DNA from: Planococcus shenhongbingii
GTDB lineage: Bacteria > Bacillota > Bacilli > Bacillales_A > Planococcaceae
Assembly (NCBI RefSeq): GCF_030413635.1
Contig: NZ_CP129235.1
Span: 2,294,001-2,358,000 of the forward strand
Direction of reading: 5' to 3'
DNA: 64,000 nt
Part shown: positions 1 to 64,000 of the stretch, piece after piece
Position numbering within the stretch: position 1 is the stretch's first letter
Layout: each line of letters begins with the position of its first letter
Made by a program: the position numbers and the translations under genes
The notes under the pieces: model-generated
Told to the model about the DNA's origin: nothing
Database searches by the model: none
The model's input: only the letters and a program-made list of their open reading frames with translations

Positions 1-2
1 TA

Positions 3-683
3 ATCACATTCGATTATGTGGGTTCTGGCCGAAGCGATAAGGGAGCATACTCACAAGAGCGGTATAGTACGCTCCACGGGTATAAGCAGGATCTTCTCGA
101 TGTATGCGATTCAATCGGCGAGGGCCCTTTTTTCTTTGTCGGACATTCAGTCAGTAGTATGATCGGGATGCTTGCAGCGATTGAACGCCCGGAATTATTC
201 AGCAACCTTGTTATGGTCGCGCCGTCACCCTATTACATGAACGAGCCTGGTTATCAAGGTGGTTTAGATAAAACGGACATTGATGAATTACTTGAGTTAA
301 TGGGAGTGAATTATAAACAATGGGCAAAATATTTGGCTCCACTAATCATGTTAAACGAAGATCAGCCCGAACTGGTAGATAGCTTTGAAGAGCTGCTTTG
401 TTCGAATGATCCAAAAATCGCACGAGAATTTGCGGAAGTGACTTTTAGATCGGATGTACGGGCAGAACTCAAGAAGCTGTTGGTGCCGACCTTGATCATG
501 CAAACTCGATATGATGCCATTGTTCCGAGTGAAATCGGCCATTATATTCATGCACAAATCCCAAAAAGCCGGTTTGTTGTGATGAAGGCTACGGGACATA
601 ACCCTCATATAAGTGATGCTGAAGAAACCGTCGCTTTCATAAAAGAGTATTTAAGCCCGTCGGGGGATGGTAAAAATGGATAG
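3..683 (+). CDS. rsbQ: RsbQ-like alpha/beta hydrolase, 5' end outside window
   Basis: The reading frame is open from base 3 (ITFDYVGSGRSDKGAYS...), so the gene starts before the window; the GTG at 18 is only an internal codon. 226 residues are visible. The FDYVGSG segment, the nucleophile elbow GHSVSS (Ser codon 147-149), the acid loop MQTRYDAIVP and the C-terminal GHNPH histidine make a complete Ser-Asp-His triad and closely follow B. subtilis RsbQ, the energy-stress partner of the PAS phosphatase RsbP and a bacterial relative of the plant karrikin/strigolactone receptors (family knowledge). It is translated directly into the next gene, a PAS-GGDEF protein, with an overlap of 8 bases. Role here inferred: it supplies or processes a small ligand sensed by the neighbour's PAS domain. 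Cytoplasmic. Confidence 0.88.
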   Translation: MTFDYVGSGRSDKGAYSQERYSTLHGYKQDLLDVCDSIGEGPFFFVGHSVSSMIGMLAAIERPELFSNLVMVAPSPYYMNEPGYQGGLDKTDIDELLELMGVNYKQWAKYLAPLIMLNEDQPELVDSFEELLCSNDPKIAREFAEVTFRSDVRAELKKLLVPTLIMQTRYDAIVPSEIGHYIHAQIPKSRFVVMKATGHNPHISDAEETVAFIKEYLSPSGDGKNG

Positions 684-1608
684 ACAACTGGATTTGGCAC
701 CGGTCGGATATTTGGTAATGGACCAATATTTGAGCATTACGGAAATCAATAAGATGATGATGAACCTAGTGGGGATTGAAAATGTCCCCCTCCATATACA
801 TGAGTTATTGACCGTTTCTTCCCGAATTTATTTTCAGACATATTTCATTCCGACGATTATCACTCATGGAGCCGTCAGTGAAATGGTATTAAAGTTAAAG
901 AATCCTTCGGGGTCTGTTCCAGTGTTGATGAACGCCAAAAAAAGCAAAGGTTTTTTCGAATGTGCATTTATGCAGATGCCGATCCGCAGTGAATACGAAA
1001 ATGAATTATTGAATGCCAAAAGAGATGCGGAAAGGATCAGCCAAGCGACAGAAGAAGCGAACCAAAAGCTTATACTATTGCTCAATGAAGTGGAGTCCAA
1101 ACAAGCTGAATTAAGTGTGTTAAACAGCCGTCTGAAGAAGTTGGCGGTCACCGATGTTCTCACTAACCTGAAAAACCGCCGTTATCTTGAAGAGTTTCTT
1201 CCACCGCTGATGAAAAATGGAACACTGTCAATCATGTTGATTGACATAGACTTTTTTAAAAAAATCAATGATACCTTCGGCCATTATGCAGGCGATGTCA
1301 TTCTACAAGAGCTGGCTCATGTGCTTGAAAGTTTAATTGACGATCCCGGATTTGCGATTCGCATTGGCGGCGAGGAATTTGTAGTGGTGTTGCCTGGAAT
1401 TGGTCAGTATGTAGTTGAAGTGATTGCTGAGAAAATCCGCAGAGCTGTCGAGGTTACCGATTGGTCATACGGTCAGATTACAGTCAGTATCGGAGTGGCT
1501 GAAAGTACACCAGGCATGACACTTTCAAGCTTATTGAAAATGGCAGATGGCGCTCTATACAATTCGAAAACCGAGGGTCGTAATCGAATAACTATAGCTA
1601 TACCCTAA
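676..1608 (+). CDS. PAS-coiled coil-GGDEF diguanylate cyclase paired with RsbQ
   Basis: 310 residues. N-terminal PAS-like domain (about 5-105, opening LAPVGYLVMDQYLSITEIN), a helical linker likely to form a coiled coil (about 108-155), then a GGDEF domain with TDVLTNLKNRR and an intact GGEEF active site near residues 231-235. It should condense two GTP to c-di-GMP. No RxxD inhibitory site is visible five residues before GGEEF. I chose ATG 676 over the in-frame ATG 667 because the GGGGGA ribosome site at 662-667 is correctly spaced only for 676. The first residues resemble the PAS domain of RsbP, but the PP2C phosphatase is replaced by a cyclase. It overlaps rsbQ, so both are co-translated. 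A terminator follows at once. Confidence 0.88.
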   Translation: MDRQLDLAPVGYLVMDQYLSITEINKMMMNLVGIENVPLHIHELLTVSSRIYFQTYFIPTIITHGAVSEMVLKLKNPSGSVPVLMNAKKSKGFFECAFMQMPIRSEYENELLNAKRDAERISQATEEANQKLILLLNEVESKQAELSVLNSRLKKLAVTDVLTNLKNRRYLEEFLPPLMKNGTLSIMLIDIDFFKKINDTFGHYAGDVILQELAHVLESLIDDPGFAIRIGGEEFVVVLPGIGQYVVEVIAEKIRRAVEVTDWSYGQITVSIGVAESTPGMTLSSLLKMADGALYNSKTEGRNRITIAIP

Positions 1609-1638
1609 CTTTCTGTTTAACGGACAGAAAGTTTTTTT
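1608..1638 (+). terminator. Intrinsic terminator of rsbQ-cyclase pair
   Basis: Nine-base perfect stem ACTTTCTGT / ACAGAAAGT (1608-1616 and 1624-1632) with a seven-base loop and a run of seven T. It begins at the stop codon of the cyclase gene. Confidence 0.9.
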
Positions 1639-2017
1639 GTGTCCCCTGCATGAACATGCTCTATAGGTTGGGAAAAAAGTAATCTAATTAGTACACGCGA
1701 TAGGTGTATTCCATCATTCTACTGTAAATCTACTTTTCTATTTGACGTAGACAATTTTAGAACAGAATAAATTTCACTACTATTAAAGAGCTCATGAAAG
1801 TATAATTGTACACACAAAAAGAGAGGAAATAAGCTTTAATCGACCTCTTTTTTACCTTCTCTTTTTGAACAGCTTCTGATAATGTTTGATATGTAAACCG
1901 AATTCATGCCAGAGTTTCTCTTTCGAATTCTGTAGCATCAGTACTTTGAATGCAACTTATTTTTTCAAGAAAATTAAAAGATTTCTTTTTCTAGAAATAC
2001 AGGGAGAACAAAGAAAT
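1639..2017. other. AT-rich intergenic region without a convincing gene
   Basis: About 380 bases. The only visible structure is a pair AAAGAGAGG / CCTCTTTTTT around 1817-1852, which could form a T-flanked hairpin on either strand and end transcription coming from the minus-strand genes on the right. An open frame on the plus strand from 1886 to 2089 has no ribosome site and no recognisable protein character, so I do not call it. Confidence 0.5.
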
Positions 2018-2049
2018 GGATGTAATATACTTAGTAATAAGTTACATTC
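2018..2049. repeat. 32-bp palindrome, copy A
   Basis: First and most degraded of four 32-bp elements with arms like GAATGTAACTTAA and TTAAGTTACATTC. Here the left arm starts GGATGTAA and the right end is AAGTTACATTC. It lies 7 bases past the stop codon of the small membrane-protein gene at 2057-2296. Confidence 0.6.
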
Positions 2050-2056
2050 AAAATCT

Positions 2057-2296
2057 TTATCTAAAGCTGACATAGTAAGCAGCAAATAAGATTGAACCAA
2101 TGAATGTTATGAAAATAACCAAAGCGAATCCTTTGTTTTTAACTTTGAAAACATCGCGATGATCTTTTAATAAAAATTCAGTCGCGTAGAAGAAAATTAA
2201 ACATCCTGCTATGAGTAATACCAAATTGGAAGCAGTTAAAGCATTTGAAAAGAATAAAATGGCTAATGAAATTGGAAAAATCAATAGTTTTAACAT
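2057..2296 (-). CDS. Small membrane protein, unrecognised
   Basis: 79 residues from ATG 2296, chosen because AGGTGG sits six bases upstream; an in-frame GTG lies three codons earlier. Three hydrophobic stretches are visible: about residues 2-18 (LLIFPISLAILFFSNAL), 22-42 and 55-76, with charged KDHRDVFKVKNK between the second and third. I do not recognise the family. It is the last of a row of tiny minus-strand membrane-protein genes, each separated by intergenic palindromes. Integral cytoplasmic-membrane location is inferred from hydrophobicity alone. Confidence 0.55.
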   Translation of the reverse strand: MLKLLIFPISLAILFFSNALTASNLVLLIAGCLIFFYATEFLLKDHRDVFKVKNKGFALVIFITFIGSILFAAYYVSFR

Positions 2297-2338
2297 GGCA
2301 CCCACCTGGCAGTATTTGTCTTCTTTCTTGTTGGTTCT

Positions 2339-2370
2339 TAATGTAACTCAATTGCTATTAAGCTACATTC
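2339..2370. repeat. 32-bp palindrome, copy B
   Basis: Same length and layout as the element at 2750-2781: AATGTAACTCAA (2340-2351) faces TTAAGCTACATT (2358-2369) with two mismatches in the arms. It lies 22 bases past the stop codon of the 2393 gene and 42 bases before the start of the 2296 gene. Confidence 0.75.
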
Positions 2371-2392
2371 ATTTCTTCGAAAATCAGGGTTC

Positions 2393-2638
2393 TTAGAACA
2401 TATAATAGTAAAGGACAAAAATGATACTTCCAGCAGCGATTGGCAGCCACATCCACTCCAATATTTTATTTTCAAAATGTCTTTCTTTCCCCGTTTTTTC
2501 AAAAAAAGAATTTGCTAACATTAAGGAAAATGAAGCAACAAAGAAAGAAATAACTGTAAATGAATTAGTTACGTGTAAATACAAGATAATGAGGGACCAA
2601 ATACTGAATCTAATGGTCGTGTAAGAAAAAATCTTCAC
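2393..2638 (-). CDS. Small membrane protein, unrecognised
   Basis: 81 residues from GTG 2638; AAGGAAG is placed seven bases before it, whereas the in-frame TTG at 2644 is too close to that site. Hydrophobic helices at about 11-26 (WSLIILYLHV), 29-43 and 62-81, with a charged segment FFEKTGKERHFENK between. No family recognised. The position in the small-membrane-protein row, with palindromes on both sides, is its main distinguishing feature. Confidence 0.5.
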   Translation of the reverse strand: MKIFSYTTIRFSIWSLIILYLHVTNSFTVISFFVASFSLMLANSFFEKTGKERHFENKILEWMWLPIAAGSIIFVLYYYMF

Positions 2639-2749
2639 CTTCAAACTTCCTTTCTAAATTTCTACAAGATGCAGGACTTTTATTTGTTCCAAATTCCCCT
2701 CCAAGGACTTCGTATGTCTTGTCGGAAAAATTTTTAAGGCGATACAGAC

Positions 2750-2781
2750 GAATGTAACTTAACTATCATTAAGTTACATTC
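2750..2781. repeat. 32-bp palindrome, copy C (perfect arms)
   Basis: Perfect 13-bp arms GAATGTAACTTAA (2750-2762) and TTAAGTTACATTC (2769-2781) around a six-base centre. It is the best-preserved of four copies in 1.6 kb. It lies 30 bases past the stop codon of the 2812 gene. There is no T-run on the minus strand after it, so a simple terminator role is doubtful. Confidence 0.85.
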
Positions 2782-2811
2782 GTTTTCTGATAACTGCACT
2801 TTCAACTAAGG

Positions 2812-2994
2812 TCATCTCTTTGATTTAGAAAATATCCCAGATAAAATGCCTAGGCCCAGCACTAAAAACCCTAAAGATGCTGAATATCGAAAGCTATTAT
2901 GATTCGAGTATCCTAATACATACACTAAACCAATACAGCAAACTATAAGCCCTAAGAAGAAAATGAAATTACTTATTTTTCCGAATGACAACAT
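2812..2994 (-). CDS. Small two-helix membrane protein, unrecognised
   Basis: 60 residues with two predicted transmembrane helices (about 9-27 and 36-53) separated by a short polar loop (YSNHNSFRYSA) and ending in a positive tail (FSKSKR). GAAGG lies about nine bases before ATG 2994. I do not recognise the family. It is flanked by the hairpin at 3032-3052 upstream and the palindrome 2750-2781 downstream. Confidence 0.5.
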   Translation of the reverse strand: MLSFGKISNFIFFLGLIVCCIGLVYVLGYSNHNSFRYSASLGFLVLGLGILSGIFSKSKR

Positions 2995-3031
2995 CGCTGG
3001 AACACCTTCTTAGTTTAAATTTCTAATTCGA

Positions 3032-3052
3032 TAAAAAGACTACCGGTAGTCT
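3032..3052 (-). terminator. Intrinsic terminator with ACTACCGGTAGT stem
   Basis: AGACTACCGGTAGTCT (3037-3052) is a perfect palindrome and is followed on the minus strand by CTTTTTAT, a suitable U-tract for the frameshifted gene upstream (3096-3502). A second ACTACCGGTA copy lies at 3074-3083 and could pair alternatively. Confidence 0.65.
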
Positions 3053-3095
3053 AATAATTTTTGTGCTTATTTAACTACCGGTAACTATTTGCTTT

Positions 3096-3502
3096 TTAAG
3101 ATATCAGGAGGCTAAATAAATCAAATTGAATTATTATAATCAAGGCTATTACTATTAAAGACATTTCACTGATGGTTAAGAGGGCTTGTTTTGGTTTTTG
3201 TGAGTATCTCCATTCGAAAATGGCCTGTACCAAGTGGTCCATTAACGTAAACAAAATCACCGAAACTAAAAAAATGTTTACCGAGGATCCTTTGGAAACG
3301 ATCAGGTAAAAGCTGATGATGTATACAACAGCAGCGATTGCGTTGATAGCTATATCAATTTTTCGGTGCAATTTATTTGTATAATTGAATGGGAAGAGGC
3401 CTTTTCTTTCTCGATCTTAAATATTTTTCTTAACACGGCATTAACGAGTGAAACTATAAGAGTTCCAACTAAAATAAATCCCGCAAATTTGACCCAAACC
3501 AT
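3096..3502 (-). pseudogene. DUF4181-like membrane protein, split by a -1 frameshift
   Basis: Frame one starts at ATG 3502 (GGAGGGG eight bases upstream) and reads MVWVKFAGFILVG...LRKIFKIEKE; the continuation KGLFPFNYTNKLHRKIDIAIN...AIFEWRYSQKPKQ is in another frame down to 3096. Together they match the layout of DUF4181 family proteins (LRK-x-F-K-x-E-K-K then SYN-x-VN-x-x-H-x-KID, later EWKY), as I remember that family. The break falls in a run of four A on the minus strand (T at 3402-3405); one additional A would restore a 135-residue protein with about four membrane helices. Either a real inactivating deletion, or a sequencing error. The 91-residue second half read alone would need a TTG start without a ribosome site. 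Confidence 0.7.
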
Positions 3503-3559
3503 CTCACGGCCCCCTCCAGTAGTTCATCAAAAATTCCTTGCATACTTTTCATCCAATCT

Positions 3560-3591
3560 GAATGGAACTTAACTGCCCATAAATTACATTC
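3560..3591. repeat. 32-bp palindrome, copy D
   Basis: GAATGGAACTTAA (3560-3572) faces ATAAATTACATTC (3579-3591) with three mismatches; the overall length and the outer GAATG/CATTC ends match copy C. It starts five bases past the stop codon of the 3597 gene. Confidence 0.7.
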
Positions 3592-3596
3592 CGTTA

Positions 3597-3866
3597 CTAG
3601 TAAAAGGCGTATGTGAAAATAAGAAACGATAGGGCAAGCAGACCCGATTTGATCCAAATTATTTTATTGCTAATACCAATCTTTTTTTCTAAATGATAAA
3701 TGTAATGGACTAGTATCATAAATCCAGCAAAAGTTAATAAGAAATTGGGCGTACTCGTACTTCCGACGCGCGATATATATTCTATAAGTCCAAATGCCAG
3801 TAGGAGCATGCCGATGGAAGCAATTATCATGTAGATGTAAGAACTACCAGTCTTTTTATTCTCCAT
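3597..3866 (-). CDS. Small membrane protein, unrecognised
   Basis: 89 residues from ATG 3866, which has a GGAGGAG site seven bases upstream (an in-frame GTG is at 3872). Three hydrophobic helices at about 10-29 (YIYMIIASIGMLLLAFG), 39-56 and 70-87, and a charged loop HLEKKIGISNK. Family not recognised. First gene of the minus-strand row of tiny membrane proteins; the palindrome 3560-3591 starts directly behind its stop codon. Confidence 0.6.
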   Translation of the reverse strand: MENKKTGSSYIYMIIASIGMLLLAFGLIEYISRVGSTSTPNFLLTFAGFMILVHYIYHLEKKIGISNKIIWIKSGLLALSFLIFTYAFY

Positions 3867-4002
3867 ACTCACTCCTCCTCTCCAAGGTCTATGCTTCTCA
3901 AATTCAGTCCTATTTTCGTCTACTTCCTTTTTCTTCGCTAGTTCATATACTTATTTTACCATTCCAGATTTCTAATAATAGATGCCTTTGCAATAACTTG
4001 TA
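3867..4002. other. Intergenic, probable promoter region of the small membrane-protein row
   Basis: AT-rich stretch between the start of the 3597 gene and the tandem terminators at 4003-4106. No open frame with a ribosome site was found. I could not fix a confident -35/-10 pair. Confidence 0.35.
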
Positions 4003-4043
4003 ATAAAAAAGCGTTCGTAAAAGTACAGGTTTCCGTACGCTTT
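4003..4043 (-). terminator. Second of two tandem terminators after the met operon
   Basis: On the minus strand AAAGCGT ... ACGCTTTTTTA forms a stem around an A/T-rich loop and ends in six T. It contains the same TTTTACGAACG segment as the first terminator at 4064-4106, suggesting the pair arose by duplication. Confidence 0.6.
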
Positions 4044-4063
4044 AAAAAAGGCTGAAAAACAAC

Positions 4064-4106
4064 AAAAAAACGTTCGTAAAAGTGCCAAAACACTTTACGA
4101 ACGTTT
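4064..4106 (-). terminator. Intrinsic terminator of metNIQ-dehydrogenase operon
   Basis: CGTTCGTAAAGTG (minus strand, 4091-4103) pairs with CACTTTTACGAACG (4071-4084) with one bulged base and is followed by seven T. A further TTTACGAACG copy at 4124-4133 lies just upstream. Confidence 0.9.
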
Positions 4107-4206
4107 ACTAATTTTCATTGACATTTACGAACGGTATTAACAATGATTTTTGAGTTGTACGGTTTATGTTTTCAACAAGTTAAACTCTCTAAGCTAGACT
4201 TTATGT

Positions 4207-5304
4207 TTAACCCTCATTCTTGCTTTGTGCATTAACGGTTTCTTCGATTCTCGTCATTACTGCAGCAACTTCATCTGCACGAATCGGATCTTCCCTAAGC
4301 ACATGAATCGTTTCACTTTCTCGCGTGGACTGTACCGCGATTTCTTCAATCCATCGGCCCTGAATCCCAACTTCTTTCAGTGAAGCAGGCAGGCCAACTT
4401 TTTTATAGAACACTTTCAAGCGCTCCGCTTCTTCTACTTTCCTTTCGAGCAGCAGCTGCACCAATACTCCGTAAGCCACTTTGTCGCCGTGCAGCGCCTG
4501 ATGGGATTCTGGCGCGATGGTCATCGCGTTGTGGATCGCATGGGCACCTGCGACGCGGCCGTATTTCTCACCGAAACCGCCGACCATGCCCCCAAGCATG
4601 ATGATGGTTTCGGCCACTTTAATGAAGGCGTCCGATAATTCGCCTTGTTTGGCGTCAGCAATGGCCGCTTCCGCATTCTCGAACATTTCGTCGGCACATA
4701 ATCTGGCGGTGTAGTGGGCGATTTTCAAGGCAATCGGCGGGTCCTCAAAACGGCTGATCTGGACGTCTGCTTCGTACCATTTGGCAACGGTGTCACCAAT
4801 TCCGGCGATCAGCATCGGAACCGGCGCGGCGATCAGCACTCTTGGTTCGACCAATAGCAAATCGACGCTTCCCTGAAAAATGGTGTAATGGGTCATCGTC
4901 CCTTCATCCGTATAAATGACACTAAGCGGTGTCCACGGCGCACAGTTTGATGCCAATGTTGGAATCAGCACCGACTTAATGCCGTTGTCATTGGCAACAG
5001 CTTTTGCAATATCAAGCACTTTGCCGCCGCCGGCTCCGATAATGGCATCGGCTCCCAGAGATTTTGCAATCTCGGCAACACGGGCGATTTCCGGGAGAGA
5101 GCATTCTCCCTGGTAGATTTCAAAAGCCACTTCAACTTTTTCGAGTTCTGGAAAATAAGGTTTCAGCGCTTTCCAGGATTTGGTGCCAGTCAAAATCAGC
5201 ACTTTTCTGATATTTCTGTCAAGCAGTTTATCTTCAAGGCCATTTAGCACTCCGACATTACAGACATATTCAGCCGGAGCTCCTTTTACAACGATATCTT
5301 CCAC
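4207..5304 (-). CDS. Iron-type (group III-like) alcohol/hydroxy-acid dehydrogenase in met operon
   Basis: 365 residues of the GldA/iron-containing dehydrogenase superfamily. Visible: NAD(P)-binding GAGGGKVLDIAKA (about 90-102), SNCAPWTPLSVIYTDEG, and metal ligands matching glycerol dehydrogenase: D171 (GIGDTVAKW), H255 (GAHAIHN) and H272 (ALHG). It ends the metN-metI-metQ operon, 15 bases behind metQ and under the same SAM riboswitch. Among known members the closest in feel is E. coli HcxA (YbdH), a 2-oxo/2-hydroxy-carboxylate dehydrogenase whose gene neighbours a methionine aminotransferase. I infer a role in interconverting the keto and hydroxy analogues of methionine, not glycerol oxidation; the substrate is unproven. 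Confidence 0.8.
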   Translation of the reverse strand: MEDIVVKGAPAEYVCNVGVLNGLEDKLLDRNIRKVLILTGTKSWKALKPYFPELEKVEVAFEIYQGECSLPEIARVAEIAKSLGADAIIGAGGGKVLDIAKAVANDNGIKSVLIPTLASNCAPWTPLSVIYTDEGTMTHYTIFQGSVDLLLVEPRVLIAAPVPMLIAGIGDTVAKWYEADVQISRFEDPPIALKIAHYTARLCADEMFENAEAAIADAKQGELSDAFIKVAETIIMLGGMVGGFGEKYGRVAGAHAIHNAMTIAPESHQALHGDKVAYGVLVQLLLERKVEEAERLKVFYKKVGLPASLKEVGIQGRWIEEIAVQSTRESETIHVLREDPIRADEVAAVMTRIEETVNAQSKNEG

Positions 5305-5319
5305 AATAATCTCCCTTTC

Positions 5320-6138
5320 TTAGCGGTTTGCCATCCATTCCGGCTTGCCGAATCCTTCAAAATCAGAATCGATCAATGCTTCAAATTCCGGTGATTCTAC
5401 AATTTCCACCAGATCTTTTGAAAGCTGTTTGTCTTTGTTTTCGGTTTTAACTGCTACCAAGTTGCGGTATTGGTCCGGCATGTTTTCAAGAACCAATGCC
5501 TCTAGCAAGTCCATATCAGCCGCTAAGGCGAAGTTCCCTGGAACAGCTGCCAAGTCTGAGCTTTCAACTGCACGCGGCAATCCACCGGCTTCGATCGGCT
5601 GGAACACCAGATTTTTCGTATTTGTTTCGAGGTCTTTTTCTGAAACTGTCAATTCTTCTCCATCGGGGTTCAATGTGATCAAGCCGTGGTCCTGCAGCAC
5701 TAAGAATGTCCGAGCTGCATTGACCGGATCGTTCGGAATGGCGATGGTTGAACCATCTTTAATTTCTTCGATCGAATCATATTTATTGGAATAAATACCC
5801 ATCGGAGCAGTCGGCACTGTAATCAATCCGGTCAAATCCATGCCGTTTTCTTTCGAGAAGTTTTCCAGGTAAACCGAATGCTGGAATAAGTTAGCGTCCA
5901 GATCACCGTTGTCCAAAGCGTTATTCGGCTGGATGTAATCGCTGAACTCAACGATTTCTACTGTATAGCCTTTTTCTTCAAGAGCCGGTTTGAATGCTTG
6001 GGTTAGCATATCGCTGTATGGGCCGGCTGTGCCGCCAAGTTTGATGGACTTGCTGTCGGCGCTGGATTCTTCGCCGCCGCAAGCAGCGAGCAATGTCAGT
6101 AGTACGAGCAGGATAGCTGGCAATAAGAATTTTTTCAT
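5320..6138 (-). CDS. metQ: Methionine ABC transporter substrate-binding lipoprotein
   Basis: 272 residues, NlpA/MetQ family. Signal peptide with lipobox LLAAC; the lipid-modified Cys is residue 20, so the protein is anchored outside the membrane. IKLGGTAGPYSDML, the ALDNGDLDANLFQH segment and IPNDPVNAARTFLVLQDHGLI are typical of the methionine-binding family. It lies between the permease gene and a dehydrogenase in an operon headed by a SAM riboswitch, which supports methionine (or a close analogue) as substrate. Confidence 0.93.
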   Translation of the reverse strand: MKKFLLPAILLVLLTLLAACGGEESSADSKSIKLGGTAGPYSDMLTQAFKPALEEKGYTVEIVEFSDYIQPNNALDNGDLDANLFQHSVYLENFSKENGMDLTGLITVPTAPMGIYSNKYDSIEEIKDGSTIAIPNDPVNAARTFLVLQDHGLITLNPDGEELTVSEKDLETNTKNLVFQPIEAGGLPRAVESSDLAAVPGNFALAADMDLLEALVLENMPDQYRNLVAVKTENKDKQLSKDLVEIVESPEFEALIDSDFEGFGKPEWMANR

Positions 6139-6157
6139 GTGAGGTTCTCTCCCTTAT

Positions 6158-6829
6158 TTATCGTTTGTCTACTGCTTTAGAAGTCCAGTCTCCCAGTTGC
6201 TGAAGGATTTGGACAAGAACAATCAAGATGACGACGGTGACGATCATGATGGTGTTGTCGTAGCGGTAATAGCCGAAGCGGATCGCCAAGTCGCCGATGC
6301 CGCCGCCTCCGACCACTCCTGCCATCGCAGAGTAAGCGACGAGTGAGATGATGGTGATGGTAATCCCTTGGATGATGCCGGCTTTTGCTTCCGGCAGCAG
6401 CACATCTTTAATAATCATCCACGGCGTGGCGCCGACAGCAACCGCTGCTTCGATGACGCCTTTATCGATTTCACGCAGTGACGTCTCGACGATGCGGGCG
6501 AAAAACGGAATCGCGGCAACCGACAGCGATACGCTCGCTGCTGCTGGGCCGATTGTGGAATCGACCAACAATTTTGTAAGTGGAATCAAAGCGACAAGCA
6601 AGATGATGAACGGAATCGACCGGATCATATTGACGGCAAAGCCTAACACGGACTTGATGAAACGGTTTTGCAAAAACAAGCCTTTATCAGTGACAAACAA
6701 TACGATGCCGAGCGGCAAGCCGATGACGATCGCAATAGCGAGAGACACGCCGATCATATATAAAGTTTCGCCGAACGCTTTTGAGATGTCCGGCCATAAT
6801 TCCATCATATGCTGAAAATCAAATCCCAT
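6158..6829 (-). CDS. metI: Methionine ABC transporter permease
   Basis: 223 residues from ATG 6829, picked because GGAGGTGAT ends seven bases before it; a TTG lies two codons earlier. Binding-protein-dependent permease fold with about five membrane helices. The EAA loop is EAAVAVGATPWMIIKDVLLPEAKAG (only part quoted: VGATPWMIIKDVLLPEA), the contact with the ATPase. The start codon lies inside the end of metN (11-base overlap), indicating translational coupling. B. subtilis calls this subunit MetP. Confidence 0.93.
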   Translation of the reverse strand: MGFDFQHMMELWPDISKAFGETLYMIGVSLAIAIVIGLPLGIVLFVTDKGLFLQNRFIKSVLGFAVNMIRSIPFIILLVALIPLTKLLVDSTIGPAAASVSLSVAAIPFFARIVETSLREIDKGVIEAAVAVGATPWMIIKDVLLPEAKAGIIQGITITIISLVAYSAMAGVVGGGGIGDLAIRFGYYRYDNTIMIVTVVILIVLVQILQQLGDWTSKAVDKR

Positions 6830-7832
6830 TTGCAATCACCTCCACATTTGCTCCCCGGCCTTCCATATAAGTGATGGCCCGGTGAATATTATCGGGCCTG
6901 CCCTGTATTTCCATCAGGAACAAGCCAAGAGGCTTTTCCTGTATATATTCGATTGAGCCATGGAGGAAATTCCCTTTGACGTCAAAGTTCTGAACCGTAT
7001 CGGTGATGACGCCTTCTCCGGCGACCGCTCCCTTGAACTGCACTTTGATGACACGTCCTGTACAAGCTGCAAGGATTGGCTGTGGCACATCGAACGATAC
7101 GACCGATGAGATAAATTCCTTGGTCAGTTCCGCTTTCGGAGCTGAGAACAAATCGTAGACTTCTCCTTCTTCGATGACACGGCCGTCTTGCATCACTGCC
7201 ATGCGGTCGCAGATTTCTTTCACGACATTCATTTCATGGGTGATTAACACGATGGTGATGTTCAGCTCCCGGTTGATTTTTTTCAGCAGCCGCAAAATCG
7301 ATAAGGTTGTATTTGGGTCGAGGGCGGATGTGGCTTCATCGCATAACAGAACGGACGGGTTATTTGCTAATGCCCGGGCAATGCCGACACGCTGCTTTTG
7401 GCCGCCGCTCAGCTGTGCCGGATAGACGTCTTTCTTATCGGTCAAGCCGACCATGTTGAGCAGTTCGTCGACGCGTTTCGCTATTTGGCCTTTTGGCAAA
7501 TTGGCCGCTTTCAATGCAAAAGCGATATTTTCAGCCACGGTCTTTTGGCTGATCAAGTAGAAATGCTGAAAGATCATACCGATTTTTAGCCTGGCTTGCC
7601 GCAGCTTTTCACCTTTCAGTTTGGCCAAATCCAAGCCATCCACTTTAATTTCGCCGCTTGTCGGGCGCTCCAGCAAGTTCATGCAGCGAAGCAAGGAGCT
7701 TTTCCCAGCCCCTGAGTAGCCGACAATCCCAAACACCTCGCCTTCGTTGATTGTCAGCGTGACGTTATCGACTCCAGTAACCGTCCCTTTTTTCGTTTGA
7801 TAGCCTTTTGAAAGATTCGTGATGCTGATCAT
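6819..7832 (-). CDS. metN: Methionine ABC transporter ATP-binding protein
   Basis: 337 residues. Walker A GYSGAGKS (38-45), signature LSGGQKQR, Walker B VLLCDEATSALD, switch His in LITHEM. The C-terminal part (about 255-337, LAACTGRVIKVQFKG...) is the NIL regulatory domain found in MetN proteins, which binds methionine and gives trans-inhibition in homologues. First gene of the operon, directly behind the SAM riboswitch terminator, with GGAGGG before ATG. Confidence 0.95.
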   Translation of the reverse strand: MISITNLSKGYQTKKGTVTGVDNVTLTINEGEVFGIVGYSGAGKSSLLRCMNLLERPTSGEIKVDGLDLAKLKGEKLRQARLKIGMIFQHFYLISQKTVAENIAFALKAANLPKGQIAKRVDELLNMVGLTDKKDVYPAQLSGGQKQRVGIARALANNPSVLLCDEATSALDPNTTLSILRLLKKINRELNITIVLITHEMNVVKEICDRMAVMQDGRVIEEGEVYDLFSAPKAELTKEFISSVVSFDVPQPILAACTGRVIKVQFKGAVAGEGVITDTVQNFDVKGNFLHGSIEYIQEKPLGLFLMEIQGRPDNIHRAITYMEGRGANVEVIANGI

Positions 7833-7852
7833 GGTGTCCCTCCTTTTTTGCC

Positions 7853-8005
7853 AATAAAAAATGCCTCTTTCATAAAGAAAGAGGCACCGAATGGATTAGG
7901 CTTATCTCTCAGAATGAAATCATTCTGCAGGAATTAGCACCTTCTCAGATCGCTCTGTAGGTTGCTGGACGTCATAGGGCCTGTCCCTCGGTCTCTCTTG
8001 ATAAT
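7853..8005 (-). promoter_or_regulatory. SAM-I (S-box) riboswitch with terminator, controls metNIQ operon
   Basis: Reading the minus strand, the aptamer begins at about 8005 with ATTATCAAGAGAGACCGAGG, continues through GGACAGGCCC, AGCAACCTAC and AAGGTGCTAATTCC, and closes P1 with AGAGATAAG at 7901-7909: the hallmark S-box segments. The expression platform is a terminator stem GTGCCTCTTTC / GAAAGAGGCA with a T6 run (7853-7887). Family behaviour: SAM binding stabilises termination, so transport genes are on when methionine/SAM is scarce. Confidence 0.97.
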
Positions 8006-8038
8006 GTTCCATATGCAATTGTGTTTAACATGTTTCTA

Positions 8039-8067
8039 ATAGTATTAAAGATTGTGACTACTGTCAA
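8039..8067 (-). promoter_or_regulatory. Vegetative promoter of the SAM riboswitch operon
   Basis: On the minus strand TTGACA (8062-8067) is separated by 17 bases from TACTAT (8039-8044). The first aptamer bases follow about 34 bases further on. Confidence 0.8.
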
Positions 8068-8109
8068 ACCTTTTTTAGTAAAAATCAACTATCGGCTTCA
8101 ATCTGGCTG

Positions 8110-9117
8110 CTAGAGGGACAGTTCCTCATCCACTCGGTCGATAACCACGAATGGCGACGAACCGTCAAAATAATACCCGGATTTTTCATCTTCCGCCACT
8201 TTTATCGACGCTGGAATTTCCATTTCAGCCATGATTCGCTTCACTTCTGCAACCACTGATGAAAATGTTTTTTCCGGAACGCCTGTGATGACATGCGTAA
8301 ACAGGAAGTAGTCTTTCAGCGACCACGGAGTTGCCGCTTCACCGCGGCGGGTTTTCACCAATAGATAGCGCAGTACATTGGCTTGGACAGGTGACAGCTG
8401 TTCCGAAATGCCATTGTAGGTCAAGAGAGCGCCAAATTTATTGAATTTCAGGGAAATGACATCTTTCATCTGCTGCTCGCCGCTTTCTTCTTCCGAGCAA
8501 AGCACAGCACCGAAAGGCGTCACAATCCGGTAAGCGTGGCACTTCAGCATGCCGTCGTTGTAGCAAAGCTGCGTTGGCAACGATGTATAGCCGGTGGAAA
8601 TTATGTCGCATGAAGGCACTTCACCTTGGATAGCGGTATGCAGAGCACTGTTCGTCAAATACAGGACGGCGCGGCTGATTTGTTCAGCGTTCAGCAAAAA
8701 GTGCTCGTCGGTATAAAAAGTCTGGCTGTTCAATGCCTGCTGGAAGTACATCACCGCTTCGCTATGGATACCTGAACGGTAAGCCAAAAAGCCGAGGCGG
8801 TAAGCCGCAATCGGATTTTGGGAATCGTAAGAAAGAACTTTTTTCAGAACCTTTTCCGTATCCTCATAGATGGTTAGATGATCCGTGTACGTGTGCATGC
8901 CATAGCGCAATAAGTAGGATACTAACTTTTTCTTGATGTAGCTATAATAAGCGCGATAATCTTCATCGTCTTGCACCAGTTCTTCTAATTGACTGTGCAT
9001 GGCATCGTACACTTCTATCTTGGAATAACTTAAACCGCCGAGCTTGGTTTCGCCAAGGCCCAGCAGTTCTTGCTCTAATTCTTCTAGTTCTTCTAAACTG
9101 TTTCCCTGAAAGCGCAT
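8110..9117 (-). CDS. TPR-containing protein with possible winged-helix C-terminus, function unknown
   Basis: 335 residues, cytoplasmic (no signal or membrane helix). The first third is acidic and helical (LEELEELEQELLGLGE). At about 105-135 AAYRLGFLAYRSGIHSEAV-x-YFQQALN fits a tetratricopeptide repeat. Around 245-320 the sequence LSPVQANVLRYLLVKTRRGE, then basic helices and GYYFDG, is suggestive of an OmpR-like winged helix, but this is a weak reading. GGGAGGA precedes ATG 9117. No partner gene: it is followed by the riboswitch region of the met operon and preceded by 680 bases of intergenic DNA. I do not recognise the family. Confidence 0.7.
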   Translation of the reverse strand: MRFQGNSLEELEELEQELLGLGETKLGGLSYSKIEVYDAMHSQLEELVQDDEDYRAYYSYIKKKLVSYLLRYGMHTYTDHLTIYEDTEKVLKKVLSYDSQNPIAAYRLGFLAYRSGIHSEAVMYFQQALNSQTFYTDEHFLLNAEQISRAVLYLTNSALHTAIQGEVPSCDIISTGYTSLPTQLCYNDGMLKCHAYRIVTPFGAVLCSEEESGEQQMKDVISLKFNKFGALLTYNGISEQLSPVQANVLRYLLVKTRRGEAATPWSLKDYFLFTHVITGVPEKTFSSVVAEVKRIMAEMEIPASIKVAEDEKSGYYFDGSSPFVVIDRVDEELSL

Positions 9118-9490
9118 GGTGTTCCTCCCGAATAAATACTGAACAACTTAAAATTTGATGTATTTCATTTATTTTTGATATATATTTGTTTTGACGAAAA
9201 ATAAAATAAGATATATTTTACATTTATATTAAACTTGCATCGTTTTTCATGATACCAATGCTTGAAAAGATACACAATAGGGCAAAAGATAATTTTATTG
9301 TAAAAGAATTATTAAGATGATCATTTATAGAGGTATATGAACCTATAAAAAGCATATCGTTTTAAAGCCTTATACCCTCCGCTCTTTAATCACAGCAGTT
9401 TTTCCAGTCCGCTGTCCACTGCCCAGACGTGCCGACATTATTTCTGCTGAAAAGCCTTTTTTAATGTAATTTATTAGGCTCTGGAGAGAA
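9118..9490. other. AT-rich intergenic DNA, promoter area of the TPR protein
   Basis: Between the divergent starts of the TPR protein and the Bax-inhibitor-like protein. The part 9160-9235 is very AT-rich with several TATATTT stretches. No open frame with a ribosome site and no strong hairpin were found. Confidence 0.4.
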
Positions 9491-9509
9491 AGTTAGTTCC
9501 AGTAAACGG

Positions 9510-9583
9510 ATTTACTTTCCTTTCGGGCGAAAATACTTTCCTTTCGATCTCGTTTACTATCTTTCCCTGCTGGAATACTTTCT
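9510..9583 (-). repeat. 21-bp-period array A (GGAAAGTATTT unit)
   Basis: Read on the minus strand the units are GGAAAGTAAAT (9510-9520), GGAAAGTATTT (9531-9541), AGATAGTAAAC (9552-9562) and AGAAAGTATTC (9573-9583): four copies at exactly 21-bp spacing with unconserved spacers of ten bases. The same core and period recur at 34662-34756 and 34934-35007. Confidence 0.7.
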
Positions 9584-9796
9584 GTTCCCCTTCTTTTTCT
9601 TCAAACCATTTCCGTTTCGCCGCATAAGCAAAAAAATATGCGCTTCATCCCATTTCATTGAAACTTTCCGCTCGCCCGAAACGTAGTACAAGTTGAAGCA
9701 TTTTCAAAGAATTGAACTTATATTTAACTGATTTCGTCCATTTGGAATGTAGGGAGATAATTGGAGCTGCTTCAACTATTAAAAGAGGTGAGACAA

Positions 9797-10531
9797 TTGA
9801 GAAGTGGAAACCCGAGTTTAAATGATGAGTCGTTCAAAAAATTCGATGGGGCTGTAGCAGGCAAGCAAATGACCATCCAAGGCACTGTGAATAAGACATT
9901 AATTCTAATGCTTTTATTGCTGGCTACGTCCGTCTATTCCTGGAATCAGTTCCTCAGCAATCCAAACAGCGCAATGCCGTTAATCCTGGTGGGAGCCATC
10001 GGCGGACTGATTGTAGCTTTAATCACGATTTTTGTACCGAAAGTGTCGCCTTTCACAGCGCCGCTCTATGCGTTGTTGGAAGGGTTGTTTCTTGGTGCGG
10101 TATCTGCGCAGTACGAAGTCCAATACGGAGGCATCGTTTTCCAGGCAGTACTTCTGACGATTGGTGTGCTGCTGAGTTTGCTGCTTGCTTATAAGTCGGG
10201 CTTTATCAAAGTCACGCAGAATTTCAGGATGGGTGTCGTCGCAGCTACCGGCGCTATCTTCATCGTTTACCTGATTTCGTTTATCGGCAGTTTTTTCGGG
10301 TTTCAAATTCCTTACCTGCATGAATCATCGCCTATAGGCATTGCAATTTCTGTTGTCATTGTAATTATCGCCGCTCTCAATCTGGTGCTGGATTTTGACT
10401 TTATTGAAAATGCATCCGAAAGACGTGTCCCAAAATATTTTGAATGGTACGGCGCTTTCGGTTTGCTGGTGACATTGGTTTGGCTGTATCTTGAAATTCT
10501 TCGGTTATTGTCTAAGCTGCGCAATCGCTGA
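9797..10531 (+). CDS. Bax inhibitor-1 / YccA family membrane protein
   Basis: 244 residues from TTG 9797. I prefer this start to the upstream TTG 9761 because AAGAGGTG ends six bases before it and the family begins with M-RS-x-NP-x-L. Seven hydrophobic segments from about residue 35 (TLILMLLLLATSVYSWNQF) to the C-terminus; DFDFIENASERRVPKYFEWYG shows the conserved acidic DFD/E motif between the last helices. This COG4760-type subfamily is widespread in bacteria and of uncertain function; related proteins conduct calcium or modulate membrane proteases. Stands alone, with a terminator downstream. Confidence 0.88.
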   Translation: MRSGNPSLNDESFKKFDGAVAGKQMTIQGTVNKTLILMLLLLATSVYSWNQFLSNPNSAMPLILVGAIGGLIVALITIFVPKVSPFTAPLYALLEGLFLGAVSAQYEVQYGGIVFQAVLLTIGVLLSLLLAYKSGFIKVTQNFRMGVVAATGAIFIVYLISFIGSFFGFQIPYLHESSPIGIAISVVIVIIAALNLVLDFDFIENASERRVPKYFEWYGAFGLLVTLVWLYLEILRLLSKLRNR

Positions 10532-10535
10532 TCAG

Positions 10536-10561
10536 GAAAACGTCTTTCGGGGCGTTTTTTT
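10536..10561 (+). terminator. Terminator of Bax-inhibitor-like gene
   Basis: AACGTC / GGCGTT stem (one G-T pair) around TTTCGG-type loop, followed by seven T directly behind the stop codon. Confidence 0.75.
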
Positions 10562-10644
10562 GTTGCCTTGAACTTACACTGCAGAAAACCGGTTTTATCA
10601 TATCAGTGACTGTTTCCGTAGTCTGCTTACTTTCCAGATAAAAT

Positions 10645-10680
10645 ACAAAAACCGCAATCTGGAACATTGCGGTTTTTCAA
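10645..10680 (-). terminator. Bidirectional terminator behind fructokinase
   Basis: AAAAACCGCAAT and ATTGCGGTTTTT form a 12-bp stem with a seven-base loop; A/T flanks allow termination in both directions. It ends the minus-strand sacA-scrK transcript and backs up the plus-strand terminator. Confidence 0.85.
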
Positions 10681-10724
10681 GGCGATATTAAATTCCAGCT
10701 CGCATAGCGGCTATTTTCGGATGT

Positions 10725-11687
10725 TCATGTTCTTCCATCAATCAATTCATTCACATCGTTTAGGTGAGGAATTGCAGGAATCGCACCTTTTTTAGTGGTT
10801 CCCAAAGCCGCAGTTGCGTTAGCAAATAAAATCATTTTTTCAACGTCATGTGCTTGGACTAAATCCCAAGAGACCTCTTTCTTGATAAATTGATACAAAA
10901 AAGCTCCCAAAAACAGGTCTCCTGCTCCCGTGGTGTCAATAGCATTTACTTGGAATCCATTTATATGCCCTGTATCTTTGCCAAATCGATAAAAACAGCC
11001 TTTCGAACCTAAAGTGATTAAGACAACTTTCAGACCGAATTTCTCAAACAAAAATTGTGACCCTTCTTCAAGATTACGAATGTCCGTAATAAATTCCAAT
11101 TCTTCTTCAGATATTTTTAAAATATCCGCATACTGCAGGCCTTCAATGATCGTTTCTTTTGCATGGCTTAAACTTCCCCAAAGCGCCTGGCGCAGATTAG
11201 GATCATAAGAAATTAAAACATCTTTTTCTTGTGCCGCTTTTACTGCTTTTAATGTTGCCGTTTTTGCCGGTTCATGTGTCATCGAAAGAGAACCAAAATG
11301 AAAGACCTTCGCATTTTGAACCAATGCAATATCGACTTCTTGTTCATCCAGCATGATGTCTGCTCCAGGCGAACGGTAAAATTGGAAAGAGCGATCCCCG
11401 TTTTCCTTCAAATGAACAAACGCCAATGTTGTATTTACATCTTTTGAATAAACTAAGCCTTGCGTATCGATTTTTCCTTTTTGTAGTGTATCCCCTAAAA
11501 AAGAGCCGAATTGGTCAGTCCCCACCTTCCCTATAAAGGCGGTCCTTGCATTGAATTTGGCTAGCGTCGCAAGAACATTAGCAGGAGCTCCACCAGGGTT
11601 CGTTTCAAACAAAGTATTTCCATTTGCAGATTTTCCGGCTGGTGTAAAATCTATCAAGAGTTCCCCAAGTGCGACAACGTCAAACAT
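10725..11687 (-). CDS. scrK: Fructokinase, PfkB family
   Basis: 320 residues. PfkB signature 1 region GGAPANVLATLAKF (about 32-45) and signature 2 DTTGAGDLFLGAF with the catalytic Asp near residue 253. Phosphorylates fructose released by sucrose-6-phosphate hydrolase to fructose-6-phosphate (assignment by neighbour plus family; the ribokinase family covers several sugars). GGGGGA before ATG 11687. It follows the hydrolase gene after 156 bases on the same strand. Confidence 0.88.
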   Translation of the reverse strand: MFDVVALGELLIDFTPAGKSANGNTLFETNPGGAPANVLATLAKFNARTAFIGKVGTDQFGSFLGDTLQKGKIDTQGLVYSKDVNTTLAFVHLKENGDRSFQFYRSPGADIMLDEQEVDIALVQNAKVFHFGSLSMTHEPAKTATLKAVKAAQEKDVLISYDPNLRQALWGSLSHAKETIIEGLQYADILKISEEELEFITDIRNLEEGSQFLFEKFGLKVVLITLGSKGCFYRFGKDTGHINGFQVNAIDTTGAGDLFLGAFLYQFIKKEVSWDLVQAHDVEKMILFANATAALGTTKKGAIPAIPHLNDVNELIDGRT

Positions 11688-11843
11688 ATGAAATTCCCCC
11701 TTTTGTGTAATTTGCCTAAACGGTTAATAAAGATATGGAGCAAAGCCATCGGCCGATGTAACTTTGGCCAATAGCTTCGCACCTGTCTTGAAGAATATCG
11801 ATAATGCAACAGCCTTAATCTTTGCGCCTTGTCATGGAATGAT

Positions 11844-13298
11844 TTATAGCTCTTTCGGATTTCGCAAATTCCACTTTTCAAGAGTTACATCCACATGCCC
11901 ATCTGTTGTAAAGAAAACATCTACATCCTCTGCTTCGGCAAAGAATCGGGCCGTAAACACTTCCTCTCCTCCATTGACAAATAGTTCTATAGAGCTTGTG
12001 TCCAGGAAGAAATGAAGGTCCTCAAGTTTGTCCAAGAAGCAGCTCCGGCTTTCAACTTTGCCATCTATGAACCGCTTTCTCTCTAACGTCAAGCGCTTCA
12101 TATGCTGCACATAGATGATTGACAGGTTTTTACGGATCTCGATCTTTACGGTGTCGGCAAGATTTTGGTGAAAATGAATATTGATCTCACTTACAATCCC
12201 CGCCAGTTCTGGCAAGGTTTTTGTTTCATTTTCGATGCTTGTTTGGCAATGGAATCCTTTAGCTTCTCGCAACTTTTGGAGTTCTTGCACCGGCTTTTGA
12301 ATAATCCGGTTGTTTCTCAGCTCTATTTCCCGAGGAATCGTCAATGCATGCACCCAACCTTTTTCAATTGTTGGTTGATGGGGTTCCTGTTCATCTGTTA
12401 TTCCCATCCAGCCAAGCATGATTCTTCTTCCATGATTATCTTGAAATGTTTGTGGGGCATAGAAATCAAACCCCCGATCAAGTTCAATAAATTCACTATG
12501 TGGAAACTCAGTTGTTCCGACTTTCCATTTCCCGACAAAATATCCTGACTGAAACTCATTGTGGTAAAAGGTTTCTTTTGCTTCCAGCCCTTGAGGCGAA
12601 ACGATCAAGATATCTTTTCCATCAAGTTCAAAGAAATCCGGACACTCCCACATATAACCGAAATTCATTAATCCATTAAGCCGATTCCCGGCTAATATTC
12701 CTTTGAGCTCCCATTCCTTCAAATCTGATGAAGCAAACAGCACAACGGCACCTTCTTGATAAAATGTTTGTGCACCTACAACCATGTACCATACACCATC
12801 TCGTTTCCATACTTTCGGGTCTCTGAAATGAGACGTGTATCCTTCTGGCAGTAGAATAACAGGACCCTTTTTCTCGAAATCAAAACCGTTATGTGAAACA
12901 GCCATACATTGATACGTTTCAAGCATGCCGTTTTCGTGTTCAACATTTCCACTGTAAAATAACACCATATTTCCATCCACTTCAACAGCACTTCCAGAAA
13001 AACAGCCGTCTCTTTCATACCATTCACTCGGAACGAGGGATGGCAGGTGTTCTTGCCAATAGACGAGATCTTGGGATGTACAATGGCCCCAACATTTAGG
13101 TCCATGTACCGTCCCGAACGGATGCCATTGAAAGAACACATGATAAGCGCCTTTATACCGGATGAGTCCATTTGGGTCGTTTAACAAACCGACCGCAGGC
13201 ATTAAGTGAAATTGCAGCCGGTGCGGATCAATGTTGTTGTTTTGTTGATAAGTCTCTAATGTATGAGTCAATTTTTCAAACCAGTCTATTGTATTCAT
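11844..13298 (-). CDS. sacA: Sucrose-6-phosphate hydrolase (GH32)
   Basis: 484 residues, cytoplasmic (no signal peptide). GH32 landmarks: nucleophile motif LLNDPNGLIRYKG (Asp about residue 39; the family usually has WMNDPNG, here L-L), FQWHPFG, the transition-state stabiliser FRDPKVW, and the acid/base MWECPDFF. The C-terminal beta-sandwich carries LFVNGGEEVFTARF. It cleaves sucrose-6-phosphate to glucose-6-phosphate and fructose. GGGAG lies six bases before ATG 13298. No PTS permease, MFS permease or LacI-type regulator gene is adjacent, unlike most sac/scr loci. Confidence 0.92.
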   Translation of the reverse strand: MNTIDWFEKLTHTLETYQQNNNIDPHRLQFHLMPAVGLLNDPNGLIRYKGAYHVFFQWHPFGTVHGPKCWGHCTSQDLVYWQEHLPSLVPSEWYERDGCFSGSAVEVDGNMVLFYSGNVEHENGMLETYQCMAVSHNGFDFEKKGPVILLPEGYTSHFRDPKVWKRDGVWYMVVGAQTFYQEGAVVLFASSDLKEWELKGILAGNRLNGLMNFGYMWECPDFFELDGKDILIVSPQGLEAKETFYHNEFQSGYFVGKWKVGTTEFPHSEFIELDRGFDFYAPQTFQDNHGRRIMLGWMGITDEQEPHQPTIEKGWVHALTIPREIELRNNRIIQKPVQELQKLREAKGFHCQTSIENETKTLPELAGIVSEINIHFHQNLADTVKIEIRKNLSIIYVQHMKRLTLERKRFIDGKVESRSCFLDKLEDLHFFLDTSSIELFVNGGEEVFTARFFAEAEDVDVFFTTDGHVDVTLEKWNLRNPKEL

Positions 13299-13521
13299 GA
13301 CAAACTCCCATTTTTTTAGTGTTTTTCAACTAGCTTTCCCCTAAGCCATTAAGCGTTGGTTTCCACGGAGTTTACATTCCCAGCCTCTATCTTTGAAATC
13401 CCCCATAGCAATATGGACAAGTAAATGCCACCTCTTCAGCTTTTGAAATTTTTTATCTTTTCTTCCTCGTCCATAGGGTTAAATCAGTTAAATTTCTTTT
13501 TTCATAAGCTTCTTCCTGCAT
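13299..13521 (-). pseudogene. Possible decayed small ORF (CPYC motif), unrecognised
   Basis: ATG 13521 has a good AAGGGGGAA site and opens MQEEAYEKRNLTDLTLW..., which stops after 22 codons (13453). Other frames continue plausibly: MDEEEKIKNFKS, then AEEVAFTCPYCYGGF with a CxxC pair, then stop codons. The pattern, coding-like pieces in shifted frames behind one ribosome site, suggests a gene broken by several indels, but the pieces are short and I recognise no family. It could also be leader sequence of sacA. Confidence 0.3.
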
Positions 13522-13714
13522 ACTAATTCCCCCTTAAAATTTATTATTTATCTTTACTAATAATACGGCAAAATGATGTAAAAGTTTCATGAATATTAAA
13601 AAAATATTACATTTTCTTTAGCTTTGTGACTATATAGTTACAATATTTTAGGGTTTCTAAATTTTCAGTATAACTCAAAAAATGTCTTTCTGAAAAACCA
13701 AAACCTGAATCCCC
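13522..13714. other. AT-rich intergenic between sacA and TPP-riboswitch promoter
   Basis: Divergent spacer. Contains AATATTnnnnnnAATATT-like A/T runs near 13590-13615 but no clear operator. No gene seen. Confidence 0.35.
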
Positions 13715-13743
13715 TTTACATTCCCCACCCCTTCCGCTACACT
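13715..13743 (+). promoter_or_regulatory. Vegetative promoter of ykoFEDC
   Basis: TTTACA (13715-13720), a 17-base spacer, then TACACT (13738-13743). It lies about 50 bases before the riboswitch core. Confidence 0.75.
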
Positions 13744-13791
13744 AGGCCCATCGGGACAAATCCCGAGCACAACAAACTGCATACCGTTTTC

Positions 13792-13963
13792 TGCACTGGG
13801 GGTGCCCGATTTTCGGCTGAGATGCAAGCGTAAGCTTCGATCCCTTATGACTCGATCCAGATAATACTGGCGTGAGGAAGTGCGGTGACTATCCGCAATT
13901 AGATCTTTCTGAATTTATTTGCATGGAATAGTGGCTGCATCTTCACGGGTGCAGCCTTTTTTT
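13792..13963 (+). promoter_or_regulatory. TPP (THI-box) riboswitch with terminator, controls ykoFEDC
   Basis: Aptamer 13792-13884: ACTGGGGGTGCCC, CGGCTGAGATGC, then GATCCAGATAATACTGGCG and TGAGGAAGTGC, the conserved TPP-binding blocks, with P1 closing GCACT/AGTGC. The expression platform is a stem GGCTGCA / TGCAGCC (13933-13939, 13950-13956) with seven T. TPP binding is expected to favour termination so the transporter is made when thiamine pyrophosphate is low. Confidence 0.96.
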
Positions 13964-13991
13964 GTGCAAATTTTTAGGAGGAGATTTTAAT

Positions 13992-14591
13992 ATGGAACCA
14001 TTGCAATGCGGCACGAGCCCGATTGTCGGATTTCGCTTTTCTTTGCATCCGATGACAGGGGATTTTATCCAGGTGATTAAAGGGGCTTTGAACGGCACAG
14101 ATACGTCGAACGTCTGGATGCACACCGATGATGTTTCGACCGTAATCCGCGGCAAACAAAACCATGTCTTCAATGTGGCGAAAGCGCTCACGCTGCATGC
14201 CGCGAAAACCGGAGAACATGTCGCGTTGTCCGGCACGTTCTCCATCGGCTGCCCGGGCGATTCTGCTGGCGACGTCTACTTGGACAAAGACGATGTCCTG
14301 CTCAATACAGATGACACCAAGCAATATGTCTCTTCTCAGTTTGCCCTTTACCCGATGAACAACCCCGATTATATGGCTGTCATTTACCGGGAAGTGGACC
14401 GTGCGAAAGAGCAAGGCGTCTTTAACGAATCCATGCATTACGCGAGCGGCATCCATGGTGATATCCATGAGGTTTTCGCTTTTTACGATGAAGCCTTTAC
14501 AAATGCCCGCTCGGACGAGCACCGCCACTTGGTGATGACTGTATCGATGAGCATCAATAGCCCTTCCCATAGAGGTGCTTCCAATGCTTAA
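13992..14591 (+). CDS. ykoF: YkoF thiamine/HMP-binding protein
   Basis: 199 residues from ATG 13992 (AGGAGGAGA upstream; an in-frame upstream TGTG start has no site). Two related ACT-like halves: GTSPIVGFRFSLHPMTGDFIQVI... with DVSTVIRG, and a second half with SSQFALYPMNNPDYMAVIY and GIHGD. YkoF in B. subtilis binds thiamine and is encoded with the YkoEDC transporter for hydroxymethylpyrimidine. Cytoplasmic; presumed to hold or buffer the imported precursor. Behind a TPP riboswitch, which fits. Confidence 0.92.
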   Translation: MEPLQCGTSPIVGFRFSLHPMTGDFIQVIKGALNGTDTSNVWMHTDDVSTVIRGKQNHVFNVAKALTLHAAKTGEHVALSGTFSIGCPGDSAGDVYLDKDDVLLNTDDTKQYVSSQFALYPMNNPDYMAVIYREVDRAKEQGVFNESMHYASGIHGDIHEVFAFYDEAFTNARSDEHRHLVMTVSMSINSPSHRGASNA

Positions 14592-15165
14592 ATCGTGGAA
14601 GCTGAAAGAAGTTGTGCTGATGTCGCTGTTTGCCATTGTTTTTGGCATCGTTTATTTGCTGTTTGTCCATATCTCCAATATTTGGGCCGGCGTCATCGGC
14701 CCGCTGGCCTATGAGTGGATGTTCGGCATCTGGTTTATCGTCTCGATCATTTGCATGTATATCATCCGCAAACCCGGTGCGGCAGTGCTGTCGGAATCGA
14801 TGGCTGCGGCGATTGAAGTGCTGCTCGGCAATGCAGTCGGCCCTCGCCTTCTGTTATCCGGCATTATCCAGGGATTAGGCGCAGAAGCAGCTTTTGCGGT
14901 GACCGGCTACAAACATTTCAACTTAGCTGTATTGATGCTTGCCGGCGCCGGTTCTGCCATATTCAGTTTTGTTTACGGCTATTTCATCTCGGGCTACGCA
15001 GCGCTCGATCCGTCTTTTGTGGCATTGATGTTCACGCTTCGCGTGTTGAGCGGCATGATTATTGCAGGCATCGGAGGCAAGTATTTAACGGATGGCCTCC
15101 TTGCGACCGGTTCACTGCGCGGCTACGCCATTGCCCGTGCGGATAAAGGTGATGCAGGTGTATGA
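14584..15165 (+). CDS. ykoE: YkoE, substrate-binding (S) component of ECF transporter
   Basis: 193 residues from ATG 14584 with AGGTG six bases upstream; it overlaps the end of ykoF by 8 bases, so the two are coupled. Five to six membrane helices (first at about 10-30, FAIVFGIVYLLFVHISNIWAG region), and the YkoE-type segment LSESMAAAIEVLLGN. Gives the ECF complex its specificity for a thiamine precursor, by family. Confidence 0.92.
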   Translation: MLKSWKLKEVVLMSLFAIVFGIVYLLFVHISNIWAGVIGPLAYEWMFGIWFIVSIICMYIIRKPGAAVLSESMAAAIEVLLGNAVGPRLLLSGIIQGLGAEAAFAVTGYKHFNLAVLMLAGAGSAIFSFVYGYFISGYAALDPSFVALMFTLRVLSGMIIAGIGGKYLTDGLLATGSLRGYAIARADKGDAGV

Positions 15166-16588
15166 CCGCGTATTTTCCTTACAAGATGTGAGTTTTCGTT
15201 TTCCGGATGATGCAAGCAATACCTTAAATGATATTTCCTTTAGCATTAGCCGCGGTGAACGCGTCGTGATTTCCGGTCCGAGCGGCTGCGGGAAAAGCAC
15301 GCTCTTGTATTTGCTGAACCGGTTATACCCACTCAATTGCGACGGCATCACCAGCAGTGCCATCCACTTATTCGGCAAAAATGCCGAACACTATGCTCCC
15401 GGTGAAATCAACCACCGGGTAGCCACCGTTTTCCAGGATCCGGATTCGCAGTTCTGCATGCCGACGGTCGAAGAAGAATTGGCGTTTACGCTGGAGAATC
15501 TGCATGTCCCTTTTGCGGAGATGGATCCGCGCATTGCGGAAGTGCTGCAATTGACCGGCCTTTCCCATTTGCGCCAGTCGGTGATCCAGTCGCTGTCTGG
15601 CGGCATGAAACAGCGCGTTGCGACCGCTTGTGCATTGATTATGGAACCGGAAGTGCTGCTGCTCGATGAGCCGATTTCCCATCTCGATCCCTATACGGCG
15701 GAACAGTTTATCGAATGGCTGGATGAGCTCCAGAAAAGCTTCAATGTGACAATTGTAGCCGTGGAACACCGTCTGGATTTATGGAGATCGTTTTTCAATC
15801 GGGAACTTGTTATGGATTCTGAAGGGAATATGGTTGCCGATAGCGCATTTGCTATACAGCAGCCGGTTTTGTTTCCCGAATGGATTTCAGCAGCCGGCCC
15901 GGAAACGGCTTTAACCGCAAATGAAATTTCAGTGAGGATGAAAGATGAAGAACTGTTATTGCCGATGTCATTTATTGCAAAACGCGGCGAAGTCGTCGTC
16001 ATCGCCGGTCCGAATGGCAGCGGAAAATCGACATTGATGAAAGCTTTATGCGGAATTTACGCTTTATCTGGCGGAACGGTGAAGTCTGACGGCGCCGGCT
16101 ATGTGCCGCAGTCACCGGAATACCTGTTTCTCGAGAAAACCGTGGCAGCGGAACTGGCGTTTTCCGGTGTTTCTTCAGCAAACGAGTTGGAAGAATTGAT
16201 GGAGCGTTTGCGCTTAAAGGAAATAAGAGACGCACACCCTTTCTCGGTGAGCCACGGGCAAAAAAGGCGCATCGCAATTGGCGCCATGCTTGCTGACAAG
16301 CGGCCAGTCCTGTTGATGGATGAACCGACTTCAGGTCAGGACACGGCAGCATTATTGGAATTATTCGAGCTGATCACTGAACGGGCCCGCGAAGGGGTGA
16401 CCATCTTCATCATTACGCATGATATGGAGTTTGCCGCAAGCGTTGCCGATTCGGTGCTACTGATAAAGGACGGACATTTAACAGGCAAGTTTAAAGCAGC
16501 AGCCGTTTGGAACGACGAAACATTGCTGGCTGAACATCATCTTTTGCCGCCGAAAGGAGTCCAGCGCTATGCGGAATCTTTTGCATGA
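15152..16588 (+). CDS. ykoD: YkoD, ECF transporter energising ATPase with two ABC domains
   Basis: 478 residues if translation starts at ATG 15152 (GTG 15158 has slightly better spacing from AAAGG). Two fused ABC domains: Walker A GPSGCGKST, signature LSGGMKQR, Walker B VLLLDEPISHLD; then GPNGSGKST, a non-canonical second signature VSHGQKRR, and VLLMDEPTSGQD. The fusion of both ATPases in one chain is normal for YkoD. The start overlaps the end of ykoE and the end overlaps the start of ykoC. Confidence 0.93.
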   Translation: MQVYDRVFSLQDVSFRFPDDASNTLNDISFSISRGERVVISGPSGCGKSTLLYLLNRLYPLNCDGITSSAIHLFGKNAEHYAPGEINHRVATVFQDPDSQFCMPTVEEELAFTLENLHVPFAEMDPRIAEVLQLTGLSHLRQSVIQSLSGGMKQRVATACALIMEPEVLLLDEPISHLDPYTAEQFIEWLDELQKSFNVTIVAVEHRLDLWRSFFNRELVMDSEGNMVADSAFAIQQPVLFPEWISAAGPETALTANEISVRMKDEELLLPMSFIAKRGEVVVIAGPNGSGKSTLMKALCGIYALSGGTVKSDGAGYVPQSPEYLFLEKTVAAELAFSGVSSANELEELMERLRLKEIRDAHPFSVSHGQKRRIAIGAMLADKRPVLLMDEPTSGQDTAALLELFELITERAREGVTIFIITHDMEFAASVADSVLLIKDGHLTGKFKAAAVWNDETLLAEHHLLPPKGVQRYAESFA

Positions 16589-17330
16589 CATGAATCCTTC
16601 CGTGAAATTCTTGATTGTGGCTGTCTCGATGCTGACGATTGCGTTTTTCTTCGATCCCTGGACCCCTTTTTTATTCTGGCTGGCTGTATTGGTTTTGCAA
16701 GTTTTGTTGAGCCGCATCAATTGGAAAATTTGGGCGCTGTTCATGCTGCCGTTTTTGCTTGGAGCATTCGGATATCTTTGGACGACGATTGTGTTCGGTG
16801 CTGATACCAGCGGCGAAGTGATTTGGTCGGTTGCAAGCTTTGATGTGACAGCTGAACAACTGGACACCGCTTTATCACTGGCATTTCGGGTTTTAGCGTT
16901 TTCCACTTTATCGCTGATGTTTGCCTTCACCACCGATCCGGTAAAATTTATCATGAGCTTGATGCAACAGCTGAAGCTTTCGCCGAAACTGGCTTACGGC
17001 ATCATGGTCGGCTATCAGTTTTTACCGGTGATGAAAGACGAATTCACGCAAATCCAGCAAGCACACCGGCTTCGTGGTTTGGATATGGAAAAACGTTTAG
17101 TGCAGCGGGTGTTCGGCATGCGCCGGCTTCTCATACCAATGCTTGCCGGCGCCGTAAGGAAAGCGGAACGGTCGGCGTTCGCCATGGAGGCCCGCGGGTT
17201 CACTGGAGAATCACGGACGGCATATTATAAGCCGGTGAAGCTGAGCCGGCTTGATGCATGGATGAGCTGTCTGTTTTTGCTTTTGCTTATTGGCAGCTGC
17301 ACGGGCGGCGTCCTATTGCACGGAAAATAA
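16569..17330 (+). CDS. ykoC: YkoC, transmembrane (T) component of ECF transporter
   Basis: 253 residues, EcfT family. Hydrophobic helices in the first 110 residues and near the C-terminus; the cytoplasmic coupling helices carry HRLRGLDME and FAMEARGFTG, the latter being the Ala-Arg-Gly signature that contacts the ATPases. AAAGGAG ten bases before ATG 16569, inside the end of ykoD. Completes the four-gene HMP/thiamine-precursor uptake operon. Confidence 0.93.
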   Translation: MRNLLHDMNPSVKFLIVAVSMLTIAFFFDPWTPFLFWLAVLVLQVLLSRINWKIWALFMLPFLLGAFGYLWTTIVFGADTSGEVIWSVASFDVTAEQLDTALSLAFRVLAFSTLSLMFAFTTDPVKFIMSLMQQLKLSPKLAYGIMVGYQFLPVMKDEFTQIQQAHRLRGLDMEKRLVQRVFGMRRLLIPMLAGAVRKAERSAFAMEARGFTGESRTAYYKPVKLSRLDAWMSCLFLLLLIGSCTGGVLLHGK

Positions 17331-17362
17331 CAACGGCTTGATTAAAGCAAACTGCTAAGACT

Positions 17363-17397
17363 GGAGAGCTCGCTCGTTGACAGCTCTCCTTTTTTTA
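17363..17397 (+). terminator. Terminator of ykoFEDC operon
   Basis: GGAGAGCT / AGCTCTCC stem with an 11-base loop and eight T. Confidence 0.93.
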
Positions 17398-17600
17398 TTG
17401 GAATTTGGCATCAATGGCTGGTTTCTTTATCCTTAAACATCCCTTAAATAAATTTATTTTAGCAAAGCTTTACTCTATTTTCTTTTTCTTTTTTGCTGAT
17501 TCGCTCTTTTTTCTTGGTTGCTTGTTTTGAATTTTTATAAATTTACCTTATGTAGTTTTTTACATGTATTATGCAAATCCACAATACCGATTCATTTTTG
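17398..17600. other. AT-rich spacer between convergent operons
   Basis: Lies between the ykoC terminator and the terminator of the minus-strand acetyltransferase gene. No gene or repeat seen. Confidence 0.5.
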
Positions 17601-17602
17601 AA

Positions 17603-17639
17603 AACCAAAAGAAAAAGCATCCGCTTTGTTAGCGGATGC
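17603..17639 (-). terminator. Terminator of GNAT gene
   Basis: GCATCCGC / GCGGATGC stem (17617-17639) with a seven-base loop, followed on the minus strand by TTTTTCTTTTGG. Confidence 0.88.
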
Positions 17640-17643
17640 CGGT

Positions 17644-18468
17644 TTAATGGATGCGCGGGCTTTTGACGACCGCTTTATTGTACATGAGTTTAAAACCATT
17701 CCGTTCCATATTCCGGGCGGACACGGTATCTGGCTGAGTGGTGACCGTGACATGGCTGCAGCCTTTTTCTTTGGCATAGCGCAGCCGTTCTTCAATCAGC
17801 AGGTTCTGAAAGCCCCTTCCCCTAAAAGCCTTGACGGTGCTCGTTAAAAACAGCTCTCCAAGCTTTCCGTCTATTGCAATCGTTGCTCCTGCTATGCTTT
17901 CTCCATTTGCTTTTAACAAGAATCCAGCTGTATTGGAGACTTCCAAGAAGGTGCGTGTCGACTCCATCATTTCTTCCGTCACGGTATTGTCTCTTGAAAT
18001 GCCTAAAGCCACTGTCCAAGCCCACTCATAAGTTTCTTCCCCTGACACTTCTGCAACCGTAACTGCTTCATCTTTCAAACGGTTTTCTTTAGGCTGCCAA
18101 TTTTCCAGTTCCACTACCCAGACGGCCAAAAAATGATCGAATGTATAGTTCCGTTCCTGGAGCTGAGCCAATAACAGCGGATCACAAAAAGGCGTGAGTT
18201 CAAACTCGGCATGCGCCACTTCTTTTCTCTTCCGGATAAAGTCTTCAATAACATTCAAATCATTTTCCACAAGTACTCCGTTTAGGCCGAAGCCGATGCC
18301 GAAACAGACATTGCCGGTGCAGAAAACCTCTCCTTTTCCTTGCAAGGTCAAGTAATCCATATTAGCAGCTGGATTCATTTCTTTATGTTTTATTATGTAC
18401 TCCTTTGTTCCGCGGCTTTTGATGGCTTCTATTTTTCTGGCCAGACTTTTATTGTTCACTAAAGTCAT
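17644..18468 (-). CDS. GNAT-family N-acetyltransferase
   Basis: 274 residues from ATG 18468 (AGGAG ten bases upstream; a GTG three codons earlier is too close). The C-terminal half has the acetyl-CoA site: AFRGRGFQNLLIEERLRYAKEKGC (partial: FRGRGFQNLLIEERL), followed by VTVTTQPDTVSARNMERNGF, the usual beta5-alpha4 region. The N-terminal 130 residues (FGIGFGLNGVL, HAEFELTPFCDP) form a second GNAT-like half seen in two-domain members. Substrate unknown. Transcribed alone between two terminators. Confidence 0.85.
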   Translation of the reverse strand: MTLVNNKSLARKIEAIKSRGTKEYIIKHKEMNPAANMDYLTLQGKGEVFCTGNVCFGIGFGLNGVLVENDLNVIEDFIRKRKEVAHAEFELTPFCDPLLLAQLQERNYTFDHFLAVWVVELENWQPKENRLKDEAVTVAEVSGEETYEWAWTVALGISRDNTVTEEMMESTRTFLEVSNTAGFLLKANGESIAGATIAIDGKLGELFLTSTVKAFRGRGFQNLLIEERLRYAKEKGCSHVTVTTQPDTVSARNMERNGFKLMYNKAVVKSPRIH

Positions 18469-18491
18469 ATCAATCACGCTCCTAAAAGCTT

Positions 18492-18531
18492 AAAAGGCAT
18501 TCAAATTGGTTTTCAATTTGAATGCCTTTTG
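18492..18531 (-). terminator. Bidirectional palindrome/terminator between Spo0M-like and GNAT genes
   Basis: AAAAGGCATTCAAATT and its complement AATTTGAATGCCTTTT form a 16-bp stem with a short loop. The T-run (seven T) is on the plus strand; on the minus strand, the direction of both neighbours, only the stem-derived T4 is present. Confidence 0.65.
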
Positions 18532-18546
18532 TTTTTTTATCTCATG

Positions 18547-18969
18547 CTAGAAGTTTTCTTCTTGTCCATAGGAAATTTCATCTTCATCTTGGACATCTAC
18601 ACCATTCACAATATGGACAATCGTCCGAAGGATCAGTTTTCCTTTTGAATTCTGCAGAAGCCAGCGTTCATCCGGCACAATATCAAATTGGTGCATGGCA
18701 GCGTCCTTTGACTTGACAGAACCGATAAATTCCAACGACTGTTTAGCGACGATGTTTTCAATCACATCAAAATCGCTGTCTTCACGATAATTTTCAATTT
18801 GCTTTACGACGTTCAGCTCAATGTATTCTATCTCTTGGTCGCTGTTTCCGCCAGTAAAGTAAACCGTCCCGTTCAAGGTTTCACCTTCTTCTAAATGCGG
18901 CCTCTCAACGACTGTATTGATTTTTAAAGAACCAATACCAATTGAACTAAGGAATTGTTTGAAATTCAT
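18547..18969 (-). CDS. Spo0M-like protein, short arrestin-fold form
   Basis: 140 residues. MNFKQFLSSIGIGSLKINTVVE and EEGETLNGTVYFTGGNSDQEIEYIEL follow the N-terminal arrestin-like half of Spo0M, a cytoplasmic protein affecting sporulation stage 0 and cell division in B. subtilis. The family is normally about 250 residues; this one stops after the first beta-sandwich with an acidic tail (DEDEISYGQEENF). No second half is visible in other frames downstream, where a hairpin follows, so I read it as a naturally short version. GGAGGG precedes ATG. Confidence 0.75.
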   Translation of the reverse strand: MNFKQFLSSIGIGSLKINTVVERPHLEEGETLNGTVYFTGGNSDQEIEYIELNVVKQIENYREDSDFDVIENIVAKQSLEFIGSVKSKDAAMHQFDIVPDERWLLQNSKGKLILRTIVHIVNGVDVQDEDEISYGQEENF

Positions 18970-19031
18970 AAAACGGCACCCTCCAGTATTTGCTAATCCT
19001 TCTTTACCACAAGAAAAACTGCTTTAAACGG

Positions 19032-20219
19032 TTACAGCAATTCGGTGTAATCGTATTGATTTTCCAGATTGACTTCATGTTTATTATAGCGGCGCTTGAA
19101 TAATTTGTAAAAATGAGCAACTAGTACTTTAATGATGGCGTAGGCTGGAATGCCAAGAATGACGCCCGCAATGCCGAACAGAGATCCTGCTGTAAGCAAC
19201 ACGAAAATAATCGTGATTGGATGAATAATCATCGTTTTCCCCATAACTTGCGGCGAAATCAAGTTGCTTTCAAAGATCTGTACGATCGTCCAGACAATAC
19301 CGACCTTCAACAGCATAAATGGCGAAATCACAATCCCGACAATGGCTGCCGGTGCAAAAGCGATTGCCGGTCCAATATAAGGCACGATGCTGGTAACTCC
19401 AGCCAGGAAGCCGAACAGCAATGCATAATCAAGTTTGATGATTAAGAACCCGATATACACCATCACACCGATAAAAATCCCGACGATGATCTTTCCTTGG
19501 ATATAGGCACCGATTTGGCGGTCCGCTTCATGGAACACAGATTTTGTGTCTTCACGGAACCGTGGCGGCAAAAGTTTCAGGATAAAGGCAGGAAATTTTT
19601 CACCGTCTTTCAACAAATAAAACAAGATGAAAGGCACGATGATAATGGATAAAACAACGCCTGTAACCGTGCTGATGAATTCCGTCAGCCGAGACAGCAT
19701 GCTCGTGGCAGTTGCCTGGAAAGTTTCGTTGAATGTACTAGGCAGCGTAGTAAGCAGCTCTTCAATATTCAAACTCGAATTAATATAGTATTCGCCGATA
19801 TACGATGTTCTTAAAAATGCATCGACATCTGTCAGCAGCTGCATAAAGTAATCCGGAAACTCCAGAATCAGCGTTTGCGTCTGCTCCCGCAAAAATGGCA
19901 GCACCAGCACGATGAGCAAAGTAAGCAACCCGGTTAACGCCACAAAGATGATGACAATTCCCCAAATTCTCGGTATCCGGAAGCCTTCCAGCATCCGAAG
20001 GACCGGGCGCAGCAAATAATACAGCACAAGTGCCAAAATAACCGGCAGTAAAATGGTTTTCAAGAACACGAGCAGCGGTTCGAATATGAACGACACTTCC
20101 CGGAATATGAAAATAACCAAGCCGATCAGCACCAGCGCGATCAAAGTGAATAATAAGTTGGTTCCTCCGAGAAAACGGATAAAATTTGTTGAGAAGAAAG
20201 ATTGTTTTTCCGTCTCCAT
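19032..20219 (-). CDS. AI-2E family (YdbI/YubA-type) membrane transporter
   Basis: 395 residues, about eight membrane helices: a cluster in 20-110, a soluble stretch rich in Ser/Thr (LRTSYIGEYYINSSLNIEELLTTLP region) and the C-terminal core with VPFILFYLLKDGEKF, FHEADRQIGAYIQGKIIVG and the family motif FLAGVTSIVPYIGPAIAF. Members include TqsA (autoinducer-2 export) and Na+/H+ antiporter-like proteins; substrate cannot be told from sequence. AGGAG precedes ATG. Confidence 0.85.
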   Translation of the reverse strand: METEKQSFFSTNFIRFLGGTNLLFTLIALVLIGLVIFIFREVSFIFEPLLVFLKTILLPVILALVLYYLLRPVLRMLEGFRIPRIWGIVIIFVALTGLLTLLIVLVLPFLREQTQTLILEFPDYFMQLLTDVDAFLRTSYIGEYYINSSLNIEELLTTLPSTFNETFQATATSMLSRLTEFISTVTGVVLSIIIVPFILFYLLKDGEKFPAFILKLLPPRFREDTKSVFHEADRQIGAYIQGKIIVGIFIGVMVYIGFLIIKLDYALLFGFLAGVTSIVPYIGPAIAFAPAAIVGIVISPFMLLKVGIVWTIVQIFESNLISPQVMGKTMIIHPITIIFVLLTAGSLFGIAGVILGIPAYAIIKVLVAHFYKLFKRRYNKHEVNLENQYDYTELL

Positions 20220-20278
20220 GCCACTCCTACTTTCTATTAATATCGGTATGCATTAATTTTAGCATATTATCTGATATT

Positions 20279-21223
20279 TTAATTGAGTGGTTGTGATAAA
20301 AATTCGGAAAGGGCTTGTTTGTTTTGTTCCAAATCCATTTCGATGACCGAGCCTGCGTGAGAGTAGCTTTGGAAGCTATAACTGTTTTTCACGGGAATTG
20401 TCAGGCGTTCCAATTCACCGCCGCCGCTCATCGCCAACTGGGCAGCCAGCTTTACTTGGTCAGAAGTGGAAACGTCGGTCTGGATATAGCCTTGGACCGC
20501 TCCAGCAAGTTTCGGATATTTCGGAATCGCCGAAACGCTGATCAGTTCATCTTTCAATGCCGCAAGAGCTTGCTGCTGGCGGCGGACCCGGCCGAAATCG
20601 CCTTCTTCGTCAGCACGGAAACGTGCGTACCCAAGAAGTTCCTTGCCATTTAAATGCTGGACGCCTTGCTCTAAAGTAACGCCGATATTTTTAGACATGT
20701 CTTTTTCGACATCCACTTCCACACCGTTTGGCGCCGCGATATCAACCAATTGTTCGAAATTCGAGAAATCGATTTGGGCGAAATGATGGATTTCCACCCC
20801 GAACATGCCACGCAGCGTATCTGCCAGGAGATCCGCACCGCCCAAATAATAAGCGGTGTTCAATTTATACGATTGATAGCCTGGTATATCGGCGTAAATG
20901 TCACGCATGAATGAAGTCAATTTTACTTCATTCGTTTTTTTATCGTGTGATAACAGCATCATCGTATCCGACCGGGATTTTTCTTCTCCCCGTGAATCGA
21001 CTCCGACAATCAAAATATTCTGGAATTCCCCATTCTCTGGGTCGCCGTTGAATTCCACTGGTTGTTGTTCTGTATTTTCAGCTATCTTATATCCGCTTTG
21101 AAATTGCAAAAAAGCATAAATTCCTGCTGCCGCCACTGCGATGAACAACAGGAGCAAAACGCCTCGAAAACGTAAGCGTTTCTTTTTGCGCCGTTTTCTG
21201 GTGGGCTGTAATTCTTCTTCCAT
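20279..21223 (-). CDS. LytR-CpsA-Psr family cell-wall glycopolymer ligase
   Basis: 314 residues. Basic cytoplasmic N-terminus (RKRRKKKRLRFR), one membrane helix about 21-42, then the extracellular LCP domain with ILIVGVDSRGEEKSRSDTMMLLS, SFMRDIYADIPG (catalytic Arg/Asp), KLNTAYYLGG and LGYARFRADEEGDFGRVRRQQ. The family transfers teichoic acid or other polymers from undecaprenyl phosphate to peptidoglycan. Like TagU/LytR of B. subtilis. Single gene. Confidence 0.92.
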   Translation of the reverse strand: MEEELQPTRKRRKKKRLRFRGVLLLLFIAVAAAGIYAFLQFQSGYKIAENTEQQPVEFNGDPENGEFQNILIVGVDSRGEEKSRSDTMMLLSHDKKTNEVKLTSFMRDIYADIPGYQSYKLNTAYYLGGADLLADTLRGMFGVEIHHFAQIDFSNFEQLVDIAAPNGVEVDVEKDMSKNIGVTLEQGVQHLNGKELLGYARFRADEEGDFGRVRRQQQALAALKDELISVSAIPKYPKLAGAVQGYIQTDVSTSDQVKLAAQLAMSGGGELERLTIPVKNSYSFQSYSHAGSVIEMDLEQNKQALSEFLSQPLN

Positions 21224-21372
21224 AATTTACACGTTCCTTTCTAGTTGGTGCCTTATATGAGACGTCGGTTGGCATGAAGAAGTTTCTGCTCAATCATTAT
21301 AATCATTTTCATTGTCGTAAAACAGTGGGAATGGTAAGATTTTTTTAATACAAGCGAGAGGAGTCACCACTT

Positions 21373-21909
21373 ATGACAGAAAAAGCGACATTTGCAGGCG
21401 GCTGCTTCTGGTGCATGGTAAAACCATTTGATCAGTTTGACGGCATTGAAAGCGTAGTTTCGGGCTATAGCGGAGGCCATATTGAAAATCCCACATATGA
21501 ACAAGTTAAAACCGGCACCACCGGCCATTTGGAAGTGGTGCAAATCACGTTCCACCCGGATATTTTCACCTATGATCAGCTGCTCGACATCTTCTGGCAG
21601 CAAATCGACCCGACGGACAATGATGGCCAGTTCCAGGACCGCGGCACCCAGTACCGTCCGGCCATTTTCGTACATAACGAAAAACAGCGGGAACTAGCCG
21701 AGAAGTCAAAACGTCAACTCGACGCGAGCGGCCGCTTCCAAAAGCCGGTAATCACCGAAATCTTAGATGCTGCCCCTTTTTATGCAGCGGAAGATTACCA
21801 TCAGGACTTCTATAAGAAAAATGCGGAGCATTATAAAAAAGACCGTGCCATTTCTGGCCGCGACGAATTCCTTGAAGCAGTTTGGGAAAAAAGTGAAGTT
21901 ACGAACTGA
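21373..21909 (+). CDS. msrA: Peptide-methionine (S)-S-oxide reductase, stand-alone paralogue
   Basis: 178 residues. GGCFWC with catalytic C11; C14 is the only other cysteine, so the usual C-terminal resolving cysteines are absent and regeneration would use C14 or an external thiol. Conserved [17 protein letters not shown] and [15 protein letters not shown]. Reduces methionine S-sulfoxide. A second msrA, in an operon with msrB, is at 53885-54415 and is roughly two-thirds identical by eye. GAGAGGAG lies upstream of ATG. Confidence 0.95.
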
Positions 21910-21926
21910 AAAAGCATCTACAGAAT

Positions 21927-21962
21927 GGCGTGAAACCTCTATAGGATTTCACGTCGTTTTTT
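21927..21962 (+). terminator. Terminator of stand-alone msrA
   Basis: CGTGAAA (21929-21935) and TTTCACG (21947-21953) pair, followed by TCGTTTTTT. Confidence 0.8.
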
Positions 21963-21979
21963 ATAGCTTAGGCATAAAC

Positions 21980-22015
21980 TGAAAAAGGACAGCCCGCTTT
22001 CGCGGCCGTCCTTTG
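21980..22015 (-). terminator. Terminator of MFS-corA-yfnB operon
   Basis: GGACGGCCGC / GCGGGCTGTCC pairing on the minus strand with a GAAA-type loop and TTTTTC behind. Confidence 0.85.
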
Positions 22016-22021
22016 ATCACA

Positions 22022-22735
22022 TCATTTACTATTTTTTTCGGTTTTATTGCCATTAATGATCTCCCCGAGTTCCAGCAATTCCCGTATTTCATAAGTAGGC
22101 CGGATGCCGGTTGTGTTTTTCTTGCCGAACGGGTTGTACCAGCACGTATCGATGCCATAATCCGCACCGCCTTGAATATCCGATGTCAGCGAGTCACCGA
22201 CTATCAGTACGCCTTCTTTGCTGCTGAGGCCGAGTTTCTCGAATGCATAATCGAAGATTCCTTTATGCGGTTTTTGGAAGCCGGTTTCTTCAGAGATGAT
22301 CAAGTGCTCGAAACGGCCATTGAAAGGTGAATTTTGAATGCGCGATTTCTGGACTTCTCCAAAGCCGTTTGTGATAATCGCCAAACGACAGTCATCGAGG
22401 CTCTCCAATAATTCCTCCGCTCCCGGCATGATATGTGTTTCCTTCCCCAAATTTTCCAAATAGAGCTTTGAGAACGTATCAGCGCTGATGTCCAGTTCAT
22501 GCTCGAGAAATAAGCGCTTGAAGCGCTCAATGCCAAGTTCCCGAATGGCCATTCTCCCTTGTTCCAATTCATGCCAAAGCACTTCGCTTATTTTCCGGTA
22601 GCTGGCATGAGTATCGGCAAACCCTGTCGGCATATCGTGTTCCATAAAAGTATTATGTAAAGCCGAATGCTCCGCTTTCTTAAAATCCAGCAATGTATCA
22701 TCAATATCAAATAAAATTATTGTGTATTTTTTCAT
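22022..22735 (-). CDS. yfnB: HAD hydrolase, YjjG/YfnB-type nucleotidase
   Basis: 237 residues. HAD motif I FDIDDTLLDF, motif II ITNGF, motif III K in FQKPHKGIFDYAF and motif IV GDSLTSDIQGG. The QGRMAIRELGIERF-type cap and SEETGFQKP fit the YjjG family, which dephosphorylates noncanonical pyrimidine nucleotides (house cleaning). Last of three genes, 24 bases behind corA. Confidence 0.88.
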   Translation of the reverse strand: MKKYTIILFDIDDTLLDFKKAEHSALHNTFMEHDMPTGFADTHASYRKISEVLWHELEQGRMAIRELGIERFKRLFLEHELDISADTFSKLYLENLGKETHIMPGAEELLESLDDCRLAIITNGFGEVQKSRIQNSPFNGRFEHLIISEETGFQKPHKGIFDYAFEKLGLSSKEGVLIVGDSLTSDIQGGADYGIDTCWYNPFGKKNTTGIRPTYEIRELLELGEIINGNKTEKNSK

Positions 22736-22759
22736 TATTCCCCAAGCCTTTCCTGAAAA

Positions 22760-23713
22760 TCATTCACTGTCGAACCAGCCTTTCGAATAGAACCAGGCAA
22801 ACATACCTCCTCCAAGCAGCAGCATGACGGTCAGGATAGCATAATATCCCCCTTGCCATTGCAGTTCCGGCATATAGTTGAAATTCATGCCGTAAATGCC
22901 GGCGATGAACGTCAGCGGCATGAAAATGGTCGTGATTACCGTGAGCGTCTTCATGATATTGTTCATGCGGTAAGAGTTCAGTGAAATATAATTATCGCGG
23001 ATATCGGATGTCAGTTCTCGGTTCGAGTCGATCATATGGCTCAGTTTGATCAAGTGGTCATGGATATCCTGGAAATAAGCCCGTTTATGTTCCTGCAGGA
23101 TAAAGCGTTTCGACTCCAGGATGCGGTATACCAAATCTCTTGTGGGAATGACGATCTGGCGCAATTTGAATAAATCCCGGCGCACCAGGAATGTCTTTTC
23201 CATCACGTTTTTATCGGCTTTTTTCACGCGGTCAGTGTCTTCAATAGCAGCGAGCTGGTCTTCCAGGTCTTCAACAAGTGGGAAAAAGGAATCCACCACT
23301 TTATCCATCAATTTATACGTCACTTCCACCGGTTTGAATTGGTGGTGCTTGCTCGGATGGCTGAAAAAATCCCAAGTGATATTGACTTCTTTCAAATCCT
23401 CGAAATGAAAAGAAACGATGAAATTATCGGCAATAAAAACGTCAATTTCTTCCGCTTCCAGCGTCTCCTGGTTAAGAGAATGGAATACCAGGAAATTCAC
23501 GTCTTCGTAGTACTCCAGTTTGGGCCGCTGCAGCGAGTGGATGCAGTCTTCAATCGCCAGCGGGTGGAAATGGAAATGGCTGCTTAACAGGCCGATTTCT
23601 TCATCCGTCGGATCAATAAAATCCACCCAATACCATTTCATGTCTTTCAGCGCCTCTAGCGGCGGATTGATTATCATCTTATCTTGTTGGTTGATTGCTT
23701 GTATTCGTATCAT
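22760..23713 (-). CDS. corA: CorA-type magnesium/cobalt channel
   Basis: 317 residues: long soluble N-terminal domain, then two membrane helices in the last 65 residues with the selectivity motif YGMNFNYMPE. The basic sphincter is weak (YSKGWFDSE tail). Operon with an MFS transporter 10 bases upstream and a HAD phosphatase downstream. Expected to form a pentameric Mg2+ channel in the cytoplasmic membrane. Confidence 0.93.
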   Translation of the reverse strand: MIRIQAINQQDKMIINPPLEALKDMKWYWVDFIDPTDEEIGLLSSHFHFHPLAIEDCIHSLQRPKLEYYEDVNFLVFHSLNQETLEAEEIDVFIADNFIVSFHFEDLKEVNITWDFFSHPSKHHQFKPVEVTYKLMDKVVDSFFPLVEDLEDQLAAIEDTDRVKKADKNVMEKTFLVRRDLFKLRQIVIPTRDLVYRILESKRFILQEHKRAYFQDIHDHLIKLSHMIDSNRELTSDIRDNYISLNSYRMNNIMKTLTVITTIFMPLTFIAGIYGMNFNYMPELQWQGGYYAILTVMLLLGGGMFAWFYSKGWFDSE

Positions 23714-23723
23714 TTTGTTCCCC

Positions 23724-24887
23724 TTAGCTTTTTTTATTCAACAGTAAAGTAAATACTGCGAGTATGGCCAGATACACCAAAAACAGGATTAATGTAATGT
23801 CATGTGTTCCGTAGCGGTCATAAAGGATGCCAATGGCAAACGGCATGGCGCTTGAAATGATATAGCCGCCTGACTGGATCATCGCAGTCCAGCTGTTGAC
23901 GTCATCAGCCCGGGTATTTTCATCGAGCGGCATCAATAACGCTATCGGAAACAATCCGCCAAGCGTAATGCCGAGGAAAACTGCGGCCGGCCAGACGAAC
24001 GCTGTCCCTCCTGCCATCAGCATAACGATGCCCACAGCACCGGAAAGCAATAACACCATGGTCCAAAACAGGCGGCTCGGGAATTTCTGCAACAGCATCG
24101 GAATGGATAAATTGCTGATCAGCTGCACCAAAGACATTACCGTCAAGGCAGCACCGGCTGTCAACACGGTCATGCCTTTATCGCTGGCAATCGGTGCAAA
24201 CCAAGTGATGAGCGAGAAAAACAGCGCCGACTGGAAAGCGAAAAACAGCAGCATATACCAAGCGCGCTTGTTCTTCCACGGCGAGACGGAAGGCGCCCCT
24301 CCAACATCAACCGCTTCATCTGCCGGCTCTTCAATGCGCTGCCAGAGAACCAGGGCCACGATAGCCAGCAAGCCCCAGCTTGCCAGAGCCAGAGGCCAGT
24401 TTAAAATGGTATAAAACACACCGGTCAGGCCGCTTGCCAAGGTGGCGCCAAGCCCCATGCCAAATGAGTAGACGCCGATTAATGAAGCGGTCCGGGTTGG
24501 AAAATTGCGTTTGATCATCGCAGACAATAACGGGCTGATGATGGCGATGGCCAGGCCAATGAAAAATGCGCTTGCGAGCAGCACCGGATAAGACGGCACA
24601 ATGCCGCGCACCAATGTCAATGTGCCGATGACAACGAGTAAAATTGAAATCGAGCGCTTCATGCCGAATTTTTTGTTGAAGCTGACGGCAAACGGCGCGA
24701 ACAGCCCCATGCAAAAAACTGGAACGGAAGTCAGCAGGCTGATTTGGCTATTGGATAAAGACAAGTCGGTGCGGATGGTTTCAAGCAATGGACCGATTGA
24801 AGATATGGCGGGCCGCAAATTTAATGAAACGAAAAAGATGGCCAGGACCATCAGTCCGAGAGTCGTTTTTTTTGAATGGGCAGTCAC
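23724..24887 (-). CDS. MFS transporter, CynX/NimT (YeaN-like) family
   Basis: 387 residues from GTG 24887, which has GGAGGAAT five bases upstream; the open frame continues 28 codons further but with no site. Twelve hydrophobic segments. LNLRPAISSIGPLLETIRTDL at the start and MKRSISILLVV / ARG-like loops fit the cyanate/2-nitroimidazole transporter family (CynX, NimT/YeaN), here of unknown substrate. First gene of the MFS-corA-yfnB operon; divergent from a 77-residue gene. Confidence 0.85.
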   Translation of the reverse strand: MTAHSKKTTLGLMVLAIFFVSLNLRPAISSIGPLLETIRTDLSLSNSQISLLTSVPVFCMGLFAPFAVSFNKKFGMKRSISILLVVIGTLTLVRGIVPSYPVLLASAFFIGLAIAIISPLLSAMIKRNFPTRTASLIGVYSFGMGLGATLASGLTGVFYTILNWPLALASWGLLAIVALVLWQRIEEPADEAVDVGGAPSVSPWKNKRAWYMLLFFAFQSALFFSLITWFAPIASDKGMTVLTAGAALTVMSLVQLISNLSIPMLLQKFPSRLFWTMVLLLSGAVGIVMLMAGGTAFVWPAAVFLGITLGGLFPIALLMPLDENTRADDVNSWTAMIQSGGYIISSAMPFAIGILYDRYGTHDITLILFLVYLAILAVFTLLLNKKS

Positions 24888-24975
24888 TGTGTTATTCCTC
24901 CTGTACAATTGATGCAGACAAACTTGTGTTCCCTGGCTTGAGCTATTAAAATGGATGTGAAAGGCGGGCACAAGT

Positions 24976-25209
24976 ATGAAACTCGTAAACTGGAGCTATG
25001 CAAAACGATATAATATCAAAGCCATTTTTGATGACTTTCCTCATGTCGTCGTATTGTTCCGCCAAATCGGCGGCTATTATTTCATCTTTTCGATGAAAGG
25101 CTTAACAAAAGAACATATCCCGACACGCAGAGATTATGTGCGCATGGAATATTTGCTCAATAAAGACCTTGGCCTATTAGAAGCCTATAAAGAAAGAAAA
25201 TATAAATAA
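24976..25209 (+). CDS. Small conserved-looking protein, unknown
   Basis: 77 residues, soluble, rich in aromatic and basic residues: MKLVNWSYAKRYNIKAIF, then VVVLFRQIGGYYFIFSMKG and a charged C-terminus (EAYKERKYK). AAAGGCGG about eight bases before ATG. Divergent to the MFS gene with 88 bases between the starts, so the promoters share that space. I do not recognise it. Confidence 0.6.
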   Translation: MKLVNWSYAKRYNIKAIFDDFPHVVVLFRQIGGYYFIFSMKGLTKEHIPTRRDYVRMEYLLNKDLGLLEAYKERKYK

Positions 25210-25237
25210 GCCCATGGTTTCGCTTTAACGAGCAAAG

Positions 25238-25282
25238 CTCGGCTTTTGCATGCGGGAAATCTACTGGCCGCAAAAGCCCGAA
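25238..25282. repeat. Imperfect hairpin behind the 77-residue gene
   Basis: CGGCTTTTGC and GCAAAAGCCCG can pair across about 24 bases. There is no clear T-run, so it is at best a weak terminator or mRNA end. Confidence 0.4.
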
Positions 25283-25348
25283 TGAAGTTTCCCCTTTATA
25301 AGTTTATCCCAGTCTGTTGCTGAATGCTATCGATTTTAGCGGCTTTCG

Positions 25349-25357
25349 TGGTATACT
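25349..25357 (+). promoter_or_regulatory. Extended -10 promoter of ykpA
   Basis: TGGTATACT: a TG-n extension directly before TATACT (25352-25357). No good -35 was seen. It lies 34 bases before the start codon. Confidence 0.55.
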
Positions 25358-25390
25358 ATTCTTATTGTGAAATTTGGGAGGTACGTATAA

Positions 25391-26998
25391 ATGATAGCAG
25401 TAAATGATGTAAGCCTTCGCTTTGGCGACCGCAAACTTTTTGAAGATGTGAATATCCAGTTTAACCCGGGGAATTGCTACGGATTGATTGGTGCCAATGG
25501 TGCAGGAAAATCAACGTTCATTAAAATTTTGTCTGGTGACTTGGAAGCACAAAGCGGCAACGTATCAATGGGATCCGGCGAACGTTTGGCCGTCCTGAAA
25601 CAGGATCACTTCGAATACGAAGAATTCCCTGTTCTTGAAACAGTGATCATGGGCCATAAAAAGCTGTACGAAATCATGGCAGAGAAAAATGCCATCTATA
25701 TGAAGGAAGACTTTTCTGATGAAGACGGCATGCGCGCCGCTGAACTGGAAGGCGAATTCGCTGAACTCAACGGATGGGAAGCCGAATCTGAAGCTGCAAT
25801 CTTACTTCAAGGCCTTGGCATTTCCGAAGACCAGCTCGATAAAAAAATGGCTGAATTATCCGGTTCAGACAAAGTGAAGGTATTGCTGGCACAAGCCCTA
25901 TTTGGCAAACCGGATGTTCTTCTTCTGGATGAGCCGACTAACCACTTGGACTTGAAAGCGATCCAGTGGCTGGAAGAATTTTTGATCAACTTTGACAACA
26001 CCGTCATCGTCGTATCGCATGACCGCCACTTTTTAAATAAAGTATGTACGCATATTGCCGACCTTGATTTCGGAAAAATCCAGCTATATGTCGGCAACTA
26101 CGACTTCTGGTACGAATCAAGCCAGTTAGCGACTCGTTTGGCCGGTGACCAAAACGCGAAAAAAGAAGAAAAGATCAAAGAGCTTCAAGCGTTTATCGCG
26201 CGTTTCTCTGCCAATGCTTCCAAATCGAAGCAAGCCACTTCACGGAAGAAAATGCTCGATAAAATCGAATTGGACGATATCCGTCCTTCATCCCGCAAAT
26301 ATCCATTCGTCAACTTTACCATCGGCCGTGAAATCGGCAATGATGTGCTGACAGTAAGAGACCTTAGCCAAACTGTTGATGGCAATCAATTATTGAACAA
26401 CATCAGCTTCAATATGAACAAAGACGACAAAATCGTCTTGATCGGCGATCCGCTTGCTAAATCGGCGCTTCTCCGCATTTTGGCTGAAGAAGACGAGCCT
26501 GCTGAAGGGATGATCCGCTGGGGTGTCACAACTTCACGTGCTTACTTGCCGATCGACAACTCGGCTTACTTCGAAGGCAGCGAACAATCCCTAGTAGATT
26601 GGCTTCGCCAATATTCTCCGGAAGACGAAAGTGAAACTTTCCTTCGCGGCTTCCTCGGCAGAATGCTGTTCTCCGGTGAAGAAGTGAAAAAGAAACCTTC
26701 TGTTCTTTCCGGTGGCGAAAAAGTGCGCTGCATGCTGTCGAAAATGATGCTGTCCCACGCCAACGTCTTGCTGTTAGATGAACCGACCAACCACTTGGAC
26801 TTGGAATCCATCCAAGCGTTGAACAACGGCATGATCGCGTTCAAAGGCGCCATGGTCTTCACTTCACATGACCATCAGTTTATCCAAACGGTTGCCAATC
26901 GCGTCATTGAAATCCTGGATGATGGAACAATTCTTGATAAGCAATTGACTTACGATGAGTTCCTCGAATGGAAAGAAGCACAAGGAATCACAAACTGA
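25391..26998 (+). CDS. ykpA: ABC-F ATPase YkpA
   Basis: 535 residues with two ABC domains and no membrane helix. Domain 1: Walker A GANGAGKST, signature ELSGSDKVKV (the family usually has LSGGEK; here Ser-Asp), Walker B VLLLDEPTNHLD. Linker NAKKEEKIKELQAFIARFSANASKSKQATS is the ABC-F P-site tRNA interaction motif region. Domain 2: degenerate Walker A GDPLAKSALL, good signature LSGGEKVRCML and VLLLDEPTNHLD. This matches B. subtilis YkpA, where the same positions deviate as I recall. ABC-F proteins act on ribosomes; specific role unknown. Single gene with GGGAGG upstream. Confidence 0.92.
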   Translation: MIAVNDVSLRFGDRKLFEDVNIQFNPGNCYGLIGANGAGKSTFIKILSGDLEAQSGNVSMGSGERLAVLKQDHFEYEEFPVLETVIMGHKKLYEIMAEKNAIYMKEDFSDEDGMRAAELEGEFAELNGWEAESEAAILLQGLGISEDQLDKKMAELSGSDKVKVLLAQALFGKPDVLLLDEPTNHLDLKAIQWLEEFLINFDNTVIVVSHDRHFLNKVCTHIADLDFGKIQLYVGNYDFWYESSQLATRLAGDQNAKKEEKIKELQAFIARFSANASKSKQATSRKKMLDKIELDDIRPSSRKYPFVNFTIGREIGNDVLTVRDLSQTVDGNQLLNNISFNMNKDDKIVLIGDPLAKSALLRILAEEDEPAEGMIRWGVTTSRAYLPIDNSAYFEGSEQSLVDWLRQYSPEDESETFLRGFLGRMLFSGEEVKKKPSVLSGGEKVRCMLSKMMLSHANVLLLDEPTNHLDLESIQALNNGMIAFKGAMVFTSHDHQFIQTVANRVIEILDDGTILDKQLTYDEFLEWKEAQGITN

Positions 26999-27008
26999 TC
27001 CATACTGA

Positions 27009-27046
27009 AAAATCCCGCAAGCCGTTTCCGGCTTGCGGGATTTTTT
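27009..27046 (+). terminator. Terminator of ykpA
   Basis: AAATCCCGCAAGCC / GGCTTGCGGGATTT stem with GTTTCC loop and T6. Confidence 0.95.
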
Positions 27047-27051
27047 ATTGC

Positions 27052-27080
27052 CAAAAAAAACGGGCACAATCGCCCGGCTT
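27052..27080 (-). terminator. Terminator of ykvA-like gene
   Basis: On the minus strand GCCGGGC / GCCCG around ATTGT, followed by eight T. Confidence 0.85.
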
Positions 27081-27093
27081 TTTTACGTTTTGA

Positions 27094-27573
27094 TTAAACT
27101 TTCATGAAACGTTTCACTAAACGGCCTGCTGGCAATTTGGAAACGAATTTATTCCCGGAATTTGAAATTCCACGGACGACAGATAATAGTTCGACGTCTC
27201 CCGCCCAATGCTCTTCGATGACTTCAATCGGAAATTTATTCAATAACGTATTGATGACAAATACCGCTACAACAACGTCATCCAGGAATCCACCCGGCCC
27301 GATCAAAATCTCCGGAAGGAAATCCATCGGTGCGATAAAGTAGAGAATACCAGCCCCTACCGCACCTTTGCTTTTGGCGTCAATACGGCTGTCGAGCATA
27401 AGTTTCGCCAGTAAATGGAACAAGTCAGGAGCGAACAATACGTATTGTCCGACTTTGCCGACGGCGCCCGGTTTATTATCAAGCCATTTTTGTATTTTGC
27501 TGCGCAATTTCTTATAGAAATCCTGTTGTTCTTCTATACTTGGAAGTGGTTTTTTCAAATATTCATTGGTCAT
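27094..27573 (-). CDS. YkvA/DUF1232 family protein
   Basis: 159 residues. The DUF1232 core is LFHLLAKLMLDSRIDAKSK...ILYFIAPMDFLPE and GFLDDVVVAVFVIN (about 50-115): short hydrophobic helices with conserved DFLPE and DD motifs. Function unknown; likely membrane-associated. Behind it a basic C-terminal tail (PAGRLVKRFMKV). GGGGGAA precedes ATG. Confidence 0.85.
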   Translation of the reverse strand: MTNEYLKKPLPSIEEQQDFYKKLRSKIQKWLDNKPGAVGKVGQYVLFAPDLFHLLAKLMLDSRIDAKSKGAVGAGILYFIAPMDFLPEILIGPGGFLDDVVVAVFVINTLLNKFPIEVIEEHWAGDVELLSVVRGISNSGNKFVSKLPAGRLVKRFMKV

Positions 27574-27641
27574 AGCAATTCCCCCAGTTCATTTTACTTA
27601 CTCTATACCTTCACGGCTTGTTCATGAAACCCTTGCTTCTT

Positions 27642-27875
27642 TTAAAAAATCAAAGTCACATTTGTGGCAATCCGTTCTTTTTCCGGAGTTCCTTGTACCG
27701 GTATGAATTTCACTTGCTGGCCTTCGTTGAGCATAGGGAATTCGTCGATATTGGAATGTTCTGTATGGGTATAGAACATTTCACCGTTATCCCCTCGGAT
27801 ATAGCCGAACCCTTTTTCTTTATCGAACGAAACCACAATGCCTGTCAAATCTCCTTCTCCGCCGAAATTGCTCAT
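27642..27875 (-). CDS. Divergent cold-shock-domain protein
   Basis: 77 residues. VSFDKEKGFGYIRGDNGEMFYTHTEH mirrors the CSD RNP1/RNP2 core (partial: KEKGFGYIRGD and MFYTHTEH), but RNP2 has lost the usual VFVHFS aromatics and the tail FIPVQGTPEKERIATNVTLIF is longer. Presumably an OB-fold nucleic-acid binder with changed surface. AGGAGGT before ATG. It is separated from the canonical csp gene (31846-32046) by two protease genes. Confidence 0.8.
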   Translation of the reverse strand: MSNFGGEGDLTGIVVSFDKEKGFGYIRGDNGEMFYTHTEHSNIDEFPMLNEGQQVKFIPVQGTPEKERIATNVTLIF

Positions 27876-27913
27876 CTAAAAACCTCCTGTATAATTCTTT
27901 TCCCAGATGGTGA

Positions 27914-27942
27914 ATTATACCCTCTTATAGGCAGTGTCTAAA
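27914..27942 (-). promoter_or_regulatory. Promoter of divergent CSD protein
   Basis: Minus strand TTTAGA (27937-27942), 17-base spacer, TATAAT (27914-27919). It leaves a short leader of about 30 bases. Confidence 0.7.
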
Positions 27943-27959
27943 CAATTCCTCCTTTATTC

Positions 27960-27992
27960 AATAAAAGAACCGCCCTTTAAAGAACGGTTCAG
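27960..27992 (-). terminator. Terminator of downstream M4 protease
   Basis: GAACCG(TTC) / (GG)CGGTTC stem with TTTTATT on the minus strand; it is related in sequence to the terminator at 29866-29894 behind the sister protease gene. Confidence 0.75.
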
Positions 27993-28020
27993 CCAATTCC
28001 TTCTATTGTAATAGAGTGCC

Positions 28021-29676
28021 TTATTTCAACCCCACTGCTGCAAATGCATCTTTGACGCTTTTCACTTCTTTGCTGTCTGCCCCGTATAGATCAGTTGCTG
28101 CTTGGACAGCAGAAGCCTGCAGCTGTCTGAATTTGGTGGTTGGCGTCAAATATTGGGTCAATGTGCGGTAAAAGATTTTACCGGTTTTATCATTGCCGAT
28201 TCCTTGAACTTTGATATTGTAATGCGTCCCGCCATTTGCCAATAAATACGCCGCTTTATTGGTGATGGAAGAATTGATGTGGACTCCCCCGAAATCTTCT
28301 GTACCCAAATAACGCTTCGTATAATGATCAGGCAATCCATTGGCTGTCGGATCTGCCAATGACCGAAGCGCATCTCCAGCGATGTCTGGCGTAACGATGT
28401 CTTCTCCTATTTGCCAATCCGGATTTTTTTGGTATTCATCCTCGACCAGCACTCCGAAAATATCGGACATCGATTCGTTAATGGCACCCGAATCATTCCA
28501 GTAAATCAAGCCCGCTGTCGACTGGGAAACTGCATGCGTCAGTTCATGGGCAATGACATCGAGCGACCCGGATAAAGAAATGAATTTTTTGCCATCTCCG
28601 TCTCCATAAACCATCTGAGTGCCGCTCCAAAAGGCATTGTTGTAATTCTTGCCATAATGGACAGTTGAAACGAGCGCCGCTCCTTTGCCATCAAAACTAT
28701 TGCGCTTATGCGCCTTCTTGAAATAATCAAAAGTCATGCCGGCATAAACATGGGCATCTACTGCCGCACCGTCAAATGCTGCATGATAGTCATCATCCCG
28801 ATCCAGCCACAACGTGCCAGGAACTTCTGTCAAATTGGCAGCGTTATAAGTGAAAATTCCCTTTCCGCGCGTGCGGTCGACCAAATAGGAACCTGTTGAA
28901 TTCAGCACGGTATTCACTTTCTTTTTATCACCGAGCACTCCAGTCCCGCCTGACACTGAATCGGTGCCTTCCGGAATGCTTAGCGCAACCGCTTTGTGCA
29001 GTTGATTGTAATATTCAATCACTTGGCCTGTTTGTGCATCAATAAAATAATGGTAATTACCGGGTTCCGGCGACAAAAACTCAAACTGCAAATGGTAAGC
29101 AAGTTTTGCTGCTTTGCCGTCCATAAAAATCACAAGTTCCGGTTTTTTCTCTCCAAGGATTTGGGGAGGCTCGGCAAGCAGTTTCTCCAGGCTGCCGAGC
29201 GCAATTGCCGAAGCTTTGGCAGCCGTCAGAACCGCACCGCCTTTAAGCGCATCTGCTTCCGTTAAGTCAGGCACCACTTCACCAGACACCGATGTCAGCA
29301 CCCCGCTTGCATTGACATGTGCGGAAAGCACCGATCCATAAACAGGGATGCCATTGAACATTTGCTGAAGCTTTACATTCGTCATGCCAAGTTCGTCTTT
29401 CAACTCGCTGATTTTTTTGAATTGTTGAGACTCATTTTCTGCAAGGCCATATAGGTTTTCTTTTACTTCCAAATAAGAATAAACAATTTCCACTGCTTCT
29501 TTTTGCGAAGAAGGGGTCAGACTGCCGGCAATGAAGTTTGGCGCATCGCTTTCAGGGTTCACATAAACTTGTTCATTTGTGGCATTATCCGGCGCTGCAT
29601 AAACAGAACTTGAAGCTGCAAAGAGCAAAGCGGCAGATAATCCAATGCTGCATATATTCCTTTTCCTCATTTTCAT
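28021..29676 (-). CDS. Secreted thermolysin-like metalloprotease (M4), copy 2
   Basis: 551 residues. Sec signal peptide ([27 protein letters not shown], cleavage after VYA), FTP/PepSY propeptide to about 235, then the M4 catalytic domain: zinc motif [12 protein letters not shown] with [12 protein letters not shown] supplying the third ligand Glu, and catalytic His in [15 protein letters not shown]. Mature part about 310 residues. It lies directly downstream of a paralogue (29909-31570) with which it shares most of the catalytic core. Its own terminator and a 230-base upstream gap suggest separate transcription. Likely bacillolysin/neutral protease for peptide scavenging. Confidence 0.93.
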
Positions 29677-29865
29677 CCGCTCCTTTTAGGACTGCCAGAG
29701 ATTGGTTCATATGTCCATCTTAACCACCTGAATATTCAGAATAAATAGGTTTCAGTATGTGTTTTATTGGTCTTGGTACAGGTGTTTATACCTGTTTTGA
29801 AGGATGTGTAAAAGAAGCGGTCTTTTAGCTCAGAACGAAAAGAGAAATCTAACTTCTCCACCATA

Positions 29866-29894
29866 AAAAGAACCGCTTACAAGAAGCGGTTCTC
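29866..29894 (-). terminator. Terminator of upstream M4 protease
   Basis: AGAACCGCTT / AAGCGGTTCT stem with short loop and TTTTTA on the minus strand. Confidence 0.88.
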
Positions 29895-29908
29895 TTACTT
29901 AATGGTAT

Positions 29909-31570
29909 TCAGTTAACACCCACAGCATTGAATGCCGCTTTAACGCTTGCTACTTCAGCGCTGCTGGCTCCATATAAATCCGTTGCTGCTTGAATGGTGG
30001 AGACGCGGTAATGGCTGTAATTGGAACTCGGCGTCAAATATTGAGTCAAGGTGCGATAGAAGATTTTTTCTGTTTTGGCATTGCCGATGCCTGTTACTTG
30101 CACGCCGTAATGGGTGCCGCCATTCGCTAGCAAGAACGCGGCTTTATTGCTGATGCCGGAATTGATGTGGACACCGCCGTTGTCACTCGTTCCAACGTAG
30201 CGTTTGGAATAATGGTCCGGATCGCCATTCAACGTCGGATCTGCCATCGACCGCAGAGCATCTCCTTTAACAGCCGGCGTATAGATGTCTTCGCCAATCA
30301 GCCAGTCTGGATTATTATTGAAATGATATTCGACCAAGGTTCCGAAAATATCCGAAATCGATTCATTGATTGCACCGGATTCGTTTTGATAGATGAGGTC
30401 AGCTGTCGTATCCGTCACCGCATGCGTCAATTCATGGGCGATCACGTCAAGCCCTCCGGAAAGCGGGATAAATGTCGAGCCGTCCCCGTCGCCATAGACC
30501 ATTTGCGAACCGTTCCAGAATGCATTGTTATAGCTGCGGCCATAATGGACCGTGGAAATTAATTGCGCCCCGTTGCCGTCATAGCTGTTGCGGTTATGGG
30601 TGTTCTTATAATAGTCGAATGTCTGTCCAGCATAGACATGGGCGTCTACTGCAGCGCCGTCATAAGCTGCATTGTAAGCATTGTCTGCATCCAGCCACAG
30701 GGTGCCGGGTGTTCTCGTGCGGTTTGCGGCATCATAAGTGAAAATTCCGTTGCCGCGTGTCCGGTCAACCAAATAAGAGCCATTGCTGTTAACTAATGTG
30801 TTTAAGGTTTTGGCATCTCCCAGCACCCCTTTGCCAGTTGCAATGGAATTGGTTCCGGAAGGAGCGGTTACACCGGCCGATGGTTTCGCTTCATGGATCT
30901 GGTTATAAGCTTCCAGCACTTCTCCACTTTGTGCATCGATCAAATACTGGTAATTGCCGGGTGAAGGCGCTAAAAATTCAAGTTGAATGCTATAAACGTA
31001 TTTCGCCGTTCCTTTGTCCAGATAAACAACCAGTTCTGGAGATTCCTGATGATCTATTTCCGGTGCTTGTCCCAAGTTTGTTTTTAAATCGGCAAGGGCG
31101 ATAGCTGCTGCTTCCGTTTTTTTAAGCTGAGCTCCTTTATTCAATTTCACTTGTTTGGATAATTCCGGAGCCAATTGCCCAGAGACGGATACCAGTACTC
31201 CATTTTCATCAACATGCGTTGTAATAACTGAACCGAATACCGGTACACCTTTGTACATTTGCTGGAGCTTCAGGTTGTTAAAGCCCAGATCGTCTTTCTT
31301 TTCACTGACGACTTTAAAATTCGCTTTTACATCTTTGCCGATTTTATAAAGTTCTTCTTTCTCGGACAAGTAATTATAGACAATTTCCTCGGCAGAGTTT
31401 TTCGAAGGCATTGTCAGTTTCCCTACAATAAAATCGGTTGATTTGCTTTGCTGATTTACGTGCACTTTTTCTGAAACGGCATTATTTGGTGCAGCATAAA
31501 CAGAAGCGGAAGCAGCGGATAAGGCCAATGCAGCGGCCAAGCTTAAAGTCAGTAATTTCTTTGATTTCAA
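29909..31570 (-). CDS. Secreted thermolysin-like metalloprotease (M4), copy 1
   Basis: 553 residues. Signal peptide [27 protein letters not shown], propeptide with FTP-type [15 protein letters not shown] and Pep[20 protein letters not shown], catalytic domain with [33 protein letters not shown] and [15 protein letters not shown]. Ends ...AFNAVGVN, matching ...AFAAVGLK of the tandem copy at 28021-29676. Both therefore keep all catalytic residues. The duplication is older than very recent because propeptides differ clearly. Secreted neutral protease. Confidence 0.94.
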
Positions 31571-31807
31571 TAGTTTTCACTCCTTTAATGTGCCGTCTCT
31601 GTCAGACGGTTTATTAAAGGATAACTGTTCCATTATTCTGAAGATACAGGCTACTTTATCTGTTTTTATTTTCCTTAAAATATGTTAATTTACATTCTAA
31701 TAAAAGAATTTTCAGCAAATTCAAAGGCGACTTCTATCATTTAGACTGCTCAACGATACTTTTTTGCGGTGTTTTTTGTCATCGTTGCAAATTTTGTTGT
31801 CGCGGCA
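31571..31807. other. Intergenic between protease and csp
   Basis: AT-rich 5' region of the protease gene (minus strand) behind the csp terminator. No confident promoter pair or operator picked out. Confidence 0.35.
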
Positions 31808-31842
31808 CAAAAAAAGACCCGCTCACTGGTGAGCGGGTCTGG
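31808..31842 (-). terminator. Terminator of csp
   Basis: AGACCCGCTCA / TGAGCGGGTCT, CCAG-type loop, then seven T on the minus strand. Confidence 0.93.
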
Positions 31843-31845
31843 AGA

Positions 31846-32046
31846 TTAAATTTTAGTTACATTTGTAGCTTGAGGTCCGCGGTTGCCTTCCTCTACTTCA
31901 AACTCTACTTTTTGTCCTTCGTCAAGCGTTTTAAAGCCATCGCCTTGAATCGCTGAGAAGTGAACGAATACGTCATCTCCGCCTTCTACTTCAATAAATC
32001 CAAAACCTTTTTCTGAGTTAAACCATTTTACTGTACCTTGTTGCAT
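31846..32046 (-). CDS. Cold-shock protein, CspA family
   Basis: 66 residues from ATG 32046, with AGGAGGT nine bases upstream; the upstream in-frame extension is leader. [20 protein letters not shown] (RNP1 KGFGFIEV) and [14 protein letters not shown] (RNP2 VFVHF) are canonical, so it should be a single-stranded RNA/DNA-binding chaperone. The gene has its own strong promoter, a leader of about 145 bases with two inverted repeats, and a strong terminator, a layout typical of cold-inducible csp genes. Confidence 0.96.
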
Positions 32047-32081
32047 GTGTAAAAACCTCCTGGGATTAAAAAAATTTTCAA

Positions 32082-32153
32082 TATGGAATTTTTCCATAAA
32101 AAAATTCACATATTCAAAAAAGTACCATCACTTGCTGATCACTTTTTTGAATA
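32082..32153 (-). promoter_or_regulatory. Structured 5' leader of csp mRNA
   Basis: Two inverted repeats in the transcribed leader: TATTCAAAAAAGT / ACTTTTTTGAATA (13-bp perfect arms at 32141-32153 and 32111-32123, 17-base loop), and TATGGAA / TTCCATA near 32082-32098, followed by an A/T-rich stretch and the ribosome site. By analogy with other csp leaders this may refold with temperature; that part is inference. Confidence 0.6.
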
Positions 32154-32196
32154 GGTGAATAGCTGTTTCTGGTGTAATCTTTAGTTCTATAAGTCT

Positions 32197-32224
32197 ATTA
32201 TAGCAATTATTACTGATAAGTCAA
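32197..32224 (-). promoter_or_regulatory. Strong promoter of csp
   Basis: Minus strand TTGACT (32219-32224), 16-base spacer, TATAAT (32197-32202). Transcription should start near 32190. Confidence 0.85.
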
Positions 32225-32230
32225 ATAAAT

Positions 32231-32527
32231 CTAAAAACTTTTTATAGGCTTTTTGTTATAAATCCACAACAGTCCATGATAAATTTGCATATCTTCTTCA
32301 CAGTCTTCACAAAATGCCCATTCTTCTCTATTCCAGAAAGCGATTGCTGCTTCTCCTTTCGATTTTTGGAAGGAAAAATCCTGTGCCAAAGTTTGTTTCA
32401 TTTGATTGAAATAAGTAGTAGCGTCCTCGTAGTTATCAAACTCTTTGCACGACACAATGTCTTTTTCCCAGCCATCGAATTGCCACCACGGTTCTTCAAA
32501 GCCTCTTAAATAAAAAATTTCATGCAT
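32231..32527 (-). CDS. DUF1033 family protein
   Basis: 98 residues from ATG 32527 (GGAG nine bases upstream; ATG 32542 in the same frame has a poorly spaced site). EEPWWQFDGWEKDIV, SKGEAAIAFWNREEWAFCEDCEEDMQIYHGLLW (partial: REEWAFCEDC and DMQIYHGL) follow the DUF1033 pattern of Bacillales and lactobacilli: Trp-rich, with a CxxC pair. Cytoplasmic, function unknown. Confidence 0.82.
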   Translation of the reverse strand: MHEIFYLRGFEEPWWQFDGWEKDIVSCKEFDNYEDATTYFNQMKQTLAQDFSFQKSKGEAAIAFWNREEWAFCEDCEEDMQIYHGLLWIYNKKPIKSF

Positions 32528-32735
32528 GCTGGCCAGCTCCATTTCTTCCTACTATGCATTTTCCCAAACCTTTGTAAATATGTCTAGCAAAATGGCTGCC
32601 TTTTTTCTGACAGTTCCAATGTTTGTATTGACCCCTTATTCCCTGTAAAATAGGAAGGAGACAAGGAATCAACTGAAACTTTTTGCATCTTGCATCGTAT
32701 ATATGTAAAGAGCATCAGTGAAGGAGGACAGTTTC

Positions 32736-33434
32736 ATGAAGCCTTTTGAAAAATTCATCCAACGGCAGACCGTCAGCCTGCCTCTTATGACAGTCATGTT
32801 TCCTGTACTGTATATGGGCGCCGAAATCGGGCTGATTGCTTCAGGAGCAGTGGCCGCCGGAACTTATATCGCCAGTAATGCGACCATCAAACGTGTACAG
32901 CATTCATCAGACTCTAAAAAACTTGGCATGACTCGGAGTGAATACAGAAATGTACGGAACCAAGTTAAAGAAGCCAAATTTAAGATAAAGCAATTGCAAA
33001 AGAACTCATATCAAGTTCGATCGATTGCCGCTTTCAAACAATTAATGAATATGGCGAAAGTCGCCAATAAAATTGTTGGCCATGTTCAGCAAAATCCTCG
33101 AAAGTTTTATTTGGCGGAACCTTTCTTTTATTCGCATCTTGAATCCGCAGTGGAATTGACCCAGAAATACGCTTTGCTTGTTGGACAACCGGTAAAAGAC
33201 CGCGAATTGAAAGTTGCCCTTCAAGACACGCGCGAAACACTTCATTTGATGAATGATGTGATGGAACGCGATTTGAAAAAAGTACTGTCAACCGATGTGG
33301 AACAGCTGCGGATGGAACTCGATTATGCCCGCTTGACTGTTGATCAGCATAATAACCAAAAATTGCTGGAACAGCCCCCAATTGATAACGAAGGAGACGT
33401 GGAACATGACAGAAAATCGATCGAATCAAAGTGA
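32736..33434 (+). CDS. xpaC: XpaC-like membrane-associated protein
   Basis: 232 residues from ATG 32736 (AAGGAGGA eight bases upstream). Hydrophobic stretch at about 14-45 (SLPLMTVMFPVLYMGAEIGL), then a long basic, helical cytoplasmic domain (RSEYRNVRNQVKEAKFKIKQL). It matches the XpaC family, named in B. subtilis for 5-bromo-4-chloroindolyl phosphate hydrolysis, true function unclear. It overlaps the next gene by 29 bases, the xpaC-yaaN pair also known from B. subtilis. Confidence 0.85.
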   Translation: MKPFEKFIQRQTVSLPLMTVMFPVLYMGAEIGLIASGAVAAGTYIASNATIKRVQHSSDSKKLGMTRSEYRNVRNQVKEAKFKIKQLQKNSYQVRSIAAFKQLMNMAKVANKIVGHVQQNPRKFYLAEPFFYSHLESAVELTQKYALLVGQPVKDRELKVALQDTRETLHLMNDVMERDLKKVLSTDVEQLRMELDYARLTVDQHNNQKLLEQPPIDNEGDVEHDRKSIESK

Positions 33435-34581
33435 ACTTGACGATCTGCTCGGCAATCCTTTTGGCATGGAGCCGGTAAAGCAGGAAGTTAATCTCGCCAA
33501 ATCCGACGGACAGCCGGTAGCTTTAATGGAACGGCTTACGAAAGATGAACAGGAAAAAGCGCGGGAACTCGCTAAACAGATTCCAGCAGGTAATTATGAA
33601 GCTATTTTAACATATGGAGCGAACGCGCAAAACCAGCTGAGCCAGTTTTCGCATAAAATGCTGGACCATGTACAATCCAAGGATATCGGCCCGGTCGGGG
33701 ATGTCTTAAATGATCTGATGAAAAAATTGCAGGAGCTTAATCCGGAAGAATTGTCGCAAAGCAAACGCTCCGGACTGCGCAAATTATTCGCAAAAGCGAA
33801 ATATTCCGTTCAGGAAATGATGACGAAATATCAAAAGCTGAGCACGCAAGTGGACCGCATCAGCATTCAGCTGGACCATTCAAAACGCGGCCTTTTAGAA
33901 GACGTCCAGATGCTTGAACAATTATACGACCAGAACAAAACCTATTTTCAGGCACTGAATGTCTATATTGCCGCAGCTGAGCTGAAACGGGACGAAATTT
34001 TAAATGACACCATTCCAGCGCTTCGCCGCCGGGCTGAACAATCGAACGACCAAATGGCCTATCAGGAAGTCAATGATATGGCGCAGTTTTTGGACCGTCT
34101 CGAAAAACGCTTATACGATTTGCAGTTATCGCGCCAAATCACCATTCAAAGCGCACCGCAAATTCGGATGATCCAGCAGACCAACCAGACGCTGGCCGAA
34201 AAAATCCAATCGTCGATCATGACTTCGATTCCTTTATGGAAAAACCAGATCGCGATTGCTTTGACGTTAAACCGCCAGATGAAGGCGGTTGAAGCTCAGA
34301 AACAAGTAACCGCTACAACAAACGAACTATTGCTCAAGAACTCTGAGATGCTGAAAGTGAATTCCATTGAAACCGCTAAAGAAAATGAACGCGGCATCGT
34401 GGAAATCGAGACGCTGAAACAAACTCAGGAAAACTTATTGAGCACGATTGAAGAAACTCTGCAAATTCAAGCAGAAGGACGCAAAAACCGCAAAGCCGCT
34501 GAACTTGAAATCGGCCGCATGGAAGAAGATTTGAAACAGCGCTTGCTATCGATCCAAGACGACCGTGAAGGCCGCGCATAA
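33406..34581 (+). CDS. yaaN: TelA/YaaN family toxic-anion-resistance-like protein
   Basis: 391 residues from ATG 33406 (AAGGAGAC nine bases upstream), inside the end of xpaC. Almost entirely alpha-helical and highly charged, with LRKLFAKAKYSVQEMMTKYQKLSTQVDRI and TSIPLWKNQIAIALTLNRQMKAVEAQKQV regions typical of TelA (partial matches quoted). Family members were linked to tellurite resistance and cell-envelope stress; no tellurite genes are nearby, so a housekeeping envelope role with XpaC is more likely. Cytoplasmic. Confidence 0.9.
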   Translation: MTENRSNQSELDDLLGNPFGMEPVKQEVNLAKSDGQPVALMERLTKDEQEKARELAKQIPAGNYEAILTYGANAQNQLSQFSHKMLDHVQSKDIGPVGDVLNDLMKKLQELNPEELSQSKRSGLRKLFAKAKYSVQEMMTKYQKLSTQVDRISIQLDHSKRGLLEDVQMLEQLYDQNKTYFQALNVYIAAAELKRDEILNDTIPALRRRAEQSNDQMAYQEVNDMAQFLDRLEKRLYDLQLSRQITIQSAPQIRMIQQTNQTLAEKIQSSIMTSIPLWKNQIAIALTLNRQMKAVEAQKQVTATTNELLLKNSEMLKVNSIETAKENERGIVEIETLKQTQENLLSTIEETLQIQAEGRKNRKAAELEIGRMEEDLKQRLLSIQDDREGRA

Positions 34582-34589
34582 TTTATTTA

Positions 34590-34623
34590 ACCCCCGGAAG
34601 CTTTCGAGCTCCCGGGGGTTTTT
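34590..34623 (+). terminator. Terminator of xpaC-yaaN
   Basis: CCCCCGG / CCGGGGG with inner AGCT pairing, followed by TTTTTAT. Confidence 0.92.
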
Positions 34624-34661
34624 ATGGTTATTTTGCTGGAATTGGAGGCGTTTGGGTGTTT

Positions 34662-34756
34662 GGACAGTATTTTTGTCGGGGCGGACAGTATTTCGCCGCT
34701 CCCGGACAGTATTTCTGTTTGACCGGACAGTATTGTGGCAAAGCAGGCCAGTAAAT
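34662..34756 (+). repeat. 21-bp-period array B (GGACAGTATTT unit)
   Basis: Unit starts at 34662, 34683, 34704, 34725 and 34746, exactly 21 bp apart: GGACAGTATTT three times, GGACAGTATTG, then degenerate GGCCAGTAAAT. The ten-base spacers differ. Because 21 is divisible by three every frame shows heptapeptide repeats (for example NTVR or ILSG), which are shadows of the DNA repeat; no ribosome site supports a gene. Confidence 0.9.
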
Positions 34757-34809
34757 TCGTTTTCCGGGAACATCCAGCTTCCCTTCTAGCCAAAAGCTTG
34801 ATTGGAAAA

Positions 34810-34904
34810 GCCCTCCGCGCATGCGCGGAGGGCTCCTTGGCTGGTTTTCGCGCTGCGAAAGCCAGCCGGTTGGGCAGCAACAGTCCATGAAATGGACTGT
34901 TGCT
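34810..34904. repeat. Row of three hairpins in convergent intergenic DNA
   Basis: (1) GCCCTCCGCGCATGCGCGGAGGGC-type perfect 24-bp palindrome, 34810-34833 (arms GCCCTCCGCGCA). (2) GGCTGG-TTTTCGC / GCGAAA-CCAGCC, 34838-34866. (3) AGCAACAGTCCAT / ATGGACTGTTGCT, 13-bp perfect arms with a GAA loop, 34876-34904. None has a long T-run. Confidence 0.75.
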
Positions 34905-34933
34905 GTTTCAAAATCGTGTTTTTTTCGGTTATT

Positions 34934-35007
34934 GGCCGTATTTTCTTCGTAACCGAACGTATTTCAGCAGTTGCTGGTCATATTTTTCTAGCTACTCGTC
35001 GTATTTC
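34934..35007 (+). repeat. 21-bp-period array C (GGCCGTATTTT unit)
   Basis: Units GGCCGTATTTT (34934), GAACGTATTTC (34955), GGTCATATTTT (34976) and CGTCGTATTTC (34997), again exactly 21 bp apart. The core n-GTATTT is the same as in array B, 210 bases away, but the two arrays are not in phase with each other. Confidence 0.8.
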
Positions 35008-35022
35008 GAAAACAATCCTGTC

Positions 35023-36876
35023 TTAGCCGGACTGGATCACTAAATGCAATGTCCGCTTCAAGAGCCGCAGCGTCTGCTCAACAAAATGTTCCAGTGAATC
35101 GGCACTGACGGATTTATTGCCATACATCATGCGGTAAAAGGCGGCTTGTTCTTCTGTTGTGGGTTCGCTGCTCAAAAACAAGTGCAGCACTTCGATGCCT
35201 TGCTTTTTCGCCTCGGAAACCGCGTTTGCGGTATCAATGACGCCGTTCTCTGCGTAGTTATAGGCAGAAGGCTCTCCATCGGAAAACACCAGCATAAAGC
35301 GGTGTTTTTCCGTTCTTTTGTTGACCCGGTCGGTCATCCAACGAATCGCAAATCCGTCCCGGTTGTCTTCATGGGCTTCCATCGATACAATTTCCTGTGC
35401 ATGGTCCCGGTTGCCGTCTTCAAGCTTGTGCATCCATTCGAAATAATTCGGCTGTGCCGCGTCACTCGCTTCATAAGCATCCTCATAGAACATTACGATA
35501 TCGTGTGGCACATTCAACCCGCGCAGCACGTCATGGAAAAGCAGCACCGCTTGCTTGGTCTCATCGAGTTTATCAATCATGGAAGCAGAGCCGTCAATCA
35601 ACAGGCAGAAGACCGCATCCAGTTCTTTGGAAGGTGCGGTTCTGCGGTAAAACGGTTTCGGCCGTTCTTCAATCACTAACGGCAAAAGGTTCCGAGACAA
35701 ACGCCCGGCATTGAGGTTATGGCGGACATCCTGGCGGCGCTGGGTCATGCGCTTTTTCAGCTCACGAAGCAATGCCCGTACATACGGGGCTTGTTTACGG
35801 CGCCAGTCTTCAATGTTGTCCCGCTGGTCCTGCTGCACTTGAATTCTTTTTTCGGTATAGACGACTTGATCATTGGCTGAACCGAATTTGCCGCTGGCTT
35901 GTTTTGCAGCTTTTTCCGTTTGGCGGTCTGCAGCATCGTTGTCTTCCTGATGGTCTCCACGCGAATCGCCTTTTGCAGTCTGCTGAATTTCTCCAGTGCC
36001 TTCCTCTTCTCTTCCGCCTTCTGCATAACTGGAGTCGCCGCGCTCCAGTTCAAACTCCATCGCCGGTGCTTCGGATATTTCTGTTTCCCGGTGCCACGAC
36101 TGAAACCATTCTTCAATCGTTTCAATTTCTTCTTCCTGGTCGCGCTGCTCGGATTCTATGCCTTCATGGTAGCGGAAAGGCGGTATACTTTCGACCGCTT
36201 CACCGAAAGTGTAATAACTATGGACCATGTCTTCTTCGAGCATATACTCCAAGCGTGGAAGCATGTTTTCTACAACTATGGCGCAGTCGCGAGTGGACTT
36301 TGCATCAAAGATTCCTGACCATAGAAAGAACAACGGTCTCAATCCATCGCTGCCTGGAACTTCTTCGCCTCTCAATTGCAGATAAGCTGCATTGAGGAAC
36401 GCATCCGCCAAAAAACCTTTTTGCTTGTTCTGTTTATAGCGGTCTCTGTGGTAATCGCGGTAAATGCTTTCACGGACAGCAAATGCCTCTGCCGTTCCCG
36501 GACGCTCTTTGCTGATTTTTTCAATCAGCCTAAATTCTTCAGCGCATAGCAACAGCTGCTCTTTTAAATTCGGCAGTTCAGTTGATGCCTTTTTGAACTT
36601 GGCCCACGCCCGTATACTGAAATACCGCCAGTATCCTGCTCCAAGGAGATAAATGTCCGACAGATATCCGTTCCGTTCAATCTGCTTTGGTCGATGCCGC
36701 CAAAAAACGCTGACTGAAACAGACGATTCCGATGGGCGAAATTCAATTAATTGCCTGGTCGTCACTTTCAAATAAGGCGCATCTGCCAAAGCTCCGGCCA
36801 GCATTTCCATTTGATGCAGCATTTTCGTATTGATGGTTTCATTATTAAATTGAATAAAACGATTCACTGAAGCCAT
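35023..36876 (-). CDS. yojO: YojO, VWA-domain protein of the NorD/CobT type
   Basis: 617 residues from ATG 36876 (AGGTG six bases upstream). Helical N-terminal half, an acidic/Gln-rich middle (EQRDQEEEIETIEEWF; HQEDNDAADRQTEKAAKQ), and a C-terminal von Willebrand A domain with a MIDAS motif DGSASM, LVFSDGEPSAYNY. With the MoxR-type AAA+ ATPase YojN directly upstream (8 bases) it forms a MoxR-VWA pair, a class that remodels or inserts metal into client enzymes. The client here is unknown; B. subtilis has the same pair next to odhAB. Confidence 0.9.
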   Translation of the reverse strand: MASVNRFIQFNNETINTKMLHQMEMLAGALADAPYLKVTTRQLIEFRPSESSVSVSVFWRHRPKQIERNGYLSDIYLLGAGYWRYFSIRAWAKFKKASTELPNLKEQLLLCAEEFRLIEKISKERPGTAEAFAVRESIYRDYHRDRYKQNKQKGFLADAFLNAAYLQLRGEEVPGSDGLRPLFFLWSGIFDAKSTRDCAIVVENMLPRLEYMLEEDMVHSYYTFGEAVESIPPFRYHEGIESEQRDQEEEIETIEEWFQSWHRETEISEAPAMEFELERGDSSYAEGGREEEGTGEIQQTAKGDSRGDHQEDNDAADRQTEKAAKQASGKFGSANDQVVYTEKRIQVQQDQRDNIEDWRRKQAPYVRALLRELKKRMTQRRQDVRHNLNAGRLSRNLLPLVIEERPKPFYRRTAPSKELDAVFCLLIDGSASMIDKLDETKQAVLLFHDVLRGLNVPHDIVMFYEDAYEASDAAQPNYFEWMHKLEDGNRDHAQEIVSMEAHEDNRDGFAIRWMTDRVNKRTEKHRFMLVFSDGEPSAYNYAENGVIDTANAVSEAKKQGIEVLHLFLSSEPTTEEQAAFYRMMYGNKSVSADSLEHFVEQTLRLLKRTLHLVIQSG

Positions 36877-36885
36877 TTCCTTCAC

Positions 36886-37743
36886 CTACTTCTTCCAAGT
36901 ATTGGCCAAGTCCATGAATAAATCCCGTTCACTTTCGTCTTCCAGTTTTTCAGCAATGGCGTATTTCACCGCACGCAATGGATCCATATGCTGTGCTAAT
37001 GCGGTAGCATCAAGCAAACTTCGGATAGACGCCGCTTCTTCAGACAACAAGCCATTTTCCACTTGTTTCATCAAGTCCGCTGCAAGGTCCAGCATAAAGG
37101 ATTTTAAGCCAGCATCAGCATCCGGGAATTCCCGGTTCCATAACTCTTGAAGCTGTTCTCCTGTTAAGTACGGGATAGGATAGGCGATAAAACGGTTTTT
37201 CAATGCTTCGTTCATCGGAGCTGTACCGATATAGCCTTCATTGATTGCGGCAATGACGCCGAAGTCCGGATGCGCTTCAATGACTTCCCCCGTAAACGGG
37301 TTAGTCATCATCCGCCGGTGGTCCAGCGCACTATGCAAAATCGGCAAAGTTTCAGGTTTTGCCATATTGATTTCATCGATATACAGGAAATGCCCTTGCT
37401 TCATAGCGGTTACGACCGGCCCTTCCACAAATTCAATGCGGCTCTCGCCACCGCGCTGGACCAGTGTCTTAAAGCCAAGCAATGCTTCAGCATCCAAGTC
37501 CACCGAGCAGTTGATGCTTTGCATCGGCTGGGAAAAGGTCGACGAAATGCTTTCAGCCAGCTTGGTTTTCCCTGCTCCAGTCGGACCTTTCAGCAATACG
37601 GGCTTTCGCAGCACGACTGCAAAAAGAATATCTTGCCATAAGTTTTCATCGGGTGCGATATAGCCGCCTTTGCCGATCAATTTTTCATAATCATCGTGTT
37701 TGCGTGTTTTTCTGTTTCGGATATCTTGTTCGATCATTGCCAT
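36886..37743 (-). CDS. yojN: YojN, MoxR-type AAA+ ATPase
   Basis: 285 residues from ATG 37743 (AGAGGGA upstream; the open frame extends 14 codons more without a site). Walker A GPTGAGKTKLAES, Walker B HFLYIDEINMA, sensor 1 IAAINEGY, and arginine-finger region LKNRFIAYPI. Chaperone-like ATPase acting with the VWA protein YojO encoded next. Cytoplasmic. Confidence 0.92.
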   Translation of the reverse strand: MAMIEQDIRNRKTRKHDDYEKLIGKGGYIAPDENLWQDILFAVVLRKPVLLKGPTGAGKTKLAESISSTFSQPMQSINCSVDLDAEALLGFKTLVQRGGESRIEFVEGPVVTAMKQGHFLYIDEINMAKPETLPILHSALDHRRMMTNPFTGEVIEAHPDFGVIAAINEGYIGTAPMNEALKNRFIAYPIPYLTGEQLQELWNREFPDADAGLKSFMLDLAADLMKQVENGLLSEEAASIRSLLDATALAQHMDPLRAVKYAIAEKLEDESERDLFMDLANTWKK

Positions 37744-37761
37744 TCTACTTCCCTCTTTCCA

Positions 37762-37791
37762 AATAAAAAGCCGATGAACGGTCATCGGCCT
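37762..37791 (-). terminator. Terminator of the DUF6501-like gene
   Basis: GCCGATGA / TCATCGGC with ACCG-type loop and TTTTTATTT on the minus strand. Confidence 0.85.
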
Positions 37792-37852
37792 GTTTTGTTA
37801 TTTTAAAATATAAAGTTGCTCTTTCGTTAAGTGAAACGCATTTCCGCTTTTC

Positions 37853-38059
37853 TTATTCAAAATAGGTTTTATAGAACCCTCCGACTTTGCCTGTGTTGTC
37901 TATGACGAAAATGAATTCTTCTGTTTCATTTTTCACTTCGTATGTCTTTCCTTCAGTCAGCACATTCGATACAAGGAACTTTTCCGCATTTGTGTGTTTG
38001 CATGTTGCTGTCCGGATTGTTTCTTTTTCGAGCCATTCGTTGTGAATCACAGTCCTCAC
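37853..38059 (-). CDS. Small conserved protein (probably DUF6501)
   Basis: 68 residues. TATCKHTNAEKFLVSNVLTEGKTYEVKNETEEFIFVIDNTGKVGGFYKTYFE is beta-rich and closely resembles small Bacillales proteins I associate with DUF6501 (matching parts: KNETEEF, DNTGKVGGFYK). Cytoplasmic; function unknown. Single gene between two terminators. Confidence 0.7.
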   Translation of the reverse strand: MRTVIHNEWLEKETIRTATCKHTNAEKFLVSNVLTEGKTYEVKNETEEFIFVIDNTGKVGGFYKTYFE

Positions 38060-38118
38060 CCTTTTCTATATGTCTATTCATTTAGTATAAGGAAAAATCG
38101 CGGAGATTTCAATTTTCC

Positions 38119-38709
38119 TTATTTTTTGGAGGCTTTTGATAGAAAATAGTACCGCAGCACAATACCGCCGACAATCAGCACGGTCAGAGCAATCAGAAAG
38201 ATTTGGAGGTTTTGCAGGATGGATTCGTAGGCATATGGGAATGTCCGGCCAAGGTTAAAGTAAATGAACATCCAGACAAAACCGGCAGTGTAGGCGTATA
38301 GCATATACTGCATGAAGGGATAGCGATTAGCTCCTACGACATACGGCATCGCCCAACGGACGCCTGGCAAGAAAAAGCTGAAGGAAATCGCCATTTTCCC
38401 GTGCTTGTCCATGAATTGCGTAAATCTGTCGATTGTGCCTTTTATACGGGTACGATTTAGCCGATCAAGCAGACGTTTTCCCAGAACACGACCGAGGAAA
38501 TACGCAAATGTGTTGCTGGTGATTAACCCCAAATAAGCAGAGATAAATGCATAAATCGGATTGAAATAACTGATTTCTGTTAGGACGCCGGAAAAAGAAG
38601 CCGCCACTTCGTTAGGCAGCGGCATGCCAAACAGCAGTAGCCAATTGAAAATGAACATGCTGACATAACCATATTTTTGCACCAATTCCATTAAGAATGT
38701 TAAGTCCAT
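38119..38709 (-). CDS. DedA family membrane protein
   Basis: 196 residues. DedA/SNARE-associated features: GMPLPNEVAASFSG near residue 30, TSNTFAYFLGRVLGKRLLDR and the signature FFLPGVRWAMPYVVGANRYPF. About five membrane helices. DedA proteins act in lipid scrambling (undecaprenyl phosphate and phosphatidylethanolamine recycling) and membrane potential maintenance in characterised members; specific substrate unknown here. Confidence 0.9.
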   Translation of the reverse strand: MDLTFLMELVQKYGYVSMFIFNWLLLFGMPLPNEVAASFSGVLTEISYFNPIYAFISAYLGLITSNTFAYFLGRVLGKRLLDRLNRTRIKGTIDRFTQFMDKHGKMAISFSFFLPGVRWAMPYVVGANRYPFMQYMLYAYTAGFVWMFIYFNLGRTFPYAYESILQNLQIFLIALTVLIVGGIVLRYYFLSKASKK

Positions 38710-38851
38710 CGATTCCGCCTGCCTTTATTTCTACTACTTCTATCATGACAAAAAAAAGATGGCCCTGCAACGCAGGACCATCCGTAGTGAAATATAAAAG
38801 TGTAAAATTATGGCTAAGCTGTGTAAGCCGCCTCTGTTTTTGAGTGTTAGC

Positions 38852-39208
38852 TTGTCCAGCTTCAAGAGCCAGCTTCTCGGGTCATATGCCAACCCAGCTG
38901 TGCGGCAAAGAGCGCCGCTTCTCCGGTCTGTCTAGAACCCATATTGCTCCTGTCTCTGCATCGCTGCGCTAGCTTCGAGACATGAAAGTGCGTTGCAGCA
39001 CTTCGTGCTTCGTCGCAAAGAGATGTCCCAAACTGCTTTTGGTTCATCTCTTGCCTGTCGAAGCTGAACGGCTCTTTCCGCTTTTCATTGTCCAGCTCCG
39101 GCGGCCAGCCTCTCGAGGTCGCTTCGGTCTTGCTGTTTAAGGCAAAGAGACGCCTTAAACCTCAAGTCCTCCAGCGCTTGTCGAGGCTTACTTGGCCGCC
39201 TGCGCTTT
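38852..39208. repeat. Large intergenic inverted-repeat element 1
   Basis: Two abutting units. Unit a (38852-39070): CAGCTTCAAGAGCC ... GAAGCTGAACGGCTCT ends, with nested AGCTTCGAGACA / TGTCGAAGCT and AAGAGATG / CATCTCTT around an AAACTGCTTTT loop. Unit b (39083-39208): AGCTCCGGCGGCC ... GGCCGCC ends, inner CTCGAGG/CGAGGCT and TTTAAGGC / GCCTTAAA arms. The block from 38946 (GCTCCTGTCTCTGCATCGC, then GAGACATGAA) recurs at 49295. No transposase. It directly follows odhB and may end its transcript. Confidence 0.75.
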
Positions 39209-39213
39209 TCTAC

Positions 39214-40488
39214 TTAAGATTCTAGCAATAGGTCTTCTGGATTTTCAATCAAGTCTTTGATCATTTTCAAGAAACCTACAGAATCGCTTCCATCAATTAC
39301 GCGGTGGTCATAAGAAAGAGCCACGTACATCATTGGACGGATTTCGATTGAATCGCCGATTGCGACAGGGCGTTTTTGGATTGTGTGCATTCCAAGAATC
39401 CCTACTTGTGTACCGTTCAAGATTGGAGTAGACATCAATGAACCGAATACACCTCCGTTAGTGATGGTAAATGAACCACCAGTCATGTCAGCGATCGAAA
39501 GTTTTTTGTCGCGTGCTTTCTTAGCAAGATCAGCGATGCTTGCTTCGATTTCAGCGAAGTTTTTCTTATCTGTATCGCGTACGATCGGCACCACAAGGCC
39601 TTCTTCAGTTGAAACAGCGATGCCCACATCAAAGAACTGCTTTAATAAAACATCTGTGCCGTCAAGTTCAGCGTTCACATATGGATATTTTTTAAGTGCA
39701 GCTGTGACTGCTTTCGTGAAGAATGACATGAAGCCTAAGCGTGTTCCATCATGATCCTGTTGGAACTTGTCTTTTTTGCGGCTTCTTAATGCCATAACAT
39801 TTGTCATATCGATTTCGTTGAAAGTAGTTAACATTGCTGTAGACTGGCGCACTTCCAATAAACGCTTCGCAATTGTCTGGCGGCGGCGTGACATTTTCTC
39901 ACGGATCACGCGGCCAGATTCTTCGTCTGAAGAAGGTGCAGCAGCTTTTGGAGCTTCTGCTTTCTGAGCAGGCGCACTAGCAGCAGCCGGTTGTGTGCCA
40001 TGAGCTTCTACGTCTTGTACACGTACGCGGCCCATCGGGTCAACCGGAGAAATTGCAGCAAGGTCGATGCCTTTTTCACGAGCCAGTTTACGGGCTGCCG
40101 GGCTTGCGATTGTACGGTCGGTTGAAGACTGTTCTTCAACAGCCGGTGCTTTTTCCACCGCTTCCATTGTTGTGCCAGCTCCAGCTGCTGCCGGTTCTTC
40201 TGCTTTAGGTGCTGGTGCAGATGCTTCCGGTGCCGGTGCAGCGCTTCCGCCTGAAGCAGCGCCTACGATTGCAATCACTTGCCCAACTTCCACAGTGTCG
40301 CCTTCTTGAGCCAAATGCTCTTGAACAACGCCCGCTTCTTCAGAAATAACTTCAACGTTTACTTTGTCAGTTTCCAGTTCAACGATGAATTCCCCTTTTT
40401 CAACTGTCTCGCCTGGCTGTTTCAGCCATTGTGCGATCGTTCCTTCTGTAATCGATTCTGCTAATTCTGGTACTTTGATTTCTGCCAC
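39214..40488 (-). CDS. odhB: Dihydrolipoyllysine succinyltransferase, E2 of 2-oxoglutarate dehydrogenase
   Basis: 424 residues. One lipoyl domain (1-75) with K42 in ETDKVNVEV, an Ala/Pro/Glu-rich linker, the peripheral-subunit-binding domain (about 130-165, [21 protein letters not shown]), a second linker and the acyltransferase core with [16 protein letters not shown] containing the catalytic His/Asp. Forms the cubic core of the 2-oxoglutarate dehydrogenase complex of the TCA cycle. 95 bases behind odhA, clearly one operon; E3 is not in the window. Confidence 0.97.
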
Positions 40489-40583
40489 AAAAAATTCCTC
40501 CTTAGATTATCTCGCTTTTATGGACCGGGAACTTCTGCCCCAGAGACTTAAAACTGTCTCTTGGGCATCAGTTTAATTGATCC

Positions 40584-43403
40584 TTAAGCTTGTGCTAATG
40601 CTTCGTCTAAAATGCGTGCTTGTTCAACTTTATGCGACTCTCCGTCGCCTTCTGCTGGGCTTGACCGTTTGATGCGTCCATAATAAGCGACATCTTTGCC
40701 ATTTGCGATATCCCGTAAGTAAGGCTCTGCAAATGTCCAAGAACCCATATTTTTCGGCTCTTCTTGAACCCATGCAAGTTCTTTGGCATTCGGATAGCGT
40801 TCCACAATCGCCTGAATTTTTTCAGATGGGAAAGGATACAATTGCTCTACTCGGACGATATGAATTCCGTCAAAGTTTTTGCCGTCTTTCACCCGCTCTG
40901 CCAAGTCGATGGCCATTTTGCCGCTTGCGAATAAAATGCGCTCCACTTTTTTCGCTTTCGTACCCAGACCCGGCTGTTCCAAAACAGTTTGGAAATGGCC
41001 TTCTGTCAAGTCTTCAACCTCTGCGCCGACCAATGGATGGCGCAGCAACGATTTCGGCGTCACGATAATCAGTGGGCGGATTGACTCTTCTTCCAGCATT
41101 TTCGCTTGTCGGCGAAGAATATGGAAATAGTTTGCCGCACTTGAAAGGTTTGCAACAGTCCAGTTATTTTCAGCAGCCATCTGCAAATGTCTTTCTAAGC
41201 GGGCGCTGGAATGTTCAGGACCCTGCCCTTCAAAACCATGAGGCAAGAGCATGACCAATCCGGATTTTTGGCCCCATTTTGAACGGCCAGCTGATATAAA
41301 TTGGTCAAACATCATTTGAGCCATATTGGCGAAGTCGCCGTATTGAGCTTCCCAGATAACGAGCGCTTTGTTGTTTTCAACGTTGTAACCATATTCAAAT
41401 CCAAGAACTGCTGATTCCGTAAGTGGGCTGTTATAAACCACAAACGAAGCTTTAGCTCCTGAGATATGATGCAACGGAACCAATTCTTGCCCTGTTTTAT
41501 CATCGTGCAACACCAGGTGGCGATGTGCAAACGTTCCGCGCTGAGCATCTTGCCCAGTTAAACGGATCGGGTTGCCATCCTGTAAAATCGCACCGAATGC
41601 AAGGGTTTCTGCATGCGCCCAGTCGATTTTCCCTTTGCCGTTGAACGGATCTTCACGGCGTTTCAGGATTCTCGCCAATTTGCTGAACGCAGAGAAATCA
41701 CTCGGCCATGTCAGCAATTCTTCGTTCATTTTTGCTAAAGCATCTTTGTCGACACCAGTCGGCACTTCCGGATAACCGTTTGATACCGCTTCTGGAATAA
41801 TGCTCCCTTGAGAATCATCTGATTTGTTTTCTTTCACTTTATCATAAGCAGCCTGCATTTCTTTTTGCGTATCTGCATCCAGCGCTTTGACTTCTTCTGC
41901 GGAAAGGACTTGCTCAGAAGAAAGCTGCTGCCCGTAAAGTTCACGCACTGTCGGATGCTGGTGAATGCCGTGGTACATCAACGGATTCGTAACCAGTGGT
42001 TCATCCATTTCATTATGGCCATAGCGGCGGTAGCCGATCAAGTCGATCAAGATGTCTTTGCCAAATTTTTCGCGGTATTCGAAAGCGAAACGCGCAACTG
42101 CGACTACCGCTTCCGGATCGTCTCCATTGACATGGACAACCGGAACTTCAAATCCTTTGGCCGGATCAGAAGAATAATGAGTCGATCTGGAATCGTATTG
42201 TTCCGTTGTAAAACCGATCAGGTTGTTGGCGATGATATGAATCGATCCGCCTGTCTGGAAACCTTTAATGCGGCTGTAGTTCAAAGTTTCAGTAACGACG
42301 CCTTGCCCTGGGAAAGCCGCATCACCGTGAATGAGAATGGCATATGCTTTTTTCGAATCAATTGGTGCAATCCCTGTGCTGCTGGTTTCTTCTTGTGCCG
42401 CACGGGTCTGCCCAGCAACTACAGGGCTGACGATTTCAAGATGCGATGGGTTGTAAGCCAGCTTGATGTTTGTCCCATTAGGTGAAGTGTAAGCAGCACC
42501 CATATGGTATTTTACATCGCCGAACCAGCCTTTAGTAATTTGCAGAGAATTGTCTTCCGGCAGGAAAGGCTCATCCGGAACATGCGCAAAACCGGCAAAC
42601 ATCATTTCATAGGGTTTATTTAAAATATGTGTAAGCACATTTAAACGACCGCGATGAGCCATCCCGATCATAATCTTTTCAGTGCCTTTCGCTTCTGACA
42701 AGCGCACCAGTTCATCGATCAGAACAACTAATGTATCGACACCCTCGATGGAAAACCGTTTTTGGCCAACAAAAGTGCGATGCAGGAATTTCTCGAATCC
42801 TTCAACATGAGTCAAAAGATTTAAGATCTCTTTTTTCTTATCCGCATCAAGTGAGGGTTTAAACTCTCCGGCTTCAATTTTAGATTGAATCCAGCTGCGT
42901 TCCTGAGGCTGTACAATATGAGAAAATTCAAAAGCAACTTTATCGGTATACAGGGATTTCAAATAAGAAATCGCTTCTAAACCGTTCGTAATGCCTTGTG
43001 GTGCATCATTAAGCAAGAGCGAAACAGGAACTTCTTTCAAATCCTGTTCATTCAAACCGTAAGTCGAAGGCTCTAAACGTGTCGTGTCTTTTGGCTGATC
43101 GTTCAGCGGATAGATATCTGAAGCCAAATGGCCATGGGAACGAATGGCTTCTGCCAGCTGAATTGCAGCCAATACTTTTCCGAATTTGTTCGTCTCAATG
43201 CCTGCAGCGGCCGTTTCAGCAGGAGCTGCAGCACGTGGAGTCACGTCGATTGGTGGACCGTATTGTCTGAAAAGGTCCGCGAATTCCGGATCAAGCAGTT
43301 CCGGAGATTCTTGATAAAGGTCATACATTTCCATAATATATCCAAGGTTTGGACCGGTGATGGAATTCCATGGGGATTTTGCATCTGAATATTTGCTAGA
43401 CAT
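40584..43403 (-). CDS. odhA: 2-Oxoglutarate dehydrogenase E1 component
   Basis: 939 residues from ATG 43403, which follows GGAGGTTTTTTA. The N-terminus SPWNSITGPNLGYIMEMYDLYQESPELLD is typical of E1o. Thiamine-diphosphate site GDAAFPGQGVVTETLN and VNGDDPEAVVAVARFA; active-site HRGRLNVL; pyrimidine domain with FEYGYNVEN and AQYGDFANMAQ. Decarboxylates 2-oxoglutarate and transfers succinyl to OdhB. Upstream region holds Rex-like and cre-like sites. Confidence 0.97.
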   Translation of the reverse strand: MSSKYSDAKSPWNSITGPNLGYIMEMYDLYQESPELLDPEFADLFRQYGPPIDVTPRAAAPAETAAAGIETNKFGKVLAAIQLAEAIRSHGHLASDIYPLNDQPKDTTRLEPSTYGLNEQDLKEVPVSLLLNDAPQGITNGLEAISYLKSLYTDKVAFEFSHIVQPQERSWIQSKIEAGEFKPSLDADKKKEILNLLTHVEGFEKFLHRTFVGQKRFSIEGVDTLVVLIDELVRLSEAKGTEKIMIGMAHRGRLNVLTHILNKPYEMMFAGFAHVPDEPFLPEDNSLQITKGWFGDVKYHMGAAYTSPNGTNIKLAYNPSHLEIVSPVVAGQTRAAQEETSSTGIAPIDSKKAYAILIHGDAAFPGQGVVTETLNYSRIKGFQTGGSIHIIANNLIGFTTEQYDSRSTHYSSDPAKGFEVPVVHVNGDDPEAVVAVARFAFEYREKFGKDILIDLIGYRRYGHNEMDEPLVTNPLMYHGIHQHPTVRELYGQQLSSEQVLSAEEVKALDADTQKEMQAAYDKVKENKSDDSQGSIIPEAVSNGYPEVPTGVDKDALAKMNEELLTWPSDFSAFSKLARILKRREDPFNGKGKIDWAHAETLAFGAILQDGNPIRLTGQDAQRGTFAHRHLVLHDDKTGQELVPLHHISGAKASFVVYNSPLTESAVLGFEYGYNVENNKALVIWEAQYGDFANMAQMMFDQFISAGRSKWGQKSGLVMLLPHGFEGQGPEHSSARLERHLQMAAENNWTVANLSSAANYFHILRRQAKMLEEESIRPLIIVTPKSLLRHPLVGAEVEDLTEGHFQTVLEQPGLGTKAKKVERILFASGKMAIDLAERVKDGKNFDGIHIVRVEQLYPFPSEKIQAIVERYPNAKELAWVQEEPKNMGSWTFAEPYLRDIANGKDVAYYGRIKRSSPAEGDGESHKVEQARILDEALAQA

Positions 43404-43569
43404 TAAAAAACCTCCAGATATTTGCCTTATGGCAGTCACTTTTGTTATATGTGTATCTCCCTTATCTTAGCATGCATCCCCTTATACATAAAGGAGAATG
43501 CGCTTCCAGCAAGGCGGAGAACGAATTTCCATTTCAATCTTACTACTTCCAGAAAAAAAAACAATGATT

Positions 43570-43611
43570 TTCCGTGAAAATATTCACATATTAAAATTTG
43601 AAGCGCTTTCA
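43570..43611 (-). promoter_or_regulatory. Candidate Rex-like and CcpA-like sites upstream of odhA
   Basis: GTGAA-AATA-TTCAC (43574-43587) matches the inner part of the Rex consensus TTGTGAA-W4-TTCACAA. TGAAGCGCTTTCA (43599-43611) is one base short of a palindromic cre (TGAAAGCGCTTTCA). Both lie 170-210 bases before the odhA start codon. They could also belong to the end of the cyclase gene's transcript, so the call is tentative. Confidence 0.4.
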
Positions 43612-43648
43612 CGATGATTTCATATGTCAATTAGTCGGAATTCCAGTC

Positions 43649-45301
43649 CTAAAGCGGGTTTTCCGTATAAAACATCACCTGGTTTTTGCCATTTCTTTTT
43701 GCCTCGTACAAAGCATTATCAGCATAAATGACCAGCTGGTCGAAATCCGTCGCTTGTCTTGGATAAAGCGCAATCCCCATCGAAGCAGTCGGGGCGAAAT
43801 GGCAATCTTGTATTTCCCATCCCTTTTGCAAATTATTTTTTATGCGTTCGACAATTTGGCAGATTTGAAATTCTGCCTGTTCCGGATCTATTCCGGTTAA
43901 AGCAATCAAAAATTCATCGCCGCCTATTCGTGCCACCCTATCTTTTTTACGGATACTTTTCTGAATGGCTTGGCCAAACTGATAAAGAAATTCATCGCCT
44001 GTATCGTGGCCATACTGGTCATTGATCAACTTGAAATCATCGCCGTCGATAAATAGCACCGCTATCCATTCTTCAGCAGCGTCAACGTTCTTTTTCATAC
44101 GGGCAAATTCTTGTACTATCGAAATTCTATTCGGCAATTTGGTTAAGCTGTCATGATAAGCCATAAAACGGAGCTGCTCTTCAAGTTCTTTCCGGTCCGT
44201 AATATCAAACAATATGCCGAGAACCTGGAAAATTTGGCCGTCAACATCAATCAACGGTATTAGAGTGGCATCTACCCAAAAACCTTCCCTTGTCTTTTTC
44301 AGGCTTTTCAATTCACCGCGCCAGATTGAACCGCTCAAGATTTTCTGCTGTATTTTTTCATATTGCTCTACCGATGAAACTGATGTGCCGATCTCATTGA
44401 TATCCATCCCGATCAACTCGTGAATTTCATAACCGGTAATTTGCTTGAAATTCTCATTGGCAAATTGAATAATTCCATCTGGCTCCCAAATCGCAACGGA
44501 TGCTGCATAATTTAACGCGACTTTATAGCTTTCCAGAATATTTACGGTTTTTTCCAATTCTTCTTTCAGCTTCGCTACTTTGGTCAATTCCCTCATAACA
44601 ATTTGAAATGCCCGGATCTTGCCATTTTCTATAATTGGAGTATAGATGCCGGAAAACTCATGATTTGTTCCATCGCTTTTTTGGTAAGTGAAAACAGCTG
44701 AGTGGATAGGCTGGCCAATTTCATACGCATCGAGACGCTGTTTCATTTCTTTAAACATTTTCTTGATGGCAATGGGCAAATCATCAAATGATTTGCCCAT
44801 CCAGTCTTCCTTGCTGAATCCAAATGCCGTTTCATAAGCAGGATTTATATCAAGAATCGTGTAATCCGACGTAATCATCAGCATAGGGTCAATCGTATTT
44901 TGAATCAGTGATTGATAGAACAGATAATCTTCTTCTGCTTTTTTCTGGCGCGACACGTTTTTGGAAACCGTCAATACATAGATTTCTCCATTCGCATAAA
45001 TCGGAGTCAAGTGATTTTCAATGGCTGTTTTTTCTAAACTGAATAAATTATAGTCGCGGTAAGTGTGGCTTGTTTTCTTGGTTATGGCTGTTTCGTACTG
45101 CTTTTTGATTTCCGCCGCAAGGTCTGGCGGTAAAATTTCATCTATCGTCAGGCCGACCAGATTTCTCCGGAAATTTTTTTCGCACCTGTCGTTGATATAT
45201 TCATAGATAAAAGTATCACCTGTTTTCCTTAGAAAAAAGACAAGATCCTCTGAATGTCCATATAACAGGTTTAATTGCTCTACTGTAAAAGGGGCCACCA
45301 T
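43649..45301 (-). CDS. Multi-PAS diguanylate cyclase in the murG-dapF operon
   Basis: 550 residues from ATG 45301 (GAGAG six bases before). Three PAS-type modules: about 5-120 (divergent), 125-245 (QNTIDPMLMITSDYTILDINPAYE) and 255-375 (ASVAIWEPDGIIQFANENF...GYEIHELIG), the last ending ILFDITDRKELEEQL. GGDEF domain 380-550: AYHDSLTKLPNR, active site ARIGGDEFLIAL, and an RKKD inhibitory-site motif five residues before it. No membrane segment. Starts 15 bases behind dapF, which in turn follows murG by 25 bases, so it is probably co-transcribed with cell-wall genes. Confidence 0.9.
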   Translation of the reverse strand: MVAPFTVEQLNLLYGHSEDLVFFLRKTGDTFIYEYINDRCEKNFRRNLVGLTIDEILPPDLAAEIKKQYETAITKKTSHTYRDYNLFSLEKTAIENHLTPIYANGEIYVLTVSKNVSRQKKAEEDYLFYQSLIQNTIDPMLMITSDYTILDINPAYETAFGFSKEDWMGKSFDDLPIAIKKMFKEMKQRLDAYEIGQPIHSAVFTYQKSDGTNHEFSGIYTPIIENGKIRAFQIVMRELTKVAKLKEELEKTVNILESYKVALNYAASVAIWEPDGIIQFANENFKQITGYEIHELIGMDINEIGTSVSSVEQYEKIQQKILSGSIWRGELKSLKKTREGFWVDATLIPLIDVDGQIFQVLGILFDITDRKELEEQLRFMAYHDSLTKLPNRISIVQEFARMKKNVDAAEEWIAVLFIDGDDFKLINDQYGHDTGDEFLYQFGQAIQKSIRKKDRVARIGGDEFLIALTGIDPEQAEFQICQIVERIKNNLQKGWEIQDCHFAPTASMGIALYPRQATDFDQLVIYADNALYEAKRNGKNQVMFYTENPL

Positions 45302-45316
45302 GCACATCTCTCTTTT

Positions 45317-46273
45317 CTATTTCACAAATTGTTCTGTTACCGATGAAGTTCGTTCTATGAATTTCTCGTAAAGCGCCTGCTCCTGCAAGGGTTCAGACGA
45401 CAAGAACCCGCTTTTCGCATCGTCTTCCTGCCATTCAAAACGGTGAGTCGACAAATACGTCGCATTGCCGGTCAATCGCAAGCTGAAACTGTCCCCTTCT
45501 TTTGCGACGGAACATTTGACCATTCCGCCCGGATTATAGACATTCACGTCCCCGTATGGAGCAAGGCCCGCGAGGCAGCTGACAAGAGCAGAAGCCGTCA
45601 TCGCCGTGCCGCATGCATTCGTGAAGCCGACACCGCGTTCAAAAGTTTTAACAAAAATGCCGTCTTCCACTTTTGTGACATAGCTGACATTGACGCCGTC
45701 TGAGAAATACTCATTTGGCCCATTGAAATATTCCGCCCATTTTTGCTGATGCGCCGGATCGGTCTGGTATTCAGCCGGCACAATGCCGATTAAATGAGGA
45801 TTCGGCACTGCCACTGCTGTATATGAAATCTCTTCGGAAACAAAAGGCAGCGGCTTCAACAGCCATTCAGATTCTCCGTTATATGCCATTGGCAGATCTG
45901 CCAGCTGGAATGAAACCGGCGAAATTTCAACCGCGTACATCGCAATCCCGTCCTGCTCAGTCTGTTCTTTTTTTACATGGAGTGAGGCTTTCATCGTTTC
46001 AATTACCCCTTCTTCCAAACCATCCCGCTCGCAAACATAGCGGGCGACACAGCGCAGCCCGTTGCCGCACATGGAAGCTTCAGAGCCATCGCGGTTGATG
46101 ACCCGCATTTTGGCATTAGCCGTTTCGGATGGCAGAACAACCAGCAAGCCGTCTGTTTGGGGGTCGAGTGATGCCAGCTTAAGCGTCAGTTCTTCGTAAT
46201 CATTGCGTTCAGCACCATCAAGCATATAAAAAGTATTCATCGAACCATGAACTTTATAAAGTGAAAATTCCAT
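45317..46273 (-). CDS. dapF: Diaminopimelate epimerase
   Basis: 318 residues from ATG 46273 (AAGAGGTG upstream). Two catalytic cysteines in MCGNGLRC and NACGTAMTAS. KVHGSMNTFYMLDG replaces the more common KMHGLGNDF of other DapF and resembles the form in listeriae and other Firmicutes as I recall. Longer than the usual 270-285 residues because of a C-terminal tail from about 285 (FEWQEDDAKSGFLSSEPLQ). Converts LL- to meso-diaminopimelate for peptidoglycan and lysine. Operon murG-dapF-cyclase. Confidence 0.88.
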   Translation of the reverse strand: MEFSLYKVHGSMNTFYMLDGAERNDYEELTLKLASLDPQTDGLLVVLPSETANAKMRVINRDGSEASMCGNGLRCVARYVCERDGLEEGVIETMKASLHVKKEQTEQDGIAMYAVEISPVSFQLADLPMAYNGESEWLLKPLPFVSEEISYTAVAVPNPHLIGIVPAEYQTDPAHQQKWAEYFNGPNEYFSDGVNVSYVTKVEDGIFVKTFERGVGFTNACGTAMTASALVSCLAGLAPYGDVNVYNPGGMVKCSVAKEGDSFSLRLTGNATYLSTHRFEWQEDDAKSGFLSSEPLQEQALYEKFIERTSSVTEQFVK

Positions 46274-46298
46274 TGTGCCCACCTCTTGCGTATGAAGT

Positions 46299-47381
46299 TT
46301 ATTTTTTCTTTGTATAAGATGTAACCAACTTAGCCATTTCATAAGCCGTTTTCGGCGGTTCTGCCAGCGTCATGTTTTCAACAAGCAGCTCTTCATGCAG
46401 ATGCAGCTTTTTCATTTCTTCAAAAAAGCGTTCTGGGCTAAGATCTTCTTCTTCCACCACATGGGCAAACCCTTGCTGCTTGAATAATTGGGCATTCAAA
46501 ATCTGATCGCCGCGGCTTTGCTGTTTGGATAAAGGAATCAGCAGCATCGGTTTTTTAAGTGCTAAAAATTCGAAAATCGAATTCGAACCGGCACGTGAAA
46601 CCACAAAGTCCGTCATATGCAGCAGATGCGGCAATTCGCTGGTTACGTATTCAAATTGGCAATAATTCGGAACGTTTTTCAGGCTGTCGTCCACATTGCC
46701 TTTTCCGCATAAATGGATGACATTGTATTCCACCAGAAGCGCCGTTAAATTTGTGCGGATCGCTTCGTTGATCACTGCAGAGCCTTGGCTGCCGCCCATG
46801 ACCAATAAAACCGGAAAGTCATTGTCAAATTTGCAAAGCTCTTTCCCAATTTCTGCAGAGCCTTCCATTAATTCGCTGCGGATTACCGAGCCGGTGCACG
46901 TCGATTTTTCTTTCGGCAAATGCTTTAAGGTTTCTGTGAATACCGTAAAGATATGATCGGCGAACGGCATAGCGATTTTGTTTGCCAAGCCAGGCGTGAC
47001 ATCTGATTCATGAATGATGACAGGGACTGACATGGCTCTTCCTGCCATCGCGACCGGCACCGAAACAAAACCGCCTTTTGAAAAAATGGCCGCCGGTTTG
47101 GTTTTTCGGATGACGTTAAGCGCTTGGAAAAAGCCTGTTCCGACACGGAACGGATCCGTGAAATTTTTCATTGAAAAATAACGGCGCAATTTCCCGCTTG
47201 CTATTGGATGGTATGCAACTTCCGGATGTCCATCTTTGATTAATTCACTTTCAATGCCGTCTTTTGAGCCGATGTATTCTACATTAAAATTCATTTTCAA
47301 CAATTCCGGAATCAAAGCCTGGTTCAGCGATACGTGGCCCGCTGTCCCTCCTCCGGTTAATAAGATCGTTCTTTTATTCAT
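46299..47381 (-). CDS. murG: MurG, lipid II-forming GlcNAc transferase
   Basis: 360 residues, GT28 family. N-terminal GGGTAGHVSLNQALIPEL (G-loop), FSKGGFVSVPVAMAG, HESDVTPGLANKIA, and C-terminal UDP-GlcNAc-binding VMGGSQGSAVINEAI, VSRAGSNSIFEFLALKKPMLLIPL. It adds GlcNAc to lipid I on the inner membrane face. The gene is outside a division/cell-wall cluster, so it is the type called murG2 in some bacilli. 25 bases ahead of dapF. Confidence 0.93.
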   Translation of the reverse strand: MNKRTILLTGGGTAGHVSLNQALIPELLKMNFNVEYIGSKDGIESELIKDGHPEVAYHPIASGKLRRYFSMKNFTDPFRVGTGFFQALNVIRKTKPAAIFSKGGFVSVPVAMAGRAMSVPVIIHESDVTPGLANKIAMPFADHIFTVFTETLKHLPKEKSTCTGSVIRSELMEGSAEIGKELCKFDNDFPVLLVMGGSQGSAVINEAIRTNLTALLVEYNVIHLCGKGNVDDSLKNVPNYCQFEYVTSELPHLLHMTDFVVSRAGSNSIFEFLALKKPMLLIPLSKQQSRGDQILNAQLFKQQGFAHVVEEEDLSPERFFEEMKKLHLHEELLVENMTLAEPPKTAYEMAKLVTSYTKKK

Positions 47382-47457
47382 TTCTTGGCCTACTCTCTAT
47401 TGTCTTAAAATTGCACATTCATCTTTTCGGAAGCGTTCTGCCGCCCCGCGTCTTCTA

Positions 47458-47466
47458 TGCTATACT
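47458..47466 (+). promoter_or_regulatory. Extended -10 promoter of MATE gene
   Basis: TGCTATACT, i.e. TG-n before TATACT (47461-47466), 47 bases before the start codon; no matching -35 seen. Confidence 0.5.
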
Positions 47467-47512
47467 TATTTTTATTTGTTTAAATTGCTAATGGATTATT
47501 GGAGGACGGAAC

Positions 47513-48862
47513 ATGTTTGAAACGAAGACAAAAGCGGAAAAATTTCGGATGCTGATTAAAATTGTTTTTCCAATCCTGGTTACGCAAGTGGCGATGTACT
47601 TAGTCACATTTTTTGATATTTATATGACTGCCCGGTACAGCACTGAAGATCTGGCGGGCGTTTCGATCGGTTCCTCTTTTTGGGTGCCAGTTTATATCGG
47701 ACTAGCAGGAATCCTCATGTCCATCACTCCAATTGTAGCACAATTAATGGGCGCCAAGAAAAAAGAAGAGGTAAAAGATGCGGTCCAGCAGGGAATTTAT
47801 CTGGCGGTCATTTTAGCATTAATCGTTTTCATCTTTTTCTTTTTTAGTATTGAGCCTCTTCTCAGCCTGATTAATTTAGAGCCGGCTGTTGCGTCAGTAG
47901 CGAAAAATTATATTTTCGCCATGAGTTTCGGGCTCGTCCCTTTATTTGTTTATAATGCGCTGCGCTGCTATATTGACGCGCTCGGCTCGACGCGCATTTC
48001 CATGTTCATCTCATTGCTGTCTGCTCCAATCAATGTATTCTTCAATTACCTGCTGATCTATGGCAACTTCGGTTTTCCGGAACTCGGAGGCGTCGGTGCC
48101 GGTTATGGCTCTGCCATTACCTATTGGCTCGTGATGTTGATCGCCGTCTGGATCATCCATACGCGAAAACCGTTTAAGTCATTCAATATTTTCCGGGGAT
48201 GGGCTAAGCTGTCGTTTATCCGGCTCAGCGAAATCAGCCTGATTGGCGTCCCGATCGGCATTGCCATCTTTGCAGAAACCAGTATTTTTTCAGCTGTCAC
48301 GCTGATGATGAGCACGTATGGCACAATTACGATTGCTGCGCACCAAATTGCCATCAATTTCACTTCACTGCTGTATATGCTGCCGCTCAGCATATCTATG
48401 GGAGCGACAATCCTGGTCGGTTTTGAAGTCGGGGCAAAACGATTCAATGATGCCAGGCAATACAGTTGGATCAGCGTTGCAGCCGCTGTCGGATTCAGCT
48501 TTGTTTCTGCATTTATCCTGTTTTCAATGCGCCATCAAATTGCGGGGTTGTATACATCAGACCCTGCAGTTATCCAGTTAGCTGTACAATTCCTGATTTT
48601 CGCCGCACTGTTCCAATTATCAGATGCCGTACAAGCTCCAGTGCAAGGAGCACTGCGCGGCTACAAGGATGTCAACATCACTTTTGTCATGGCGCTGATT
48701 TCGTATTGGGTGATCGGTTTGCCGGTCGGCTACCTTCTTTCAACTTTTACTGGCTTCGAAGCATTCGGTTATTGGATCGGCTTAATCGCCGGATTGACAG
48801 CTGGAGCCATTACGTTATCGTTCCGGCTTAATGTTATACAAAAAAAGATTGCAGCTCATTGA
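47513..48862 (+). CDS. MATE family multidrug/Na+ antiporter
   Basis: 449 residues with twelve hydrophobic segments in two similar halves (GVSIGSSFWVPVYIGLAGIL and later LYMLPLSISMGATILVGFEVGAKR). NorM-like family. GGAGGAC before ATG 47513. Likely exports cationic compounds using Na+ or H+ gradient; substrate not predictable. Only plus-strand gene in the right 29 kb apart from two small ones. Confidence 0.92.
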   Translation: MFETKTKAEKFRMLIKIVFPILVTQVAMYLVTFFDIYMTARYSTEDLAGVSIGSSFWVPVYIGLAGILMSITPIVAQLMGAKKKEEVKDAVQQGIYLAVILALIVFIFFFFSIEPLLSLINLEPAVASVAKNYIFAMSFGLVPLFVYNALRCYIDALGSTRISMFISLLSAPINVFFNYLLIYGNFGFPELGGVGAGYGSAITYWLVMLIAVWIIHTRKPFKSFNIFRGWAKLSFIRLSEISLIGVPIGIAIFAETSIFSAVTLMMSTYGTITIAAHQIAINFTSLLYMLPLSISMGATILVGFEVGAKRFNDARQYSWISVAAAVGFSFVSAFILFSMRHQIAGLYTSDPAVIQLAVQFLIFAALFQLSDAVQAPVQGALRGYKDVNITFVMALISYWVIGLPVGYLLSTFTGFEAFGYWIGLIAGLTAGAITLSFRLNVIQKKIAAH

Positions 48863-48877
48863 GCTGCAATCTTTTAG
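48845..48877 (+). terminator. Terminator overlapping the end of the MATE gene
   Basis: AAAGATTGCAGCTCA / TGAGCTGCAATCTTT stem that includes the last codons; short T-run TTTT. Same sequence family as the terminator at 49447-49487. Confidence 0.7.
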
Positions 48878-48904
48878 ATTGTTGAGAAACTCGTATGTTC
48901 TTTT

Positions 48905-49400
48905 TTCATTTCGCTCCAGGGCGGACGCTTTCCGTGGGGTGTGGCCCTAAGCCTCCTCGCTCGCTGGCGAAGACCGTGTGCTCCTGCATCGCTGCGCTAG
49001 CTTCGTCGCAAATGAATGGGGCAAACTGCTTTTGCCCCATTCATTCCCTGCGGGGTCTCAGGACTCACACTATTCCCGCAGGAAAGGCATCAGCCAACCA
49101 TAGTTGGGTGGTGCCTTTGCGACGAAGCGCCTGGCGCTGCAGGAGCACATCTTTGCCCTTCGCCGCCTTTCGCTGCATTCAGCTTTCTTTAATTATCTTA
49201 GATTGTTCTCTAAAACAATGAATGTTTGAGAAAGCCTTCTATTCTTTGTTTTGCTCACTAGATAGGGGGGCAAACAGCGAGAGAAAACCGCACCGCTCCT
49301 GTCTCTGCATCGCTGCACTAGCTTCGAGACATGAATGGGCGTTGCAGCGTTACACACTTCGTCGCAAAGACATTGGCCTCACAGCTGGTTGGCAGAATAT
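48905..49400. repeat. Large intergenic inverted-repeat element 2
   Basis: Nested perfect arms: GTGCTCCTGCA (48978-48988) with TGCAGGAGCAC (49138-49148); GCTTCGTCGCAAA (49000-49012) with TTTGCGACGAAGC (49116-49128); AATGAATGGGGCAAA (49011-49025) with TTTGCCCCATTCATT (49031-49045); AGGCAT..CCAAC with GTTGG..GTGCCT (49085-49116). It is followed at 49295-49335 by a near copy of the 38946 block (GCTCCTGTCTCTGCATCGC). The opening CGGACGCTTTCCGTGGGG resembles intergenic repeats common in Bacillales. No gene is present in these 600 bases. Confidence 0.8.
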
Positions 49401-49446
49401 CGGTTAAGGCATGACTACTAATACAAATTTTAACTTTCTCAACAAA

Positions 49447-49487
49447 TAAAAAGATTGCGGCTCACGGAGCCGCAATCTTTTTATATA
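49447..49487 (-). terminator. Terminator of cobW-small protein operon
   Basis: AAAGATTGCGGCTC / GAGCCGCAATCTTT with TTTTT behind on both strands. The stop codon of the 79-residue protein (49462) lies inside the stem. Confidence 0.9.
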
Positions 49488-49701
49488 ACATCGATAAAGC
49501 TGTTTTTTCTTCTTCCGTCAAAAGGGATTGTTCGATGCGCGTTAAAGCGATGTCCAATTTTTCCTGCTTTGTTTTCCGGACTCTCGGGTGCGTCAGTTCA
49601 TCGTTGAGTTCAATCAGGATTTTCTGCTCCAGCTGTTCCAGACTGCTGATTGTACCCACATCAGTCCGGTTTGGCCATAATTTTTGGTAAGCTTCAATCA
49701 T
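49462..49701 (-). CDS. Small helical protein coupled to CobW-type GTPase
   Basis: 79 residues, soluble, predicted nearly all helix: MIEAYQKLWPNRTDVGTISSLEQLEQ... ending KTALSMLYKKIAAP. Its ATG shares ATGA with the stop of the CobW-type gene, so it is translationally coupled. No family recognised; no cysteines or histidines suitable for metal binding except one His (LTHPRV). Possibly an accessory of the metallochaperone. Confidence 0.7.
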   Translation of the reverse strand: MIEAYQKLWPNRTDVGTISSLEQLEQKILIELNDELTHPRVRKTKQEKLDIALTRIEQSLLTEEEKTALSMLYKKIAAP

Positions 49702-50579
49702 GGCAGCTCAATTCCTTCGAGGTTCTCTCCGATGACGACAATCTGTGTCCGCATCTTCAAGTATTCCGGCAGCCATTGCGCCATGCCGTATGCATATTGA
49801 AAGGCATGCGGGTATTTGTCTCCTTCAAGCGGCACATAGCCTTTAATCCGGAAAACTGAATCCGGCAGTGAACGCAGCCACTCCTCGAAAACTTCACGTT
49901 TTACCGGTTGTTGAAAATCGAAAACTTTTGTATTCAGATTTAATTTTGATACAGGCGCTTTTTCTACGGCTCCTGTTTGAGCGGCGGAAATTTTCTGCAG
50001 CGCCGAAAAAGGAACTTTTGACTGCACCGTTTGAATGATTTGCGCAGCCGGATTTAATCCCTGCACTTCAAATGTCACTTTCGCCTGTTCCGCTTCGGTC
50101 AATAAATCCATTTTATTGGCTAATATCAAGTCGGCATGCCGGATTTGCTCCAGATACAACGAGCGGATTTGAGGAGACAGTTTATCGCGGTCGAGCCAGC
50201 GCTTGCTATCAGCGACCGTAATAATTCCCTTAAACGTTAAACGCTCGGCAAAAAGCGGAGAAAAGATAGCGTCTAATGCTTCGACAGGATGGGCAGCACC
50301 CGTTGTTTCAATCAACAGCACATCAAAGTCTTCTTCTGCCATTAATGTTTGCAATTGCGCTTCTGATTTTTCAGACCCGGTGCAGCAGATGCAGCCATCC
50401 AAAAGCTCTTTCAGCGGCACACCGTCTTCTACTGCATCCGAATCGAAATTCATTTCACCCAGTTCGTTCATAAATACTGCCGGTTTGAGTCCCGCATCTT
50501 TTGCTTGCTGAATCACATGCTTTAATAATGTGGTTTTTCCGCTCCCTAAAAACCCGCTAAATAAATAAACGTCAATCAT
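49698..50579 (-). CDS. CobW/COG0523 family GTP-dependent metallochaperone
   Basis: 293 residues from ATG 50579 (GGAGGGA seven bases upstream). P-loop GFLGSGKTTLL (9-19), metal site DGCICC (C63, C65, C66), ETTGAAHP switch region, NKMDLL guanine specificity motif, and a C-terminal CobW_C domain (FEEWLRSLPDSVFRIKGYVPLEG). COG0523 proteins deliver Zn or other metals to client enzymes. No Zur box or zinc-dependent paralogue gene was seen nearby, so the metal is open. Coupled to a small helical protein. Confidence 0.88.
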   Translation of the reverse strand: MIDVYLFSGFLGSGKTTLLKHVIQQAKDAGLKPAVFMNELGEMNFDSDAVEDGVPLKELLDGCICCTGSEKSEAQLQTLMAEEDFDVLLIETTGAAHPVEALDAIFSPLFAERLTFKGIITVADSKRWLDRDKLSPQIRSLYLEQIRHADLILANKMDLLTEAEQAKVTFEVQGLNPAAQIIQTVQSKVPFSALQKISAAQTGAVEKAPVSKLNLNTKVFDFQQPVKREVFEEWLRSLPDSVFRIKGYVPLEGDKYPHAFQYAYGMAQWLPEYLKMRTQIVVIGENLEGIELP

Positions 50580-50638
50580 CAAATATCCCTCCATTTATAT
50601 GCCGTAAGAAAAGGCCCGCAAATTGCGGGCCATTTTTG

Positions 50639-52168
50639 TTATTCTTTCGGTTCTTCTTCAGATGATTCTTCAGAAGTTTCAGCTTTGATTCCAGCTTCTT
50701 CCATTACAAGTTTTTTCGCTGCCAAAAGCTGAGGATCTTCTTTGTCGATTTTTTCGCTCAAAGCTTTCATAATAGCGAATGTCGTATCTCCAGTCACGAT
50801 GCCGGTTGCTTCAAGTTCCTGTTCTTCCTGGAATTGTTCAACCGCTTCGGTCATATCCTCTTCATAAACGCCGTCCACTTTGCCTACTTTATAGCCAAGC
50901 GCCACCAGCATTTGTTCTGCAACTTTGACTTGCTCAGAAATCGTGCCGTCTTTCAATTCAAGTGAGGAATCCAATACTGGCAATGAAGCGTATTCCGGGT
51001 ACGCCACTTCAACATCCGGTACAATTCCTTTTTCATGAATCCAATTGCCATCAGGCGTCAGCCATTTAGCAGTAGTGAATTTTAAATTGGAACCGTCAGC
51101 CAGATCATTCGCTGTCTGTACTGTGCCTTTTCCAAAAGTTTTTTCGCCAACCAGTTTGATATCGGCTGATTCACTCATTGCTCCCGCTAAAATCTCGGAT
51201 GCAGAAGCACTGCCGCCATCAATCAATAACGTCACAGGCACTTTCACTTTTGTGCTCGGAGAAGACATGTAGATTTCCGGTTCTTCACCTTTGGCTTGGA
51301 CTTCGAACATTTCTTTTCCTTCCTCAATGAACAAGTTGGAAATATCCAATGCCGTTGTCAGCAAGCCGCCCGGGTTTTGACGGACATCCATCACCATTGC
51401 TTTCATGCCTTTTGCTTCCATATCGCTGATCGCTTTCAGCAATTCATCTGAAGTGTTTTCAGAAAAGCTGGTTATTTGGATATGCGCCACTCCGTCGCCA
51501 ATCATTTCGGCATACACCGTTTCAATCGGAATTTCATCGCGCGTAATTTTGACTTCCAGCGGTTCAGCCATTTCGCCGCGCTGAATCGTCAACGTCACTT
51601 CGGTTCCTTTTTCGCCGCGGATCAGCATAACGGCTTCAGTAGCACTGAATCCTTGAATGCTTTCTCCATCGACTTTGAGAATTTTGTCGCCTGGTTTTAA
51701 TCCTGCTTTTTCAGCCGGAGAGTTTTTTATCGGAGACACAATATTGATAAAGCCGTTACGCTCTTGTATTTCTGCACCGATTCCTTGGAAACTGGATGAA
51801 ATGCCTTGCGTAAACTGGGCTGCTTCTTCTTCATTCATATAATCAGAATATGGATCTCCCAAAGATTCAACCATACCGTTGATGGCACCGTTGATCAGCA
51901 CATTGGTGTCTACTTCTTCGTAATATTCCTGCTGTACTTGATCGTAGGCTGCATATAACTTTTCGAATTCACGGCGTTCCGGGGAATTAACTTCCACAGC
52001 CTTTTCATCTCCGAAAGTTAAAGCAAATATAGTCAATCCTGCTGTACATAATATCAAGGTGAAGACAAGCATGATAAAATAGAATGTTTTCATCCGGATA
52101 AAATGGGCAGGCGCTTCTTCAACAGGCGGAATTTGTTCGTGATTTTCGCCTGGACGCTTTTCATCCAT
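50639..52168 (-). CDS. C-terminal processing peptidase (S41), CtpA/CtpB-like
   Basis: 509 residues from ATG 52168 (GGTG six bases upstream; another ATG six codons earlier has none). One membrane helix about 28-52 (FYFIMLVFTLILCTAGLTIFAL), extracytoplasmic PDZ domain (about 115-200, INIVSPIKNSPAEKAGLKPGDKI), S41 core with catalytic Ser in GGSASASEILAGA and Lys in GEKTFGKGTVQ, then a peptidoglycan-binding-type domain (VAEQMLVALGYKVGKVDGVYEED). The end is acidic (TSEESSEEEPKE). Separate transcription unit. Confidence 0.93.
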   Translation of the reverse strand: MDEKRPGENHEQIPPVEEAPAHFIRMKTFYFIMLVFTLILCTAGLTIFALTFGDEKAVEVNSPERREFEKLYAAYDQVQQEYYEEVDTNVLINGAINGMVESLGDPYSDYMNEEEAAQFTQGISSSFQGIGAEIQERNGFINIVSPIKNSPAEKAGLKPGDKILKVDGESIQGFSATEAVMLIRGEKGTEVTLTIQRGEMAEPLEVKITRDEIPIETVYAEMIGDGVAHIQITSFSENTSDELLKAISDMEAKGMKAMVMDVRQNPGGLLTTALDISNLFIEEGKEMFEVQAKGEEPEIYMSSPSTKVKVPVTLLIDGGSASASEILAGAMSESADIKLVGEKTFGKGTVQTANDLADGSNLKFTTAKWLTPDGNWIHEKGIVPDVEVAYPEYASLPVLDSSLELKDGTISEQVKVAEQMLVALGYKVGKVDGVYEEDMTEAVEQFQEEQELEATGIVTGDTTFAIMKALSEKIDKEDPQLLAAKKLVMEEAGIKAETSEESSEEEPKE

Positions 52169-52236
52169 TTCTTTCACCACTTTCATAGTCGAGCTTAAAG
52201 CTGTATCGATTTTATCAGGCTTTAGAAAAAATTAAA

Positions 52237-52264
52237 AGAAAAAGACTGTCAAGACAGTCTTTTC
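52237..52264 (-). terminator. Terminator behind deoD
   Basis: AAAAGACTGTC / GACAGTCTTTT stem with TTTTTCTTTT on the minus strand; it also lies ahead of the protease gene start. A second, T-less pair CAGCCAAG / CTTGGCTG is at 52351-52378. Confidence 0.75.
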
Positions 52265-52384
52265 GTTTTACCAAGCATTAACGGAACCAAAAGCTCTGCT
52301 GATAAACAGAAATCAGCTGTCCGTTAAAAACCATAGGTTCAACTGGCAGCCAAGAGCATTAGAAACGCTTGGCTGAGTTTACTT

Positions 52385-53089
52385 TTACTCTTGGATAGCT
52401 GCTTCTAATGCTACAACAATCATATCGTTAAACGTTGTCTGGCGTTCTTCAGAAGTTGTCACTTCTCCAGTCAGCAAGTGGTCGCTCACTGTCAGGATAG
52501 ACAATGCCTGGCGGCCATATTTGGCAGCCAATGTATAAAGTGCTGCTGATTCCATTTCAAGCCCAAGAATTCCGTACTGAGCCCATTTTTCGTGCTCTGC
52601 ATAGTCATTATAGAAAACATCTTCTGTAAAGACATTGCCCACGCGCAGTTTCAAGCCTTTTTCCAAACCTGCATTATAAGCTTTCAACAACAAATCAAAA
52701 TTGGCCGTTGGTGCATAATCAATGCCGCCGAAAATAAGTTCATTCATTTTCGAATCTGATGAAGCACTTTGTGCAATGATAACGTCACGAACTTTGACAT
52801 CTTTGTGAATAGAACCGCAAGTACCGACGCGGATCAATTTTTGTACATCGTACTCATTCATTAATTCAGTAACATAGATAGAAATCGAAGGTGCTCCCAT
52901 TCCTGTCCCTTGAACAGAAATCCGTTTCCCTTTGTATGTACCTGTATAGCCGAACATGTTGCGGACTTCGTTATAAAGTACAGCATCCTCTAGGAAGTTT
53001 TCCGCAATGTATTTCGCACGGAGCGGATCTCCAGGAAGTAAAATCGTATCGGCGATATCGCCTTTTTTTGCATTAATATGAACGCTCAT
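52385..53089 (-). CDS. deoD: Purine nucleoside phosphorylase DeoD
   Basis: 234 residues (ATG 53089; an ATG directly before it is also possible, GAGG upstream). Hexameric PNP family: [51 protein letters not shown] with the ribose-contact Glu, and the catalytic Asp in TVSDHLL. Phosphorolysis of purine (deoxy)nucleosides in salvage. Single gene; B. subtilis deoD lies in a comparable position near ctpA and yozE. Confidence 0.96.
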
Positions 53090-53158
53090 CATAAAACCTC
53101 ACTTTAATTTAGTCGTACTTATCATACTGTTTTTTCTTAAGGAGTGCAACGCATTGCC

Positions 53159-53374
53159 TTAAAGCTTTGTATATTCCTCCCACATCGCATCAAAAGTTGA
53201 AGCTTTCATGATGGGATGGGCTTTTTCTTCAATGTATCTGGACAGTTTTTCGAAATCTTCCGAGTTTTTCGGGAAGCTGTGATCCAAAAACATAGCGTCG
53301 GCAAAACGCGAGAAATCATCCGCATGAAGCTTCCCGCGATATTTTAACGCAAATTGATAAAATGATCGTCTCAT
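53159..53374 (-). CDS. yozE: YozE family (UPF0346) small protein
   Basis: 71 residues from ATG 53374 (GGGGAGGA upstream); the open frame extends 19 codons more without a site. MRRSFYQFALKYRGKLHADDFSRFADAMFLDHSFPKNSEDFE and YIEEKAHPIMKASTFDAMWEEY are the YozE SAM-like helical fold pattern (partial quotes: SFYQFALKYRG, DHSFPK). Cytoplasmic, function unknown. Confidence 0.92.
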   Translation of the reverse strand: MRRSFYQFALKYRGKLHADDFSRFADAMFLDHSFPKNSEDFEKLSRYIEEKAHPIMKASTFDAMWEEYTKL

Positions 53375-53430
53375 TTTCTTCCTCCCCTCTGTTGTGCCAT
53401 AAGAAAAACGCAGTTGCTGCAGTCCGGACA

Positions 53431-53457
53431 TAAAAAACCCGGACAGCTGTCCGGGTC
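53431..53457 (-). terminator. Terminator of ypmR-ypmS-msrA-msrB
   Basis: ACCCGGACAG / CTGTCCGGGT palindrome with TTTTTTAT on the minus strand. Confidence 0.93.
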
Positions 53458-53462
53458 TTCAG

Positions 53463-53888
53463 TTATTCAAACAACTGCTTGTATTCGGAGTAACCTTCCG
53501 CATCCAGCTGGTCTTTAGGAACAAAACGCAGCGCCGCGGAGTTGATGCAATAACGCATGCCGCCAAGAGAAGACGGACCATCCGGGAACAGATGCCCTAA
53601 ATGGGAATCCGCAGTCGCGCTGCGCACTTCTGTTCTTCTCATGCCATGGCTCGTGTCAAAATTCTCTTTAATCTCGCTGCCTTCCAACGGCTTGGCAAAA
53701 GCCGGCCAGCCGCAATGTGCATCGTATTTATCTTTTGAACTGAATAATGGTTTTCCGGACACAATGTCTACGTAAATGCCTTCTTCAAAGAACTGGTCAT
53801 ATTCTCCTTGAAACGGCGGTTCTGTGCCGTTTTCCTGTGTAACGTGATATTGCATCGGTGTCAATTTCGCTTTTAACTCTTCCTTCAT
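53463..53888 (-). CDS. msrB: Peptide-methionine (R)-S-oxide reductase
   Basis: 141 residues from ATG 53888, overlapping the msrA stop as ATGA (GGGGTGG upstream). [29 protein letters not shown] and the catalytic [11 protein letters not shown]. The zinc CxxC pairs of many MsrB are absent, as in other Gram-positive enzymes of this form. Reduces methionine R-sulfoxide; partner of the adjacent MsrA. Confidence 0.95.
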
Positions 53889-54415
53889 GATTGTCCACCC
53901 CAATTTCTTTCGATAAATCCTGCTCTGCCAGAACCGATTGAATAACGGTTGTAGTGAGCCGGGTTTTTCTTATAATAGTCCTGATGGTAATCTTCTGCCA
54001 AATAAAATGGCTTGGCTTCAATTATTTTCGTTGCAACCGGTTTTGAAAACTTGCCTGAGCTCTCCAGTTCCTGCTTTGATTTTTCAGCTGCTAACCGCTG
54101 CTCTTCCGAATGATAGAAAATAGCGGTCTGATAGGACTGCCCGCGGTCGAAAAACTGGCCGCCTGCATCGGTTGGATCGATTTGTGTCCAAAAAACCTCC
54201 AGCAATTTTTCATATGGAAAAACATCGGGCTGAAACGTGATCTGAACCGCTTCGTAATGGCCAGTCGTTTCAGAACATACTTGTTCATAAGTCGGATTTG
54301 GCACGTGTCCGCCAGTATAGCCGCTGACTACCGATTCAATTCCATCATTGGAATCGAACGGTTTGATCATACACCAAAAACAGCCGCCCGCAAATGTCGC
54401 TTTTTCTGTCTTCAT
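53885..54415 (-). CDS. msrA: Peptide-methionine (S)-S-oxide reductase
   Basis: 176 residues. Catalytic C12 in GGCFWC, C15, and one further Cys in [14 protein letters not shown], unlike the stand-alone paralogue at 21373. Conserved [14 protein letters not shown] and [18 protein letters not shown]. Third gene of the ypmR-ypmS-msrA-msrB operon, 15 bases behind ypmS. Confidence 0.96.
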
Positions 54416-54430
54416 TCCATCACTCCGTTC

Positions 54431-55015
54431 TTATTGCTGAATGGTAACGCGCAACCGAATATCATCTTCTTTTAAATTAAATGAAGTCGCCTGAACCGAT
54501 ATGCCATCGTCCAACGGAATATCAGTCAGTTTTAACAATACTTGTTCTTCTGTTGGATTAACTTCCATAAATTTAGGAAGATCTACCGAATCCTCTAACA
54601 ATTTTAACGCAGATTCAGGTGGAATATCCAGCATACCAACTTCCACTGATTTTTGGATCAGCAATAAATTGCCGTCTTCCTGGACAAATGGATCAAACCT
54701 CAGCAGGATTGGCAAAGCGACTGAAAACACCTCAAACTCTGTGGACAAGCTGACATCGCCATTTACCGCCAAAGTCAATGGAATCGGCGAGTCGGCCATC
54801 GCTTGCTGGATATAGGTGTTCGCTATGCCTTCAAAATCCGATTTAGTTACATTCAGTACAACTGAATTGCCGTCCAATTCTTGTACCGTGTTTGCACTTG
54901 CCAAGGAATGGCCTTTCGCTGGAGTGGTAATAAAGATGAAAAATGCCAAAACGGCGACAAGGTTTAGTCCCAGCAGCACAAAAAATGCCAAGCGCCATAT
55001 TTTCAAAACAATCAC
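54431..55015 (-). CDS. ypmS: YpmS-like DUF2140 protein
   Basis: 194 residues. One N-terminal membrane helix (about 6-30, LAFFVLLGLNLVAVLAFFIFI) and an extracytoplasmic beta-rich domain: VVLNVTKSDFEGIANTYIQQ and LTLAVNGDVSLSTEF are typical for DUF2140. Family function unknown. Placed 3 bases behind the GDSL lipoprotein YpmR and before msrA, an arrangement also found in B. subtilis. Confidence 0.85.
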   Translation of the reverse strand: MIVLKIWRLAFFVLLGLNLVAVLAFFIFITTPAKGHSLASANTVQELDGNSVVLNVTKSDFEGIANTYIQQAMADSPIPLTLAVNGDVSLSTEFEVFSVALPILLRFDPFVQEDGNLLLIQKSVEVGMLDIPPESALKLLEDSVDLPKFMEVNPTEEQVLLKLTDIPLDDGISVQATSFNLKEDDIRLRVTIQQ

Positions 55016-55018
55016 TTC

Positions 55019-55816
55019 CTATTCCTGAAAACTCAAACCGCATTCTTCCATGCGCTCAAGAATCCGTTCTGTCATTAAGTCATACCCTTTGCTGTTTGGA
55101 TGAAAAAAATCGGTATGATAAACCAGATTGTCATTGCCGATAAACAAATCACTCACCGGCACATAACAAGACAGCGGGTCTGCTTCTGTAATTCCCCTCA
55201 TTGATTTGTTGTATTCCATGACAATTTCATCGAATTCTTCAACTTCATCCGTAATCAGTGAAAATGGGTTATAGATCCCAATCGTAATGATGGGAACGGT
55301 CGGGTTAATTGACCTGATGGAAGCAAAAATAGTTTCATAGCGGTTTTCATAAAATACGAGTTCATCAGCGAAAGCTTCTATATTCAACGAAAACAAATCC
55401 CGCTTCACAATCCGCATGATATCATTGCCGCCGATAGTCATGATGACATAGTCCGCTTCTGACAATGGTCCAGTCAATTGTCCTTTTTGGAACATAGCAA
55501 GCAGTTGATCACTTCTGCGGCCAGCTTTTGCTGTATTTTCCACAATGGCCCCCCTTACTCCGGGCCAATCACTGATTTCACTGGCCAGCCTGCCGACATA
55601 GCCGCCTTTGTTTTCGGTATCGCCCAAACCTTGCGATAAGGAATCCCCAAGCGCTGTAATAATGAGGGCTTGAGGCACAAAGTTAGGAGGCACGCGATAA
55701 TCAGTAAACGCAACCGGCACACGGGGTTCCGCTTCTTCATTGCCAAAGATGAATGATGAACCGCATCCCGCTAAAAACAATATTGCCAACACCAAAATGT
55801 ACAGGATGCGTTTCAT
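55019..55816 (-). CDS. ypmR: YpmR-like GDSL/SGNH lipoprotein hydrolase
   Basis: 265 residues. Lipoprotein signal peptide with LAGC, lipid Cys at 18. SGNH blocks: ITALGDSLSQGLGD (Ser), NKGGYVGRL, MTIGGNDI (Asn), and DFFHPNSKGYDLM (Asp/His). An extracellular esterase or lipase; substrate unknown. First gene of the operon with ypmS, msrA, msrB. Confidence 0.88.
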   Translation of the reverse strand: MKRILYILVLAILFLAGCGSSFIFGNEEAEPRVPVAFTDYRVPPNFVPQALIITALGDSLSQGLGDTENKGGYVGRLASEISDWPGVRGAIVENTAKAGRRSDQLLAMFQKGQLTGPLSEADYVIMTIGGNDIMRIVKRDLFSLNIEAFADELVFYENRYETIFASIRSINPTVPIITIGIYNPFSLITDEVEEFDEIVMEYNKSMRGITEADPLSCYVPVSDLFIGNDNLVYHTDFFHPNSKGYDLMTERILERMEECGLSFQE

Positions 55817-55893
55817 ATTTATCTCCCCTTTTTATTCTTGAAATTGAGATAGCTAATTTCTGCAGTCCAGCTTTATCTGGTTAGCCGTTTCGT

Positions 55894-56733
55894 TTAATCC
55901 GTATAGAACATAAAGCCGATGGCGCCAATTCCCGTATGGGTGGAAATGACCGGCGTTGTGAAGTCCATTCGGATATCGGTATAGCCGGCTTCTTGAAGCT
56001 GCTTTTTCAATGGATCTGCGATGCTCAATCCATCTGCATGGGCGATGCCAATGCCTTTTACCAGCTTTCCAGCGGTCCGTTCTTTGAAATCGTCCATCAA
56101 ATACTGGACCACTTGTTTATAGCTTCGGACTTTTGCTACGGGCGTATATTCGCCGCCATCCAGCGAAGCGATCGGCTTGATCTTCAAAAATGAGCCGAGC
56201 ATAGCCCGCCCTTTGCCGATGCGGCCGCCTTTTACCAGATTATCCAATGTATCTACCACTACATAAAGTTTGCTGTTTTCGCGGATTTGATGGACCCTTG
56301 CCACGATTTCTTCCATCGGTTTCCCTTGCTTCGCCATATCAGCGGCTTCAAACACTTGAAAAGCCAGCGCATGCGATATATAGCGGGAATCGATGACGGT
56401 TACATCCGTATCCGTCAATTCCGCAGCTGTCCGGGCCGATTCAACGGTGCCGCTCATGCCGCCAGTCATATGAATGGACAGCACCTGATCGCCATTCTGC
56501 CCTAAACGGTCGTATAATTCTTTGAATACACCGGGAGCCGGCTGTGAACTTTTCGGCAGCTCAGGTGTGTTTTTCATCAAATCCAGAAAAGCTTTTGGCT
56601 CCAGATCGACACGGTCCAGATAAGTTTGTCCGCCGATTTGGATGCTTAACGGAACCACATGAAGATTATATTTCTCGATGACTTCCGGTTTCAAGTCTGC
56701 CGTCGAGTCGGTTACGATGTGAATTTTCGACAT
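55894..56733 (-). CDS. DegV/FakB family fatty-acid-binding protein
   Basis: 279 residues from ATG 56733 (AAGGAGAG upstream; the open frame continues 20 codons without a site). IHIVTDSTADL, LPKSSQPAPGVF, SIHMTGGMSGTVESA, VIDSRYISHALAFQVFEAA and the C-terminal HTGIGAIGFMFY match DegV, the fold that presents fatty acids to FakA kinase for phosphorylation. It stands beside a PlsC-type acyltransferase, consistent with lipid synthesis. Confidence 0.9.
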   Translation of the reverse strand: MSKIHIVTDSTADLKPEVIEKYNLHVVPLSIQIGGQTYLDRVDLEPKAFLDLMKNTPELPKSSQPAPGVFKELYDRLGQNGDQVLSIHMTGGMSGTVESARTAAELTDTDVTVIDSRYISHALAFQVFEAADMAKQGKPMEEIVARVHQIRENSKLYVVVDTLDNLVKGGRIGKGRAMLGSFLKIKPIASLDGGEYTPVAKVRSYKQVVQYLMDDFKERTAGKLVKGIGIAHADGLSIADPLKKQLQEAGYTDIRMDFTTPVISTHTGIGAIGFMFYTD

Positions 56734-56811
56734 GAAATCACTCTCCTTCTTCCTTATATTCCTATTATTGAACCGCCTGAAACGTTGTCCCATGTTGGTA
56801 AAAAAACAGAC

Positions 56812-57555
56812 CTACTTGAGATCTGCTTTTTCTTGCGCCATCGACTGGACTTCCGTTTCCACCGTTTTTCTGACCAGTTCAATCAGTTGCTTGGCTTCTG
56901 TTTTTTCAACGGTCTCAGCCAAAACCGGTTCAAGCACCCGGATGGTGACATGTCCCGGCCGGATTTTGTTGTTGTTTTTCTCCATGATATCGGACGTTCC
57001 ATGTATCGCAATCGGAACGATCGGCACACCAGCGTCTTTAGCGATCCGGACAAATCCAGTCTTAAAATCGCTTATGCCTTCGCCTTTGCTGCGGGTGCCT
57101 TCCGGAAATATCAGAATGGAATGGCCATCTTTCAGCTTTTGGGCCGTATCGGTTATCGATTTATAGGCACTTCGACGGTCAGTCCGGTCCAGAAATACGC
57201 AATTCATATCTTCCATATAAACCGGAATCACCGGAAATTTCTTCACTTCTTTTTTTGAAATAAACCCAAATGGTTTGGGGATTTCCGACAGCAGGACCGG
57301 AATATCAAAATTGCCTTCATGGTTTGCCACCAGCAGTGCCGGCCCTTCCGGCAAATTCTCCAAACCGCTTGTTTCAATTCGGCTTTTCGTCCGCTTTAGG
57401 ATGCCTTTTGCCCATTTTTGCGGTTCGGTGTGGATCAAAGCATCGTACTCCTGCTTGCTCAAGATTTCTTTTTGGGCCTGGAATTTTTTAAGATTCACAG
57501 CTGCCATCGGCAAATAACCGAATAAGAATGAAAAAGTCCGGACCGAATTATACAT
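56812..57555 (-). CDS. ypkP: PlsC-type 1-acylglycerol-3-phosphate acyltransferase
   Basis: 247 residues from ATG 57555, which overlaps the dfrA stop by 8 bases (GGCGG site). Acyltransferase motifs: VANHEGNFDIPVL (HX4D), FLDRTDRRSAY, FPEGTRSKGEG and VPIVPIAIHG. Membrane-associated, acylates lysophosphatidic acid. Gene order thyA-dfrA-this gene parallels B. subtilis thyB-dfrA-ypkP, hence the symbol. Confidence 0.9.
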   Translation of the reverse strand: MYNSVRTFSFLFGYLPMAAVNLKKFQAQKEILSKQEYDALIHTEPQKWAKGILKRTKSRIETSGLENLPEGPALLVANHEGNFDIPVLLSEIPKPFGFISKKEVKKFPVIPVYMEDMNCVFLDRTDRRSAYKSITDTAQKLKDGHSILIFPEGTRSKGEGISDFKTGFVRIAKDAGVPIVPIAIHGTSDIMEKNNNKIRPGHVTIRVLEPVLAETVEKTEAKQLIELVRKTVETEVQSMAQEKADLK

Positions 57556-58045
57556 GGCCGCCTGCCGAATTATGCCGTTCAAGAACCTGGTAAACAAATG
57601 GCGTTTCACCGGAAAGCTGTTCTTCCGATTCCGTTACAATTGTCCATTCTGGTCCGTATTCCGGGAAAAATGTATCTCCATCAAAATCCTGTTTGATCAA
57701 TGTGATGTACAAGCGGTCAGCAACCGGCAAAATGGAACGGAAAATCTGTTCCCCGCCGATCACCATCACTTCTTCGTGCATTTCTTCAGCAAGACGAACC
57801 GCATCCTCCAGGGTATGAACGACATCGACTCCTTCAGCTTGATAGTCCGAATTGCGGGTTACCACAATATTGCGGCGTTTGGGCAACGGCCGGCCAATCG
57901 ATTCAAATGTGTTGCGGCCCATAACAATGCCTTTTCCAACTGTGTGTTTTTTAAAATAAGCCAAGTCCTCAGGAATATGCCATGGCAATTGGTTGTCTTT
58001 TCCTATAACCCGGTTTGGATCGTGTGCTACCATCAATGAAATCAT
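57548..58045 (-). CDS. dfrA: Dihydrofolate reductase
   Basis: 165 residues. NRVIGKDNQLPWHIPEDLAYFKKHTVGK (substrate Asp/Glu in PEDL), IVMGRNTFESIGRPLP, VVTRN and VMVIGGEQIF. Regenerates tetrahydrofolate consumed by thymidylate synthase, encoded 12 bases upstream. Part of a thyA-dfrA-ypkP operon. Confidence 0.97.
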   Translation of the reverse strand: MISLMVAHDPNRVIGKDNQLPWHIPEDLAYFKKHTVGKGIVMGRNTFESIGRPLPKRRNIVVTRNSDYQAEGVDVVHTLEDAVRLAEEMHEEVMVIGGEQIFRSILPVADRLYITLIKQDFDGDTFFPEYGPEWTIVTESEEQLSGETPFVYQVLERHNSAGGHV

Positions 58046-58057
58046 CTCTATTCCCCC

Positions 58058-59002
58058 TTAAACTGCAACAGGCGCTTTAATGCGCGGATGCGGATCATAA
58101 CCTTCAATTGTAATATCCGACAATTCCAGATCGAAAATGGATGTTACTTCCTCATTGATCTTCAATGTCGGCAATTTTTTCGGTTCCCGCGTTAATTGTT
58201 CATTCACTTGTTCTAAATGATTCGAATACAAATGGGTATCTCCCGTAGTATGGACAAAATCGCCCACACCCAAACCGCATTCCCGCGCGATTAAATGCGT
58301 CAGCAAAGCGTAAGATGCAATATTGAACGGCACGCCTAAAAAGACATCGGCACTCCGCTGGTACAGTTGACACGATAATTTTCCGTCAGCTACGTAAAAC
58401 TGGAACATGATGTGGCAAGGCGGAAGCGCCATGTCGTCGATAAACTCCGGGTTCCAAGCCGTTACCAGATGGCGCCTTGAATCCGGGTTCTTTTTAATCG
58501 ATTCAATCACATTTTTCAATTGGTCGATTGTTCCGCCGTCCGTTTTTGCCCACGAACGCCATTGTTTGCCGTAAACCGGACCCAGGTCGCCGTATTTTTC
58601 TGCGAAACCTTCTTCGTTCAAAATCTTTTCCTGAAAAATCGCCATCTGTTCGTTGTAAAGTTCCGCGAAAGCCGCATCTTTCTGTGAACGTCTGCCGAAA
58701 TCGGTCATGTCCGGGCCAGTATAATCGCTGCTTTCCACCCATTGGGCAAATGCCCATTCATCCCAAATATGATTATTTTCAGCGAGTAAAGTTTTGACAT
58801 TCGTATCGCCTTTGATGAACCAAAGCAATTCCGATACAATCAGGCGGAACGCCGTTTTTTTAGTTGTCATCAATGGAAAGCCTTCGTTTAAGTCGAAGCG
58901 CATTTGATGGCCGAACACACTTAATGTGCCAGTTCCTGTCCGGTCTTCCTTTTTCGCGCCATTATGTAAAATATGCTGGCATAAATCCAAATATTGTTTC
59001 AT
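58058..59002 (-). CDS. thyA: Thymidylate synthase
   Basis: 314 residues from ATG 59002 (GGAGGCGA upstream; in-frame codons before lack a site). Folate-dependent Thy[30 protein letters not shown], nucleophile in [32 protein letters not shown]. Carries the longer small-domain insert (about residues 85-135) of L. casei and S. aureus enzymes, so it is of ThyA rather than the shorter B. subtilis ThyB length. Makes dTMP from dUMP. Confidence 0.97.
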
Positions 59003-59087
59003 TTTATTCGCCTCCATTATTATGTTTATCATAACAAAAACACACAGTTAGTTAAAATTTTAAATTCTGTGCTCCTATTGAAGTGAA

Positions 59088-59128
59088 AAGGCCTTCCAAC
59101 ATTTCAATAAATGTGGAAGGCCTTTAAA
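59088..59128 (-). terminator. Terminator of ypjP
   Basis: AAAGGCCTTCC / GGAAGGCCTTT with inner ACATTT/AATGT pairing; TTTTC follows on the minus strand. Confidence 0.88.
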
Positions 59129-59172
59129 ATCGCTTATTCAATTTAAAATCTCCTATTTCAATAACAATCGTT

Positions 59173-59769
59173 TTAAGATAACCATTTCGGCGGCGTGTTC
59201 TTGGACCAATAGATGTCTCCGAGTGCTATATGCTGCTGAAAATTATCGTCCGCTACATGGTAATGGAAATTGAAGAAATAGCCTTCGAGCGGTTTTTTCT
59301 CGGTTCGGACATGGAAACGGATTGCATCTTTTAAAGTTTCCGTATCATAAATATGGAAAATCTTTTCTGCATGGTCGCCGGATGGTTTTTCTGAAATCGC
59401 CAGTTTGCGTAATTTTTCGCCATCCAATCCTGCTAAATGCATATCAATCGCCTGCTGGATATTCGGCAAAATGGCCGTCTTGAACTCATCGCTGATCACC
59501 GGACCGATTTTAGAACCGAATTTCAGATAAGCCTGTTCTTCAGCAGATTGATGTACAGTCTCCAATATTGACGGTTGGGCGCTGTAATACAGTTCGCTCG
59601 GGTCAATCCAGTCATAGCTATATTGTTTGTCATTGCCAGTTGATGCCTGCGAGTCGTTATGTGATTTTTCATCTAATAAAGTTTCCCAAATCAGATGGTT
59701 GGGGGATATTACTCCCAAAGTCAAAACAGCAACTGCAATCATCAGTGACTTTTGCCACCACTTCTTCAT
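59173..59769 (-). CDS. ypjP: YpjP family protein
   Basis: 198 residues from ATG 59769 (AAGGTGA seven bases upstream). N-terminal hydrophobic segment (KSLMIAVAVLTLGVISP) acting as membrane anchor or signal, then an acidic soluble domain with EEQAYLKFGSKIGPVI, RFHVRTEKKPLEGYFFNFHYH and C-terminal IYWSKNTPPKW. Same order ypjP next to thy-dfrA in B. subtilis. Function unknown. Confidence 0.85.
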   Translation of the reverse strand: MKKWWQKSLMIAVAVLTLGVISPNHLIWETLLDEKSHNDSQASTGNDKQYSYDWIDPSELYYSAQPSILETVHQSAEEQAYLKFGSKIGPVISDEFKTAILPNIQQAIDMHLAGLDGEKLRKLAISEKPSGDHAEKIFHIYDTETLKDAIRFHVRTEKKPLEGYFFNFHYHVADDNFQQHIALGDIYWSKNTPPKWLS

Positions 59770-59915
59770 CCATATCACCTTCAATTTTGAACAATTTAGT
59801 AACGCGCTTTCTAAATTATACGAATTTCGCCTGTAAAGGTTTCATCTTCTTGAAATTCATTGTACAATAATATTAATCATATAGCTCTGTTTTTTCGAAA
59901 AAGGAGGATTTATTC

Positions 59916-59993
59916 ATGGATGCATCATTGCTAATCGGTATTGGACTATTATTTTTGCTAGGATATTTGACTTCATTGAACTTCACAGACTAA
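59916..59993 (+). CDS. 25-residue single-helix membrane peptide
   Basis: Not a typical gene call because of its length, but AAGGAGG lies eight bases before ATG 59916, the frame reads MDASLLIGIGLLFLLGYLTS then LNFTD and stop, one clean membrane helix with an acidic N-terminus, and an intrinsic terminator follows at 60020-60053. I infer a genuine small membrane protein. Family not recognised. Confidence 0.65.
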   Translation: MDASLLIGIGLLFLLGYLTSLNFTD

Positions 59994-60019
59994 ATTCAAA
60001 CATCCTATATACAGGAAAT

Positions 60020-60053
60020 GAAAAACTGCGGCTCATTGCTGCAGTTTTTTATT
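60020..60053 (+). terminator. Terminator of the 25-residue peptide gene
   Basis: AAACTGC(G)G / C(T)GCAGTTT with CTCATTG loop and T6. Confidence 0.8.
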
Positions 60054-60067
60054 ATGCTAAAATATTG

Positions 60068-60108
60068 AATAAAAAAGGGTGCGGAATTGATTATTCCGCA
60101 CCCTTTCT
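60068..60108 (-). terminator. Terminator of brxA-ypiP
   Basis: AAGGGTGCGGAAT / ATTCCGCACCCTT stem, followed by TTTTTTATT on the minus strand. Confidence 0.93.
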
Positions 60109-60112
60109 TGGT

Positions 60113-60892
60113 CTATTTTATTCGGCAGTCAATGGCACCGTAATGGAATTTAGTATTGGGCCGCACTCTTCTGTTAAAACCGAACGTTTCAAAATCGCTA
60201 GACCGGAAGTGGGCTTTCAGCACAACGCTCTTGCGCGCCGCCCGGACCGCTTCAGCTACCCATTCAGCGGTCAGCTGCCCGTTGTCAGCTGATGCCCGGA
60301 TCGATTTGAAATTGGAGGCTTCTGAAATTTCTTCTGTGAACATCGGATCCATATAAACCACGTCAATCGAATTATCCTCCAAAGTCTTCAGAAAATCGAC
60401 GGCGTTATTGGACATGACTTCGATTTGCTTCATAGCATCCGTTAAATGCGGCATTGCCTCATAGCTTTGCAATCCTTGCTTGATCACATATGCCATAGCC
60501 GGATGGCTTTCACAGCCGATGACTCTCCCCCGGCTGCCTACTCGGTATGATGCCACAATCGCATCTGACGCCATACCGAGCGTACAGTCGAGAAAAACGT
60601 CTCCTTCTTCAAGGCCAGATACATCGATAAGCGGGTCCTCTTCGATAGGCCGCTTGGTCCGGAAAGCCGATGAATTCGGATGAAAAAAGAACGGCTCGGT
60701 TTTACCCAATGGGTAAAACTCGAGACGTTCTTTTGCCGCAACCAGCACATCCACGCATTCTTCCGCATGGATTTTTTCAATCGAACGCTTTTTCCGCAGC
60801 ACAAACGGTATGGAAAGGTCTTTTGCCGTTTTCACTGCCAGCCGGTCCGTCCGTTCATTCGGCCGGTATGCTGTTGTGACGATTGTCTTCAC
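60113..60892 (-). CDS. ypiP: YpiP-like class I SAM-dependent methyltransferase
   Basis: 259 residues. SAM fold: DVFLDCTLGMASDAIVASY (motif I), VIGCESHPAMAYVIKQGL, IDVVYMDPMFTEE (DPMF, the RsmJ-type catalytic motif IV). Resembles RsmJ (16S rRNA G1516 methylation) and B. subtilis YpiP. FYPLGKTEPFFFHPNSSAFR is conserved in the family. Its start overlaps the end of brxA by 4 bases (ATGA). Confidence 0.85.
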   Translation of the reverse strand: MKTIVTTAYRPNERTDRLAVKTAKDLSIPFVLRKKRSIEKIHAEECVDVLVAAKERLEFYPLGKTEPFFFHPNSSAFRTKRPIEEDPLIDVSGLEEGDVFLDCTLGMASDAIVASYRVGSRGRVIGCESHPAMAYVIKQGLQSYEAMPHLTDAMKQIEVMSNNAVDFLKTLEDNSIDVVYMDPMFTEEISEASNFKSIRASADNGQLTAEWVAEAVRAARKSVVLKAHFRSSDFETFGFNRRVRPNTKFHYGAIDCRIK

Positions 60893-61326
60893 TGAGCTTT
60901 TACCTGTTCCAGCACTTGCGTCAAATGGTCACGGATATGGTCTACATCGTGGTCTTCAATTTGTTCACGTGGAATAAAGTATGCCAGTTCCCCGTCTTTC
61001 AGCACCGCAATCGACGGTGAAGAAGGTGGAATCTCATCAAAATAATTGCGCATTTGAGCAGTTGCTTCTTTATCCTGCCCGGCAAAAACCGTCACCAGAT
61101 GATCCGGCTTCGCATCAGTAGCCTGGATTGCTTCAATTACTGCAGGACGAGCCAAACCGGCCGCACAGCCACAGACAGAGTTGATGACCACTAAACTCGT
61201 TCCTTTAGCTTCTGCCATATGCTCGTTGACTTCTTCAGCAGTCAAAAGCTCTTTAAATCCATTGGCAGTCAATTCCTGGCGCATCGGTACAACGATGCCT
61301 TTCATGTATTCATCATATGCGTTCAT
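60889..61326 (-). CDS. brxA: Bacilliredoxin BrxA (YphP)
   Basis: 145 residues, thioredoxin-like with a CGC active site (C52, C54) in VVINSVCGCAAGLARPA; FAGQDKEATAQMRNYF and IPPSSPSIAVLKDGE are family hallmarks. Removes bacillithiol from S-bacillithiolated proteins, so the host should make bacillithiol. Collinear with yphP-ypiP-ypjP of B. subtilis. Confidence 0.95.
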   Translation of the reverse strand: MNAYDEYMKGIVVPMRQELTANGFKELLTAEEVNEHMAEAKGTSLVVINSVCGCAAGLARPAVIEAIQATDAKPDHLVTVFAGQDKEATAQMRNYFDEIPPSSPSIAVLKDGELAYFIPREQIEDHDVDHIRDHLTQVLEQVKAQ

Positions 61327-61652
61327 TGTTTCCCCTACTTTCGTATAATCTCTTTTCCGCTTGGTATATAGCGTTTTCTCCTTTTTATTCTAACCCACAC
61401 ACCCCGTACTTTCATAGTTTTTCGTATTTTATGTTACTTTTATGTTTGTTTTCGTTATTTTTTCGATATCACTTTCTTCTTTTTTAAACTTCCTTCTATA
61501 TATTATATTTTCATTTCACCTATCTAAACATCACGTTTGATACCTATAAACGTGAATTATTCCCGTTAAAAAATCAAAAACGGCTCATTGTGGTCTTTCT
61601 AGCAATTCGTTACGATAGAAAAAACAGTTACACAAAAAAGAGGGAGAAGTTG
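61327..61652. other. AT-rich intergenic region
   Basis: 326 bases between divergent starts. TCACGTTT / AAACGTGA (61531-61538, 61548-61555) forms a small hairpin and CCGTT...AACGG follows at 61562-61583. No gene seen; no clear promoter pair for either side. Confidence 0.4.
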
Positions 61653-61979
61653 ATGAAAGCTAAGTGGGATTTACCTGAGGAACTAAAAGGAATGGAAATA
61701 TTGGAGACCTTGATCAGCCCCGTGAATATGGATATGGGCGTAATGATTGTTGGTGAAGATTATTTCGAAGGGGCCAAACAATCGATAGTCCGGTTTTACT
61801 TGATCACGATAAAAGAAGATGAATGCTACATCGATGATGAGCTGCAAGCATTCGCTTTTCCGAACTTCAATAGCGCAAAGAAATTTGCGGAAGATGCGCC
61901 AACTATGTCGGCGATTGATTTGATGCTGCTGATGAATGGAAGCCTAACGAACGATATAAATAGCAATTTTGTTCAATAA
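61653..61979 (+). CDS. Hypothetical soluble protein
   Basis: 108 residues from ATG 61653 (GAGGGAGAA upstream; the open frame runs 21 codons further without a site). Acidic: KAKWDLPEELKGMEILETLI, MVGEDYFEGAKQSIVRFYLI-like beta strands, and a C-terminal helix ending in LLMNGSLTNDINSNFVQ. I do not recognise it. Single gene with its own terminator. Confidence 0.65.
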   Translation: MKAKWDLPEELKGMEILETLISPVNMDMGVMIVGEDYFEGAKQSIVRFYLITIKEDECYIDDELQAFAFPNFNSAKKFAEDAPTMSAIDLMLLMNGSLTNDINSNFVQ

Positions 61980-62020
61980 AAGTAGCCCTCTACCTAAAAA
62001 GGTAAAGGGCTACTTTTATA
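61980..62020 (+). terminator. Terminator of the 108-residue gene, bidirectional
   Basis: AGTAGCCCT..ACCT / AGGT..AGGGCTACT with TTTTAT; can also serve the minus-strand gene ending at 62033. Confidence 0.85.
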
Positions 62021-62032
62021 TTCTTGTTTTTT

Positions 62033-62685
62033 TCATATTAAAGGTGGAAGTCCAGCAAATTGACCTATAGTAATTAGGGCAGAAATATTCCCTAAAGAAC
62101 TTTGGAGAAAACCAAATAACTTTTTAGCTTTAGTATCATTTCCTTCTTCTATCGCTAGTTTTAATTCTTCTGCATTATAATGGGCTTGTACTTTCTTTGA
62201 TTCGTCCTCTAAAGAATTAATGTAATCAAATAGTTCTAAAAATGCTTTTTCTTGATCTTTGTTTCTAATGTTAATGTTTTGTTGTTTAACATTGTCGCCC
62301 TTTACATTCAAGTTTCCATATGTTGAATTATTAAAACTATCTTTAATATCTTGTCGATTATCCACGTAAACAAAAACTCCTTTTCCAATGTCTTGAAATA
62401 ACCCCTTAGCTAGCAAATCATTCATAGTTCTTTGACTTGCCATACTTGTTGGTATTTTTTGTTTAGCTATGCCAATATCAGATGTTTTTTTTTTAGTATT
62501 TCGTTTCTAAAATTATCTGTAAACTTAAAGGTTAATAAAAAATTGTCTGGTTCAAACCCTTCTTCTCCACAAAAGCATTCAAAATATTCTTCGATAGGAG
62601 CATCTAATGAGAAAGATAAGTTTTTATGATTGTTAGGACAAAGAATAATTTTTTGAGTAATCAATTCAAATCCATCTTTTCTCAT
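62033..62685 (-). pseudogene. Unrecognised cysteine-containing protein split by an A10 frameshift
   Basis: Part one starts at ATG 62685 (MRKDGFELITQKIILCPNNHKN...ECFCGEEGFE...FRNEILKKK) and ends at 62467; part two continues TSDIGIAKQKIPTSMASQRTMNDLLAKGLF... to 62033 in another frame. The junction is a run of ten A (T at 62485-62494); eleven A would give one 217-residue protein. Part two has no ribosome site of its own at ATG 62443. Part one has a CPNNH/CFC metal-knuckle-like set; part two is acidic with NVKQQNINIRNKDQEKAFLELF. The start overlaps the end of the upstream coiled-coil gene, so they are coupled. Real frameshift, slippage site or sequencing error are all possible. Confidence 0.65.
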
Positions 62686-62686
62686 T

Positions 62687-63109
62687 TTATCGATTAATAT
62701 AAGCCACAACCACATTGCCAATTATCGTCACGCCTCCACTGGCAAATACAGCGATGACGGCAAGCCATACTTTTTCTTTCGTACCGAACTTTATTTTCGT
62801 CGCCGTTTCCCGACTGACAAAAGCTTTACCGTCGGAATCAAAGTAGTGATCAACGAACCGGTGTAACAAAGCCCTTGTTTGTGCGCCGTCCTTTAACACG
62901 GTCAACTCTATGCCAGACATTGCGCTTCGAATTGTCGTCACTTCAGTTTCAACTCCCAGAACCTCAGACTTTACATCCTGGATCTCGCTTTTGGTTTCAG
63001 ACTGAATCAGTTCGACTTTTTCTAAACGAGGCAAGATGTCCCCTTTAATTAAAAGATCGTGTTGCTCCACCGTTTTAAACATGCCTAGCTCATCCCCTTT
63101 ACCTGGCAT
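62687..63109 (-). CDS. Coiled-coil protein with C-terminal membrane helix, unrecognised
   Basis: 140 residues from ATG 63109 (AAGGGAG six bases upstream; earlier in-frame ATGs fit less well). Residues 15-70 look like a coiled coil (RLEKVELIQSETKSEIQDVK), 70-105 is a soluble segment (LHRFVDHYFDSDGKAF), 115-140 is a membrane helix (VWLAVIAVFASGGVTIIGNV). The layout recalls phage XhlA/holin-like or adaptor proteins but no motif proves this. Coupled to the split gene 62033-62685. Confidence 0.6.
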   Translation of the reverse strand: MPGKGDELGMFKTVEQHDLLIKGDILPRLEKVELIQSETKSEIQDVKSEVLGVETEVTTIRSAMSGIELTVLKDGAQTRALLHRFVDHYFDSDGKAFVSRETATKIKFGTKEKVWLAVIAVFASGGVTIIGNVVVAYINR

Positions 63110-63141
63110 CCCCATCTCCCTTTTCTCTCTTTTTGGCAAAT

Positions 63142-63166
63142 GAAAAAGAGCGCCTTTATAGGCGTC
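63142..63166 (-). terminator. Terminator behind the 249-residue membrane protein
   Basis: ACGCCT / AGGCGC with ATAA loop and CTTTTTC on the minus strand; short stem. Confidence 0.65.
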
Positions 63167-63182
63167 CTTCTAATTTAGACTA

Positions 63183-63932
63183 TTAAACATCATAACTAGC
63201 AATTTGATTTACATTACTAGTTAATGGGTTTTCGCCATCTACTTCCTTCATTATTTTTGCATTATTAATAGCAGAAAAAATATACATCATACTAAGATAC
63301 TCGATTAGCAATCCTATCATTACAACAGTTTCAGTGAGTCCACCAGGTTCCACGATGAATAAGGCGGCAAGTGAAGTAACTAGCAACACAACTGCTAATA
63401 AAAATTGGAAAGCTTTAGCATTATGAGATAAGAAGTTTTGCCCCCAAATTACCTTCTTTTTTTCATAAAACCTATGAATCTCTCTATCATTCATAGAATC
63501 TAAATCAATAAATTTAAAGCTATTTATGTCCTTGGAAACTAATAACTTATTGTTCGCTACCATTCTTTTAATAATCCACTTCTCATTGGCTTCTTTATTT
63601 TCAATATAGAAGCCTATTTTTATACCAAAGAGTTTTCCCAGTGCCCAGACACTTAAAAAAGCTATCGTTATTGTTATGGCCATAGCTATCAAACTAATAA
63701 TTAACGGTTGGGCTACAGACTCATTAACTTCAATCTTGCTTTGGAAAGGAATTAATATTATTTGGGAAAGGATACTTAAAACAAGAATTTGTGCTGAATA
63801 GATAGTAATTCTTTTGAAATTTGTCATTAATATTTTTTCTACTGTAAACATACCAACTGTATCTAGAACCAATTTAAGAAAAATAATTATAACCGGTACA
63901 GCTGCGGTAATACTAATATTTTCAATCGCCAT
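63183..63932 (-). CDS. Polytopic membrane protein, unrecognised
   Basis: 249 residues from ATG 63932 (GGAGAG seven bases upstream). Hydrophobic helices at about 8-28, 42-62, 78-102, 175-195 and 205-225, with a soluble loop of about 70 residues in the middle (NKEANEKWIIKRMVANNKLLVSKD ... MNDREIHRFYEKKKVIWG). No family recognised. AT-rich compared with the conserved genes to the left; with the two neighbouring genes it makes an accessory block at the window edge. Confidence 0.65.
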   Translation of the reverse strand: MAIENISITAAVPVIIIFLKLVLDTVGMFTVEKILMTNFKRITIYSAQILVLSILSQIILIPFQSKIEVNESVAQPLIISLIAMAITITIAFLSVWALGKLFGIKIGFYIENKEANEKWIIKRMVANNKLLVSKDINSFKFIDLDSMNDREIHRFYEKKKVIWGQNFLSHNAKAFQFLLAVVLLVTSLAALFIVEPGGLTETVVMIGLLIEYLSMMYIFSAINNAKIMKEVDGENPLTSNVNQIASYDV

Positions 63933-64000
63933 GGACACTCTCCAGATTCTACATATTTTATTACCTTTTTATAGTAACAAAATGTTAAATAATAGAATAG

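Follow-up and report, generated by a model that had tools for sequence, protein, structure and literature searches.

In integrons and CALINs, small cassettes are strung together in arrays, every gene is followed by a site, and a tyrosine recombinase and its attI-like site are linked to the array; arrays that are free of a recombinase occur as well (PMC9024848). The pdif (dif) modules of Acinetobacter are small gene modules carried on Rep_3 plasmids and moved by XerC/XerD (PMC13141974). The pdif sites are described as having unlike XerC and XerD halves, an alternating orientation, a dependence on host Xer, and a 6-bp centre for which identity or near-identity is required; in the events detected the spacers were identical or had one mismatch, and single modules were proposed to be exchanged through a cointegrate that forms at one matching pair and is resolved at a second (PMC13141974). 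The arrays described here are found across the genus Planococcus. Their genus-wide cassette arrangement is real, and among tyrosine-recombinase cassette systems it is possibly a new kind. In engineered recombinase-mediated cassette exchange (RMCE), a cassette lies between heterospecific lox or FRT sites which do not recombine with each other and which match the sites of the partner.

The Planococcus arrays resemble integrons in their layout, in a linked recombinase (here INT) with a possible attI-like site and in the occurrence of arrays without a recombinase. They differ in their near-constant 32-bp sites, in centres which follow position, and in genes directed at the recombinase end. The pdif modules are alike in their small size, 6-bp centres and proposed cointegrate exchange scheme; in Planococcus, however, the two arms of a site mirror each other, site orientation follows that of the genes, there is a small linked recombinase, START and END elements are present, the centres are ordered, and arrays are found in chromosomes too. 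In the open-access PMC literature, no paper was found that combines Planococcus, plasmid, tyrosine recombinase and palindrome, and among the matches listed none was on these arrays by its title or abstract opening.

The window (the whole stretch of 64,000 nucleotides from Planococcus shenhongbingii that was analysed) contains one such array on the minus strand. A sequence-only reading had reported four 32-bp palindromes, each behind its own membrane-protein gene, and all four were confirmed. In gene sense the array begins with the START gene (3597..3872), an ORF of 91 aa from the first start codon which encodes a small membrane protein before S1; this START region is related to the START of another array, L149 (shared START group #56). 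S1 (3560..3591) has the core GGGCAG, one letter off the GTGCAG of slot 1. In the S1-S2 segment (2782-3559) the rule of one membrane-protein gene per palindrome failed, as three ORFs are present: a small ORF of 50 aa (3350..3502; ORF list), a DUF4181 gene (3096..3371; PF13789, E 8.7e-11), and immediately ahead of S2 a 60-aa membrane ORF (2812..2994; ORF list). A counterpart 79% identical to the DUF4181 protein was found between GTGCAG and TGTGAA in L150, which is the corresponding slot. S2 (2750..2781) occupies the TGTGAA slot with the core TGATAG, more than one letter away from TGTGAA. It is followed by a cassette gene for a membrane protein of 83 aa (2393..2644), by S3 (2339..2370; core TAGCAA), by a second cassette gene, for a membrane protein of 82 aa (2057..2305), and by S-END (2018..2049; core TACTAA, of the NNNTAA class). 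Both cassette genes were taken from the ORF list and gave no Pfam match. A third right-arm copy at 1948..1959 (minus strand; TAAGTTGCATTC in gene sense), missing from the sequence-only list, lies at +58 after S-END and is a worn END element with 30 of 64 surrounding consensus letters.

As reported, only the third palindrome is perfect, with 13 complementary arm pairs of 13 (2750) compared to 9 (2018), 10 (2339) and 10 (3560), and the sites lie 7 (2018), 22 (2339), 30 (2750) and 5 (3560) bases from the stop codon. With up to 3 mismatches the consensus matched three of the four palindromes, the copy at 2018 exceeding this limit, and there were no matches in 100 shuffles. The window array has the canonical order of START gene, S1-S3, S-END and third arm; its cores are worn and INT is not adjacent. 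The four palindromes are one worn copy of a genus-wide array. No RNA family was found at gathering score across the window array. Elsewhere in the window, an ordinary SAM riboswitch (7899-8007, minus) and an ordinary TPP riboswitch (13788-13895, plus) were observed.

A matrix built from the four window copies scored these at 33.5-42.3 bits, while the best score anywhere else in the 64-kb window was 10.1. Sites with a score of at least 20 were kept from 206 sequences, whose reversed versions scored no higher than 17, a value reached at two places; the catalogue after duplicate removal contained 448 unique sites. Of these, 253 could be oriented via a clear neighbouring ORF, while 69 edge sites and 126 unclear sites were left out of the orientation step. 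In gene sense the site consists of near-constant 12-bp arms, GAATGTAACTTA and TAAGTTACATTC, which flank an asymmetric core. Arm conservation is lowest at position 10, where T was found in 225 of the 253 oriented sites. The asymmetry of the centre has the same direction as the gene, with A at position 18 in 221 of 253. The site typically lies directly 3' of a small sense ORF, at a median of 34 bases from the stop codon (253 oriented sites).

The 3.98-Mb window genome has 20 places at up to 3 mismatches (control 0) and 24 with a looser pattern (control 1); a matrix scan of the window and of six regions fetched for pattern matches gave 26. Rather than being scattered at random over the genome, all places found fall into seven clusters at 1.822-1.915 and 2.269-2.298 Mb. 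Sites and arrays are present in nearly all Planococcus genomes examined and in many of their plasmids. When 120 genomes were scanned, matches were found in 45, namely the window genome and 44 of the 45 others of Planococcus, and in none of the 74 genomes from other genera. A named collection gave at least 118 matching stretches; of the 80 matches listed, 79 were from Planococcus or Planomicrobium and one was from Gracilibacillus. In the plasmid collection 23 records, of which 22 are from Planococcus and 1 is from Lysinibacillus, matched over at least 80% of the site, and no phage record did so. One exact site was seen in a 79-kb IMG/VR contig filed as viral (L169). With the inner arms left open, the pattern was found at more than two places per genome in Planococcus only (261 family and 398 class genomes, in overlapping sets). 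In this the genus differs from the other genera whose plasmids carry small tyrosine recombinases of the INT family. Outside the genus, an array also occurs in L061 from Gracilibacillus boraciitolerans; it carries GTGCAG, TGTGAA and TATCAA with a START of group #4, and was probably transferred.

Arrays end in a characteristic way. The END element, GATACATTC, is a right-arm variant past the last site, with an offset of +62 in 63 of 71 cases. The element was found behind 69 of 161 last sites versus 2 of 277 other sites; the remaining 92 last sites gave no END match, many of the loci being cut. On four plasmids (L170, L207, L210, L211) the order runs from a MerR gene through S1 to S-END plus END and then INT, so that the END site is positioned ahead of INT. 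The Rep gene is next past INT on L170, and likewise on L211 around the circle. pNM8, pNM11 and the first repeat unit of pFN9D each contain one site, END and INT. Other repeated elements neighbour the arrays. A second palindrome family, CGTTCGTAAAA-GTGTAC-TTTTACGAACG (11-6-11), lies upstream of many arrays, including window positions 4007-4138, and at ten places in the window genome (G000 C1); one window copy with 3 mismatches is at 4012..4039 on the minus strand (G000 C1:2298012-2298039). This family is perhaps the site of another recombinase. As CGTTCGTAAAAGTGTACTTTTACGAACG it is frequent upstream of S1, its 11-mers occurring in up to 31 of 53 START families. Downstream of many arrays, dif-like sites of the AGTTTACATAT-N6-TTATCGGAAG type with variable centres were observed (for example +547 past the last site in L136 and +119 in L148). 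These are possibly a Gram-positive counterpart of pdif sites.

The cores of the arrays come in a fixed order. Arrays were oriented by core asymmetry, and with one mismatch allowed in the first three classes, the 127 arrays with two or more sites gave 389 pairs concordant with the order GTGCAG < TGTGAA < TAGCAA < NNNTAA versus 25 discordant. Permutation of cores within arrays gave a mean of 207 pairs (minimum 164). Identical cores inside one array were found in 2 of 515 pairs, compared to 67 expected (minimum 44). The order was also seen in independence sets, each made of 45-48 arrays among which no START or cassette matched another (70% over 100 bp). Twenty sets were run, and in the six that were printed 104-133 pairs were concordant versus 6-14 discordant, with permutation means of 56-73; exact classes gave 87-110 versus 2-9. 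Where the sequence extends at least 1500 bp upstream (89 arrays), 79 arrays open with a site of the GTGCAG class. At last sites with END in view (n=76), the class was NNNTAA in 49, TAGCAA in 15, TGTGAA in 5 and another in 7.

Comparison between arrays showed where their contents part. For 615 internal homology ends, 75.3% lay within 5 bp of a site versus 8.1% expected, and arrays with a common START mostly diverge in their cassettes past S1. START #1 was found in five arrays with five different first cassettes; two more stop at S1, and two are pieces of the array of the window genome. Plasmids L170 and L211 are 97.5% identical until one base beyond S1 and have different cassettes from there. 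Cassette #5 (496 bp) occupies the GTGCAG-TGTGAA slot behind four different STARTs. Among 16 cassette pairs at least 97% identical in which both neighbours differ, the left core was kept in 14 and the right in 12, whereas random cassettes share the left core at a frequency of 0.20 and the right at 0.14. The binomial p values (1e-8 left, 6e-8 right) are too small, because these 16 closest pairs are not independent: one was counted twice via the dimeric record L172 and several share cassette #5.

Core-keeping was found in 29 (left) and 20 (right) of 46 pairs at 92-97% identity, in 23 and 22 of 48 pairs at 85-92%, and in 16 and 13 of 46 pairs at 75-85%. Over all 162 such pairs, slot number alone would give 43 agreements on the left and 29 on the right. 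At junction sites the cores agree in 203 of 480 (random 13%). Since slot-keeping fades with divergence and junction cores agree only to this extent, either core matching is not absolute or cores have been rewritten; by these comparisons recent moves obey the slot rule strongly, and over time the rule leaks. Similar cassettes were found to bear different centres in different slots. That a cassette carries its own centre was considered and set aside: at junctions the core was the same in 122 of 191 cases on the right and 81 of 289 on the left, but START and END confound this difference, and among near-identical pairs the left core was kept no less often than the right. The 31-kb record L172 (pPA05-1) was likewise rejected as a case of in-situ exchange. 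Its halves are 99.65% identical, which makes it a dimer or an assembly artefact, and it was therefore not used as such a case.

The recombinase linked to these arrays, INT, is a protein of about 187 aa with a single Phage_integrase domain (PF00589; 74.9, 77.0, 71.9 and 77.0 bits for four INTs against a cut-off of 27.1). In 17 aligned sequences R47, H135, R138, H161 and Y170 are invariant, which we take to be the catalytic R, H-x-x-R, H and Y of tyrosine recombinases. Judged by its domain and residues, INT is a tyrosine recombinase, and the solved structures nearest to it by sequence are Xer proteins. The site was present on 15 of 15 INT-bearing Planococcus plasmids, and 7 of 23 site-bearing plasmids gave no INT match at the cut-off used. 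Of 18 Planococcus INT loci fetched, 17 have an upstream palindrome and, at +60/61, a third arm that agrees in 9-10 of 11 letters, the exception being L238. At seven further plasmid INT loci, five have an upstream palindrome of the same geometry. The arms are similar in Rummeliibacillus and P. lenghuensis, while Peribacillus and Solibacillus have a palindrome of equal geometry with different inner arms; in B. velezensis one with other inner arms is 567 bp away with a gene in between. Between site and third arm, Peribacillus has a promoter-like TTGACT-18-TATACT (3 found, 1.0 expected), and a promoter scan of P. lenghuensis gave no such pair. Loci of INT relatives often lack a nearby site of this kind: upstream palindromes of this geometry were absent from the other two of the seven loci, those of B. 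smithii and B. subtilis (L218, L220), and none similar was found in L222. Loci of other genera (L241-L250) had a similar palindrome in 2 of 10, and the distant relatives L190-L194 were rejected as site carriers, having no palindromes of this type. More generally, INT homologues with 43-77% identity occur on plasmids of other genera, mostly Bacillales, some with one same-geometry palindrome upstream. The Lysinibacillus capsici plasmid pFN9D (L173) has an INT identical to that of pNM8 in a repeated unit of about 13.5 kb, with six INT places; it also carries cfr and lsa(B) annotations.

At E<=1e-35, INT is present in 18 of 46 Planococcus genomes and was not found in the other 28, the window genome included. 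Genomes with INT have a mean of 21.1 sites versus 11.1 in those without (p 0.02). In the window genome three weak matches were found: a relic, a homologue at 36% (1.871 Mb), and a match at 27% inside a 308-aa frame (2.474 Mb). The relic lies about 650 bases past the last site of the 2.269-Mb array (L020 7815-7985; G000 C1:2267814-2267984) and is broken by internal stops, with 58% identity over 50 residues.

An ORF was obtained in 420 of 427 array segments (START included), and these fall into 254 protein families at 30% identity. The median length of internal cassettes is 496 bp. In 221 of 271 the ORF selected runs in the sense direction, a count that is biased because antisense ORFs were weighted at 0.6 of their length in the choice. 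The small membrane-protein genes which had been noted in the window are not the rule elsewhere: a hydrophobic segment was found in 59 of 128 sampled cassette families, and many cassette genes do not encode membrane proteins. In a Pfam sample of 100 proteins, one from each of 100 out of the 128 families, matches were made to 36 Pfam families (25 shown, each of these in one or two proteins), including GNAT, barstar, WapI-like, SUKH and thioredoxin-like. A few of the family-matched proteins resemble immunity proteins (barstar, WapI-like, SUKH). PADLOC gave 2 families with one protein each. Comparison across arrays found no strict slot specificity of gene families.

From these comparisons it is probable that INT recombines sites with matching cores, with cassettes swapping slot for slot in a natural analogue of RMCE. 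The palindromes would be core recombination sites (12-bp inverted arms with an 8-bp centre, or 13-6-13) of a small plasmid-borne INT, and the proposed array plan would read START gene, S1 (GTGCAG), cassette, S2 (TGTGAA), cassette, S3 (TAGCAA) and so on to S-END (NNNTAA) plus the third arm, followed on plasmids by INT. Two INT molecules would sit on the arms of one site, and strand exchange would require matching central letters. Pairing could then take place with a site of like type in another array or plasmid; a cointegrate formed at one matching pair and resolved at the next would swap the intervening cassette. As sites within an array differ, neighbouring sites would be unable to delete each other, which fits the scarcity of identical pairs. 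Exchange at like sites would also hold the order constant across the genus, because an array ordered otherwise would acquire direct repeats and lose DNA. Slot changes would require a second, rarer process. The arrays may have originated in plasmid multimer resolution, and INT may repress itself at END. The worn window array, if still mobile, would rely on INT from elsewhere. The comparative evidence supports this proposal through the sites, their order, the breakpoints, the slot-keeping of recent transfers, the linkage to INT, and the altered arms at equal geometry near INT relatives; from it we infer INT as catalyst, core matching and the cointegrate route. Like engineered RMCE, the arrays would place a cassette between two non-cross-recombining sites which match those of a partner, and comparative evidence points to heterospecific flanks and slot-keeping replacement. 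They differ in being natural and in forming a whole ordered series of site types. The reading of gene plus palindrome as a cassette, and of the palindrome as a recombination site, is strongly supported: sites are clustered, usually right behind a small sense ORF; species differ in cassette content, and the breakpoints fall at the sites; and a recombinase gene is found together with a site copy of its own.

Other explanations account for parts of this evidence. An integron-like single-strand route, in which INT recombines a folded hairpin, END serves as attI and each cassette enters at END with its own site, would fit the small cassettes with a site 3' of the gene, the position of INT beside the END site on plasmids and the single-site platforms. 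Folding would also fit the 95% of arm pairs that are complementary and the symmetric double changes in the arms (18 versus 5.6 by chance). However, T10A in the left arm without a partner change is frequent (52 A-A cells among 462 sites) and the excess of G-T over A-C arm mismatches (69 versus 45) is a weak strand preference, so that the arm-pair changes give mixed evidence and single-strand folding was not adopted. A stem of 12-13 bp would fit about one recombinase, and against the integron integrase model (NCBIfam TIGR02249) INTs scored 29.2, 31.1, 31.0 and 33.3 bits, far from the cut-off of 265. Moreover, the sites do not behave as variable attC sites travelling with their cassettes, since the arms are near-constant (253 sites) and the centres change with the slot. 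This route is therefore unlikely. That host XerC/XerD act on the sites as in pdif modules, with INT a bystander, is highly improbable, although the logic is similar, the centres are of 6 bp, L170 (the plasmid tested) has a Rep3 initiator, and dif-like sites lie near arrays. The symmetric arms are unlike XerC/XerD boxes, the nearby dif-like sites are a separate sequence, and orientation does not alternate. The site also precedes INT with a third arm, and the arms differ near INT relatives. To our knowledge Xer recombinases are near-universal, yet more than two sites per genome were found in one genus only.

The palindromes might instead follow small co-regulated genes as elements that act at the level of RNA or regulation (mRNA stabilisers, attenuators or operators), with the swaps arising otherwise. 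Their symmetry and usual place 3' of a sense ORF would suit hairpins that protect 3' ends, and such side roles are possible. As the main function this is very unlikely, as it leaves the breakpoints, the order of centres, END and the INT linkage unexplained. The sequence-only reading had rightly judged them not to be ordinary terminators: a T-run is absent, and the 2 terminator-like matches in window positions 1600-4200 (1.5 expected) are both away from the sites. A mobile palindromic repeat of the REP/MITE type spread behind genes would account for numerous near-identical intergenic palindromes, but the seven clusters, the ordered centres and the mostly constant orientation to genes make it exceedingly improbable. 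By the features tested, the system belongs neither to the integrons nor to the pdif modules of Acinetobacter.

Slot-for-slot exchange by INT may extend further. Tentatively, and with slightly less than even confidence, we suggest a system separate from integrons and pdif modules in which a dedicated recombinase would read address-coded sites. The fixed order would then be a genus-wide convention, slot n would be traded with slot n between any plasmid or chromosome, and arrays which break the order would be purged by deletion. If true, Planococcus and its plasmids would run a gene-exchange market that is not expected to be visible to integron finders based on IntI and attC. Such a system would amount to a natural version of a hand-built genome-engineering tool, with a compact recombinase and many site types, and it would raise the question of whether a recombination rule alone can fix the order of gene slots across a genus.
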